Shown piece after piece: positions 1-36,173 of a stretch of DNA of 36,173 nucleotides. This DNA comes from Planctomycetota bacterium (GTDB lineage Bacteria; Planctomycetota; Phycisphaerae; SM23-33): assembly GCA_024275995.1 (NCBI GenBank), contig JAJRYB010000049.1, positions 1-36,173 of the forward strand, in the 5' to 3' direction. Position 1 is the stretch's first letter. Each line of letters opens with the position of its first letter. The translations under genes and the position numbers were made by a program. The notes beneath the pieces are model-generated. The model was not told the origin of the DNA and searched no databases. It saw only the letters and a program-made list of their open reading frames with translations.

Positions 1-150
1 GTAAGCGAGAAGAAGAAGAAGGTGGCTGAGTACTGGCTGCAGTGGCGCATGCCGGAAATCCACATGCTCAAAGAGCAGATACTCTCTGGCGATATGGCCG
101 CGGTCAAGGAGTTCGAGGCCCTTGCCGGACCGGTACCCGTTATCGAGTAG
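1..150 (+). CDS. C-terminal end of an unidentified protein (partial)
   Basis: An open frame enters from the left edge in frame 1 and closes with TAG at 148-150, giving 49 residues. The peptide is rich in Lys and Glu at the start and ends in GPVPVIE. Its codon use (G/C in the third position) looks like that of the other real genes here. I do not recognise the family. The gene start lies outside the window, so function cannot be assigned. It is followed by a non-coding gap and then the opposing transposase gene. Confidence 0.55.
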   Translation, partial: VSEKKKKVAEYWLQWRMPEIHMLKEQILSGDMAAVKEFEALAGPVPVIE

Positions 151-181
151 CCCGGCAATAACAGCAGACCCAAAACCACCG

Positions 182-837
182 GCCGCGGAACGACAAGTCG
201 CCAGGCGGCTCAGTGCGACTTTTTACGATCGGGCCAATTGTCGTACGGGGTTACGAATCCGTATCGCTCCCGCGGTAAGCGGTGCTTGGCGAAGTTGCTT
301 TCGATATAATCAACGCAGGCCCACATCGCCCGCGTGTCCGACTTGTAGATATGGCAACTTCGCCCGCTGAAGACGGGATGGCCCGGCGAAAACGATTTCA
401 TATCCCTTACGGCGGAGAGGGCAGCTTCCTTGAGCGGTTCGGACATTTCCTCTGCCTTCAGGCGGTGCTTTCTCATCAGGAAATGCACGTGATTTGACAG
501 GACGGCGCATGCGTAACAGGTAAGCCCCTCGGCCGTTATCACCTCCCCGAATGCACCGGCAAGGGCTTGCTGTTCCGCAGCCGCCCACCAGAGCACCGGA
601 TGCCGCAATCGCTTCTGCGCCTCGACGTAAAAAGCCCGCAACTGTTCCCGCGACGGTTGAATACGCCTGCGCCCAAAGTGCATCTCCGCGAGCGGCGCCA
701 GCTCGGGCGAGAAAAGCGCGCGCGAGTAACTTCCCCGCGGATCGTTCGCAAGCCAGTGTCCGTACCCCGTCAGAATGATGTGATACCCGATAACCATCTG
801 CGGAATATAAATCCTCTCGCCGCGGAACGACAAGTCG
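182..837. mobile_element. REP-associated transposase unit bounded by 19-bp direct repeats
   Basis: The sequence GCCGCGGAACGACAAGTCG occurs at 182-200 and again, identical, at 819-837, on either side of a Y1-type transposase gene. Inside the right copy ACGAC-AA-GTCGT forms a small palindrome (828-839); the left copy has lost the last base pair of it. Y1 (HUH) transposases of the RAYT group are known to sit between REP-like palindromes that they recognise. Seen directly: the two copies and the gene. Inferred: that they are the substrate ends. Confidence 0.6.
210..797 (-). CDS. REP-associated tyrosine transposase (Y1_Tnp, IS200-like HUH)
   Basis: A protein of 195 residues counted from the ATG at 797. 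The open frame extends to a TTG at 833, but the extra codons lie inside the flanking REP-like repeat, so the internal ATG is preferred. The motif LSNHVHFLM carries the HxH metal-binding pair of HUH single-strand endonucleases, and the downstream segment VDYIESNFAKHR supplies a Tyr in the place expected for the catalytic tyrosine. The N-terminal YHIILTGYGHWL resembles the 'YHV..R..' start of the Y1 family. Members nick and rejoin single-stranded DNA at REP palindromes. It is alone, pointing away from the permease gene, and is probably a domesticated or single-copy RAYT. Confidence 0.75.
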   Translation of the reverse strand: MVIGYHIILTGYGHWLANDPRGSYSRALFSPELAPLAEMHFGRRRIQPSREQLRAFYVEAQKRLRHPVLWWAAAEQQALAGAFGEVITAEGLTCYACAVLSNHVHFLMRKHRLKAEEMSEPLKEAALSAVRDMKSFSPGHPVFSGRSCHIYKSDTRAMWACVDYIESNFAKHRLPRERYGFVTPYDNWPDRKKSH

Positions 838-1009
838 TCTCTTCGCGTTCGTATCGAGCTTGCGGTACGGTTTTATGTTTATGTTCCGGAGCGATACTCG
901 AATAGCGCCTTGGTTTTATCACGCCTTGGCGTTCCGCAGGACGGAGCATTTCACAACACCTCCTGATCCCATATACTTTTCTGCGGGCCTGAATTTTTGG
1001 AATCGGTCA

Positions 1010-2305
1010 TTGGGAACCCTGGAAGATAAAATTCGTCCTCCGTTCATCGCCAACCCGCGCCGGCGGGATATCCTGGGCATCGTCCTGCTGGTCGCACTGG
1101 CGGCGAGCCTGCTGCCGACGGTTCTCTTTTATGCAACTTCCGCTTCCGATCCCGCTTCTCAGGGGCAACTGAGACTGATCCCGTCCGATCAGGTAGTCCC
1201 GGCGATAATCGACCCGATGGTATCGGTCTATCTGCTCGCCGCGATGGGCTTCCTGCTTGCCCTGCGGTTCGGAGCGCTCGATCTGAGCGTCTGGGCTCTC
1301 GGCGGGGTGAGCGGCGTCATCGCCGCGACACTTATCAACGCCGGCGTTGCGCCTCTGTTTGCCATGGTCCTTGCCGTACTTACCGGCGTTATCGTCGGCG
1401 TCGTAAACGCCCTGCTCATCGTGCTGGTTCGCCTGCCGAGCGCCGCCGTGACAATCGCGACGGGCCTGGTGATTATGTTCTCCTGCCAGTTACAAACCAC
1501 CGGCAGGGAGGTCCGCGTCGTGGACGACGCATTCGACGCCTGGCACCTCACCGCCCGGGTTCACTCAATTGATGAGAATTCCCGGCACCAAAAACCGATC
1601 GCCGAGACACCACCTTCCGATGCGAACGATCCTGTGGTTACCGAGGTTGCGTCGCTGGGGCTTCCGATCACTCGCATGCTGATCGTCGTCGGAATCTATT
1701 CAATCGTCATGTTCGTCCTGGTGGAGGGCGGCATCCTCGCCCGACGGGGCGTTCAGCTTACGCCGCGACGTGCGATGTTCCTGTCGCTGGTCGCGTCGGG
1801 CGCCCTGTCCGCAGCCGCCGGGGCGCTGTGGGTGCTGGAATACGGAAGCGCGCCGGTCCTTACCCGTCCGATAGGCGATCTGCGAATTCCTGCCGCGGCG
1901 ATCCTGGCCGGGGGGGCGTATTTCGGCGGACGCGGACGAACGCTGCTTGCGGGACTGTGCCTGCCACTGGCGATGCTGCTCACCGTCATCTGGCGCCAGG
2001 GTGTCTGGAACTACCAAATCGAGGGATACGCCGTGCAGGTGCTTGTCCTGGCGATCATGGCGTTCGTCGTGTATGCCGCCTTCTCCCAGGCGCTGGCGGG
2101 ACGACGCATACGAAAACCGCTCGCTATACCGGCCGCTACCTGCTGCATGTGCAGCCTGGTGGTGCTGGCCGGGGCGGCAAAGGTGGGCGACGGAAAGATC
2201 AAGAACCGGATGTACGCCGTCGCATTCGTTACCTGGACGATCGGACTTGCCCTGCTGCTGCTTTCCCGACATCTCGCCCAGCGCGCCAAGCGACAATTGA
2301 CGTGA
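1010..2305 (+). CDS. ABC transporter permease, RbsC/BPD_transp_2 type
   Basis: A hydrophobic protein with about nine membrane segments. The stretch LRFGALDLSVWALGGVSGVI matches the GxDLSVG region of ribose/branched-chain type permeases, and IPAAAILAGGAYFGGRGRTL matches the later GG..xGGxG loop of the same family. A middle part of about 60 residues, polar and with a HisGln-rich loop, is longer than usual. The frame is open back to a TTG at 860 (ATGs at 875 and 881), but codons before about 1010 are poor in third-position G/C and look untranslated, so the TTG at 1010, 20 codons before the first membrane helix, is chosen with low certainty. No ATPase or binding-protein gene is next to it, so the substrate is unknown. 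Confidence 0.7.
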   Translation: MGTLEDKIRPPFIANPRRRDILGIVLLVALAASLLPTVLFYATSASDPASQGQLRLIPSDQVVPAIIDPMVSVYLLAAMGFLLALRFGALDLSVWALGGVSGVIAATLINAGVAPLFAMVLAVLTGVIVGVVNALLIVLVRLPSAAVTIATGLVIMFSCQLQTTGREVRVVDDAFDAWHLTARVHSIDENSRHQKPIAETPPSDANDPVVTEVASLGLPITRMLIVVGIYSIVMFVLVEGGILARRGVQLTPRRAMFLSLVASGALSAAAGALWVLEYGSAPVLTRPIGDLRIPAAAILAGGAYFGGRGRTLLAGLCLPLAMLLTVIWRQGVWNYQIEGYAVQVLVLAIMAFVVYAAFSQALAGRRIRKPLAIPAATCCMCSLVVLAGAAKVGDGKIKNRMYAVAFVTWTIGLALLLLSRHLAQRAKRQLT

Positions 2306-2357
2306 CCTTTGCATCTGCCACGCCCCCATACCTGGGCGAATACGGGACGCGGGCGGG

Positions 2358-4562
2358 TCATGGCTGGTCCGTCGAGGTTTTTACTGCCGAGTCCGCGTAC
2401 ACGGCGATGTTGCGCACGATCTCGAAGGCGGAATCCGGCTGGTATCCGTCGCACCCGTAAGCGGGGTATCCAACCAGTCCCGCGGTCAGGTCTTCCCTGC
2501 TGAAGATCACTGCGACGCGATTGCCCACAAGCACGGCCTTGAGGTTCGGCTGCTTCTTGCGAAGCCGTTGTCGCGTCGCCCGCCGATACTTAACCTTCTC
2601 GATCACCATCCCGTCGAGGCGGTACAGGGGCGAAAGCGAAGAGAGCTTTACGATTGCATCCAGGCCATACATCTTCGCCAACAGCTTCTCCGCGGATTCG
2701 GCGAAGCGTTTCGCTCCGCCCGCCGCGTCGATGAGAATCGTTCCACCATCGGTGACGAATTTCTCGAAGGCCTCCCGCTGCTGCTGCGAAAACGTGAACG
2801 GACCGGTACCGGTCAAAGTAGCCAGCCTGGCGTCCGATTCGCCAAGTTTCTCGATATCGATCGGATCGCCGGCGTCGATCTTTATCTGGTATCGGCGTCC
2901 CATCAGCCTGGCGAACCGCTCGTACGCCTTCGGCTCAGGATCGTAGTTCCCGGAATATTTCAGGCGTGCGATTTTTATCGTCCGCTTCGGGGTGAATTTT
3001 GGTGCGAGAGGCCAGACCGTCACGCCCCTGTTCCGCAGCGATCCCTTATCCGTCGTGTACATGAACACGTTGGCGGCAGCTTCGAAGGCGAATCGCTCCG
3101 AGGAAAAATTCCTCATCTGCCAGCTCTTGGGCAGATCGGCGTCCGTATGAATCACCAGCGGGCGGATACCGTTGCTGATCATGTGGAATTTCGGTCGCCT
3201 CCGCAGGGTGAAGAATATCTGGTACAGCGGGTGAGTGAACGGGAGGGACTCCATCTCGTATTTCGGGAAAAGCTTCGCGTATATATCACGCATGCCCTTA
3301 CTGAAGCCGCTTCCGCTACACTCGGTGCAGCTGAAAATCGTGCCTCCCTCGAGGACGAACTGTCGCAGTTTTGCGAGGTCCGCATCCGTGAATTTCGGCG
3401 CCTTTGCGCCGGAGATATACAGGATCGGGGCGTCGTGCCATTCGCGCACGGGAACCTTGAGATTGATGATCTGCCAGTTGACGGTTCTTTCGAAAATCCT
3501 GGTGATCCACCGCGTGAGATTGGCCAGGTCTCGCGGACGGTTGTCCCAGTCGCCGTCGTATTGAAGCTTGTTGAACAGGACGGAATGTTGCCCGCGCACC
3601 AGGAACAACAACGCGAACGCGGTGCTCACTTCGCCGCCCCAGCCACCGTCGCCTCTCTGCGTTCTCAACAGGTACTTCGTGCCGATCTGATACCAGTTCG
3701 CCTTCCCGAAGTACTTGTATCCGCTGGCCAGCCCGACACGTTCAATGGCGTAGAGGTAGTAATGACTGTAACTGCCGCTGGCGCTGAAGTTGCGGTCCAA
3801 CCAGTCCAACCCGCGTTTCATGGGCCTCCGGACCAGCTCGCCCTGCTCGCCAAGGTTGCAGCGTTTGAAGCTCGCTGCGAATATGTTGTCGAAGCAGACG
3901 AACATGCTTGCCAGTCCCGCAGCCGTCATCGTGTTTGTACTGTCAACTTCCTCGCGGCGGTACGTCCATCCACCGTCATCCTGCTGAGTGTCGAGCCAAT
4001 GACGCATCACCTTCCACCAGTATTGTATCGGCACTTCCAGCCCGTCGCGGGCGCCTGCCCAGACACCCAGAAGCCCGAACTGGGAATTGGAGTTGTCGCC
4101 CCTGCTCTTCCCGTCGCCACGGCAATTGTAGCCGTAGCTTCCGTCCGCCGTGGAACGGATGATCGTGTCCACGTCTTTCTTCAGCAGATTACGATACTTG
4201 CCGTTCGTTTTTCGATTGGCCAGGTGCCAGACGCTGCTTCGCAGGCCCAGGACATACGTTTTCGTCGTCTTACCCCTGGCGAGCCAATCGAGCGCCTTTA
4301 TCATTCTCGGGTCCTGCGCGCTTTCGTCGGCTGCGAGCAGGGCGTAAATCGACAGCGCGCCTGGACCGTACGGGTATTGGTCAGTTCCACCATAAGGCAC
4401 CCAGCTACCGTCGGCGCGCTGTTTCGACCAGAGATAGTCGATTGCTTTGGAAATGGCGCCGGCGACGGCGGTATCGGAAAACTCCCGCTCCTGTCCGTCC
4501 AAGATTGTGCAGGTCATTCCGACGATAACAAGAACGACAAGACAGATCGGTTTGCTAATCAT
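2358..4562 (-). CDS. Secreted toroid (prenyltransferase/squalene-cyclase-like) protein with two DUF4159-like domains
   Basis: A protein of 734 residues with an N-terminal signal peptide (hydrophobic ICLVVLVIVGMTCTIL). Residues about 30-330 contain repeated alpha-hairpin motifs with DGSW, DGGWTY and DGGWGG, as in the alpha/alpha-toroid of prenyltransferases and hopene cyclases, though no cyclase DxDD motif is seen. Residues about 370-560 and 570-725 look like two copies of a DUF4159-type domain: each has an FxxxxxxxxxxFVxxGGTI segment, then a PLY(Q/R) motif, and the second ends with a YGCDGY...VRNIAVY segment. A ribosome-binding site AAGGAGAT precedes the ATG. Such proteins are common in Planctomycetes, and their role is unknown. 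It is directly downstream of prfB on the same strand. Confidence 0.75.
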   Translation of the reverse strand: MISKPICLVVLVIVGMTCTILDGQEREFSDTAVAGAISKAIDYLWSKQRADGSWVPYGGTDQYPYGPGALSIYALLAADESAQDPRMIKALDWLARGKTTKTYVLGLRSSVWHLANRKTNGKYRNLLKKDVDTIIRSTADGSYGYNCRGDGKSRGDNSNSQFGLLGVWAGARDGLEVPIQYWWKVMRHWLDTQQDDGGWTYRREEVDSTNTMTAAGLASMFVCFDNIFAASFKRCNLGEQGELVRRPMKRGLDWLDRNFSASGSYSHYYLYAIERVGLASGYKYFGKANWYQIGTKYLLRTQRGDGGWGGEVSTAFALLFLVRGQHSVLFNKLQYDGDWDNRPRDLANLTRWITRIFERTVNWQIINLKVPVREWHDAPILYISGAKAPKFTDADLAKLRQFVLEGGTIFSCTECSGSGFSKGMRDIYAKLFPKYEMESLPFTHPLYQIFFTLRRRPKFHMISNGIRPLVIHTDADLPKSWQMRNFSSERFAFEAAANVFMYTTDKGSLRNRGVTVWPLAPKFTPKRTIKIARLKYSGNYDPEPKAYERFARLMGRRYQIKIDAGDPIDIEKLGESDARLATLTGTGPFTFSQQQREAFEKFVTDGGTILIDAAGGAKRFAESAEKLLAKMYGLDAIVKLSSLSPLYRLDGMVIEKVKYRRATRQRLRKKQPNLKAVLVGNRVAVIFSREDLTAGLVGYPAYGCDGYQPDSAFEIVRNIAVYADSAVKTSTDQP

Positions 4563-4585
4563 GGCGATCTCCTTGCAGATAACGG

Positions 4586-5699
4586 CTAGACTTTCGCTCC
4601 GGCCCGGTGGCGAAGGTATGCATCTATGAATCCCTGGATGTCCCCGTCGAGCACCTTATCGGTGTGCGGGTTTTTCAGCTCTGTTCGTTCGTCGCGAACG
4701 AGTTGGTACGGGTAGAGCACGTATGATCGTATCTGGCTGCCGAAGGCGATTTCGCCCTTGTCTCCGTAAAGTTTCGCCAGTTCCGCGTCGCGCTTCGCCT
4801 GCTTGTGCTGATACAGCTTGGCTGCGAGCATCTTCCGGGCGTGGGCGCGGTTCTTGTGCTGGGACCGATCGTTCTGGCACTGCACGACGATACCCGTCGG
4901 CAAGTGCGTCAGGCGGACGGCGCTGGAGGTTTTGTTTACGTGCTGGCCGCCCGCGCCGCTGGCGCGGTAGGTGTCTTCCCGAATGTCCTTGTCCCAGTCG
5001 ATGTCCACTTCCACCTCGTCCAGTTGCGGAATAACGTCCACCGACGCGAATGACGTATGGCGGCGGTTCTGGGAGTCGAACGGACTGATCCGCACCAGCC
5101 GATGCACGCCACGCTCGCACGAAAGATACCCGTAGCAATAGGGGCCAGATACGTCCAGCGTCGTCGAACGGAGGCCCGCCTCCTCGCCGTCGACGCGATC
5201 GATTTCCGAAGCGGAATATCCGGCGCGCTCGAAGTATCGCAGGTACATTCGCAGGAGCATCTCGGCCCAGTCGCAGCTCTCCGTTCCACCGGCGCCGGCG
5301 TGGATCGAAAAATAGCACGCCCCGGCGTCGTGGGGTCCGCTGAGCAGCGTCCGAAGCTCCAGGCGGTCCAGGGCGCCGGACAGGGCGTTCAGCTCACGGT
5401 CCGCCTCGGCGAAATCATCGTCGCTGCCGGCTTCCGACGCCAGTTCGTACAGCACGGAAAGGTCTTCCGACCGCTGAAGGATATCCGTAATCGGCCCGAC
5501 GACCGCCTTGAGCGTCTTGAGCTCTCCGACGATCTTCCGGGCGTTTTCCTGGTTGTCCCAGAAACCGGGTGCAGCCATTTTCTCCTCGAGTTCGGCGAGG
5601 GCTTTCTGCCTGGCAGACAAGTCAAAGAGAGTCCCGGATAGCGACGATCCGGGCGGTAAGAGTTTCGATTCGTTCTTTCAGGCCTTCAGGTTCGGTCAT
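4586..5699 (-). CDS. prfB: Peptide chain release factor 2, with +1 programmed frameshift
   Basis: RF2 recognises UGA and UAA stop codons and releases the finished peptide. The catalytic GGQ is in GAGGQHVNKTSSAVRL. The main open frame (from a TTG at 5620) lacks the normal beginning. Upstream on the same strand an ATG at 5699, preceded by AGGAGA (5707-5712), opens a 25-codon frame that ends in CTT-TGA-C. Skipping the T of TGA gives CTT GAC TTG TCT and joins the two frames at 5624. The joined product (5699-5625 then 5623-4586) has 370 residues, the normal RF2 length. Low RF2 lets the ribosome pause at UGA and slip, an autoregulatory loop known from most bacteria. The usual upstream Shine-Dalgarno-like stimulator is weak here (only CGGGA). 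Confidence 0.93.
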
Positions 5700-5718
5700 T
5701 ACTGTCTCTCCTGCACCT

Positions 5719-5747
5719 ATGATACCGCTATGTATGGTGGCTGACAA
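5719..5747 (-). promoter_or_regulatory. Sigma-70-type promoter for prfB
   Basis: Read on the minus strand, TTGTCA (5747-5742) is followed after exactly 17 bases by TATCAT (5724-5719), about 20 bases upstream of the prfB ATG. Its -35 box shares bases with the -35 box of the plus-strand promoter for the next gene. Confidence 0.6.
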
Positions 5748-5770
5748 GCCCGGCCGGTATTTGGTATCAT
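5741..5770 (+). promoter_or_regulatory. Sigma-70-type promoter for the MBL-pyrF cluster
   Basis: CTGACA (5741-5746), an 18-base spacer, then TATCAT (5765-5770). Transcription would start near 5777, which leaves the ATG at 5769 outside the message and supports the ATG at 5787 as the real start. Confidence 0.5.
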
Positions 5771-5786
5771 GCGGGCGGCGCTTTCC

Positions 5787-6551
5787 ATGCGAGCTATCTC
5801 ACTACAATCCGGAAGCAACGGTAATTGCATTTACGTCGAGACGGCCCGGACGAAACTCCTGCTGGACGCCGGGATCAGCGGCGTAAGGGCCCAGCGGTAC
5901 CTTGCCGATTGCGGCGTGGACATCCGCGACGTGGACGCCGTGATTATCTCGCACGATCACAGCGACCACATCCGCTGCGCCGGCGTTTACCAGCGCAAGT
6001 TCGGCCTGCCGATTTACGTGACTTCCCGCACCCTCCAGGCGGGCCTGCGACGATGCAACCTCGGACGACTTGCGGACGTCAGGAACTTTCGCCCGCGAGA
6101 CGCCATTTCGTTCGACGGTGCGACCGTCGAGACGTTTCCCACGCCGCACGACGGCGCCGACGGTATTGCGTTCGTGATATTCGCCGACGGTAAACGGCTG
6201 GGCGTGCTGACGGACCTGGGACACGCCTTCGACGAGCTTGCCGAGGTTATCGCCTCGCTCGACGCCGTGATACTCGAGAGCAATTACGATACGCGAATGC
6301 TCGATACGGGGCGGTATCCGGAGTTTCTCAAGGCGCGCATTCGCGGCAGCGGGGGGCATCTGTCCAACGCCGAGTCCGCCGATCTGCTCGCCGTAGCCGG
6401 GGGCGACCTGAAATGGGCGTGCCTGGCGCACCTGTCCGAGGAGAACAACGCGCCCGATATCGCGATGGCTGCGCATCGGAAAACGCTTGGCCGTACTTTT
6501 TCGCTGCACGTCGCACCGCGCTACGGGCCGTCCGAGGTTCTGGAAGTCTGA
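5787..6551 (+). CDS. Metallo-beta-lactamase-fold hydrolase, YycJ/WalJ-like
   Basis: A protein of 254 residues. It begins MRAISLQSGSNGNCIYVE, close to the conserved start of the YycJ/WalJ group (SGSxGN). HDHSDH near residue 57 is the HxHxDH metal site, GVLTDLGHA supplies the later Asp, and ESNYD and HLSNAES match group-specific motifs. The family are dinuclear-metal nucleases or phosphodiesterases of the cytoplasm, with few members characterised. The ATG at 5769 is in frame, but the predicted transcript starts after it. It heads a plus-strand cluster with pyrF 64 bases downstream. Confidence 0.85.
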   Translation: MRAISLQSGSNGNCIYVETARTKLLLDAGISGVRAQRYLADCGVDIRDVDAVIISHDHSDHIRCAGVYQRKFGLPIYVTSRTLQAGLRRCNLGRLADVRNFRPRDAISFDGATVETFPTPHDGADGIAFVIFADGKRLGVLTDLGHAFDELAEVIASLDAVILESNYDTRMLDTGRYPEFLKARIRGSGGHLSNAESADLLAVAGGDLKWACLAHLSEENNAPDIAMAAHRKTLGRTFSLHVAPRYGPSEVLEV

Positions 6552-6615
6552 CGAGCTGCGCTTCCACCGGCGCATCGTCGCGTGTATAACGTCCGTCGGA
6601 ACGAAAGGAATCGCA

Positions 6616-7512
6616 ATGCCGGACAATTTCGCCGATCGTCTGCTTGCCGCCATCGAAAAAAAAGGCGCCCCAGTCTGCGTTGGGATCGATCCGCGATACG
6701 ATCGCCTCCCGGATGAATTTCGCACCGATGGGGCCGGGAACATACAGCGCGTCGAGGCCATCGAGCGATGGTCGCGCGGAGTGCTGGAGGTCCTCGCCCC
6801 GCACGTCCCAGCCGTCAAACCACAGTCCGCCTACTTCGAGGCGCTGGGTCCCGCCGGCGTGGCGGCGTATTTCAACCTCGTTCACTACGCCGAGCAACTC
6901 GGGCTTATCGTCATCGGCGACGTAAAGCGCAACGATATCGGTTCGACCGCCAGCGCTTACGCCGACGGGCACCTTGCAGCCAGGCCGTCCCCGGACGCCA
7001 TTACGGTCAACGGATATCTTGGGCAGGACGGTATCGCGCCGTTCGTCGATGTCTGCCGTGAAAAGGGCAAGGGAATCTTCGTGCTGGTCAGGACGAGTAA
7101 CCCCTCCGCCGGGAGCATCCAGGACTTCACCGGCGCCGAGGGCGTGAAGTTCTACGAACACATAGCCGCGGAGGTGGCACGGATAGGCTCAGCCGAGGGA
7201 CTCGTGGGCGAATCCGGTTACAGTTGCGTCGGGGCGGTAGTCGGCGCGACGTATCCCGACGAAGCACGCAGATTGCGGCAGATAATGCCTCAGCAATTAT
7301 TCCTCGTGCCCGGTTACGGGGCGCAGGGCGCCACGGCGAAAGACTGCGCCGCAGCGTTCACGCCGGACGGCTCGGGCGCGATCGTCAACGCATCGAGAAG
7401 CGTTATCTACGCACACCTGCGCGACCGGTACAAGCACCTGGACTGGAAGCAGGCCGTCGCCCAAGCTACCCAGTCGTTCGCGCAGGACATCACCAGGTCC
7501 GTCGGAGCCTAG
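6616..7512 (+). CDS. pyrF: Orotidine 5'-phosphate decarboxylase (type 2)
   Basis: It converts OMP to UMP, the last step of pyrimidine synthesis, in the cytoplasm. The protein has 298 residues. The signature GDVKRNDIGSTASAY near residue 101 holds the catalytic Lys-Asp network in the form typical of the longer type 2 subfamily. CVGIDPR at the N-terminus and LVPGYGAQG near the phosphate-binding C-terminus also fit. The ATG at 6616 is preceded by AAAGGA at a good distance. The longer open frame from 6487 overlaps the preceding gene in another frame and is not used. The next gene starts 4 bases after its stop codon. Confidence 0.95.
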   Translation: MPDNFADRLLAAIEKKGAPVCVGIDPRYDRLPDEFRTDGAGNIQRVEAIERWSRGVLEVLAPHVPAVKPQSAYFEALGPAGVAAYFNLVHYAEQLGLIVIGDVKRNDIGSTASAYADGHLAARPSPDAITVNGYLGQDGIAPFVDVCREKGKGIFVLVRTSNPSAGSIQDFTGAEGVKFYEHIAAEVARIGSAEGLVGESGYSCVGAVVGATYPDEARRLRQIMPQQLFLVPGYGAQGATAKDCAAAFTPDGSGAIVNASRSVIYAHLRDRYKHLDWKQAVAQATQSFAQDITRSVGA

Positions 7513-7516
7513 CGCC

Positions 7517-8359
7517 ATGCCTCCGCGACGCACGAACACGCAGATGTTCGCCCTGCCGGGCCGGCCGCCGGAAACGATAGACCTTCGCGGCGCTACGTAC
7601 CGGCTTGTCCGCGTGTTCAAGCATGACTTTTTCGCCGCGACGTGCCTGTACGAGACGCCGCAACCCTGCGAGTTGTCGAGAATCGTCGTGAAGTTCGCCC
7701 GCCGGCAACCATTCTGCGGACTCCCCGCGCGCTGGATGGGGCGCATGATGGCCGATCACGAACAGGCGATCTACCGGGCACTCGAGGGCGTCGTCGGCGT
7801 GCCGAAATGGGCGGGACGCCTCGACGAGAACGTCTATGCGATCGAGTACGTCGATGCCGTTCCGCTGGACCACATGGAAAGCCCGCCGGGCGGGTTCTTC
7901 GATCGTCTTGGCGACCTGTTCGACGCGGTGCACCTGCGCGGTATCGGCTACTGCGACGCCAACAAGCGCTCGAACATTCTCGTCGGCGAAGACGGCAGAG
8001 CTTTTCTCGTGGACTTCCAGCTTTCCATCCGCCTCCGCGACGATTTACCCTGGCCCGTGCGCCAGATCATGCGCGCCGTCGTGAACTACATCGCCGAGCG
8101 GGACCTGTATCACATCTGCAAGCACAAGCGCCGCCTGGCGCCCGCGGAGCTGACGGAAGAAGAGGAAAAACTCTCGCGACGGCGCAGCGGGCTGCACCTG
8201 CTCCACCGCAAGCTCACCAAGCCCTGGCGGGCGATCAGGAGGCGTTTCCTCCGCAGGCAGTACCGACGGGGAAGGCTCCTCAGCCCCACCGCTGAACTCG
8301 AAAGCCATCACCAGCCCGAAAAGGAAACCTGGCGCCGGCAAGATGACGACGCAAGATAA
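7517..8359 (+). CDS. Protein-kinase-fold (lipopolysaccharide-kinase-like) protein
   Basis: A protein of 280 residues, probably co-transcribed with pyrF. The segment HLRGIGYCDANKRSNILV followed by FLVDFQLS has the layout of the kinase catalytic loop (D..K..N) and metal-binding loop (DF), with Gln instead of Gly after DF. An upstream VVKF may hold the ATP-binding Lys. The N- and C-lobes are short and the last 80 residues are very basic with many Arg and Lys, perhaps for binding membranes or nucleic acid. This arrangement resembles RIO/Kdo-kinase-like small kinases. The substrate is unknown, and a role in LPS core phosphorylation is only a guess. Confidence 0.7.
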   Translation: MPPRRTNTQMFALPGRPPETIDLRGATYRLVRVFKHDFFAATCLYETPQPCELSRIVVKFARRQPFCGLPARWMGRMMADHEQAIYRALEGVVGVPKWAGRLDENVYAIEYVDAVPLDHMESPPGGFFDRLGDLFDAVHLRGIGYCDANKRSNILVGEDGRAFLVDFQLSIRLRDDLPWPVRQIMRAVVNYIAERDLYHICKHKRRLAPAELTEEEEKLSRRRSGLHLLHRKLTKPWRAIRRRFLRRQYRRGRLLSPTAELESHHQPEKETWRRQDDDAR

Positions 8360-8472
8360 CTCCCGTTCAATCAGGACATTATGACGGCTGTCGTCAATCC
8401 TAAACCTCTCGTCGAATTCCGTCGATATGTAACCTGAAAGGTTCTCGCACCACAGGAGAAGTGTCCGAGACC

Positions 8473-8571
8473 ATGAAACTTGCATATACAATTCTGGCGG
8501 ACCTGGCAGAGTTGTTCGTATTCGCCGCCGGCGCCGCGGCGCTGATAATGGCTGCGAGCGCCGCCCTTTAA
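8473..8571 (+). CDS. Possible 32-aa hydrophobic membrane peptide
   Basis: ATG at 8473 to TAA at 8571 encodes 32 residues beginning MKLAYTILADLAEL and continuing as one Ala-rich hydrophobic helix (FVFAAGAAALIMAASAAL). AGGAGA at 8454-8459 lies 13 bases upstream, slightly far but usable; a GTG at 8461 in the same frame is too close to it. The end overlaps the last four bases of the convergent HAD gene. One transmembrane helix with a short polar start suits a small membrane protein. I do not recognise a family, and the call depends on the hydrophobicity pattern and ribosome-binding site alone. Confidence 0.4.
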   Translation: MKLAYTILADLAELFVFAAGAAALIMAASAAL

Positions 8572-9329
8572 GCGGTGCCGGGTTGGCAACGTCCGTTGTA
8601 TCCGGCGAGAACTTCCCGCAAGTCCTCGATGCGACGAATCCGATGCTGCGCCTTGACTTTGGAATTGACGTGACGCAACTGGGGGTCCTTCAGGACGGAA
8701 ACAAGTCCAGCCCTGTTCGCGCCGATAATGTCGATTTTGGGCATATCGCCGACGAACAGCGTCTCGGAAGGTTCCAGACGCGCTTTTTCGAGAGCGATTT
8801 GAAATATCCGCCGCGCCGGTTTGCGGAATCGCACCTGGCAGGAATAGACGCGCACGGGAAGCAAATCGAGCAGCCCTTCGCGCCGAAGATGTCGGTCCAG
8901 AACATCCTCCGGCAGGAACGTGTTGGATAGAAGCCCGAGCGTGATTCCCCGCTCCCGGAATTCCTCCAGCGTTTCGCGGAGATTATCTTCCACTGTCGCG
9001 CAGCGGCTCAGCGGTTCATACCACAACCAGGCGAGTTCCAGCAGTTGTTCATGCGTGAGATGCTGCCCCATCTGGCGAGAAAGCCTTCGCATGAGGTCAA
9101 GCGAGTTGAACTCCCTGCGCGTAATCCGGCTGATGACGTAATGCCACTGAATCGACCAGTACTGCTTGCGATGGTATTTCGCGAAGGACGGTACCGGCTG
9201 GTTCAGATCGCGCAGATAGTCGTATGCCAGATGTGTGCCGGCCTCGAACTGGGCGGATATGTCCGGACCGCCGAAATCCAGAAGAGTATCGCCGAGATCG
9301 AACAGGATGCCTCTGATCTTACGGGTCAT
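8568..9329 (-). CDS. HAD-family hydrolase
   Basis: A protein of 253 residues from the ATG at 9329, with GGAAAG upstream. The open frame runs back to 9761, but that part crosses a promoter/terminator region and is not coding. All four HAD motifs are visible: FDLGDTLLDF (nucleophile Asp and acid/base Asp), GLLSNTF (Ser/Thr), RKPARRIF (Lys), and FVGDMPKIDIIGANRAG (metal-binding Asp). A cap domain lies between motifs I and II. The family are cytosolic phosphatases or dehalogenases; the substrate cannot be read from the sequence. It is transcribed toward the plus-strand cluster. Confidence 0.88.
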   Translation of the reverse strand: MTRKIRGILFDLGDTLLDFGGPDISAQFEAGTHLAYDYLRDLNQPVPSFAKYHRKQYWSIQWHYVISRITRREFNSLDLMRRLSRQMGQHLTHEQLLELAWLWYEPLSRCATVEDNLRETLEEFRERGITLGLLSNTFLPEDVLDRHLRREGLLDLLPVRVYSCQVRFRKPARRIFQIALEKARLEPSETLFVGDMPKIDIIGANRAGLVSVLKDPQLRHVNSKVKAQHRIRRIEDLREVLAGYNGRCQPGTA

Positions 9330-9446
9330 TGCTTTCCATTTACGCTCGCGAGATTGACGGTAAAATACAGGACCGGCCGGCATACTGCAACGCGCGAAAC
9401 AACATCTTGCAGAGATGCGTGAGGTGCGCGCGACGCCGCTACCGAT

Positions 9447-9541
9447 AAAAAAACCTCCGGCCTGGGCAAAAAATCTTATAGAGACAAGCGCAGGGCAAAA
9501 GGCCATCGTGCGATATTCGGGATAATAAAAAACCTCCGGCC
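9447..9541. repeat. Two copies of a 15-bp direct repeat with a poly-A tract
   Basis: AAAAAACCTCCGGCC occurs at 9448-9462 and 9527-9541 (plus-strand reading). The second copy forms the 3' half of the terminator; the first has no partner arm. The rest of the 9330-9889 gap holds no gene: I see only the promoter and small transcript, a GGGAA-TTTT-TTCCC palindrome at 9764-9777 and the CCTGCC palindrome listed separately. Confidence 0.5.
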
Positions 9542-9563
9542 CACTCGCTTGGGTGAACCGGAG
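9527..9563 (-). terminator. Rho-independent terminator of the small transcript
   Basis: On the minus strand CTCCGG (9563-9558) pairs with CCGGAG (9539-9534), with an inner CCCA/TGGG stem, followed by G and a run of six T (9532-9527). The sequence around the T run (GGCCGGAGGTTTTTT) recurs at 9462-9447 without a good hairpin. Confidence 0.7.
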
Positions 9564-9632
9564 ATCGCCACGGCCAGAAAAACAGCCGCATATTCGTAAC
9601 CCGCAATGGGGAGTTTCGACCCTGTCGCAACG
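9527..9632 (-). ncRNA. Candidate small RNA or attenuated leader upstream of the HAD gene
   Basis: A near-consensus promoter (9667-9639) and a terminator hairpin with six U (9563-9527) bracket about 105 nt on the minus strand. The transcript contains an ATG (9591-9589) opening with MRLFFWPW just before the terminator stem, which could be a Phe/Trp leader peptide, but that frame has no stop before the terminator and runs on to 9439. It matches none of the RNA families I know (6S, SRP RNA, tmRNA, RNase P, common riboswitches). Either a stand-alone small RNA or an attenuator for the HAD gene 200 bases downstream is possible. Confidence 0.5.
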
Positions 9633-9638
9633 CGCGCG

Positions 9639-9667
9639 AGTATACCAATCCGCCGATTTCTTGTCAA
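9639..9667 (-). promoter_or_regulatory. Near-consensus sigma-70 promoter
   Basis: On the minus strand TTGACA (9667-9662), a spacer of exactly 17 bases, and TATACT (9644-9639). It is the closest match to the consensus promoter that I found in the window. Predicted start is near 9632. Confidence 0.75.
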
Positions 9668-9817
9668 TGAAGGCCGGAAAAAGCTCCCGCCCGGAAAAAT
9701 GGGCATAACACTGTATTATTAAGGAGCTTCTGTCGAAAAATGTTGCAAGATAAGTCCGCATGTGGGAATTTTTTCCCGCGCTTCCCCTTGTGAGCGATTA
9801 CAGCCCACGGATTGCAA

Positions 9818-9833
9818 CCTGCCTTCCGGCAGG
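9818..9833. repeat. GC-rich dispersed palindrome (CCTGCC/GGCAGG)
   Basis: CCTGCC-TTCC-GGCAGG lies downstream of galE. Related palindromes built from CCTGCC or CCCGCC arms occur at 11009-11028, 27642-27704 and 35776-35804, so this is a dispersed element of the genome. At this place it could also help to end galE transcription. Confidence 0.5.
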
Positions 9834-9889
9834 CAGGTCCGCAGGCTGTGATTTGATGCTATCTCCTTGTGTTACAGGCAGATAGTGTC

Positions 9890-10870
9890 TTATGCGTATC
9901 CGTTCGGGTGCGTCCGATGCCATCTCCAGGCGTGTTCGACGATAGTTTCGAGCTTTGGGAACCTGGGTTGCCAGCCGAGCTGCTTCATCGCTTTTTCGCT
10001 CGATGCGACGAGCCGGGGCGGATCGCCCGCACGGCGCGGCGCATCTTCCACGGGGATATCGCAGCCGGTAACGGCCCGGCAGGTCTCGATGACCTGTCGC
10101 ACGGAGAACCCTTCTCCGTTGCCCAGGTTATAGACCTTCACGCCGCCCGCTGTCGCCGCGTGGATCGCCAGGACGTGCGCGTCGGCAAGATCGCTCACGT
10201 GGATGTAATCGCGAATGCACGTGCCGTCCGGCGTGTCGTAATCGCAGCCGAAGATTTTTATGTCCTTCCGCCGGCCCCGTGCTACCTGCAGGACGAGCGG
10301 TACCAGGTGCGTCTCGGGCGAGTGGTCCTCGCCGATGGTCCCATCGGCGCTTGCCCCGGCTACGTTGAAGTACCGCAGCGCGACGAACTCCATTCCGTAG
10401 GCCGTGGCGTACGCGCGCAGCATGAACTCGACGCACAACTTGCTCGCTCCGTAGGGATTGATCGGGTCCAGGCGGTCGTCTTCGATAATCGGAACGCGTT
10501 CCGGCCGGCCGTAAACAGCCGCCGTCGACGAGAAGACCATCGTCTTTACGCCGCAGTCCCGCATGGCGTCCAGGAGCGTCAGACCGATGATCGTATTATT
10601 GTGGAAATATTTGTCGGGCTTCTCGACGGACTCGCCCGCCTCGATGAACGCAGCCAGGTGTACCACCGCGTCGATGGCGTTTTCTTTCAACGCGGCGCGC
10701 AGGGCATCACCGTCGGCGAGGTCCGCGACGATAAGCTTCGCCTCGCCGACCGCCTCGGCATGTCCATTTCCGAGATTGTCATAAGCGACGCATTCGTGTC
10801 CCCCAGCCGTCAGCGCACGGATAACGTGCGAACCGATATACCCCGCCCCGCCTGTCAGTAATACGTTCAT
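9890..10870 (-). CDS. galE: UDP-glucose 4-epimerase
   Basis: It interconverts UDP-glucose and UDP-galactose with bound NAD, feeding polysaccharide and LPS synthesis. The protein has 326 residues, a normal length. The N-terminal GGAGYIGSH is the NAD-binding Gly motif, VFSSTAAVYG carries the catalytic Ser/Thr, and NPYGASK has the Tyr and Lys of the YxxxK pair. ALRYFNVAGA and the C-terminal GDPPRLVASSEKA segment are typical of GalE. The ATG is preceded by GGGAG at six bases. It is monocistronic, with its own promoter. Confidence 0.95.
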   Translation of the reverse strand: MNVLLTGGAGYIGSHVIRALTAGGHECVAYDNLGNGHAEAVGEAKLIVADLADGDALRAALKENAIDAVVHLAAFIEAGESVEKPDKYFHNNTIIGLTLLDAMRDCGVKTMVFSSTAAVYGRPERVPIIEDDRLDPINPYGASKLCVEFMLRAYATAYGMEFVALRYFNVAGASADGTIGEDHSPETHLVPLVLQVARGRRKDIKIFGCDYDTPDGTCIRDYIHVSDLADAHVLAIHAATAGGVKVYNLGNGEGFSVRQVIETCRAVTGCDIPVEDAPRRAGDPPRLVASSEKAMKQLGWQPRFPKLETIVEHAWRWHRTHPNGYA

Positions 10871-10890
10871 GGTAGTCTCCCGAACGGGCG

Positions 10891-10919
10891 ATTATAGGTT
10901 CCGTCGGGATAGCTTGCAA
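10891..10919 (-). promoter_or_regulatory. Sigma-70-type promoter of galE
   Basis: On the minus strand TTGCAA (10919-10914), a 17-base spacer, and a perfect TATAAT (10896-10891), about 20 bases before the galE start codon. Confidence 0.65.
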
Positions 10920-10954
10920 TTCGTCCGTAGCCGGGGGAAAATCGCCGCAGGACC

Positions 10955-11248
10955 TAAGAGCCTGTCCGAATAACCGCACCCGCCGCGTTGTGACGAAAAC
11001 GAGATGGACCTGCCTGCCGGTAGGCAGGAGCAAGGAAGGACTTTCGATGCTATACCTTAACGGTATGTCGAGGAGTTCTGACGCAGCAGACGCTCGTTTT
11101 CGCACAACCCGAAGGGACGGGCGTCTTTTTGCCCAGCCCGGCGTTGCTTGGACTCAGCGACCCGACGGGGTCGCAATCGTCCTCGCGCCTTGGCCTGGAC
11201 AAAAAACCGCTCCGTCGCGGCCCGCGGGGTTATTCGGATAGGCTCTAA
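10955..11248. mobile_element. MITE-like non-autonomous element with TAA target duplications
   Basis: The arms GAGCCTGTCCGAATAACC (10958-10975) and GGTTATTCGGATAGGCTC (11228-11245) are inverted copies with one mismatch. Directly outside both is TAA (10955-10957 and 11246-11248), as expected for a 3-bp target duplication. The 288-bp body has no convincing reading frame. It contains the CCTGCCT/AGGCAGG palindrome at 11009-11028 and a stretch of small stems. GAGCC-type ends with a TNA duplication recall the IS1031 group of the IS5 family, so a related transposase elsewhere in the genome may have moved it. The element fills most of the 10871-11278 gap; no gene is present there. Confidence 0.7.
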
Positions 11249-11278
11249 ACATTCAACTTCGAGCGAAAGGAACAACTC

Positions 11279-12271
11279 ATGCGGAAGTGTGCGATCATCT
11301 CGATATCAGTCCTGCTGTTTACCGCGGGCCTTTGCCGGGCCGGCGAAAAAGTTACCCTCGAACAGAAGTTCGTCCCGGGCACCTACGTTACTACGATGAC
11401 GACGGACATGCGGAACGCGACACAGATGCCCAACGCCCGGGGCGAAATAAAGCAGGGCATTAAGATGCTGATGGTGATGGAAACGACCGTCGAGAAGCCA
11501 AGCGATAAGGGTCAGACTATCCGCATAACCTACAAGCGGTTCAGGCAATCGGTAACCAGCGGATCGATGAGCATCTCTTACGATAGTGCCAAGGCGACGG
11601 AATCCCAAAATCCGCAGATGGCCAAAATTTACGGCGCGATGCTCGACCATGAAATCCGGTTCACCATGGATTCCGAGGGTAAAATAGTCGATTCCAAGGG
11701 CCTGGATGAAATGTGGGACAAGATGGGGGCCGGTAATCCTGCAATGGCGCTCGTAGTGAAGAACATGAAGAAGCAGTTCGGCAACACAATGCTCAAGCAG
11801 ATGATCTCGTCGTCGTCACGGTACATGCCCGACAAGCCCGTCGCTGTCGGCGATACGTGGGAAACGAACACAAAGCAGAACGTGCCGGTGTTGGGTGAGA
11901 TAGACTTCGTTCAGCAATGCAAGCTTACGGATTTACCGGACACGCCGGCAGGAAAAGTCGCCGTCATCGTGTTTACCGGAAAGATGAAAAGCGACAAGCC
12001 GACCACGACGGACATGGGCCAGGGCAAGATGACTTTCACCAGTGTCGATATGACAATGACCGGGAAGATGAACGTGAACATAGCCAATACGACCCTGACC
12101 ACCACGGTGATGGACATGTCCTCCAGGATAAAAATGTCGGTTGGCGGTCCCGAGGGCCGGACGATGGATATGGCTGTCGATACCAAGGGAACGGTCAAGA
12201 CCACGGTTCGCCCCGGCAGGTACGAACCGCCTGCGACCCAGCCGGCCGCGGAGTCCTCTGCCGCGCAATAG
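11279..12271 (+). CDS. Secreted protein of unknown function, DUF6263-like
   Basis: A protein of 330 residues with a signal peptide (MRKCAIISISVLLFTAGLCRA, cleavage after CRA likely). The mature part is Met- and Thr-rich and predicted beta-rich, with repeated short segments such as TTVMDMSSRIKMSV. The layout, MxSExRFTMDSEGKIVD-like in the middle and PDKPVAVGDTWE later, resembles the DUF6263 family of periplasmic proteins, though I recall that family only loosely. The tail PPATQPAAESSAAQ is low complexity. GAAAGGA precedes the ATG at a proper distance. It begins 30 bases after the MITE, which may supply or have separated its promoter. Confidence 0.7.
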   Translation: MRKCAIISISVLLFTAGLCRAGEKVTLEQKFVPGTYVTTMTTDMRNATQMPNARGEIKQGIKMLMVMETTVEKPSDKGQTIRITYKRFRQSVTSGSMSISYDSAKATESQNPQMAKIYGAMLDHEIRFTMDSEGKIVDSKGLDEMWDKMGAGNPAMALVVKNMKKQFGNTMLKQMISSSSRYMPDKPVAVGDTWETNTKQNVPVLGEIDFVQQCKLTDLPDTPAGKVAVIVFTGKMKSDKPTTTDMGQGKMTFTSVDMTMTGKMNVNIANTTLTTTVMDMSSRIKMSVGGPEGRTMDMAVDTKGTVKTTVRPGRYEPPATQPAAESSAAQ

Positions 12272-12349
12272 AAGTAGCCACAACCGCAGGTTTCGCACGG
12301 ACGGAATACCGCTTTCGCCCGTGTGTGTTGCTGCGCGCATGGAGAACGA

Positions 12350-15300
12350 ATGTTCGGAAGGGTACTGAAAAGCGATCCGTTGCAACGGGCAGCCGGGCTA
12401 CTCGCGCCGGGCAAGGTGGTGCGTATTTCCGGCGTGTGGGGCTCGTCGGCGCCCATGATCGCCGCGGCGCTGGGCAGGCTCTCAAACGCGCCCGTGCTTT
12501 ATATCACCCCGCATCCGGACGATGCCGACGACGCGGTTGACGACGTGGAGCTGTTCACCGGCGCCGAGCCGCACCTGTTCCCCGCATGGGAGGTATCCCC
12601 ACCGTCCGCGGGCGATCAGGGCGCCCTCGGCGGCGCGCACGGAAGCGATGAAATAACATCCCAGCGCCTGCGAATCTGCAACCTGCTGGCGAAGGGGCGA
12701 ACCGATAAAGGCGAGCGCGTGGATTTCCTTGTCAGCCCCGTCATGGCGCTGCTTCAGCCGGTCCCTTCGCCCGATACGCTGGCGAAGCTACGCTTGACGC
12801 TGTGCAAAGGTGGGCGACTTGACCTTGACGATCTGTCCGCCTGGCTTCTGGACGCCGGATACGAGCGCGTGGACCCGGTGGACCAGCCCGGCCAATTCGC
12901 CCGTCGGGGTGGAATCGTGGTCGTGTGCCCCATCGGCGCAGGCTGCGCCGTCAGTATCGAATTCTTCGGCGACGAGATAACCTCGATCCGCCGGGTGGAC
13001 CTGGATACGCAGCGCAGCACAGGCGAGATTTTCTCGTACGACCTGATAGGCGTTGCGCCGGTTCGCGGGGCCGGAGCCGGAAGCACAACCTGCCTGCCGG
13101 ACTACCTCCCGGACGATACGATCGTCTGCATGGTCGATCCGGCGGACCTGGTCGAGTTGGCCGAGGAGTTGTACGATCGCGTTTGCAACGAATTGGCCTC
13201 GCCCCGATCAGCCGACGCGCTCTACCGGCCGGCGAAAATCTTCCAACACGCCCGGCGTTTCGCCGTCGCGGAGATGTTGACTTTCCGCCCGAAATTGGAG
13301 GACGAATCGATCCCGCTGTCCATACGCTCGTTTCAGCGCGTCTCGGTGAACACGCGCGAGGCGATGGGCGAGCTGGAGGAGCTTTCGCGATCGGACGAGG
13401 TGTGGGTCTTCTGCGAGAATCCCGCCGAGCGTCAGCGGTTCGAGCAGTTGCTTGCGGCGTCTCATCCGCTGCTTGCCGGACGGTTGAAGATGTCGCTTGG
13501 ACACCTGCACACGGGTTTTCACTGGCCTGGGGAAAAGCTCGTCGCCATCGGGCATCACGAAATATTCCACCGGTACGCTCGCGTGCGGCGCATCCGTCGC
13601 GTGCGTGCGGGTCGTCCCATAACGTCCCTGATGGACCTGCGGGACGGCGATTACGTAGTGCACGTGACGCATGGAATCGCCAGGTTCCAGGGGCTTAAGC
13701 GGCTCGATCGCAACGGCAGGAGCGAGGAATATCTCACGCTGCGGTTCGCGGGCAGCGCCGTGGTGCACGTTCCGGTATCCCAGATAGACCTCGTGCAGAA
13801 GTACATCGGTTCTGGCAAGGTCAGGCCGACTTTGAGCAAGCTGGGCGGGACGCTCTGGTCGAAACAGAAGGCCCGCGCCCAAGACGCCGTGCGCGACCTT
13901 GCTGCGGAGATGCTTCGCACGCAGGCGATGCGGGCGGCCTTGCCAGGCGAAGCCTATCCCGCGGACACCGAATGGCAGAGACAGTTCACCGGCGAGTTTC
14001 TGTATACCGAGACGGAAGACCAGCTCATCGCCATGCAGCAGATCGACACTGACATGCTCGCCGGGCGCCCGATGGACCGCCTCCTCTGCGGAGACGTGGG
14101 CTACGGAAAGACGGAACTGGCGATGCGTGCAGCCTTCAAGGTCGTCGAGGCGTCCAGGCAGGTGGCGGTGCTGGTGCCCACGACGGTACTGGCGGACCAG
14201 CATCTGCGAACCTTCCGCGAGCGGATGGCGGACTATCCGTTCGTCATCGACGCGCTCAGCCGCTTCCGAAGTCCCTCCGAGCAGCGGAGGATCGTCGAGA
14301 TGCTTTCGGAAGGACAGATCGACATCCTCATCGGCACCCATCGCCTGCTCAGCGACGACGTGAAGTTCCGCGACCTGGGCCTTATCGTCATAGACGAGGA
14401 GCAGCGGTTCGGCGTGGAGCACAAGGAACGCCTCAAGCACATGCGCGCTACGGTGGAGGTGCTCACGATGACGGCTACGCCAATTCCGCGAACGCTGCAC
14501 ATGGCGCTTCTGGGCCTGCGGGATATCAGCGCCCTGGCGACGCCGCCGCTGGATCGCAGGGCGATTCACACGGAACTCTGCCGTCAGGACGATCGCCTGA
14601 TCCGCACGGCGATTCTGCGTGAACTGAATCGCAGGGGGCAGGTATTTTTCGTACATAACCGTGTGATGGATATTCGTTCCGTAGCCGAACACGTCCAGTC
14701 GCTTGTCCCCGAAGCCCGCGTAACAATCGCCCACGGACAGATGGCCGAGGGTGAGTTGGAAAAAACGATGCTGCGATTCGTCCGGCAGGAGATAGACGTG
14801 CTCGTCTGCACGACGATTATCGAGTCCGGGCTGGATATTCCGACGGCAAACACCATGATCATCCACGACGCCGACAGGTTCGGACTCTGCGAGCTTCACC
14901 AACTCCGCGGGCGCGTTGGGCGATACAAGCACCGCGCTTATTGCTACCTGCTTGTGTCCGAAAACCGTCCCGTTGCGCCCGTTGCCGCCAGGCGTCTCAA
15001 GGCGATCGAGGAGTTTTCCGACCTTGGCGCCGGGTTTCAGATAGCGATGCGGGACCTGGAAATCCGCGGCGCCGGGAACATCCTCGGGCGCGAGCAGAGC
15101 GGGCACATTGCCCTGGTCGGGTACGAATTGTACTGCCGGCTGCTCGAACAGTCCGTCCGCAAGCTCCAGGGCAAAAAACCCATCGTACAACAGAACGTGC
15201 ACGTCGAGCTGGGTGTGGACGCCTGCCTGCCCGACGGATACATTCCGTCCGCCCAGCAGCGCATGGAGATATATCGTCGCATGGCCAGATGCACGCACGT

Positions 15301-15625
15301 CGAGGAGCTTCGGCAGCTCGCCGCGGACATGAAGGACGCCTACGGCAGGATTCCTCCGCTTGCCCTCTCGATGCTGGACCTTACCGAAATCCGCGTGCTG
15401 GCATGGCGATTGGGAATCGCAAGCATCGTACTGATGCCCCCGGACATTATTTTCACGGTGGATGAGTTCACGCGGGCGGCGGGTGTTTTCGAAGGCGCAG
15501 CCGGGAGCGTACGCCTTCCGGACGCCGGGACCGTCCACTGGCGACCGCCGCGGGAGTACATTCAACCGCGAACGATCGTTAATGTTTTGTTAAAGCGATT
15601 GAGGCTTACCCGCCAAGACGGATAG
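12350..15625 (+). CDS. mfd: Transcription-repair coupling factor
   Basis: Mfd removes RNA polymerase stalled at DNA lesions and recruits UvrA. The protein has 1091 residues. In order: a UvrB-like N-terminal module; the CarD-like polymerase-interacting domain around residues 425-500 (DLRDGDYVVHVTHGIARFQG); the helicase with Walker A GDVGYGKTELAMRA near 580, the DEEQ box (VIDEEQRFGVEHKE) near 681 and TMTATPIPRTL; the second helicase lobe with TTIIESGLDIP and QLRGRVGR; then RGAGNILGREQSGHI and the C-terminal UvrA-controlling domain. The ATG at 12350 with GGAG five bases upstream is taken instead of the in-frame TTG/GTG-like start at 12323. Confidence 0.96.
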   Translation: MFGRVLKSDPLQRAAGLLAPGKVVRISGVWGSSAPMIAAALGRLSNAPVLYITPHPDDADDAVDDVELFTGAEPHLFPAWEVSPPSAGDQGALGGAHGSDEITSQRLRICNLLAKGRTDKGERVDFLVSPVMALLQPVPSPDTLAKLRLTLCKGGRLDLDDLSAWLLDAGYERVDPVDQPGQFARRGGIVVVCPIGAGCAVSIEFFGDEITSIRRVDLDTQRSTGEIFSYDLIGVAPVRGAGAGSTTCLPDYLPDDTIVCMVDPADLVELAEELYDRVCNELASPRSADALYRPAKIFQHARRFAVAEMLTFRPKLEDESIPLSIRSFQRVSVNTREAMGELEELSRSDEVWVFCENPAERQRFEQLLAASHPLLAGRLKMSLGHLHTGFHWPGEKLVAIGHHEIFHRYARVRRIRRVRAGRPITSLMDLRDGDYVVHVTHGIARFQGLKRLDRNGRSEEYLTLRFAGSAVVHVPVSQIDLVQKYIGSGKVRPTLSKLGGTLWSKQKARAQDAVRDLAAEMLRTQAMRAALPGEAYPADTEWQRQFTGEFLYTETEDQLIAMQQIDTDMLAGRPMDRLLCGDVGYGKTELAMRAAFKVVEASRQVAVLVPTTVLADQHLRTFRERMADYPFVIDALSRFRSPSEQRRIVEMLSEGQIDILIGTHRLLSDDVKFRDLGLIVIDEEQRFGVEHKERLKHMRATVEVLTMTATPIPRTLHMALLGLRDISALATPPLDRRAIHTELCRQDDRLIRTAILRELNRRGQVFFVHNRVMDIRSVAEHVQSLVPEARVTIAHGQMAEGELEKTMLRFVRQEIDVLVCTTIIESGLDIPTANTMIIHDADRFGLCELHQLRGRVGRYKHRAYCYLLVSENRPVAPVAARRLKAIEEFSDLGAGFQIAMRDLEIRGAGNILGREQSGHIALVGYELYCRLLEQSVRKLQGKKPIVQQNVHVELGVDACLPDGYIPSAQQRMEIYRRMARCTHVEELRQLAADMKDAYGRIPPLALSMLDLTEIRVLAWRLGIASIVLMPPDIIFTVDEFTRAAGVFEGAAGSVRLPDAGTVHWRPPREYIQPRTIVNVLLKRLRLTRQDG

Positions 15626-15657
15626 AATACGAGAAGGTATCCGGTGTGGAAGTCCCT

Positions 15658-17124
15658 ATGAATATACGACGATCGATTCCCGTTGTTTTTCTGGCCGCTC
15701 TCGTTTTGGGGTGCGGCGGGAAAGGTCCGCGCTGGCCTTGGCGGAATGATGTCCCCATAACGCCACCACAGAAAACCGCCGCGACCGGCCCGGCCCACGC
15801 CACGACCCCCGCCCGATCCGACCGCAAGCCAACGCCCGCTCAAACGCAGCCACCACGCAGCGAATCGCCTGGAAGACCTGCCGGCGGCGAAGACCTGGAC
15901 ATCGCCGGTCCGACCCCGCTGGTTGCGCTGGTCGGTGACGTCAAGCCGGAAGATTTTCGTAAGCCCAAACCCAAGCCCAAACCGGCGCCAAAGGTGGAAC
16001 CCGCTCCCAAACCCGAGCCGGCGCCAAAGGTGGAACCCGCGCCCAAACCCGAGCCGGCGCCAAAGGTGGAACCCGCGCCCAAGGTCCAGCCGAAACCTAA
16101 AGTCGAGTCCGTACCCGGCAAGGCGACGGTCGTCGCCGCCTCGATGCTCCAGGTAAACGATCGGTTTATAACGATCGAGGACGTACTGCAAAACGTTCGT
16201 CCCCGGCTTACGGGCTTGCCCAGGGGCATCTCGGAGGCTTCGTTCCGACGACAGACCGCCCCCATTATCGATTCCGAAGTCCGTTCACTCGTTCAGCAGG
16301 CGCTGGTCCTTGGCGAGGCGGGCAAGCGTCTCACGGAGCAGCAGAAGGCCATGATCGACGCCGAGATGGAGTCGAGCCTTCGAGACATGATCGCCGGGGT
16401 CGGTGGTAGCAGACAGAGGCTCGAAGAGAGCATAGCGCGCAAGGGCACCACGCTCGAGGCCGTGCTTGACGCCCATCGTAGGCGACTGACGATCCAGCTG
16501 TACCTGCGGCACAAATTTCTGCCCGCCGTCACAATCAATCGGCGGATGCTCTGGAGTTACTACCGCACTCATCGATCGGAGTTCTCCGCGAAGAAGCGCG
16601 TTCAGATGCAACTGATCGCAGCCCCGCTCGACGCGTTCATTCGTGGGGGCGCCGCCCAGGCGACGGCGACTGAGATCAACCAGGCGCGCATCGAAGCGTT
16701 CAGGCTCATTTCCAGGGCGGACCGGCGCCTGCGAAAAGGGGACGATTTCGGCGGGATTGCCAGGGACCTGTCCAAGGGCATCAAGGCGGGCGGAGGAGGG
16801 ATTTGGCCGATGATGACCGCGGGCAATTTTCGCGAGGAAAAGGTGGAGGCGGCTGCGTTCGTTCTGCGAGAGGGGCAGGTCAGCGACGTTATCGAAACGC
16901 CGACGGGATTCTACCTCGTAAAGGCGCTGAAGGTCACCCCGGCGAGGATGATCACATTCGAGGAAGCGCAGGAGAAGATTCAGGAGGTTCTGCGGGAAGA
17001 GCAGTTCAACCGGCTCATCAGCGCGTACTTTCGCCAACTTTACCGCAGCGCCACGATCGTCCAATCGGAGAGGTTCATCCAGATGGCGGTGCAGCGCGCC
17101 ACCCGCGAGCGATTCGGTAAATAG
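15658..17124 (+). CDS. PpiC/SurA-type peptidyl-prolyl isomerase lipoprotein
   Basis: A periplasmic foldase of 488 residues, 30 bases after mfd. The signal ends in a lipobox (VLGCGG), so the Cys is probably lipidated. A Pro-rich linker follows, with a KPEPAPKVEPAP-type repeat at about residues 100-145. Next comes a SurA-N-like helical region (residues about 160-330) and a parvulin domain with GGGGIWPMM, AAFVLREGQVSDVIETPTGFYLVK, then a C-terminal helix. The linker suggests the foldase is held away from the membrane, where it would assist outer-membrane or secreted proteins. The ATG at 15658 is preferred over a GTG at 15646, because it places the signal peptide normally. Confidence 0.85.
   Translation: MNIRRSIPVVFLAALVLGCGGKGPRWPWRNDVPITPPQKTAATGPAHATTPARSDRKPTPAQTQPPRSESPGRPAGGEDLDIAGPTPLVALVGDVKPEDFRKPKPKPKPAPKVEPAPKPEPAPKVEPAPKPEPAPKVEPAPKVQPKPKVESVPGKATVVAASMLQVNDRFITIEDVLQNVRPRLTGLPRGISEASFRRQTAPIIDSEVRSLVQQALVLGEAGKRLTEQQKAMIDAEMESSLRDMIAGVGGSRQRLEESIARKGTTLEAVLDAHRRRLTIQLYLRHKFLPAVTINRRMLWSYYRTHRSEFSAKKRVQMQLIAAPLDAFIRGGAAQATATEINQARIEAFRLISRADRRLRKGDDFGGIARDLSKGIKAGGGGIWPMMTAGNFREEKVEAAAFVLREGQVSDVIETPTGFYLVKALKVTPARMITFEEAQEKIQEVLREEQFNRLISAYFRQLYRSATIVQSERFIQMAVQRATRERFGK
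15982..16083 (+). repeat. 36-bp tandem repeat in the PpiC linker
   Basis: Two full 36-bp units (15982-16017, 16018-16053) and 30 bases of a third (16054-16083), nearly identical, encode PAPKVEPAPKPE repeats. The identity at DNA level suggests recent expansion by slippage, so the linker length probably varies between strains. Confidence 0.85.
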
Positions 17125-17133
17125 CTTCTACGA

Positions 17134-18183
17134 TCAATCTTTGCTGAAGATGTCCGGACCTTTCCGGTTCGAACCGGCTCCATCCCACTTGTGAGTCCCG
17201 ATCGCCTCGACGATTCGATTGGCGGTTCTTACCGCGGCCAGGCCGTCTGCGGCGGAAACCACCGGAGGCGTACCGTTTTCCACGGTCGAGCGGAACGCTT
17301 CTGCCTGTTTGCGAAGAGGCTCGGTCGAGTCGTCCACGACGAGCTGCTCCACCTTGAGCAGTCCGGTGTAATCCACGGTTTCAGCCAGCTCCGCGATGTC
17401 GTCCACCTCCAGTTCCCGCGCCATCTGGATCAGGTCCAGGTTTTCGCTTTTCTTTACGACCACGCCGACCTTTTTACCATAGTCCACGGAAACGTAAGCT
17501 TCCTCGGAAAAGATGCGCATCTTGCGTTCGGTTTTTACCGCCAATCGGCTGGCTGTGATGTTCGCGACGCACCCGTTGGCGAAAGCAAGCCTGGCGTTGC
17601 AAATATCTTCGTGGGCGCCGATCACGTTCACCCCGACGGCGCTTATGGATTCCACCTCGCTTGCGGCCAGCATCAGCACAAGGTCGATATCGTGGATCAT
17701 CATATCCAACACCACGCCCACGTCGGCTGAGCGGAACGTGAACGGGCTGATGCGGTGCGCCTCGATGAACTTCGGCTGGATCGTGTGCTTCTGAAGCGCC
17801 ACGGCGGCGGGGTTGAAGCGTTCCGTGTGTCCTACCTGGACGTTAGCGCCGGTTTCCCTGGCGAGGGTGATAATCTCCTCGCCTTCGACTGGATCGTTGG
17901 CGAGAGGTTTTTCGATAAGCACGTGCTTACCGGCCTGGATGAAAGGTCTTGCCGCTTCCAGGTGCGACGCCGTGGGGACGGCGATTATGGCGGCGTCCAC
18001 CAGGTCCACCGCCTCGGACGGATCTTCGAGCGCAAGGCAGTCTCGCTGTTTTGCGACGGCGCGGGCGGCAGAAGCCTTCACGTCCACCACGCAGACCAGT
18101 TCCGCTTCCGGCATATCGCCAAGTACGCGGGCGTGAAGCTTGCCCATTCGACCCGCTCCGACTACTGCTACACGAAAGCTCAC
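17134..18183 (-). CDS. Gfo/Idh/MocA-family dehydrogenase, GnnA-like candidate
   Basis: An NAD(P)-dependent oxidoreductase of 349 residues. VAVVGAGRMGKLHARVL is the Rossmann motif, and EKPLANDP contains the family EKP. VGHTERFNP and VLDMMIHDIDL carry the substrate-side His and Asp. The GTG start at 18183, with GGAGG eight bases upstream, overlaps the stop codon of the LpxA-like gene as GTGA, so translation is coupled; the longer open frame to 18435 lies over that gene and is discarded. In some bacteria GnnA oxidises UDP-GlcNAc at C3 so that GnnB can add an amine, giving amide-linked lipid A. Position next to lpxA supports that, but no GnnB aminotransferase is in the window. Confidence 0.85.
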   Translation of the reverse strand: MSFRVAVVGAGRMGKLHARVLGDMPEAELVCVVDVKASAARAVAKQRDCLALEDPSEAVDLVDAAIIAVPTASHLEAARPFIQAGKHVLIEKPLANDPVEGEEIITLARETGANVQVGHTERFNPAAVALQKHTIQPKFIEAHRISPFTFRSADVGVVLDMMIHDIDLVLMLAASEVESISAVGVNVIGAHEDICNARLAFANGCVANITASRLAVKTERKMRIFSEEAYVSVDYGKKVGVVVKKSENLDLIQMARELEVDDIAELAETVDYTGLLKVEQLVVDDSTEPLRKQAEAFRSTVENGTPPVVSAADGLAAVRTANRIVEAIGTHKWDGAGSNRKGPDIFSKD

Positions 18184-19064
18184 GATTGCGACCTCCGAAT
18201 TTCCGCCAGGCGCTCGGCAGAGATGTGCCGCAGCGTCTCGGGCGGAACCTGTCCACGAAACCGTTCCCGGTATCGGCCGAATACACCCTGGAGGCTTCGC
18301 TGGCAGAACTTGCAGAGTTCCGCCACCTCGCCTTCGGCGCCCAGGTTCACCAGTTGCTCGATCTTCGTCTGGAGGGCGGCCTCGTCTTCGAACAGTTCCA
18401 CCAGCGCCAGGCGAAGCTCCTTTTCTTCGTCGCACGTCAGGTTGGCGTTGGATATGCCGGCCTCGTTGAACCCGCGCACCGAAGGCGGCGTCAGTTCCTG
18501 ATCGTCGCTGTAAAAGTTCGTATATGGCGGCACGTCGCGGCGAACCGGCGTCCGCGGTCCGACGCGCGCATGACGTCCGATCGTGACGAAGTGATGCACG
18601 CCGGCGAGGTCTTCGACCACCGCGCCTCTCTGTATGCGAATGTGCCCCGCCAGAAGCACGTTGCGTCCAAGGTGCGCGCGATCGTCAACATAGCAATCGT
18701 GTGCAACGTGGCAGCCGTCGAGGAAAATGTTCTCGTTTCCGATGGTCGTAAGGTATCCGCCGGTCTCGGTGCCGATGTGAATCGTTACCCGTCGGGCGAA
18801 GTGGTTGGCGTGTCCGATCATCAACAGCGTCATCCCGCCGCGATATTTCAGATCCTGCGGAACTTCCCCGATGACGCACCCCTCCTGAAAGGTATTGCCC
18901 GACCCGATCGTCGTGTGCCCCATCACGGAGACGCGGCGCTGGAGAACGGTCCCCGGGCCGATCGTAACGTTCGGTCCGACCACGCAATACGCTCCGATCG
19001 TAACGTCCGGGGCAATTTGGGCGGACGGATCGATCTCTCGAACGACGGTGACGTCAGAGGTCAT
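18180..19064 (-). CDS. LpxA-like acyltransferase 2 (with catalytic His motif)
   Basis: A left-handed beta-helix protein of 294 residues with hexapeptide repeats (VTIGAYCVVGPNVTIG). It keeps the marks of LpxA: IGEVPQDLKY, VTIHIGT, and HVAHDC with the His expected to act as general base. LpxA moves a 3-hydroxyacyl chain from ACP to UDP-GlcNAc, the first step of lipid A. The last 110 residues, however, do not resemble the LpxA helical end: there is no GxNxxGLKRRGF motif but a different helical region with several Cys (LCKFCQRSL) and acidic stretches. The gene overlaps its neighbours by four bases on both sides. Confidence 0.8.
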   Translation of the reverse strand: MTSDVTVVREIDPSAQIAPDVTIGAYCVVGPNVTIGPGTVLQRRVSVMGHTTIGSGNTFQEGCVIGEVPQDLKYRGGMTLLMIGHANHFARRVTIHIGTETGGYLTTIGNENIFLDGCHVAHDCYVDDRAHLGRNVLLAGHIRIQRGAVVEDLAGVHHFVTIGRHARVGPRTPVRRDVPPYTNFYSDDQELTPPSVRGFNEAGISNANLTCDEEKELRLALVELFEDEAALQTKIEQLVNLGAEGEVAELCKFCQRSLQGVFGRYRERFRGQVPPETLRHISAERLAEIRRSQS

Positions 19065-19834
19065 CGTCGCATGCCTCGAAGGCTGGAGGACCCGGCGTTC
19101 AGGGCGTCCAGAAGCAGCTGAACGTACCGTCCCGGTTTCGGGCGTTCCATCAATTCACGCAGCGCCGCTTCGTTAACCTGGCGTCCCTCGCCGTTGAACA
19201 GTTTCCGGAAAACCTGCTTCAGCTCACGGATATCATCCTCGCCGAAGCCGCATCGCTTGAGGTTGTGCGAATTGACGCCCCGAACCCGGTACGGGCAGCC
19301 GTGGAGTATCGCGAACGGTGGCGCGTCATGATCTATGGCGACGTATCCCGCCGCGAACGTGTACGCGCCGATCACCACGCCCGGCGCGACCGAGGTGAAG
19401 GCGCTCATTCGAACATAGTCTTCTACGCGGGTATCGGGTCCGATCTGCGCGAGGTTGGCGAAAATTCCGTGATCGCCGAGCGTGGCGCCCGTTCCCACGG
19501 TGCACCCGTTCATTATCAGGTTGTCTTTGCCGATGCGCGTGGATGTCTCGCCTCCGGCGTAGATCGTAACGTGCTCCCGTATGCTGTTCGCCTCGCTTAT
19601 GACGCACTCGCCGTTTTCGGCGCTCCCGTCGGCAGAAAGCCCGATGGACGCCAGCGGAAAGACGTGATTGCCCTCGCCGAGCGTGGTTCGCCCGGTGATC
19701 GTCACGTTATTGTCTATCCTGCACCCCTCGGCGATCTTCACGTCCGGACCGATCCAGGCGAACGCTCCGATCGTCACGTCGTCGGCGAGTTTCGCGGCTG
19801 GGTCTACTGCGGCTTTTGGTGATATCTTCGGCAT
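19061..19834 (-). CDS. LpxA-like acyltransferase 1 (catalytic His motif missing)
   Basis: A 257-residue beta-helix protein with hexapeptide repeats. It has the overall length and the C-terminal signature of LpxA (RVRGVNSHNLKRCGF, then a three-helix end), and SIREHVTIYAGG in the middle. But where E. coli LpxA has the HIAHD segment this protein reads CTVGTG, so the catalytic His is absent, and the NQDLKY motif with the conserved Asp is replaced by an ADGSAENGE segment. It may be a heterotrimer partner, a regulator, or an acyltransferase with altered chemistry. It starts 21 bases after lpxC/fabZ and overlaps the second LpxA-like gene as ATGA. Confidence 0.8.
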   Translation of the reverse strand: MPKISPKAAVDPAAKLADDVTIGAFAWIGPDVKIAEGCRIDNNVTITGRTTLGEGNHVFPLASIGLSADGSAENGECVISEANSIREHVTIYAGGETSTRIGKDNLIMNGCTVGTGATLGDHGIFANLAQIGPDTRVEDYVRMSAFTSVAPGVVIGAYTFAAGYVAIDHDAPPFAILHGCPYRVRGVNSHNLKRCGFGEDDIRELKQVFRKLFNGEGRQVNEAALRELMERPKPGRYVQLLLDALNAGSSSLRGMRR

Positions 19835-19855
19835 ATTTCCGGGGGATCGATCTTT

Positions 19856-21166
19856 CTATGCAGGATCGGCGTCTACCAGCATGAATTTGATTTCCGCCTC
19901 GGCGGCGATCACGTCGTTGACAAGGGCCCGGCATCGGCAGTGCCCCGTTCGTGTGCGGACGTGCAGCGTTTCGGCTTCCAGTATGAGCTGGTCCCCCGGG
20001 CGGACCGGGCGCCGCATTTTCACGCGGTCCATGCTCAGCAGCACGGCGACTTTCCCGGTGTGTTCCAGTCGTCTGCTCAGCAGGATACCCGAAAGCTGCG
20101 CGAGCGCTTCGAGGATCATCACACCCGGCATAATGGGCTGTCCGGGGTAATGGCCCTGGAAATACGGTTCGTTAATCGTAACGTTCTTGATTCCGACGGC
20201 GCGTTTCTCCGCTTGCAACTCGATGATCCGGTCCACCATCAGGAACGGGTAGCGGTGCGGCAGCAGGCGTATGATTTTGCGGATGTCCATGACCGGCTCG
20301 CGGGTCGCCCCGCTGCTGGCGTGGGCCAGGTCCAGGTGCTCGACAAGCCGGCGGATCAGCGACTGGTTCAGCTCGTGCCCGCTCTTGCAGGCGACCAGTC
20401 GCCCGCGCAGGCGAGAACCAAGCAGCGACAGATCGCCGATCAGGTCGCAAATCTTATGGCGGACGTATTCGTCCGGGAAGCGAAGCTCGTTATCGATCGG
20501 ACCGTCCGGACCGACAACAAGTACGTCGCCGGCGGTAAGGTGCGTGCCCAGGCCTCGCGCCTGAAGTTCCCTGGCTTCCGATTCCAGCGAAAACGTTCGC
20601 GCCGAGGCGAGCTGCCCGGCGAAATCATCCGCGTCCAGGCGGAAGCTGAACACCTGCCGTCCGATGTTCGGAATATCGGAGTAGTCCATATCGTAAAGGA
20701 TGTCCAGGCAATCGGACGATCCCGGAAGAGCGGCCAGCATCGTGTCACCGTCGGAGACCGAGACCGCCTCCTCGATGAGGTAGGTCTTGACCTCGGAGTC
20801 CTGGGCGACGATTCCCGCTTTTTGCAGCGCTTCGGTGAACAGCAGGGGCGAACCGTCGACGGAGGGGGTCTCCTCCGCGTTCATCTCGATGGTGAGGTTG
20901 TCTATCCCCAGGCCCCATACCGCCGCCAGTACGTGCTCGACCGTTTCGATAGCTACGGTTCCGTTCGCCAGCGTGGTGCGGCGCGGTCGCGGGACGACCT
21001 TGCTGATATCCGCGGGAATGCGCGAGGGAGAGTCCAGGTCGTCGCGGACGAAAACGATACCGGAGTTCTCCTGGGCGGGGGAGAACCGCAGGCGGCAGGC
21101 GACGCCGCTGAACAGGCCGCGACCTTCGACGGTGACGGCCGTTTTAATGGTCTTCTGACGAGCCAA
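19856..21166 (-). CDS. lpxC/fabZ: LpxC-FabZ fusion: UDP-3-O-acyl-GlcNAc deacetylase / 3-hydroxyacyl-ACP dehydratase
   Basis: A bifunctional protein of 436 residues. Residues 1-280 are LpxC: VEHVLAAVWGLG (zinc His), DEYVRHKICDLIGDLSLLG (zinc His and Asp) and CKSGHELN (catalytic His). Residues about 290-436 are FabZ: LLPHRYPFLMVDRI, then NEPYFQGHYPGQPIMPGV with the active-site His, and LEALAQ with the Glu. LpxC commits UDP-acyl-GlcNAc to lipid A, and FabZ draws the same 3-hydroxyacyl-ACP pool into fatty acids, so the fusion couples competing routes. Such fusions are known from Bacteroidetes and some Planctomycetes. Its start overlaps the end of lpxD by 23 bases. Confidence 0.95.
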   Translation of the reverse strand: MARQKTIKTAVTVEGRGLFSGVACRLRFSPAQENSGIVFVRDDLDSPSRIPADISKVVPRPRRTTLANGTVAIETVEHVLAAVWGLGIDNLTIEMNAEETPSVDGSPLLFTEALQKAGIVAQDSEVKTYLIEEAVSVSDGDTMLAALPGSSDCLDILYDMDYSDIPNIGRQVFSFRLDADDFAGQLASARTFSLESEARELQARGLGTHLTAGDVLVVGPDGPIDNELRFPDEYVRHKICDLIGDLSLLGSRLRGRLVACKSGHELNQSLIRRLVEHLDLAHASSGATREPVMDIRKIIRLLPHRYPFLMVDRIIELQAEKRAVGIKNVTINEPYFQGHYPGQPIMPGVMILEALAQLSGILLSRRLEHTGKVAVLLSMDRVKMRRPVRPGDQLILEAETLHVRTRTGHCRCRALVNDVIAAEAEIKFMLVDADPA

Positions 21167-22190
21167 GTTCCTTCAACCTCTTTTCCAATTTCGCGACGCG
21201 GTGCAGAAGCTCCGGAAGCTTTCGCCAGCAAATTGCGACGCGGAGCATCTCGCGTCCTTCGATTGCGGGAATACCGAACATGCTCATTCCCGGCGCAGCG
21301 TCGGCTGCGATTGCGGAAAACGCGGCGCACTGCACGCCGTCGCCGATCGTGATGTTATCGCGTATCCCAACGTGCCCGCCGAAAACAACGCCCTTTCCGA
21401 TCCGCGTGCTTCCAGCCACTCCCACGTGAGCGGCGAACATCGAACCGGCGCCGACTCGCACGTTGTGGGCGATCTGCACCAGGTTGTCGATCTTCGTTGC
21501 GGCGCCGATTACCGTCGAACCGAACTTCGCCCGATCCACGCAGGTGCACGCGTCGATTTCCACGTCGTCTTCGATAACGACGTCCCCCGCGTGCCGGAAG
21601 CGCTTGACGCCGCCGGGCGTCGGGAGGTATCCGAATCCGTCGTAACCGATCACGCTGTTGGGCCCGATCCTCACGCGGCTGCCGAGTTTGCATCCGTAGC
21701 GGATTACCGCGGATTCATACAGTATAACGTCGTCGCCAAGCTCCACGTCCGCGCCGACGAACGCGTTGGCGCAAAGCACGCAGCCGTCTCCGAGTTTCGC
21801 CCGCGGGCCTACGACGGCGCCCGGACCGATCGCCGCGTTACGTCCGATCGTCGCGGCTGGGTCTATCGCGGCAGAAGCGTGCACGCCGACGGGAGGAAGA
21901 TCGTCGCTCGGCGCGAAGGCTTCCAGCAGTTTTGCAATGGCTGCCGACACGTCGTCCACGCGCAGAAGGGTTTGGGCGCTCGACACCTTCGCGCTGCGGT
22001 GCACGATGGCGGCCGCGGCATTACCTTCGCCAAGCTGGGCGGCGCGCTTCTCGTCGCTCGCAAACGTCAGCTCCTGCGGGCCTGCGGAGTCTATCGCGGC
22101 GATACCGGTAATCGTAATAGCCTCGTCACCTTCGATCTCGGCGCCGATGAGGTCGGCTATCTGACGAATTGTCTGCGGATTGCGGATCAT
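21144..22190 (-). CDS. lpxD: UDP-3-O-(3-hydroxyacyl)glucosamine N-acyltransferase
   Basis: LpxD adds the second 3-hydroxyacyl chain in lipid A synthesis. The protein has 348 residues: an N-terminal uridine-binding domain (IRQIADLIGAEIEGD, ELTFASDEK), then a long left-handed beta-helix of hexapeptide repeats, and a C-terminal helix (LHRVAKLEKRLKEL). NLVQIAHNVRVGAGS holds the catalytic His, and VIGYDGFGY matches the family's GxDGFGF motif. It lies between skp and lpxC/fabZ, the usual order in bam-skp-lpx operons. Confidence 0.95.
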   Translation of the reverse strand: MIRNPQTIRQIADLIGAEIEGDEAITITGIAAIDSAGPQELTFASDEKRAAQLGEGNAAAAIVHRSAKVSSAQTLLRVDDVSAAIAKLLEAFAPSDDLPPVGVHASAAIDPAATIGRNAAIGPGAVVGPRAKLGDGCVLCANAFVGADVELGDDVILYESAVIRYGCKLGSRVRIGPNSVIGYDGFGYLPTPGGVKRFRHAGDVVIEDDVEIDACTCVDRAKFGSTVIGAATKIDNLVQIAHNVRVGAGSMFAAHVGVAGSTRIGKGVVFGGHVGIRDNITIGDGVQCAAFSAIAADAAPGMSMFGIPAIEGREMLRVAICWRKLPELLHRVAKLEKRLKELGSSEDH

Positions 22191-22242
22191 GGCCGGGACA
22201 CCATGTTAGTAGCCCGCCGCTTGCAGGGCAAGAGTCGCATCC

Positions 22243-22851
22243 TTACTGTCCGATTGGGCGATAGGTGCGGTTCAGACGCGCCAGCACCGTGCTGGTGATG
22301 TCCACTCTGTCAGCGAAATAAAGCACCTTTCGCTGGGCGATCTCCTGAAGCAGGCTCGGGGTGTCCGTGCTTCTCAGTCCGCCACGCTCCGCATAAATGA
22401 CCAGGTCGTAGCCCTTGCTCTTTGCCTCGGCTTCGATGGCCTTGATTATCTCCTCGTACATCGCCTTGGTGAGGCGATGGTGCTCGCGCAAGGCGCGGGC
22501 TTCCTGGAATTGCAGCCAGGCCTTGCGATCTATGGTCAATCGCTGCATTTCGCTGAGACGTTTTTCGTATTCGTCGCCGCCTTCTTTCAGGCGATTGAGT
22601 TCGTCTCCGATCTCGTCGATCGCGTTCTTACGTTTCTTGTTTTCCGCCTGGATGCCCTTGCGGCGCAGATTAAGTTTTGCGGTCAGGTCTTTCGCGCGCT
22701 CGTAGTTATTGAACACTTCCACCACGTCGCAAACGGCAACGCGCGTAGCGGCGGGTACCGCGGCGGGCACCTGGGCGGAGGAGGGACTCATTGCAAAGGT
22801 CGAGAGTATCGCAACGCCGATCAGCAGTAAAAACAGGACGGTGGTTCTCAT
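22243..22851 (-). CDS. skp: OmpH/Skp-family periplasmic chaperone
   Basis: A protein of 202 residues with a signal peptide (TTVLFLLLIGVAILSTFA), then RVAVCDVVEVFNNYERAKDL, the start of the Skp fold, and a long Lys/Glu-rich coiled coil (residues about 65-135). The end returns to the body with YDLVIYAERGGL. Skp binds unfolded outer-membrane proteins as they leave the Sec channel and delivers them to BamA. It is placed right after bamA, as in most bacteria. Confidence 0.88.
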   Translation of the reverse strand: MRTTVLFLLLIGVAILSTFAMSPSSAQVPAAVPAATRVAVCDVVEVFNNYERAKDLTAKLNLRRKGIQAENKKRKNAIDEIGDELNRLKEGGDEYEKRLSEMQRLTIDRKAWLQFQEARALREHHRLTKAMYEEIIKAIEAEAKSKGYDLVIYAERGGLRSTDTPSLLQEIAQRKVLYFADRVDITSTVLARLNRTYRPIGQ

Positions 22852-22958
22852 TGTGCCTCTCCCTGAATTAATCGAATCCTGTGTTTCTCAATGCGCTCCG
22901 CGCGACGCATCTCACGAAACGGAAGTCTCGCGACGTTTTCGGTTCCCGTACCTCACCG

Positions 22959-25316
22959 TCAGAAAGTCCATCCCAGGCTGAAACTGAAGATCTGATCGTC
23001 GTCCTCGTCGTTCTTGTTGAGCGGGAAGCCGAAATCGAGGCTTATGGGAATGGGTCCGAAGAACGGCACGGTCCAGCGTATTCCGAAACCGGCGGAAACG
23101 CGATACGTAGTTACCCCGAAGTCGCTCTCCACCGTTCCGGTGTCGAGGAAGAGAACGCCGCGAACCTGCCCCTCGCCTCCTTTTCCGATCAGGGGGAAGG
23201 TGTACTCGCCACCCGCAAACGCCATGAAGTCGCCGCCGATGGGATCGTCCGAGGCAGTTCCGCGCGGGCTGATACCGCGATACCTGAACCCGCGAACGCT
23301 TCCGATACCGCCGCCGTAGAAGCGCTCGAACACGGGCGCGTCGTCGGTGACGTATCCTGCCGAAAAGCGTCCGGCGATTATGTGCTTGCGGTCCAGTGCG
23401 TCCACGTACACGGTCCGGTAGATGCGGTATTCTCCCACGATCTTACCGAAGTTGAAGTCGCCCACGACCTGTTCGTAGCTCACGCGGATCCGGTCGCCTC
23501 TGGACGGAAGCCAGCGGCTGTCCGTGCGGTCCCGCACGAGCGTGCCCTTCAGTCCCAGAAGCAGGTGCGTTCCGGCGTCCTCCATGACTTCCACCGGCGC
23601 GTCCGATTCCAGGTTGGAAACGTCCACCCCTTCGATTCTCGCAGCCAGTTCGCCGTACCAGCGGTTCTTGAAGCGGTGCCCCACGCTCACCACGCCGCCG
23701 TAACGCGTTTCGTCGTAGCTTTCACGTCCACGAGTGAACAGGAAGCTCTTGACCCCCAGCGAATAAGGCTGGTCCATCAGGTACGGTTCGAACCAGTTGA
23801 TGTATAACCGCATCAGCTCGACACCCGGTTCGGCGACGATACTCAGCGTTTGTCCGGCGCCCTTGAACGCCTCGCCCCGCATGAACTGCCGCCACGACCT
23901 GGGCCAACCCAATATGTCGAAGTTCCGCTGCCGGAATGAAATATTACCCAGCAGTCCGCTGGAACTGCTCACGCCCACTCCAACGAGGAACTGGGCGGTC
24001 TTGCCTTCCTTGACCCGGATAATCACGTCACGGACCTCGGGCAGCTGTCCGGTGCGGATAATGTCCACTCTCTCGAACAGCCCCGATTCACGCAGCCGCC
24101 GCTCGGCAGTGTTCAGGGCGACGGTGTTGAACAACTGCGTCGGCTCGAGGGTAAGCTCCCGTCGGATCACGCGGCTTTGCGTAACAGTGTTCCCGCGGAT
24201 GGTAATCGCGCCGACGCGGTACTGGCGACCTTCGCGGATCGTGAAAATAATATTCAGCAGGGCTACTTTGCCCAGGCCCTTCGCCCACGCCGGAGACGGC
24301 GCGGTGGGGTCCACGAAAATCCGCTGGGCCTTGACGGAAACTCCGATGTAACCGATCTCGCCGTACGTGTCGTTGAGTTTCTCCAGGTCGCGGGTAAGTT
24401 GGAGCCGCGTGAAATACGCTCCCTGACGCAGACGGATGCGGTTTTGCAGTGACCTGCCGCTGAATACTCTGTTCCCGCGAAAGATCACCCGGTTGACACG
24501 ATACCGCTGGCCTTCCTTGATAACGAACGTAAGGGAAACCTTCGTCTTATCGTCGGAGAACTGCAGGCGCCGGCCTATCTCGGCATCGAGATAACCTTCC
24601 GAGACGTACAGGTTCCGGATGGAATTAACGCTGCGTTCGACCTCCTCGCTGTCCAGGATGCCCGCGACGAAAGGCCAAAGTCGCTGCGAGACGCCGACCT
24701 CCTGTCGCAGCCTCATGCTTGAAAAGGCGCTGTTTCCTTCGAAACCAAGGCGCCGGATGACGACTTTCGGACCTTCCGTGATTCGGTAGATGACCTCTCT
24801 GCGCTGAAGGGCGTCCGCGTCGACGGTTACGCTTGCGAAGTGGTATCCGCCGCCGCGGTATTTCCTGAGAAGGTCCTGCCGACCGCGCTCCACGGAGAAT
24901 CGGCTGAACGCGTCGAATACGCCGAAGCGCAGTTCCTTCGCCAGTTCGGAATTATTGAACGCCTTGTTCCCGTGAAATGCGAGTTTCGCAACCAGCGGCC
25001 GCTCGACGAGGACGAACGTTACTACGATACCGTCGGCGGTTTGCGTTTTCGTGGCTACGACGCTGGAGAACCGACCGCTGGAGAGCATGCGATTCTTGTC
25101 TGCGTTGACGATATCGTCGCTGTACAGTTCGCCGACGCGCGTTTTGACGAAGGCGAGCACCGCCTGGCGGGACATGTGTTTGTTGCCCTGGACAACCACC
25201 TTGGCGACGGTTTTTGGTTCTGCCGTCCCGGCCGGCTGGGCGACGGCAACGCCGGCGCACGCACAGAACAGCATGACGAAGACGACGATCGAACGAATTG
25301 TCCGTTGTCTTTTCAC
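22959..25316 (-). CDS. bamA: Outer-membrane protein assembly factor BamA
   Basis: A protein of 785 residues that inserts beta-barrel proteins in the outer membrane. A signal peptide (IVVFVMLFCACAGVAVA) is followed by five POTRA domains, visible as repeats such as GPKVVIRRLGFEGNSAFSS and GQRYRVNRVIFRGNRVFSG. The C-terminal Omp85 barrel contains GSVRGFRYRGIS, the conserved VRGF of strand 6, and ends in FSFSLGWTF with a terminal Phe for barrel recognition. The start codon is GTG at 25316. It is the first gene of the operon. Confidence 0.95.
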   Translation of the reverse strand: MKRQRTIRSIVVFVMLFCACAGVAVAQPAGTAEPKTVAKVVVQGNKHMSRQAVLAFVKTRVGELYSDDIVNADKNRMLSSGRFSSVVATKTQTADGIVVTFVLVERPLVAKLAFHGNKAFNNSELAKELRFGVFDAFSRFSVERGRQDLLRKYRGGGYHFASVTVDADALQRREVIYRITEGPKVVIRRLGFEGNSAFSSMRLRQEVGVSQRLWPFVAGILDSEEVERSVNSIRNLYVSEGYLDAEIGRRLQFSDDKTKVSLTFVIKEGQRYRVNRVIFRGNRVFSGRSLQNRIRLRQGAYFTRLQLTRDLEKLNDTYGEIGYIGVSVKAQRIFVDPTAPSPAWAKGLGKVALLNIIFTIREGRQYRVGAITIRGNTVTQSRVIRRELTLEPTQLFNTVALNTAERRLRESGLFERVDIIRTGQLPEVRDVIIRVKEGKTAQFLVGVGVSSSSGLLGNISFRQRNFDILGWPRSWRQFMRGEAFKGAGQTLSIVAEPGVELMRLYINWFEPYLMDQPYSLGVKSFLFTRGRESYDETRYGGVVSVGHRFKNRWYGELAARIEGVDVSNLESDAPVEVMEDAGTHLLLGLKGTLVRDRTDSRWLPSRGDRIRVSYEQVVGDFNFGKIVGEYRIYRTVYVDALDRKHIIAGRFSAGYVTDDAPVFERFYGGGIGSVRGFRYRGISPRGTASDDPIGGDFMAFAGGEYTFPLIGKGGEGQVRGVLFLDTGTVESDFGVTTYRVSAGFGIRWTVPFFGPIPISLDFGFPLNKNDEDDDQIFSFSLGWTF

Positions 25317-25380
25317 GGCGTTTCCCGGACAGGTTCCATACCCTTACCGCAGGACGAAGCCGACCTGCATGTAAAGCGGG

Positions 25381-25409
25381 ACGATACTTGCCGATATGGG
25401 GAAAGTCAA
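25381..25409 (-). promoter_or_regulatory. Sigma-70-type promoter of the bamA-lpx operon
   Basis: On the minus strand TTGACT (25409-25404), a spacer of exactly 17 bases, and TATCGT (25386-25381). Transcription would start near 25374, about 58 bases before the bamA GTG. No sigma-E-like site was seen. The rest of the 25317-25651 gap shows no gene. Confidence 0.6.
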
Positions 25410-25651
25410 CGAACTTTCTCCCGTCGTTTCGACGGCTGGGGGAATTGGACCCGAAAGAGATCCTTTTCCGGGGGACAGGCTTTCTCCACCGCATGGATAT
25501 AGCGGGCATTCCTCCCCGTGGACGCTATGGTTGCGTGTTCTTCGGGCCGTTAGCTCGGCTGTTGCCGTTATCGGGGGCGTTCATCCACGGGTAAACCAGC
25601 GCCTTCCGCGGGGATTGCTGTAAGTACCTGATTCCCAAGAGGTTGGACAGA

Positions 25652-25725
<74 letters not shown>

Positions 25726-25805
25726 TGGTATCACCGCAAGCACATGATGATAGCGTTCGGATACACGATTGCAACGCTTTTTGGGGGCATTTACCTTCAG
25801 GCACG

Positions 25806-27737
25806 TCAGCCGGAGGGGAAAATCATCGCTTCGGCGAACACCGCCTGGAAATTCGTGTCCTGCGACAACTCGACGTGCTCGGCGCCGCGTGCGAGATCTT
25901 CAGCCTTCCTGCGAGCGGCGGTGCTCAGAAGGGCGAACCGCGCGCCGTTCAGCGAGGCGTTCCCGACGTAGTGAATCCGGCCGTGTTCGACGTCCGGCGG
26001 CAGCAGGCCGATACGTTGCGCCTTGCTGCGACGAATGAAACTTCCGAACCCGCCGGCGATCAGCACGCGCCGCAGGTCCTTTCCTTCCAGGCCCGCCATA
26101 CCCAGCAGTATCTGCACTCCCGCGCGGATAGCGCCCACGGACAGTTGCAGCTCCCGGATGTCCTTCTGCGTGATCGAAATGTCGTTGCGATCGTCGCTCC
26201 CGACGGCAAGGACGAATTCCGCCTGTTCGTTTTCGCCGGCGCGCGCCCGGCTGCGAATCGCGACGGGCAGGTCCGCGGGCAATTCCTCACCAAGGAGCAT
26301 TCGTCCTTCCGGCGTTACGACGCCGCTATCCAGCAGGGCGGCGGTAACGTCCACCAGGGCGCTTCCGCATATACCGATCGGATCGACGCCACCTATCACG
26401 CTGAGACGCAGGTCGTCGTCCCTGCCCGCCACCTGGTCGCCTTCTTGTTGGCAGGCGGGGAGGACGATTTTTTCGATTGCGCCTCTCGTTGCGCGCATAC
26501 CGCACGAAATCCGCGCGCCTTCGAACGCCGGACCGGCGGCGGTGGAGGCTGCGAGGATCTTCCCGTCGCTGACCAGTATAATCTCCCCGTTGGTTCCTAT
26601 ATCGATCATCAGCACCGGACCGTCAGCCGCTGCGATATCCGTGGCGAGCATTCCGGAGACCGTATCCCCTCCGACGAATCCGCCGATCAGGGGGAACAGG
26701 TAGCACGACGCCCCGCGGTGCATTGGCAGGGGCAGTTCCTTCGAGGGCACTACCAGTCCACGCGCGTGGGCGGGAACGAACGGCACCTGCCCCAGCTGCT
26801 GCACTTCCATTCCGCCCAGCAGGTGCTCCATCGTGGTGTTTCCGGCGAAGGCCGCCTCGTACACGCATTCGTTGGAGACCGAAGCGTCGCGGCAGAGTTG
26901 CAGGATCATCTCGCCGATCGCATCGACAAGCCGGCTGCGAAGTTCCTCCAGCCGGTCCGGGCTTTCGGAAGCGTAGCCGATGCGCGACACAACGTCGTCG
27001 CCGAAACTCACCTGCGGGTTCATGGCGGAGGCAACCGCCAGCTCCTCTCCCGTTCGCAGGTCCAGCAGCGAACCGACCATCGTCGTCGTGCCGATATCGA
27101 ACGCCACGCCGTAGCATTTGTCCGTCGTGTCGCCCGGCTCGAAGTCGACCAGGTGATGGTCCGTGAGGACGGCGGTCCCCTTGAACCCGCACGACCGCAG
27201 CAGGCCCGGCAACCTTCGCAGCAGCGGAAGGTCCGCCTTGACCGGTCCTGTTGCGCGCTCCAATCGCAGCAGGTCGGCGTCCGAATCGCTCAGCGACGGT
27301 TCCGCCAGCTCCACGTATTGTTTGCGCACCGCAGGAATAATCTCCATGCCTTCAGCCGCCGGAGAAGCAAGAATGCAATGCTGATCGGCGAACAGCGACG
27401 TCGAGGGAACCTGGATGAGAGCCTCCGAGCAGATGCTGCTCTGGCACGCCAGTCGCCAGCCTGCGGAAAGCTCCGCTTCGCTGAATGTCGCCACCTCGCC
27501 CGGCGTCGGCGCGCAGGAACCCCGTATAAGTCTTATACGGCACTTTCCGCATGTCCCGGCGCCTCCGCACGGCGTGTCGATTGTAAGACCGGCCCGCCCC
27601 GCTGCCTCGAGAACCTTCGTGCCGGGTAGAACGAATACCGATCTGCCTGCCTGCGATGCCCGTCCGCCCGCTGGCGAGGCAGGCCCGCCTACCGGCGAGG
27701 CGGGTTCAAAAGTTACGCGAACTTGTGGCTGCGACAT
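25806..27737 (-). CDS. Reductive activator of corrinoid enzymes (RACo/RamA-like, 2Fe-2S plus ASKHA domain)
   Basis: A 643-residue protein. The N-terminal 2Fe-2S ferredoxin domain has CGGAGTCGKC and a fourth Cys in RLACQSS. A linker follows, then the large actin-like ATPase part (DUF4445) with GVAFDIGTTTMVGSL, LMIDIGTNGEI and LIAGGFGSFI. Proteins of this type use ATP to push electrons onto Co(II) of corrinoid methyltransferases and restore Co(I). No corrinoid methyltransferase is in the window. The ATG at 27737 is chosen, with GGAG six bases upstream. Residues about 12-31 are encoded by an inserted palindromic repeat (see separate entry) between VRVTFEP and SVFVLPGT. Confidence 0.85.
   Translation of the reverse strand: MSQPQVRVTFEPASPVGGPASPAGGRASQAGRSVFVLPGTKVLEAAGRAGLTIDTPCGGAGTCGKCRIRLIRGSCAPTPGEVATFSEAELSAGWRLACQSSICSEALIQVPSTSLFADQHCILASPAAEGMEIIPAVRKQYVELAEPSLSDSDADLLRLERATGPVKADLPLLRRLPGLLRSCGFKGTAVLTDHHLVDFEPGDTTDKCYGVAFDIGTTTMVGSLLDLRTGEELAVASAMNPQVSFGDDVVSRIGYASESPDRLEELRSRLVDAIGEMILQLCRDASVSNECVYEAAFAGNTTMEHLLGGMEVQQLGQVPFVPAHARGLVVPSKELPLPMHRGASCYLFPLIGGFVGGDTVSGMLATDIAAADGPVLMIDIGTNGEIILVSDGKILAASTAAGPAFEGARISCGMRATRGAIEKIVLPACQQEGDQVAGRDDDLRLSVIGGVDPIGICGSALVDVTAALLDSGVVTPEGRMLLGEELPADLPVAIRSRARAGENEQAEFVLAVGSDDRNDISITQKDIRELQLSVGAIRAGVQILLGMAGLEGKDLRRVLIAGGFGSFIRRSKAQRIGLLPPDVEHGRIHYVGNASLNGARFALLSTAARRKAEDLARGAEHVELSQDTNFQAVFAEAMIFPSG
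27642..27704. repeat. Palindromic GC-rich element inserted in frame in the RACo-like gene
   Basis: The stretch is built of CTGCCTGCCTGC, GCGAGGCAGGCCCGCC and GGCGAGGCGGG arms that fold on themselves. It encodes a Gly/Ala/Pro/Ser-rich peptide (PASPVGGPASPAGGRASQAG) in a place where ferredoxin domains of this family pass directly from the first to the second beta strand. Its length keeps the reading frame. The arms resemble the palindromes at 9818, 11009 and 35776. Confidence 0.6.
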
Positions 27738-27863
27738 TAAATGCTCCACGTATTACCGGGTATTCCAGGAAACAATCGTACCCGCCTCAATAACGGCAGA
27801 GGCAAAAGAAAATTCGAAATTTCATCGCAAATTTCCGTATCGTCGGGAAAACGCGCCTACAAT

Positions 27864-28137
27864 TCACCGGCTAAGAGGTTACGAGACCAGCTCGCCGACG
27901 TTTAAGGGAAGCTGGCTTGGCAGAGGTGGAAGCCTGCCGAGGCACGCCGGCTTGTCCGGGCGGGTAAAAAGGCTCGTGGCATGCTCGAAGGCGAAGGTAA
28001 CAGCCCGCCATCGATGCGAAAAATATGGTTCGTTCGGCGCCGGGCGGAAGAACGTTACCGGTCAGCCGCGGGACGGGCCTGTCTGACTGCAGGGAATGGG
28101 AATGGCCTTTGCAGACATACAGGCCCGTTCGCTTTTT
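27864..28137 (+). other. Structured untranslated stretch, possible RNA gene
   Basis: The gap 27738-28236 has no convincing gene, but the plus strand is rich in stems. AAGCTGGC (27909-27916) pairs with GCCGGCTT (27946-27953), and within it GCTTGGCAG pairs with CTGCCGAGGC. A very stable hairpin with a T run ends the stretch at 28071-28137. TACAAT at 27858-27863 could be a -10 box, but I see no good -35 box. I could not match it to RNase P RNA, tmRNA, SRP RNA, 6S RNA or a cobalamin riboswitch. It may be a 5' leader of the VWA gene or an independent RNA. Confidence 0.35.
28071..28137 (+). terminator. Strong intrinsic terminator hairpin
   Basis: GGACGGGCCTGT (28071-28082) pairs with ACAGGCCCGTTC (28119-28130) over 12 bp with one G-U. 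The inner arms GTCTG/CAGAC and CAGGG/CTTTG continue the stem. TTTTTCTT follows at 28133-28140. It ends about 100 bases before the VWA start codon, so it either ends a separate RNA or attenuates that gene. Confidence 0.65.
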
Positions 28138-28193
28138 CTTCCGTCGAATCCACCGTGAAGCTCGTGCTGCGTCGTGTTATGCTCTCGGGTGCA

Positions 28194-28209
28194 GCGCCCG
28201 AACGGGCGC
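28194..28209. repeat. Perfect GC-rich palindrome upstream of the VWA gene
   Basis: GCGCCCG-AA-CGGGCGC gives seven base pairs around a two-base centre, 28 bases before the proposed start codon. It could be an operator or a leader hairpin. Confidence 0.35.
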
Positions 28210-28236
28210 AAGCGGCACGTATTCCGATGGTGGTAT

Positions 28237-30804
28237 ATGATGGTTCCCGTCCTGCCCATGGCTTCAATAGTGCGGTTCGATCATCCGTGGTGGCTCGTTT
28301 CCATCGCGGCGGCGGGACTGCCGACGGTGCTTGCGGTACTGGCGAACAAACGAGGGCGAAACGTTTCCGTCGCGGCCATCGTGCTTCAAACGTGTGCGAT
28401 TCTCGCAATTGTCGCAGCGATGGCCCGTCCGTCGACGCCTCTCGACGGACGCGAACCGAAACCATGGCTTCTACTGCGGGACGTTTCCGGATCAGTGCGG
28501 TGGCAGGTGTCCGCAAACCCGCAGAATCCCTTGCGGGAGTTGTCCCTGCCGGAAGGCATGCCCGTCGATACGCAGAATTTCGCCGCTTCCCTTCTCGCCA
28601 CCGGTCGCCCGGCGAGCGACGAAGCGGCAGGGACGCTTATCGCACCGGCGTTGCGCCTTGCCCGGGCGAGGGAGAAGGCTGGAAACATTTCCGGCGCGAT
28701 CCTGCTGACCGACGGACAATTCCACGACGAGAGCTGGCGCGGAAGCGCCGCGGCGCTCGGCGCCTCCGGCGTCGATTTCTACATCGTGCCGCTGGATTCC
28801 CCGCCGACCGATGCGCGCATCGCCGATTTTCACGCTACACGCAGTCCGGACGGGCGATGCGAGCTTTCCGTTACCGTCGCCGCCAACGCGCCGCAGCGGC
28901 GAACCGTCCGGATAGTCCGGCTGCGACCCGCGAAGAAGACCGTCCTGGAGAGAACACTGAACCTGATCGCCGGGGATACGGCTACGTTGCGCCACGAAGA
29001 CAAACACATGTCCGCCATGGCGGACGTTTCCGCCTCCTACGAGGCGAGGATCGATCCTGCCGACGCCTTCCCGGAGAACGATTCAGCCGCGACGCTGCTC
29101 CTTCCGGCGCGTCGAAAGTTGTGCGTCGTTGCCGGGGCGGACAGCGGCCTTGCCGCCAGGCTCGCCGAGCTTCTCAAAGCGCCGGTGGCGTTCGTAAAAG
29201 CTGAGGACGCGCCGCGGCGCGCGGATGGATGGGCGGACTACTCGGCCGTGCTTCTGCTGGACGGCGAGGGAGACCTGCTGGATGCGCCGCGACGCGCGTC
29301 GCTCGCGGAGTACGTTCGAGACGGAGGGGGGCTGGTGCACGTCGGGGCAGGCCCCCGAGGCAGCCCCGAAGATCGCGACGATCCGCTCAACCGTGTCGCC
29401 GCTCTTATCGCCAATCCCGCGCAGCGCCGAAGCGTTTCGCTTATCGTCGTGCTCGACGCGTCCGGGTCGATGTCCCAGCCGGGCTACGCCGGCAAAGGGC
29501 AGGTCAAGTTCGACGTTGCCTCCCAGGCGCTGCTGTCTCTGCGCCGCCACCTGTCACCCGGGGACGCCCTGACGGTGATCGCGTTTTCGGATAAGCCGGT
29601 GCGACTTTACGCCGCCGGTGCCGGCGCGATCGATTTCGCCGCGGTGCGCGACGCCCTGGCGAAAATCCGTCCGAGCGGATCCACTCGCGTTATTCCCGCG
29701 ATAAAGCTCGCCGCCGACGCGCCACCGGCGGCTGGAAGCTACGGGCTGATCCTGCTGCTCAGCGACCTGCGAACCGAACGCGCCGATGCGAACAACGTCC
29801 TGCCTCTCGCCACCCTCCTGGAAAATCGGGGCTATTCGCTTGCCGTCGTTGCCGTCGGAAGCGGCGAAAACGCCGGGAATGCCGCGCCGCTGCTGATTGC
29901 GCTGCACGAACGGCTCGATAAGGTCGGAAAGGTCTCGTCTTCGCTGATCCGTCGCGATCGTATCGCCGGGGTCGCGAAGGTGTTCGCGAATATGCTCCGT
30001 AAGGCGCGCGGAGACGCGATCCGGAGGGGCACGTTCACCCCGACGGTGCAGACGACGCTGTTCGGCCTGAGGAACCTGTCCCCGCCGAAACTCGACGCGT
30101 ATATCCTCTGCGCCTCGCGGGAAGGCGCCGAGGTGCTCGGGAGTATCGGCGCGGACCCGATTATCGCGCGAAGAACGGCTGGGCTTGGAAGGAGCGTAAC
30201 GCTGGCGGTTCCGTTAGGACCGCCGGAAAACAATGCCCTGCGAGCCTGGGAGAAAACCACCCCGCTGCTAGCAGCCGCGGTGCAATGGGCGATGAAACCC
30301 GCGGGCGATCCGAGATTCACCGGAAAAATCGTCCGCAGCGGACGTAAGGCCCGCCTGAGGATTGTTGCACGCGACGCGGCGGGGCCGATGAACAGCCTGG
30401 AACTTCTCGCGCGCATTCGCCCGTCGCGGCAGGAGGCTGCCGTGATAGAGATTGCCTTATCGCACGTCGGCCCGGGACGATACGTCGCCGAGCTTCCGGA
30501 CGCGCAAGGCCCGGCCGGGATCATCGTCAGCGATGTGGGTGCGGGCGGTCCGGTTCGCTGGCGCGGCGTTTTGGGCAGGTCCACGAAGCTCGAATACGCA
30601 CGAATCGGCGCGGACTGGGAAAACCTGCGACGACTGGAAACCCTCACGGGCGGGCGGATCGTTTCGGCGAATCGCCTGGCGTCCCTGGCCGGTCGCCTGG
30701 ACGCCCGACGTTACAAACCGCTGTGGATGCACCTTGTGATACTTGCAGCCGTGCTCATGCTCACGGAATGGGCGACGCTGCGCCAGTGGCGAAAGAACGC
30801 CTGA
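28237..30804 (+). CDS. Membrane protein with two von Willebrand A domains
   Basis: A protein of 855 residues. Two N-terminal helices (WWLVSIAAAGLPTVLAVLA, IVLQTCAILAIVAAMA) are followed by a VWA domain beginning RDVSGSVR (residues about 81-88) with a later LLTDGQ. Then comes a part resembling the amidotransferase-like domain of such proteins (YVRDGGGLVHVGAG), a second VWA beginning VVLDASGSMS (Asp near residue 407), a beta-rich part, and a C-terminal helix (LVILAAVLMLTEWATLRQW). Both VWA domains keep the DxSxS metal site. Bat-type and related proteins work with MoxR ATPases, but none is adjacent. Starts at 28237 and 28240 (tandem ATG) are equally possible; the frame is open back to 28174. Confidence 0.8.
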   Translation: MMVPVLPMASIVRFDHPWWLVSIAAAGLPTVLAVLANKRGRNVSVAAIVLQTCAILAIVAAMARPSTPLDGREPKPWLLLRDVSGSVRWQVSANPQNPLRELSLPEGMPVDTQNFAASLLATGRPASDEAAGTLIAPALRLARAREKAGNISGAILLTDGQFHDESWRGSAAALGASGVDFYIVPLDSPPTDARIADFHATRSPDGRCELSVTVAANAPQRRTVRIVRLRPAKKTVLERTLNLIAGDTATLRHEDKHMSAMADVSASYEARIDPADAFPENDSAATLLLPARRKLCVVAGADSGLAARLAELLKAPVAFVKAEDAPRRADGWADYSAVLLLDGEGDLLDAPRRASLAEYVRDGGGLVHVGAGPRGSPEDRDDPLNRVAALIANPAQRRSVSLIVVLDASGSMSQPGYAGKGQVKFDVASQALLSLRRHLSPGDALTVIAFSDKPVRLYAAGAGAIDFAAVRDALAKIRPSGSTRVIPAIKLAADAPPAAGSYGLILLLSDLRTERADANNVLPLATLLENRGYSLAVVAVGSGENAGNAAPLLIALHERLDKVGKVSSSLIRRDRIAGVAKVFANMLRKARGDAIRRGTFTPTVQTTLFGLRNLSPPKLDAYILCASREGAEVLGSIGADPIIARRTAGLGRSVTLAVPLGPPENNALRAWEKTTPLLAAAVQWAMKPAGDPRFTGKIVRSGRKARLRIVARDAAGPMNSLELLARIRPSRQEAAVIEIALSHVGPGRYVAELPDAQGPAGIIVSDVGAGGPVRWRGVLGRSTKLEYARIGADWENLRRLETLTGGRIVSANRLASLAGRLDARRYKPLWMHLVILAAVLMLTEWATLRQWRKNA

Positions 30805-30852
30805 ACGCGGATAGCGATTGGTGTAAAACAGACCATGGGTCGCAATCTGTCA

Positions 30853-30924
30853 CAGCCCACCGGTAGTTATCAACAATATCCCACAGATGGTTATCAACAA
30901 CAGCCCACAGATAGCTATCTGTGG
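30853..30924. repeat. Three 24-bp tandem repeats
   Basis: Units at 30853-30876, 30877-30900 and 30901-30924 follow the pattern (C/T)A(G/T)CCCAC..GTTATCAACAA, the third diverging at its end. Each holds TTATCAACA or a derivative, one base from a DnaA box (TTATCCACA), and CCCAC(A/C). Read in the 30835 frame they give an 8-residue QPTGSYQQ-like repeat, but I do not think that frame is a gene. Confidence 0.6.
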
Positions 30925-30929
30925 GCTGT
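30900..30929. terminator. 30-bp perfect palindrome between convergent genes
   Basis: ACAGCCCACAGATAG is followed at once by its exact reverse complement. It lies between the stop of the VWA gene (30804) and the stop of the PEP-CTERM gene (31016). Two further hairpins follow: TCCC-GTCGGT-GGGA and ATCCCA-TCGGT-TGGGAT, up to 30991. A bidirectional terminator is the simplest reading, though no T run follows. Confidence 0.5.
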
Positions 30930-31015
30930 CATCGTTATCTCATCATCGTTATCCCGTCGGTGGGACGTTTTCACTATCCCATCGGTTGGGATTCGCTATT
31001 CAATTTTTCTCACCT

Positions 31016-32161
31016 TCATGCGCGCCTTCGCTTTCTGCGGATCAACGCCAGACCACCCACCGCCAACATGCTCATCGTCACCGGCTCGGGGACCAAGGCC
31101 GCTACCGCCTCGCCGGAAATCTCATTGTTTATTACATCCCCTAGGTCACCGGAATAGCTAAGGAATCCACCAAAGCTGGCCCCGGCATCGGTTACCTGCA
31201 TGGTCATCAGCCAGGTCCGCCCATCAGCGATCTCATCGTCATAGTCACTGATACTCAAAGCGTCAGCGGCTGCCTCGAGTGCCAGCACGGCATACGACGT
31301 AGTTTGCGTGTCCTTATCATCCTCCCCTGGAGTGGCCAAACCGGAATGCCAATACCACGAACCATCAGTGTTTTGCTGATCGGCCAAGTAGTTCGCCAGA
31401 CCCAAAAGCGAATCAATGCCATCGATTCCAGCGTGGTTTGAACTGCTGATCGCGGTAAAGGTGGTGACATCGTCCAGCGCCAATCCTCGGACGCCCCCGG
31501 TCACGCCGATAAGGTCACTGTAGACGCTGCCCGGAGCGGTATTGTCCAAGGTTTCCAGACCGTCCAGTATGCCCTGTTTGAACAAGGCTTCCTGGCCTGA
31601 GTTTCCGATATTCTTGGCCGTCACGGCGATCGTGGAAAACTCCCAAGGCCGCAGATTCACCCATGTTCCGGTGCGCGCTGTTTGGACAGCACCAATCCAC
31701 CCGGCCGTATCGTAATTCGCATCGCCGTACGTCCCTGCGGTCAAAATATCAAAGAACTCGGTCTTGGTTCTGTTCGAGTATGTATTGTCAGAAGCAGCCA
31801 ATGAAAGCTGCCAGTTAAAGTATGGATCAAATGTTGAATAACGCGCTTCCCCCCCGGCATAGGTGGTGTTGCTAATGAAATCGCTCGCCGCCTTGGCCGC
31901 GTCCAGATAGGCACTGCCGCCTGCGGCATTATAATATCTCACCAGACCATATGCTGTAGGCCCAGCAATATTGACGGCGGCGGTAGTTCCACTATTCCAC
32001 GTCCAACCGCCGTCCTGGGTTGGGTCTCCTGTTCCACTGATTTGTTCACCAACCAGGTAATCGGCTCCGTCTTTGGCCGCATCCAGAGCTGTCCCGCCAT
32101 GGGCCAGGCTACTGGCCAACATCAGGCCAACCATCGTCAGAATCATTGTTAACTGCTTCAT
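31016..32161 (-). CDS. PEP-CTERM protein with toroid (prenyltransferase-like) repeats
   Basis: A 381-residue exported protein. The N-terminal signal (MKQLTMILTMVGLMLASSLAHG) is followed by helical-hairpin repeats with DGGWTWNSG, YFNWQL and DGSWYWHSG, as in alpha/alpha toroids. The C-terminal tag has PEPVTMSMLAVGGLALI followed by RRKRRR, the exosortase sorting signal: the protein is carried to the surface and cleaved there. No exosortase is in the window. AAGGAG lies seven bases before the ATG, with a GGTC-TTTC-GACC hairpin just upstream. The codons look less GC-rich than those of the housekeeping genes nearby. Confidence 0.82.
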   Translation of the reverse strand: MKQLTMILTMVGLMLASSLAHGGTALDAAKDGADYLVGEQISGTGDPTQDGGWTWNSGTTAAVNIAGPTAYGLVRYYNAAGGSAYLDAAKAASDFISNTTYAGGEARYSTFDPYFNWQLSLAASDNTYSNRTKTEFFDILTAGTYGDANYDTAGWIGAVQTARTGTWVNLRPWEFSTIAVTAKNIGNSGQEALFKQGILDGLETLDNTAPGSVYSDLIGVTGGVRGLALDDVTTFTAISSSNHAGIDGIDSLLGLANYLADQQNTDGSWYWHSGLATPGEDDKDTQTTSYAVLALEAAADALSISDYDDEIADGRTWLMTMQVTDAGASFGGFLSYSGDLGDVINNEISGEAVAALVPEPVTMSMLAVGGLALIRRKRRRA

Positions 32162-32175
32162 CTTCAGGCTCCTTC

Positions 32176-32187
32176 GGTCTTTCGACC
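32176..32187. promoter_or_regulatory. Leader hairpin next to the ribosome-binding site (PEP-CTERM gene 1)
   Basis: GGTC-TTTC-GACC; on the minus-strand message this reads GGUC-GAAA-GACC with a GNRA loop and is followed directly by GAAGGAG. It may influence translation. Confidence 0.35.
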
Positions 32188-32209
32188 TTTTTTGCGTCGC
32201 TTATCGATT

Positions 32210-32600
32210 GGAGACCCCTCGTCTCCACGTAAACCGATGGCGACACCCTCTCGTTTCGACAGACAACCATTGCCCGCCATGCTTCCCTTGCCTCCACGCC
32301 TCCATGCACGTACAGCTTCCTCCGTGTGGAGGCGAACGAACCCGCCGACTACGCGGTCAGGTTCGCCGCCCCCTTCGCGCCGTTCGACGGGCTGTTAACT
32401 CCGTCTCGCGCGCCGGCTGGTGGTACGTCAGACCGTGCTGGCTGAACTTTGCGGTTTCTTCCAGCGGGCTTTTATCTCCGCACGCAAAGCTCATATTTCA
32501 CAGCCGTCCTTACCGCAGCCATATCAACGCCCCATCCCGGTCCTGGGCCCGGGCCTGCCAGTATCAAGGCCGGGGTGGACGCCATACCTCCGCTACCAAC
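32210..32600 (-). ncRNA. Large structured non-coding stretch upstream of the PEP-CTERM gene
   Basis: The 32162-32640 gap has no good gene on either strand but is dense in inverted repeats. CGCCTCCA (32297-32304) pairs with TGGAGGCG (32327-32334); GGCGAAC (32331-32337) with GTTCGCC (32361-32367), enclosing CCGC/GCGG; and CCGT-TCG-ACGG lies at 32380-32390. The layout recalls long structured RNAs linked to mobile elements, such as a group II intron remnant or a HEARO/omega RNA, which lie upstream of their protein gene. I recall these only from memory and cannot confirm a match. No reverse transcriptase or IscB gene is present. Orientation is a guess, based on the gene downstream. Confidence 0.35.
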
Positions 32601-32640
32601 AAACCCAAGGCGAAGGGCTTTTCGTAACTTTCCCGTGCTT

Positions 32641-33429
32641 CTATTTCCGCCTTCGGCGACGTTTCAGCGTCGCCAAACCGCCAATGGCCAGCAGGCTCAT
32701 CGTCACCGGTTCGGGAATACCGTTGAATTGCCCGACGGCATTCGCCTCGAACGCGCGCAGGCGATTCGTACTGAGATCGATCGCGAGCGGCAGATTGATT
32801 TCTAACAGACTCCAGGAGAATTCGCCGGTCTGTAGAATGCCCAACTCGTCAATGATCGCTCCGGCGTTGTAGGTTACCGTCGCGCTCAGGGTCGCGCCGG
32901 TCGAAGAGCCCAGTATCCCAGTAATCACGGCATCTTCGATCGTTCCCGCCAGTAGCAAGACGGGATTCTCCACGTCGGGTGCGTCGATCGGATCCGTACT
33001 CCATATCTCGAAGGCGCCGTCGCCCAACGGCTGGATGACCACATTGGCGACAACCACCGCCGGTCCGGAAGAGACCAGACCGTTGACCCCGCTAATCGGG
33101 AGGATGTCCAGCGTCGCGTCGTAGCACGTGGTAGCGCCGGTGATGGCGTTGATTTCACTGCCGGGAATACCCGGAACGGTAATCGGAGTCTCCACGAGAA
33201 GTCCGGGCACATTCTGCTGGGCCGTCGGAAGTTGCCCATCGCCAGGGCCGGGGATACCAAAACCCGTACCGATCGCCCCGGGGCCCTCGAAAAGCTCATT
33301 ACCGTCCCAGATCAGCTCTGGCATCAGAGGGGAGCCTGGTTCGGGCAGGAAGTCCGCCAGGATACCCGCCCCGGCCGGGACCGCTCCGATCAGCACCACC
33401 AGACACATACCCGCAATTAGACTCTTCAT
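32641..33429 (-). CDS. PEP-CTERM protein of unknown function
   Basis: A protein of 262 residues from the ATG at 33429, with AAGGAAGG eight bases upstream; an in-frame GTG at 33438 is less likely. A signal peptide (MKSLIAGMCLVVLIGAVPAGAG) leads into a Gly/Pro/Ile-rich, probably beta-structured body with no Cys pair pattern, and the tail is PEPVTMSLLAIGGLATLK followed by RRRRR. The tail is nearly the same as that of the next gene, so both proteins are probably handled by the same exosortase. I do not recognise the body. Confidence 0.8.
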   Translation of the reverse strand: MKSLIAGMCLVVLIGAVPAGAGILADFLPEPGSPLMPELIWDGNELFEGPGAIGTGFGIPGPGDGQLPTAQQNVPGLLVETPITVPGIPGSEINAITGATTCYDATLDILPISGVNGLVSSGPAVVVANVVIQPLGDGAFEIWSTDPIDAPDVENPVLLLAGTIEDAVITGILGSSTGATLSATVTYNAGAIIDELGILQTGEFSWSLLEINLPLAIDLSTNRLRAFEANAVGQFNGIPEPVTMSLLAIGGLATLKRRRRRK

Positions 33430-33452
33430 TTCATCCACCTTCCTTTTCTCCG

Positions 33453-33470
33453 TTGCCGGCTATCCGGCAA
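33453..33470. promoter_or_regulatory. Leader hairpin of PEP-CTERM gene 2
   Basis: TTGCCGG-CTAT-CCGGCAA, a 7-bp perfect stem, ends about 24 bases before the ATG and just upstream of the ribosome-binding site. The first PEP-CTERM gene has a similar hairpin in the same place. Confidence 0.4.
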
Positions 33471-33587
33471 ACTCTTTGTTCGAATCAAATTCCCAATTTC
33501 CGCGCATGGCCCATCGCCGAACGCTTGTTTTGCGCACAACAATCCAAGTGGGAACTCGGCCGCCGAATGGCCTTGGCAGGAAGTGAA

Positions 33588-33642
33588 GGAGCGAGATTCG
33601 CTCCTGCCCTCTTTTTTCGAATCGGCAGGCTCTTGCCGATTC
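33588..33642. terminator. Two perfect hairpins around a T run
   Basis: GGAGCGA-GAT-TCGCTCC (33588-33604) and GAATCGGCA-GGCTCT-TGCCGATTC (33619-33642) flank TTTTTT at 33612-33617. They lie between the LuxR-type gene and PEP-CTERM gene 2 on the minus strand. On the plus strand the first hairpin and the T run resemble a terminator with a 7-base gap. The rest of 33430-33726 shows no gene. Confidence 0.4.
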
Positions 33643-33726
33643 CTTTCGCTCCGCCGCTCCCCAGCGTGCTAGAGCATTTGCTAACTTACTACAGAATCAA
33701 ATACTTACAAGTCGGCAATCCTGCTG

Positions 33727-34011
33727 TCACTGGTGTCGGGGACAGGTGTCAGGATTGCAACCGGAGCGGAATTCGCGAAAGACGTGCGCGATTAATTCGC
33801 AACGATCCTGGACGTCGAGCTTCGTAAACATCCTGCCCATGTGTGTCCTGAGCGTATGATGGCTCATCTCCAACGCCCTGGCGATTTGCTTATCGGCGCA
33901 ACCATGGAGAAGAAGGGTCGTGATTTCCGCCTGGCGGGGCGAAAGAGCAAGTTGAACGACAAGTTCGTTCCACTCGTGCTCAGTAAAAACGCCGTTTCCG
34001 CCGAAATCCAA
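33727..34011 (-). CDS. Small stand-alone LuxR-type HTH protein
   Basis: A protein of 94 residues that consists mostly of the GerE-type DNA-binding domain: LSPRQAEITTLLLHGCADKQIARALEMSHHTLRTHMGRMFTKLDV. No receiver or sensor domain is present. The start is a TTG at 34011 with GGGAG (34017-34021) at five bases, a good ribosome-binding site; no in-frame ATG lies between it and an upstream stop. The last codons run into a GTGTCGGGGACAGGTGTCAGG repeat-like sequence, so the natural end may have been changed. It lies upstream of two PEP-CTERM genes on the same strand and could control them. Confidence 0.78.
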   Translation of the reverse strand: MDFGGNGVFTEHEWNELVVQLALSPRQAEITTLLLHGCADKQIARALEMSHHTLRTHMGRMFTKLDVQDRCELIAHVFREFRSGCNPDTCPRHQ

Positions 34012-34310
34012 AGCATCTCCCGGAGGTGTCAGACACGGGGGCCTAAGGATCGCAATGCATTCCCCTGGCCCCGTTGCTATTCAACGTGGAGGAAGCATGT
34101 CGTCATGCATGTGTATGTGCGTGTTCCGCTACAACAACCCATGTAGGATACGATGATGATACAATCGGGAGCTCCCCGCGAAAGTCGCTAATTTTCCTGT
34201 CGGCAGCATCAGCGACATCTAATGTATGGTCGTGCGGATAAGGTCTTTTCCGGCATCATTGTTCACGTCGCATTACTTTCCCGGCCCGGATTGTCCGCCG
34301 GCATTGATGC

Positions 34311-34352
34311 AAAACGGGGGCCGACCCAAGCACAAAGGCTTAAGCCGACCCC
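34311..34352 (-). terminator. Possible terminator of the small basic gene
   Basis: On the minus strand GGGG...CCCC with an inner TAAGC/GCTTG stem is followed by GTTTTG, 22 bases after the stop of the 67-aa gene. The GCCGACCC sequence appears twice in it. The gap 34012-34373 shows nothing else I can support. Confidence 0.4.
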
Positions 34353-34373
34353 ACCCCCGGCAGTGAAGGTTTT

Positions 34374-34577
34374 TTACTTTCGCCTACGGCGTCGGGGTCC
34401 GCCCGAACTTTCGTCTCCCGGTTTCCCGGACTTTCCCGGCAGGGTCTTTTCGCCCTTCCGCGCGTCCTCCAGGCAGCCGAGTGCGTCACGTGCCAGTTGC
34501 GTCTGCCAGGTCGATAATTCGAGGATTCCGCGAAGCATTTCGCAAACTTTCTTGTTCTGAAGAGTCACGGATTTCAT
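34374..34577 (-). CDS. Small basic protein of unknown function
   Basis: A protein of 67 residues from the ATG at 34577, preceded by AAGGGGAAA; the frame is open back to 34604 but that start lacks a ribosome-binding site. Residues 1-40 look helical (KKVCEMLRGILELSTWQTQLARD), and the C-terminal third is a Gly/Ser/Pro-rich tail ending in PRRRRRK. I do not recognise a family. It is divergent from the S24 repressor gene, 125 bases away, with a palindrome between them, so the repressor may regulate it. A role as antitoxin or regulatory partner is only a guess. Confidence 0.5.
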   Translation of the reverse strand: MKSVTLQNKKVCEMLRGILELSTWQTQLARDALGCLEDARKGEKTLPGKSGKPGDESSGGPRRRRRK

Positions 34578-34677
34578 AATTTTCCCCTTGCTCCAATCGC
34601 CCAATAGCGTAGAATCTCAATCTCGACAACCCCGACAGAAGCCTTTGTATACGCGTTCATGTAAGCGGTCAAGATAA

Positions 34678-34697
34678 ATTTACGCAATTGCGAAAAT
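34678..34697. promoter_or_regulatory. Candidate operator of the S24 repressor
   Basis: ATTTACGCAATTGCGAAAAT, centred on the perfect palindrome CGCAATTGCG, ends five bases before the repressor ATG. On the other side, read on the minus strand, TTGACC (34672-34667) and TATACA (34651-34646), 15 bases apart, may form a promoter for the small basic gene. A dimeric repressor bound here would control both genes. Confidence 0.5.
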
Positions 34698-34702
34698 AAT
34701 CC

Positions 34703-35638
34703 ATGAAATACTCCCGCGATCGCGAAATTTGCCAACGGATTGCCCAGCTTCGCGTCGAAGTGGCCGGTCCTCGTGGCAAATCCAGCTTTGCCAAACAGTT
34801 AGGGCTTTCGCCCAGCACGTACGATTACTACGAATCGACCCGCGTACCACCGGCGGACGTCCTCGTGCGGATCGCCGAAATTGCCCAGGTTGACCTGAAC
34901 TGGCTGCTCAGTGGCGTTTCGTCGAAGGACCTCGTCCTCGTCCCGCCGCACCCCGTCGTAACGCGCGCAGCGGAGTTGCTTCGCCGCTGTCCAAACGCCG
35001 CGGCGCCGCTGGCTGCGTTCCTGGACATACTCGCCGGGGCGATGGAGTTCCCGCGGGACCAGGCCAATCGCCTGGAAGCTTTCGATTCGCAAGACAGCCG
35101 TCCTGCGCGCGAAGGCTGGATTCCCATACTCGGGCGAAGCGCCGCCGGCGTGCCGCAATTCTGGTCCGATACGGACAGCCAGGCGGGACTGACAACGCTG
35201 GCGGAGTTGGCGGCCCGACACGCAGCCGCTGCGCAGGATGTCCGTCCGGCCCGTGTGCAGGAACACGACGCTCCGGAGAGCGACGTTCAACTCGTCACGC
35301 TGCGGGAATGCGAAGAGGGCGGGCCGGTCGAATTTGTCGTCGCGCCGCACTTGCAGGGACGCTATCCGGATGCGTTCGCCGTGCGGATTGACGGGAACTC
35401 GATGACGCCGGAAATTCAGCATGCCGACGTCGTACTGCTCAGCCCGTCGGAAGCTGCCGTGGACGGGCGTGCAGCCGTGGTGCAATTGCACGGGCAGATC
35501 GGCGTTACGTGCAAGTTATACCGGCGAGAGGGCGAGATGGTACACCTGGCGGCTATCAACGAGACCATCGGACCGCAGAGTTTCCACGACGATAAGGTCG
35601 ACTGGGCGCTGCGCGTCCTGGCGCGGGTCAGGCCGTGA
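34703..35638 (+). CDS. HTH transcriptional regulator with S24/LexA-like peptidase domain
   Basis: A protein of 311 residues. Residues 1-70 form an XRE-type HTH domain (SFAKQLGLSPSTYDYYES). The C-terminal domain, from about residue 210, has DGNSMTPEI with Ser233 and CKLYRR with Lys271, the Ser-Lys pair of LexA/CI-type peptidases, 38 residues apart as in LexA (119 and 156). AAG at residues 147-149 resembles an Ala-Gly cleavage site, but it lies 84 residues before the Ser instead of about 35, so self-cleavage is uncertain. The Ala/Gln-rich middle is longer than in phage repressors. It may sense DNA damage or stress and repress its own gene and the divergent one. Confidence 0.82.
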   Translation: MKYSRDREICQRIAQLRVEVAGPRGKSSFAKQLGLSPSTYDYYESTRVPPADVLVRIAEIAQVDLNWLLSGVSSKDLVLVPPHPVVTRAAELLRRCPNAAAPLAAFLDILAGAMEFPRDQANRLEAFDSQDSRPAREGWIPILGRSAAGVPQFWSDTDSQAGLTTLAELAARHAAAAQDVRPARVQEHDAPESDVQLVTLRECEEGGPVEFVVAPHLQGRYPDAFAVRIDGNSMTPEIQHADVVLLSPSEAAVDGRAAVVQLHGQIGVTCKLYRREGEMVHLAAINETIGPQSFHDDKVDWALRVLARVRP

Positions 35639-35639
35639 C

Positions 35640-36173
35640 TATTTAACAGTATTTAACAGGGACGCTACCCATTTTATTTACTCGAAATTCGAAGCACGAA
35701 GCACGAAATCCGAAACAATCTCGAATGTTCAAAATCTCAATTTCCAAAACAAAAACCCCGCTCCCTTGCGGCCTGCCCGCCGTAGTCCGCAGGACGAAGG
35801 CGGGTCGCGGCTCGTAAATGTTGAACACGCATCCAACTGCTTATGCAGGTGATGGATAGATATGAAAAACGCCCCTTTTGTGCGCTCAAAAAGTCCAGCG
35901 GACTCCCGAATTTACCTCCAAAAATATTTTTTTATATCTCCTGCCTGAATAAGAAGTTGCACACATCACTTTTTTAAAAAATCCCTGTTCGGGTGGTCAA
36001 AACAGGGGTATTCGCCCAAGTATGGAGGCGCGTGCTATGCGCGCCGAAGTTGCTTGACAATTAAAGAACGAAAAACCGACACAGAGGAACAGAGGGAAAT
36101 GAGGTTTAAAAACAAAGCAAAGCGTTTTTTAATTTCTCTGGATCTCTGTATCTCTGTGTGTAATAAGATGTTA
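35640..36173. repeat. Gene-free terminal stretch of dispersed repeats
   Basis: Several repeat-like units are seen: an A-rich GAAGCACGAAGCACGAAAT part (35691-35709); the nested palindrome CCCGCC...GGCGGG (35776-35804) with GTCC-GCA-GGAC inside; GGCGCG-TGCTATG-CGCGCC (36027-36045); and a long imperfect inverted repeat from ACACAGAG (36079-36086) to CTCTGTGT (36152-36159), with GGAAAT/ATTTC arms inside. The part is clearly AT-richer than the genes. No coding frame or RNA gene is supported. It may be a boundary between gene clusters or an accumulation of repeats. Confidence 0.5.

What the first reader, a model, noticed from the sequence alone, without database searches (positions are those of the whole stretch)
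18180..19834. Two tandem LpxA-like genes with complementary losses
The first protein lacks the HxxH motif with the catalytic His and the QDLKY motif but has the LpxA C-terminus; the second keeps HVAHDC and IGEVPQDLKY but has a different C-terminus. Seen in the sequence; the interpretation (heterotrimer, or two enzymes with different sugars) is inference. LpxA normally acts as a homotrimer, so split function within one trimer would be new.
Basis: partly seen in the sequence, partly recalled or inferred. Interest (0 to 1): 0.68.

Follow-up and report, generated by a model that had tools for sequence, protein, structure and literature searches.

The report
Two half-active LpxA genes, probable heterotrimer
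In one order of uncultured Planctomycetota, the enzyme that starts lipid A (endotoxin) synthesis is encoded by two adjacent genes: one kept only the catalytic half of the active site and the other only the nucleotide-binding half, so the two proteins probably have to assemble together to work, unlike the three identical subunits in every LpxA studied so far.

Summary
Both genes are genuine LpxA-family members, in tandem (4-bp overlap) downstream of lpxD and lpxC-fabZ. The pair is adjacent in 30 of the 38 genomes held for this order of Phycisphaerae. No genome has one gene without the other where the contig allows a check; five genomes lack both. Of 37 columns conserved in 114 other LpxAs, 9 are lost only in LpxA1 (including Q73, H122, H125, G143, H144, H160, E. 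coli numbering), 8 only in LpxA2 (including M118, N198, R204), and none in both. In solved LpxA trimers the GlcNAc/catalytic residues come from one subunit and the uridine/phosphate residues from its neighbour, so the losses follow the two halves of one interfacial site. Best explanation: an obligate LpxA1/LpxA2 heterotrimer with one complete site, LpxA2 supplying the catalytic side and LpxA1 the UDP side. Distance matrices of the two proteins co-vary beyond an operon control. An AlphaFold run on a read-through pair was inconclusive, and assembly and activity are unproven. A complete third LpxA elsewhere in the genome leaves the biological role open. Plant complex I gamma-carbonic anhydrase is a same-fold precedent.

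The parts
19061..19834 (-). LpxA1, 257 aa: LpxA fold and UDP-pocket half kept, GlcNAc/catalytic half lost
   Evidence: AlphaFold model pLDDT 82, best PDB matches all LpxA
18180..19064 (-). LpxA2, 294 aa: GlcNAc/catalytic half kept, UDP-pocket half lost, new C-terminal tail
19061..19064 (-). ATGA: stop codon of LpxA1 overlaps start codon of LpxA2, suggesting translational coupling
19490..19492 (-). LpxA1 Thr115 at the position of catalytic His125 of E. coli
   Evidence: alignment
19253..19255 (-). LpxA1 Arg194 at the position of E. coli Arg204 (phosphate-binding)
   Evidence: alignment
18699..18701 (-). LpxA2 His122 at the position of catalytic His125 of E. coli
18852..18854 (-). LpxA2 Asp71 at the position of E. 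coli Asp74
18234..18317 (-). LpxA2 C-terminal conserved motif LCxFCxxSLxGxxGRxRExxRGxxPPEA, specific to LpxA2
19856..21166 (-). LpxC-FabZ fusion, same operon
21144..22190 (-). LpxD, same operon
17134..18183 (-). Gfo/Idh/MocA oxidoreductase downstream of lpxA2, conserved in the class; best NCBIfam match UDP-GlcNAc 3-dehydrogenase, below cut-off

Best explanation
LpxA1 and LpxA2 are the two subunit types of an obligate hetero-oligomeric LpxA, most likely a 2:1 or 1:2 heterotrimer. After gene duplication each copy lost the opposite half of the interfacial active site. LpxA2 provides the GlcNAc/catalytic side (Q73, D74, K76, H122, H125, G143, H144, H160, E. coli numbering). LpxA1 provides the uridine, phosphate and acyl-tunnel side (L116, M118, I134, F170, G173, N198, R204). 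By ring geometry a trimer made of both types has exactly one junction where an LpxA2 catalytic face meets an LpxA1 UDP face, so one complete site instead of three. It would transfer a hydroxyacyl group from ACP to a UDP-sugar as step 1 of lipid A synthesis. Shown: the residue pattern, its conservation, co-occurrence, tandem order and correlated divergence. Inferred: assembly, stoichiometry, activity and substrate.
For: Complementarity: 37 columns at least 85% conserved in 114 other LpxAs; 9 lost only in LpxA1, 8 only in LpxA2, 0 in both; entropy difference of UDP-pocket versus GlcNAc-pocket columns p = 1.4e-4. The assignment of the two pockets to different subunits is from PMC7072397. Both proteins keep their half under strong constraint: LpxA2 H125, D74 and K76 31/31; LpxA1 N198 31/31, M118 31/32, R93 and E94 32/32. 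Pair adjacent in 30 of 38 genomes of the order; both genes missing together in 5, in which LpxC(-FabZ) is followed directly by the Gfo/Idh gene. LpxA1 and LpxA2 distances correlate after controlling for LpxC-FabZ (partial r 0.63, permutation p 0.0005). ATGA overlap. All other LpxAs examined, from Planctomycetota, Proteobacteria and Campylobacterota, keep the catalytic histidines H122 and H125, and none shows the paired half-site loss.
Against: No direct evidence of association. AlphaFold2 on a read-through LpxA1-LpxA2 chain from a relative gave a low-confidence model (pLDDT 68.7, pTM 0.57). R204 is Ala or Gln in 7 of 31 LpxA1, and positions 152, 201 and 205 of its UDP pocket carry new fixed residues (R, N, C), so the substrate may differ. 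The absence of columns lost in both is by itself only p = 0.08. A third, complete LpxA exists in the genome and is the only LpxA found in four relatives, so the pair is not needed in every member of the family. Covariation was tested against only one control gene.
Confidence: 0.77

Rival explanations
1. LpxA2 alone is a homotrimeric acyltransferase whose acceptor is no longer bound through the usual uridine pocket (its changed C-terminus binds something else), and LpxA1 is a separate, catalytically dead UDP-sugar-binding regulator or scaffold.
For: LpxA2 passes one LpxA equivalog cut-off and has its own strongly conserved C-terminal motif. LpxA1 has fixed novel residues R152, N201 and C205 in the UDP pocket.
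Against: Gives no reason why LpxA1 should keep exactly the acyl-tunnel and UDP-face residues (L116, M118, I134, N198) that face a neighbour's catalytic side, why the losses are complementary, or why the genes are present and absent together.
Confidence: 0.13
2. LpxA1 and LpxA2 assemble with the third paralogue LpxA3, giving a three-component trimer.
For: LpxA3 is present in most genomes that have the pair and keeps both half-sites.
Against: LpxA3 lies at a distant locus and belongs to a separate old clade. Four relatives have LpxA3 without the pair, and two genomes (one 91% complete) have the pair without a detected LpxA3.
Confidence: 0.05
3. LpxA1 is a decaying pseudogene, or the pattern is an assembly or alignment artefact.
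For: Catalytic residues are lost to many different letters in LpxA1.
Against: Open frame in 32 sequences, with 24 invariant columns among 19 aligned LpxA1 proteins and most of the UDP half near-invariant; AlphaFold gives the LpxA fold; same pattern in independent assemblies.
Confidence: 0.01

Closest known systems
LpxA (UDP-N-acetylglucosamine O-acyltransferase; E. coli, P. aeruginosa)
   Same: Fold, family, operon position after lpxD and lpxC-fabZ, catalytic residues (split over two proteins)
   Different: Known LpxA is a homotrimer with three identical interfacial sites; here each gene keeps one half-site
Plant mitochondrial complex I gamma-carbonic anhydrase heterotrimer (CA1/CA2/CAL2, PMC7447434)
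   Same: Left-handed beta-helix trimer of diverged paralogues, interfacial sites degenerated so that one of three can be functional
   Different: Different enzyme, eukaryotic, part of complex I, activity unproven; here only two subunit types and reciprocal half-site loss
Ordinary lpxA duplications (for example Geobacter sulfurreducens, PMC3087551; the tandem copies of related Phycisphaerae family f11, L035/L036)
   Same: Two lpxA genes; in f11 tandem at the same locus
   Different: In f11 both copies keep both half-sites; the Geobacter copies were not examined here

Membership tests
LpxA protein family | Full-length sequence similarity to LpxA (NCBIfam PRK05289/TIGR01852, Pfam Hexapep + Acetyltransf_11) | tested here: met
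   Best family for both proteins; LpxA2 232 bits vs cut-off 226 (PRK05289), 220 vs 231 (TIGR01852); LpxA1 197 and 185, below both equivalog cut-offs; PF13720 51.6 and 23.9 vs 24.5
LpxA protein family | Clusters with LpxA in phylogeny | tested here: met
   Both lie inside the LpxA clade of Phycisphaerae, each one clade with support 100/99 or better
Functional homotrimeric LpxA | Catalytic His125 (with His122, Asp74, His144) in the chain | tested here: inconclusive
   Split result: LpxA2 met in all 31; LpxA1 not met in the window and in nearly all others
Functional homotrimeric LpxA | UDP-pocket residues Asn198 and Arg204 in the same chain | tested here: inconclusive
   Split result: LpxA1 met (N198 31/31, R204 24/31); LpxA2 mostly not met (N198 about 10%, R204 about 7%)
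Functional homotrimeric LpxA | All active-site residues of both half-sites in one chain | tested here: not met
   Neither LpxA1 nor LpxA2 carries both halves; LpxA3 of the same genome does
Functional homotrimeric LpxA | Homotrimer with acyltransferase activity | not testable with these tools
   Needs purification and assay
Heteromeric enzyme with composite interfacial site | Reciprocal loss of the two half-sites, conserved across species | tested here: met
   9 versus 8 columns, none shared
Heteromeric enzyme with composite interfacial site | Genes always occur together | tested here: met
   Adjacent in 30 of 38 genomes, 5 lack both, 3 not decidable or interrupted by contig ends
Heteromeric enzyme with composite interfacial site | Physical association of the two chains | tested here: inconclusive
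   Fused AlphaFold model of low confidence

The most novel reading that the evidence does not exclude
The pair forms an obligate heterotrimer with a single composite site and a new substrate or product: the fixed Arg152, Asn201 and Cys205 of LpxA1 and the new LpxA2 tail re-shape the UDP side, while the complete LpxA3 makes ordinary lipid A precursor. That would be a second, structurally asymmetric entry route into an acylated UDP-sugar lipid.
Probability: 0.3. Interest if true: 0.8.

Novelty: new variant of a known kind. Interest (0 to 1): 0.68.

Why it matters
Known LpxA structures are symmetric homotrimers. A naturally split LpxA would be a clean case of duplication, complementary degeneration and obligate heteromer formation in an enzyme of a core Gram-negative pathway. 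Related families still carry one gene, or two complete tandem genes, so the steps can be reconstructed and tested. It would also warn that the loss of a catalytic His in an annotated lpxA does not mean the pathway is broken, and it raises the question of which lipid A these little-studied bacteria make.

Tried and rejected
The read-through AlphaFold2 model of LpxA1-stop-LpxA2 from a relative in which both genes share a frame (alignment A3) gave pLDDT 68.7 and pTM 0.57; not used as evidence. A first profile of 19 LpxA1 sequences was too diverse for the collection scan; a six-sequence alignment worked. One sequence (L058) first sorted with LpxA2 by score proved to be an ordinary complete LpxA and was removed from the LpxA2 counts (counts still include it). 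Duplication time: the tree puts LpxA2 with the second tandem copy of f10/f11 (98/90) and LpxA1 nearer their first copies, but a single LpxA1+LpxA2 clade is not rejected (AU p 0.098), so I do not claim a date. Literature searches for heterotrimeric or split LpxA found none in the held library; that library is open-access papers only.

Full report
OBSERVATION. On the minus strand the window carries bamA, skp/ompH-like, lpxD (22190-21144), an lpxC-fabZ fusion (21166-19856), LpxA1 (19834-19061), LpxA2 (19064-18180) and a Gfo/Idh/MocA oxidoreductase (18183-17134) (bamA and skp named from the translations and their conserved position). LpxA1 and LpxA2 overlap by ATGA. Both have LpxA as best family. 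LpxA2 passes the PRK05289 LpxA cut-off (232 vs 226 bits) but not TIGR01852 (220 vs 231); LpxA1 falls below both (197 and 185). Against solved structures LpxA1 hits P. aeruginosa LpxA (6.6e-34) and LpxA2 hits E. coli LpxA (6.7e-44). The predicted LpxA1 structure is a left-handed beta-helix with C-terminal helices (pLDDT 82), and its 30 best PDB matches are all LpxA.

RESIDUES. In E. coli numbering the window's LpxA1 has D73 G74 S75 A76 T122 T125 P143 D144 A160 P161 G162 in place of Q D L K H H G H H Q F, but keeps R93 E94 L116 M118 I134 N137 G173 N198 R204 G206, with F at 170. LpxA2 keeps Q D L K H H G H H - F (H for Q161) but has A93 R94 I116 L118 H134 R137 R170 P173 S189 N204 A205. The window's own LpxA2 still has N198; 25 of its homologues have His there.

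RELATED GENOMES. The window lies in a 97%-complete assembly. The public records that encode its closest relatives are Phycisphaerae MAGs of the Planctomycetota. All 38 genomes held for the order were searched. In 30, complete LpxA1 and LpxA2 genes are adjacent, one genome carrying two such pairs. In G015 the pair is split by a contig break; in G001 the contig ends inside LpxA1; in G034 it ends after lpxC-fabZ. Five (G010, G014, G020, G029, G033) lack both, and there LpxC(-FabZ) is followed directly by the Gfo/Idh gene. No genome has one gene without the other where this can be judged.

STATISTICS. Against 114 other LpxAs (E. coli, other Proteobacteria, Campylobacterota, other Planctomycetota), 37 columns are at least 85% conserved. 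Nine are lost in LpxA1 and kept in LpxA2: Q73 H122 H125 D126 G143 H144 H160 F162 G201. Eight are lost in LpxA2 and kept in LpxA1: A12 R93 E94 M118 N137 G189 N198 R204. None is lost in both. By hypergeometric chance the absence of overlap alone is only p = 0.08. What makes the pattern meaningful is where the residues sit. PMC7072397 lists for E. coli and P. aeruginosa LpxA the GlcNAc pocket (Q73 D74 L75 K76 H125 G143 H144 Q161 F162) on one monomer and the UDP pocket (L116 M118 I134 I152 M170 N198 R204 R205 and neighbours) on the adjacent monomer. The entropy difference between LpxA2 and LpxA1 separates the two lists at p = 1.4e-4, and the GlcNAc list from all other columns at p = 2e-6. PMC6408518 confirms that the active site lies between adjacent subunits; it assigns Q161 differently for a bound peptide, so that one residue is uncertain.

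CO-DIVERGENCE. Over 26 genomes the LpxA1 and LpxA2 distance matrices correlate at r 0.77 and, after removing the shared signal of LpxC-FabZ from the same operon, at 0.63 (permutation p 0.0005). Only one control was used.

HISTORY. In the tree LpxA1 and LpxA2 are each one clade (100/99 or better). LpxA2 groups with the second of two tandem LpxA genes in families f10 and f11 (98/90), and LpxA1 lies nearer to their first copies. In f11 both copies keep both half-sites. A single origin of the pair within the order is not rejected (AU p 0.098). The story is therefore duplication of a complete lpxA, followed by complementary degeneration in the order, with the exact date open.

MECHANISM. In a cyclic trimer built from both subunit types there is always exactly one junction at which the catalytic face of an LpxA2 meets the UDP face of an LpxA1; the other two junctions are dead or half-dead. 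This follows from geometry and was not observed. A precedent in the same fold is the plant complex I gamma-carbonic anhydrase heterotrimer, in which only one of three interfaces can bind zinc (PMC7447434). Fixed new residues of LpxA1 (R152, N201, C205) and a conserved LpxA2-only tail (LCxFCxxSLxGxxGRxRExxRGxxPPEA) show that the complex has also gained features, so its substrate may not be plain UDP-GlcNAc.

WHAT STAYS OPEN. The same genome holds LpxA3, a complete LpxA of an older clade beside a homoserine dehydrogenase gene. Four relatives have only LpxA3; lpxC was found in all four and lpxB in three of them. So the pair is not universally required, and the division of labour is unknown. The fused-chain AlphaFold model was of low confidence and is not counted; no multimer prediction was available. 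No paper in the held library describes a split or heterotrimeric LpxA, but that library is partial.

VERDICT. Observation confirmed; interpretation supported and sharpened from 'split function' to reciprocal loss of the two halves of one interfacial site. New variant of a known kind, interest 0.68.

Noticed in passing
L037:4296-5108, L061:4164-4985, L191, L192, L194-L198, L200, L203, L205, L206, L211-L215, L217: Many other Phycisphaerae families have an LpxA in which D74 is replaced by I, M, L, V or T and K76 often by G, with all catalytic histidines kept and W152 and often R200 fixed; possibly an LpxA with a different acceptor.
   Followed up: no
L002:970-1800 (G000:C130): Third, complete LpxA paralogue (LpxA3) beside a homoserine dehydrogenase gene; H99 is S or N throughout its clade and K76 is G in some.
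   Followed up: partly
window 17134-18183 (-): Gfo/Idh oxidoreductase downstream of lpxA across the class, also where the LpxA pair is lost; resembles UDP-GlcNAc 3-dehydrogenase (178 bits, cut-off 450).
   Followed up: partly
L008 and L072 (G005): One genome carries two LpxA1/LpxA2 pairs, each with its own lpxD and lpxC-fabZ; the LpxA2 of one pair is split over two reading frames.
   Followed up: no
window 18234-18317 (-): LpxA2-only conserved C-terminal motif with two cysteines (LCxFC) and GRxRExxRGxxPPE of unknown role.
   Followed up: partly
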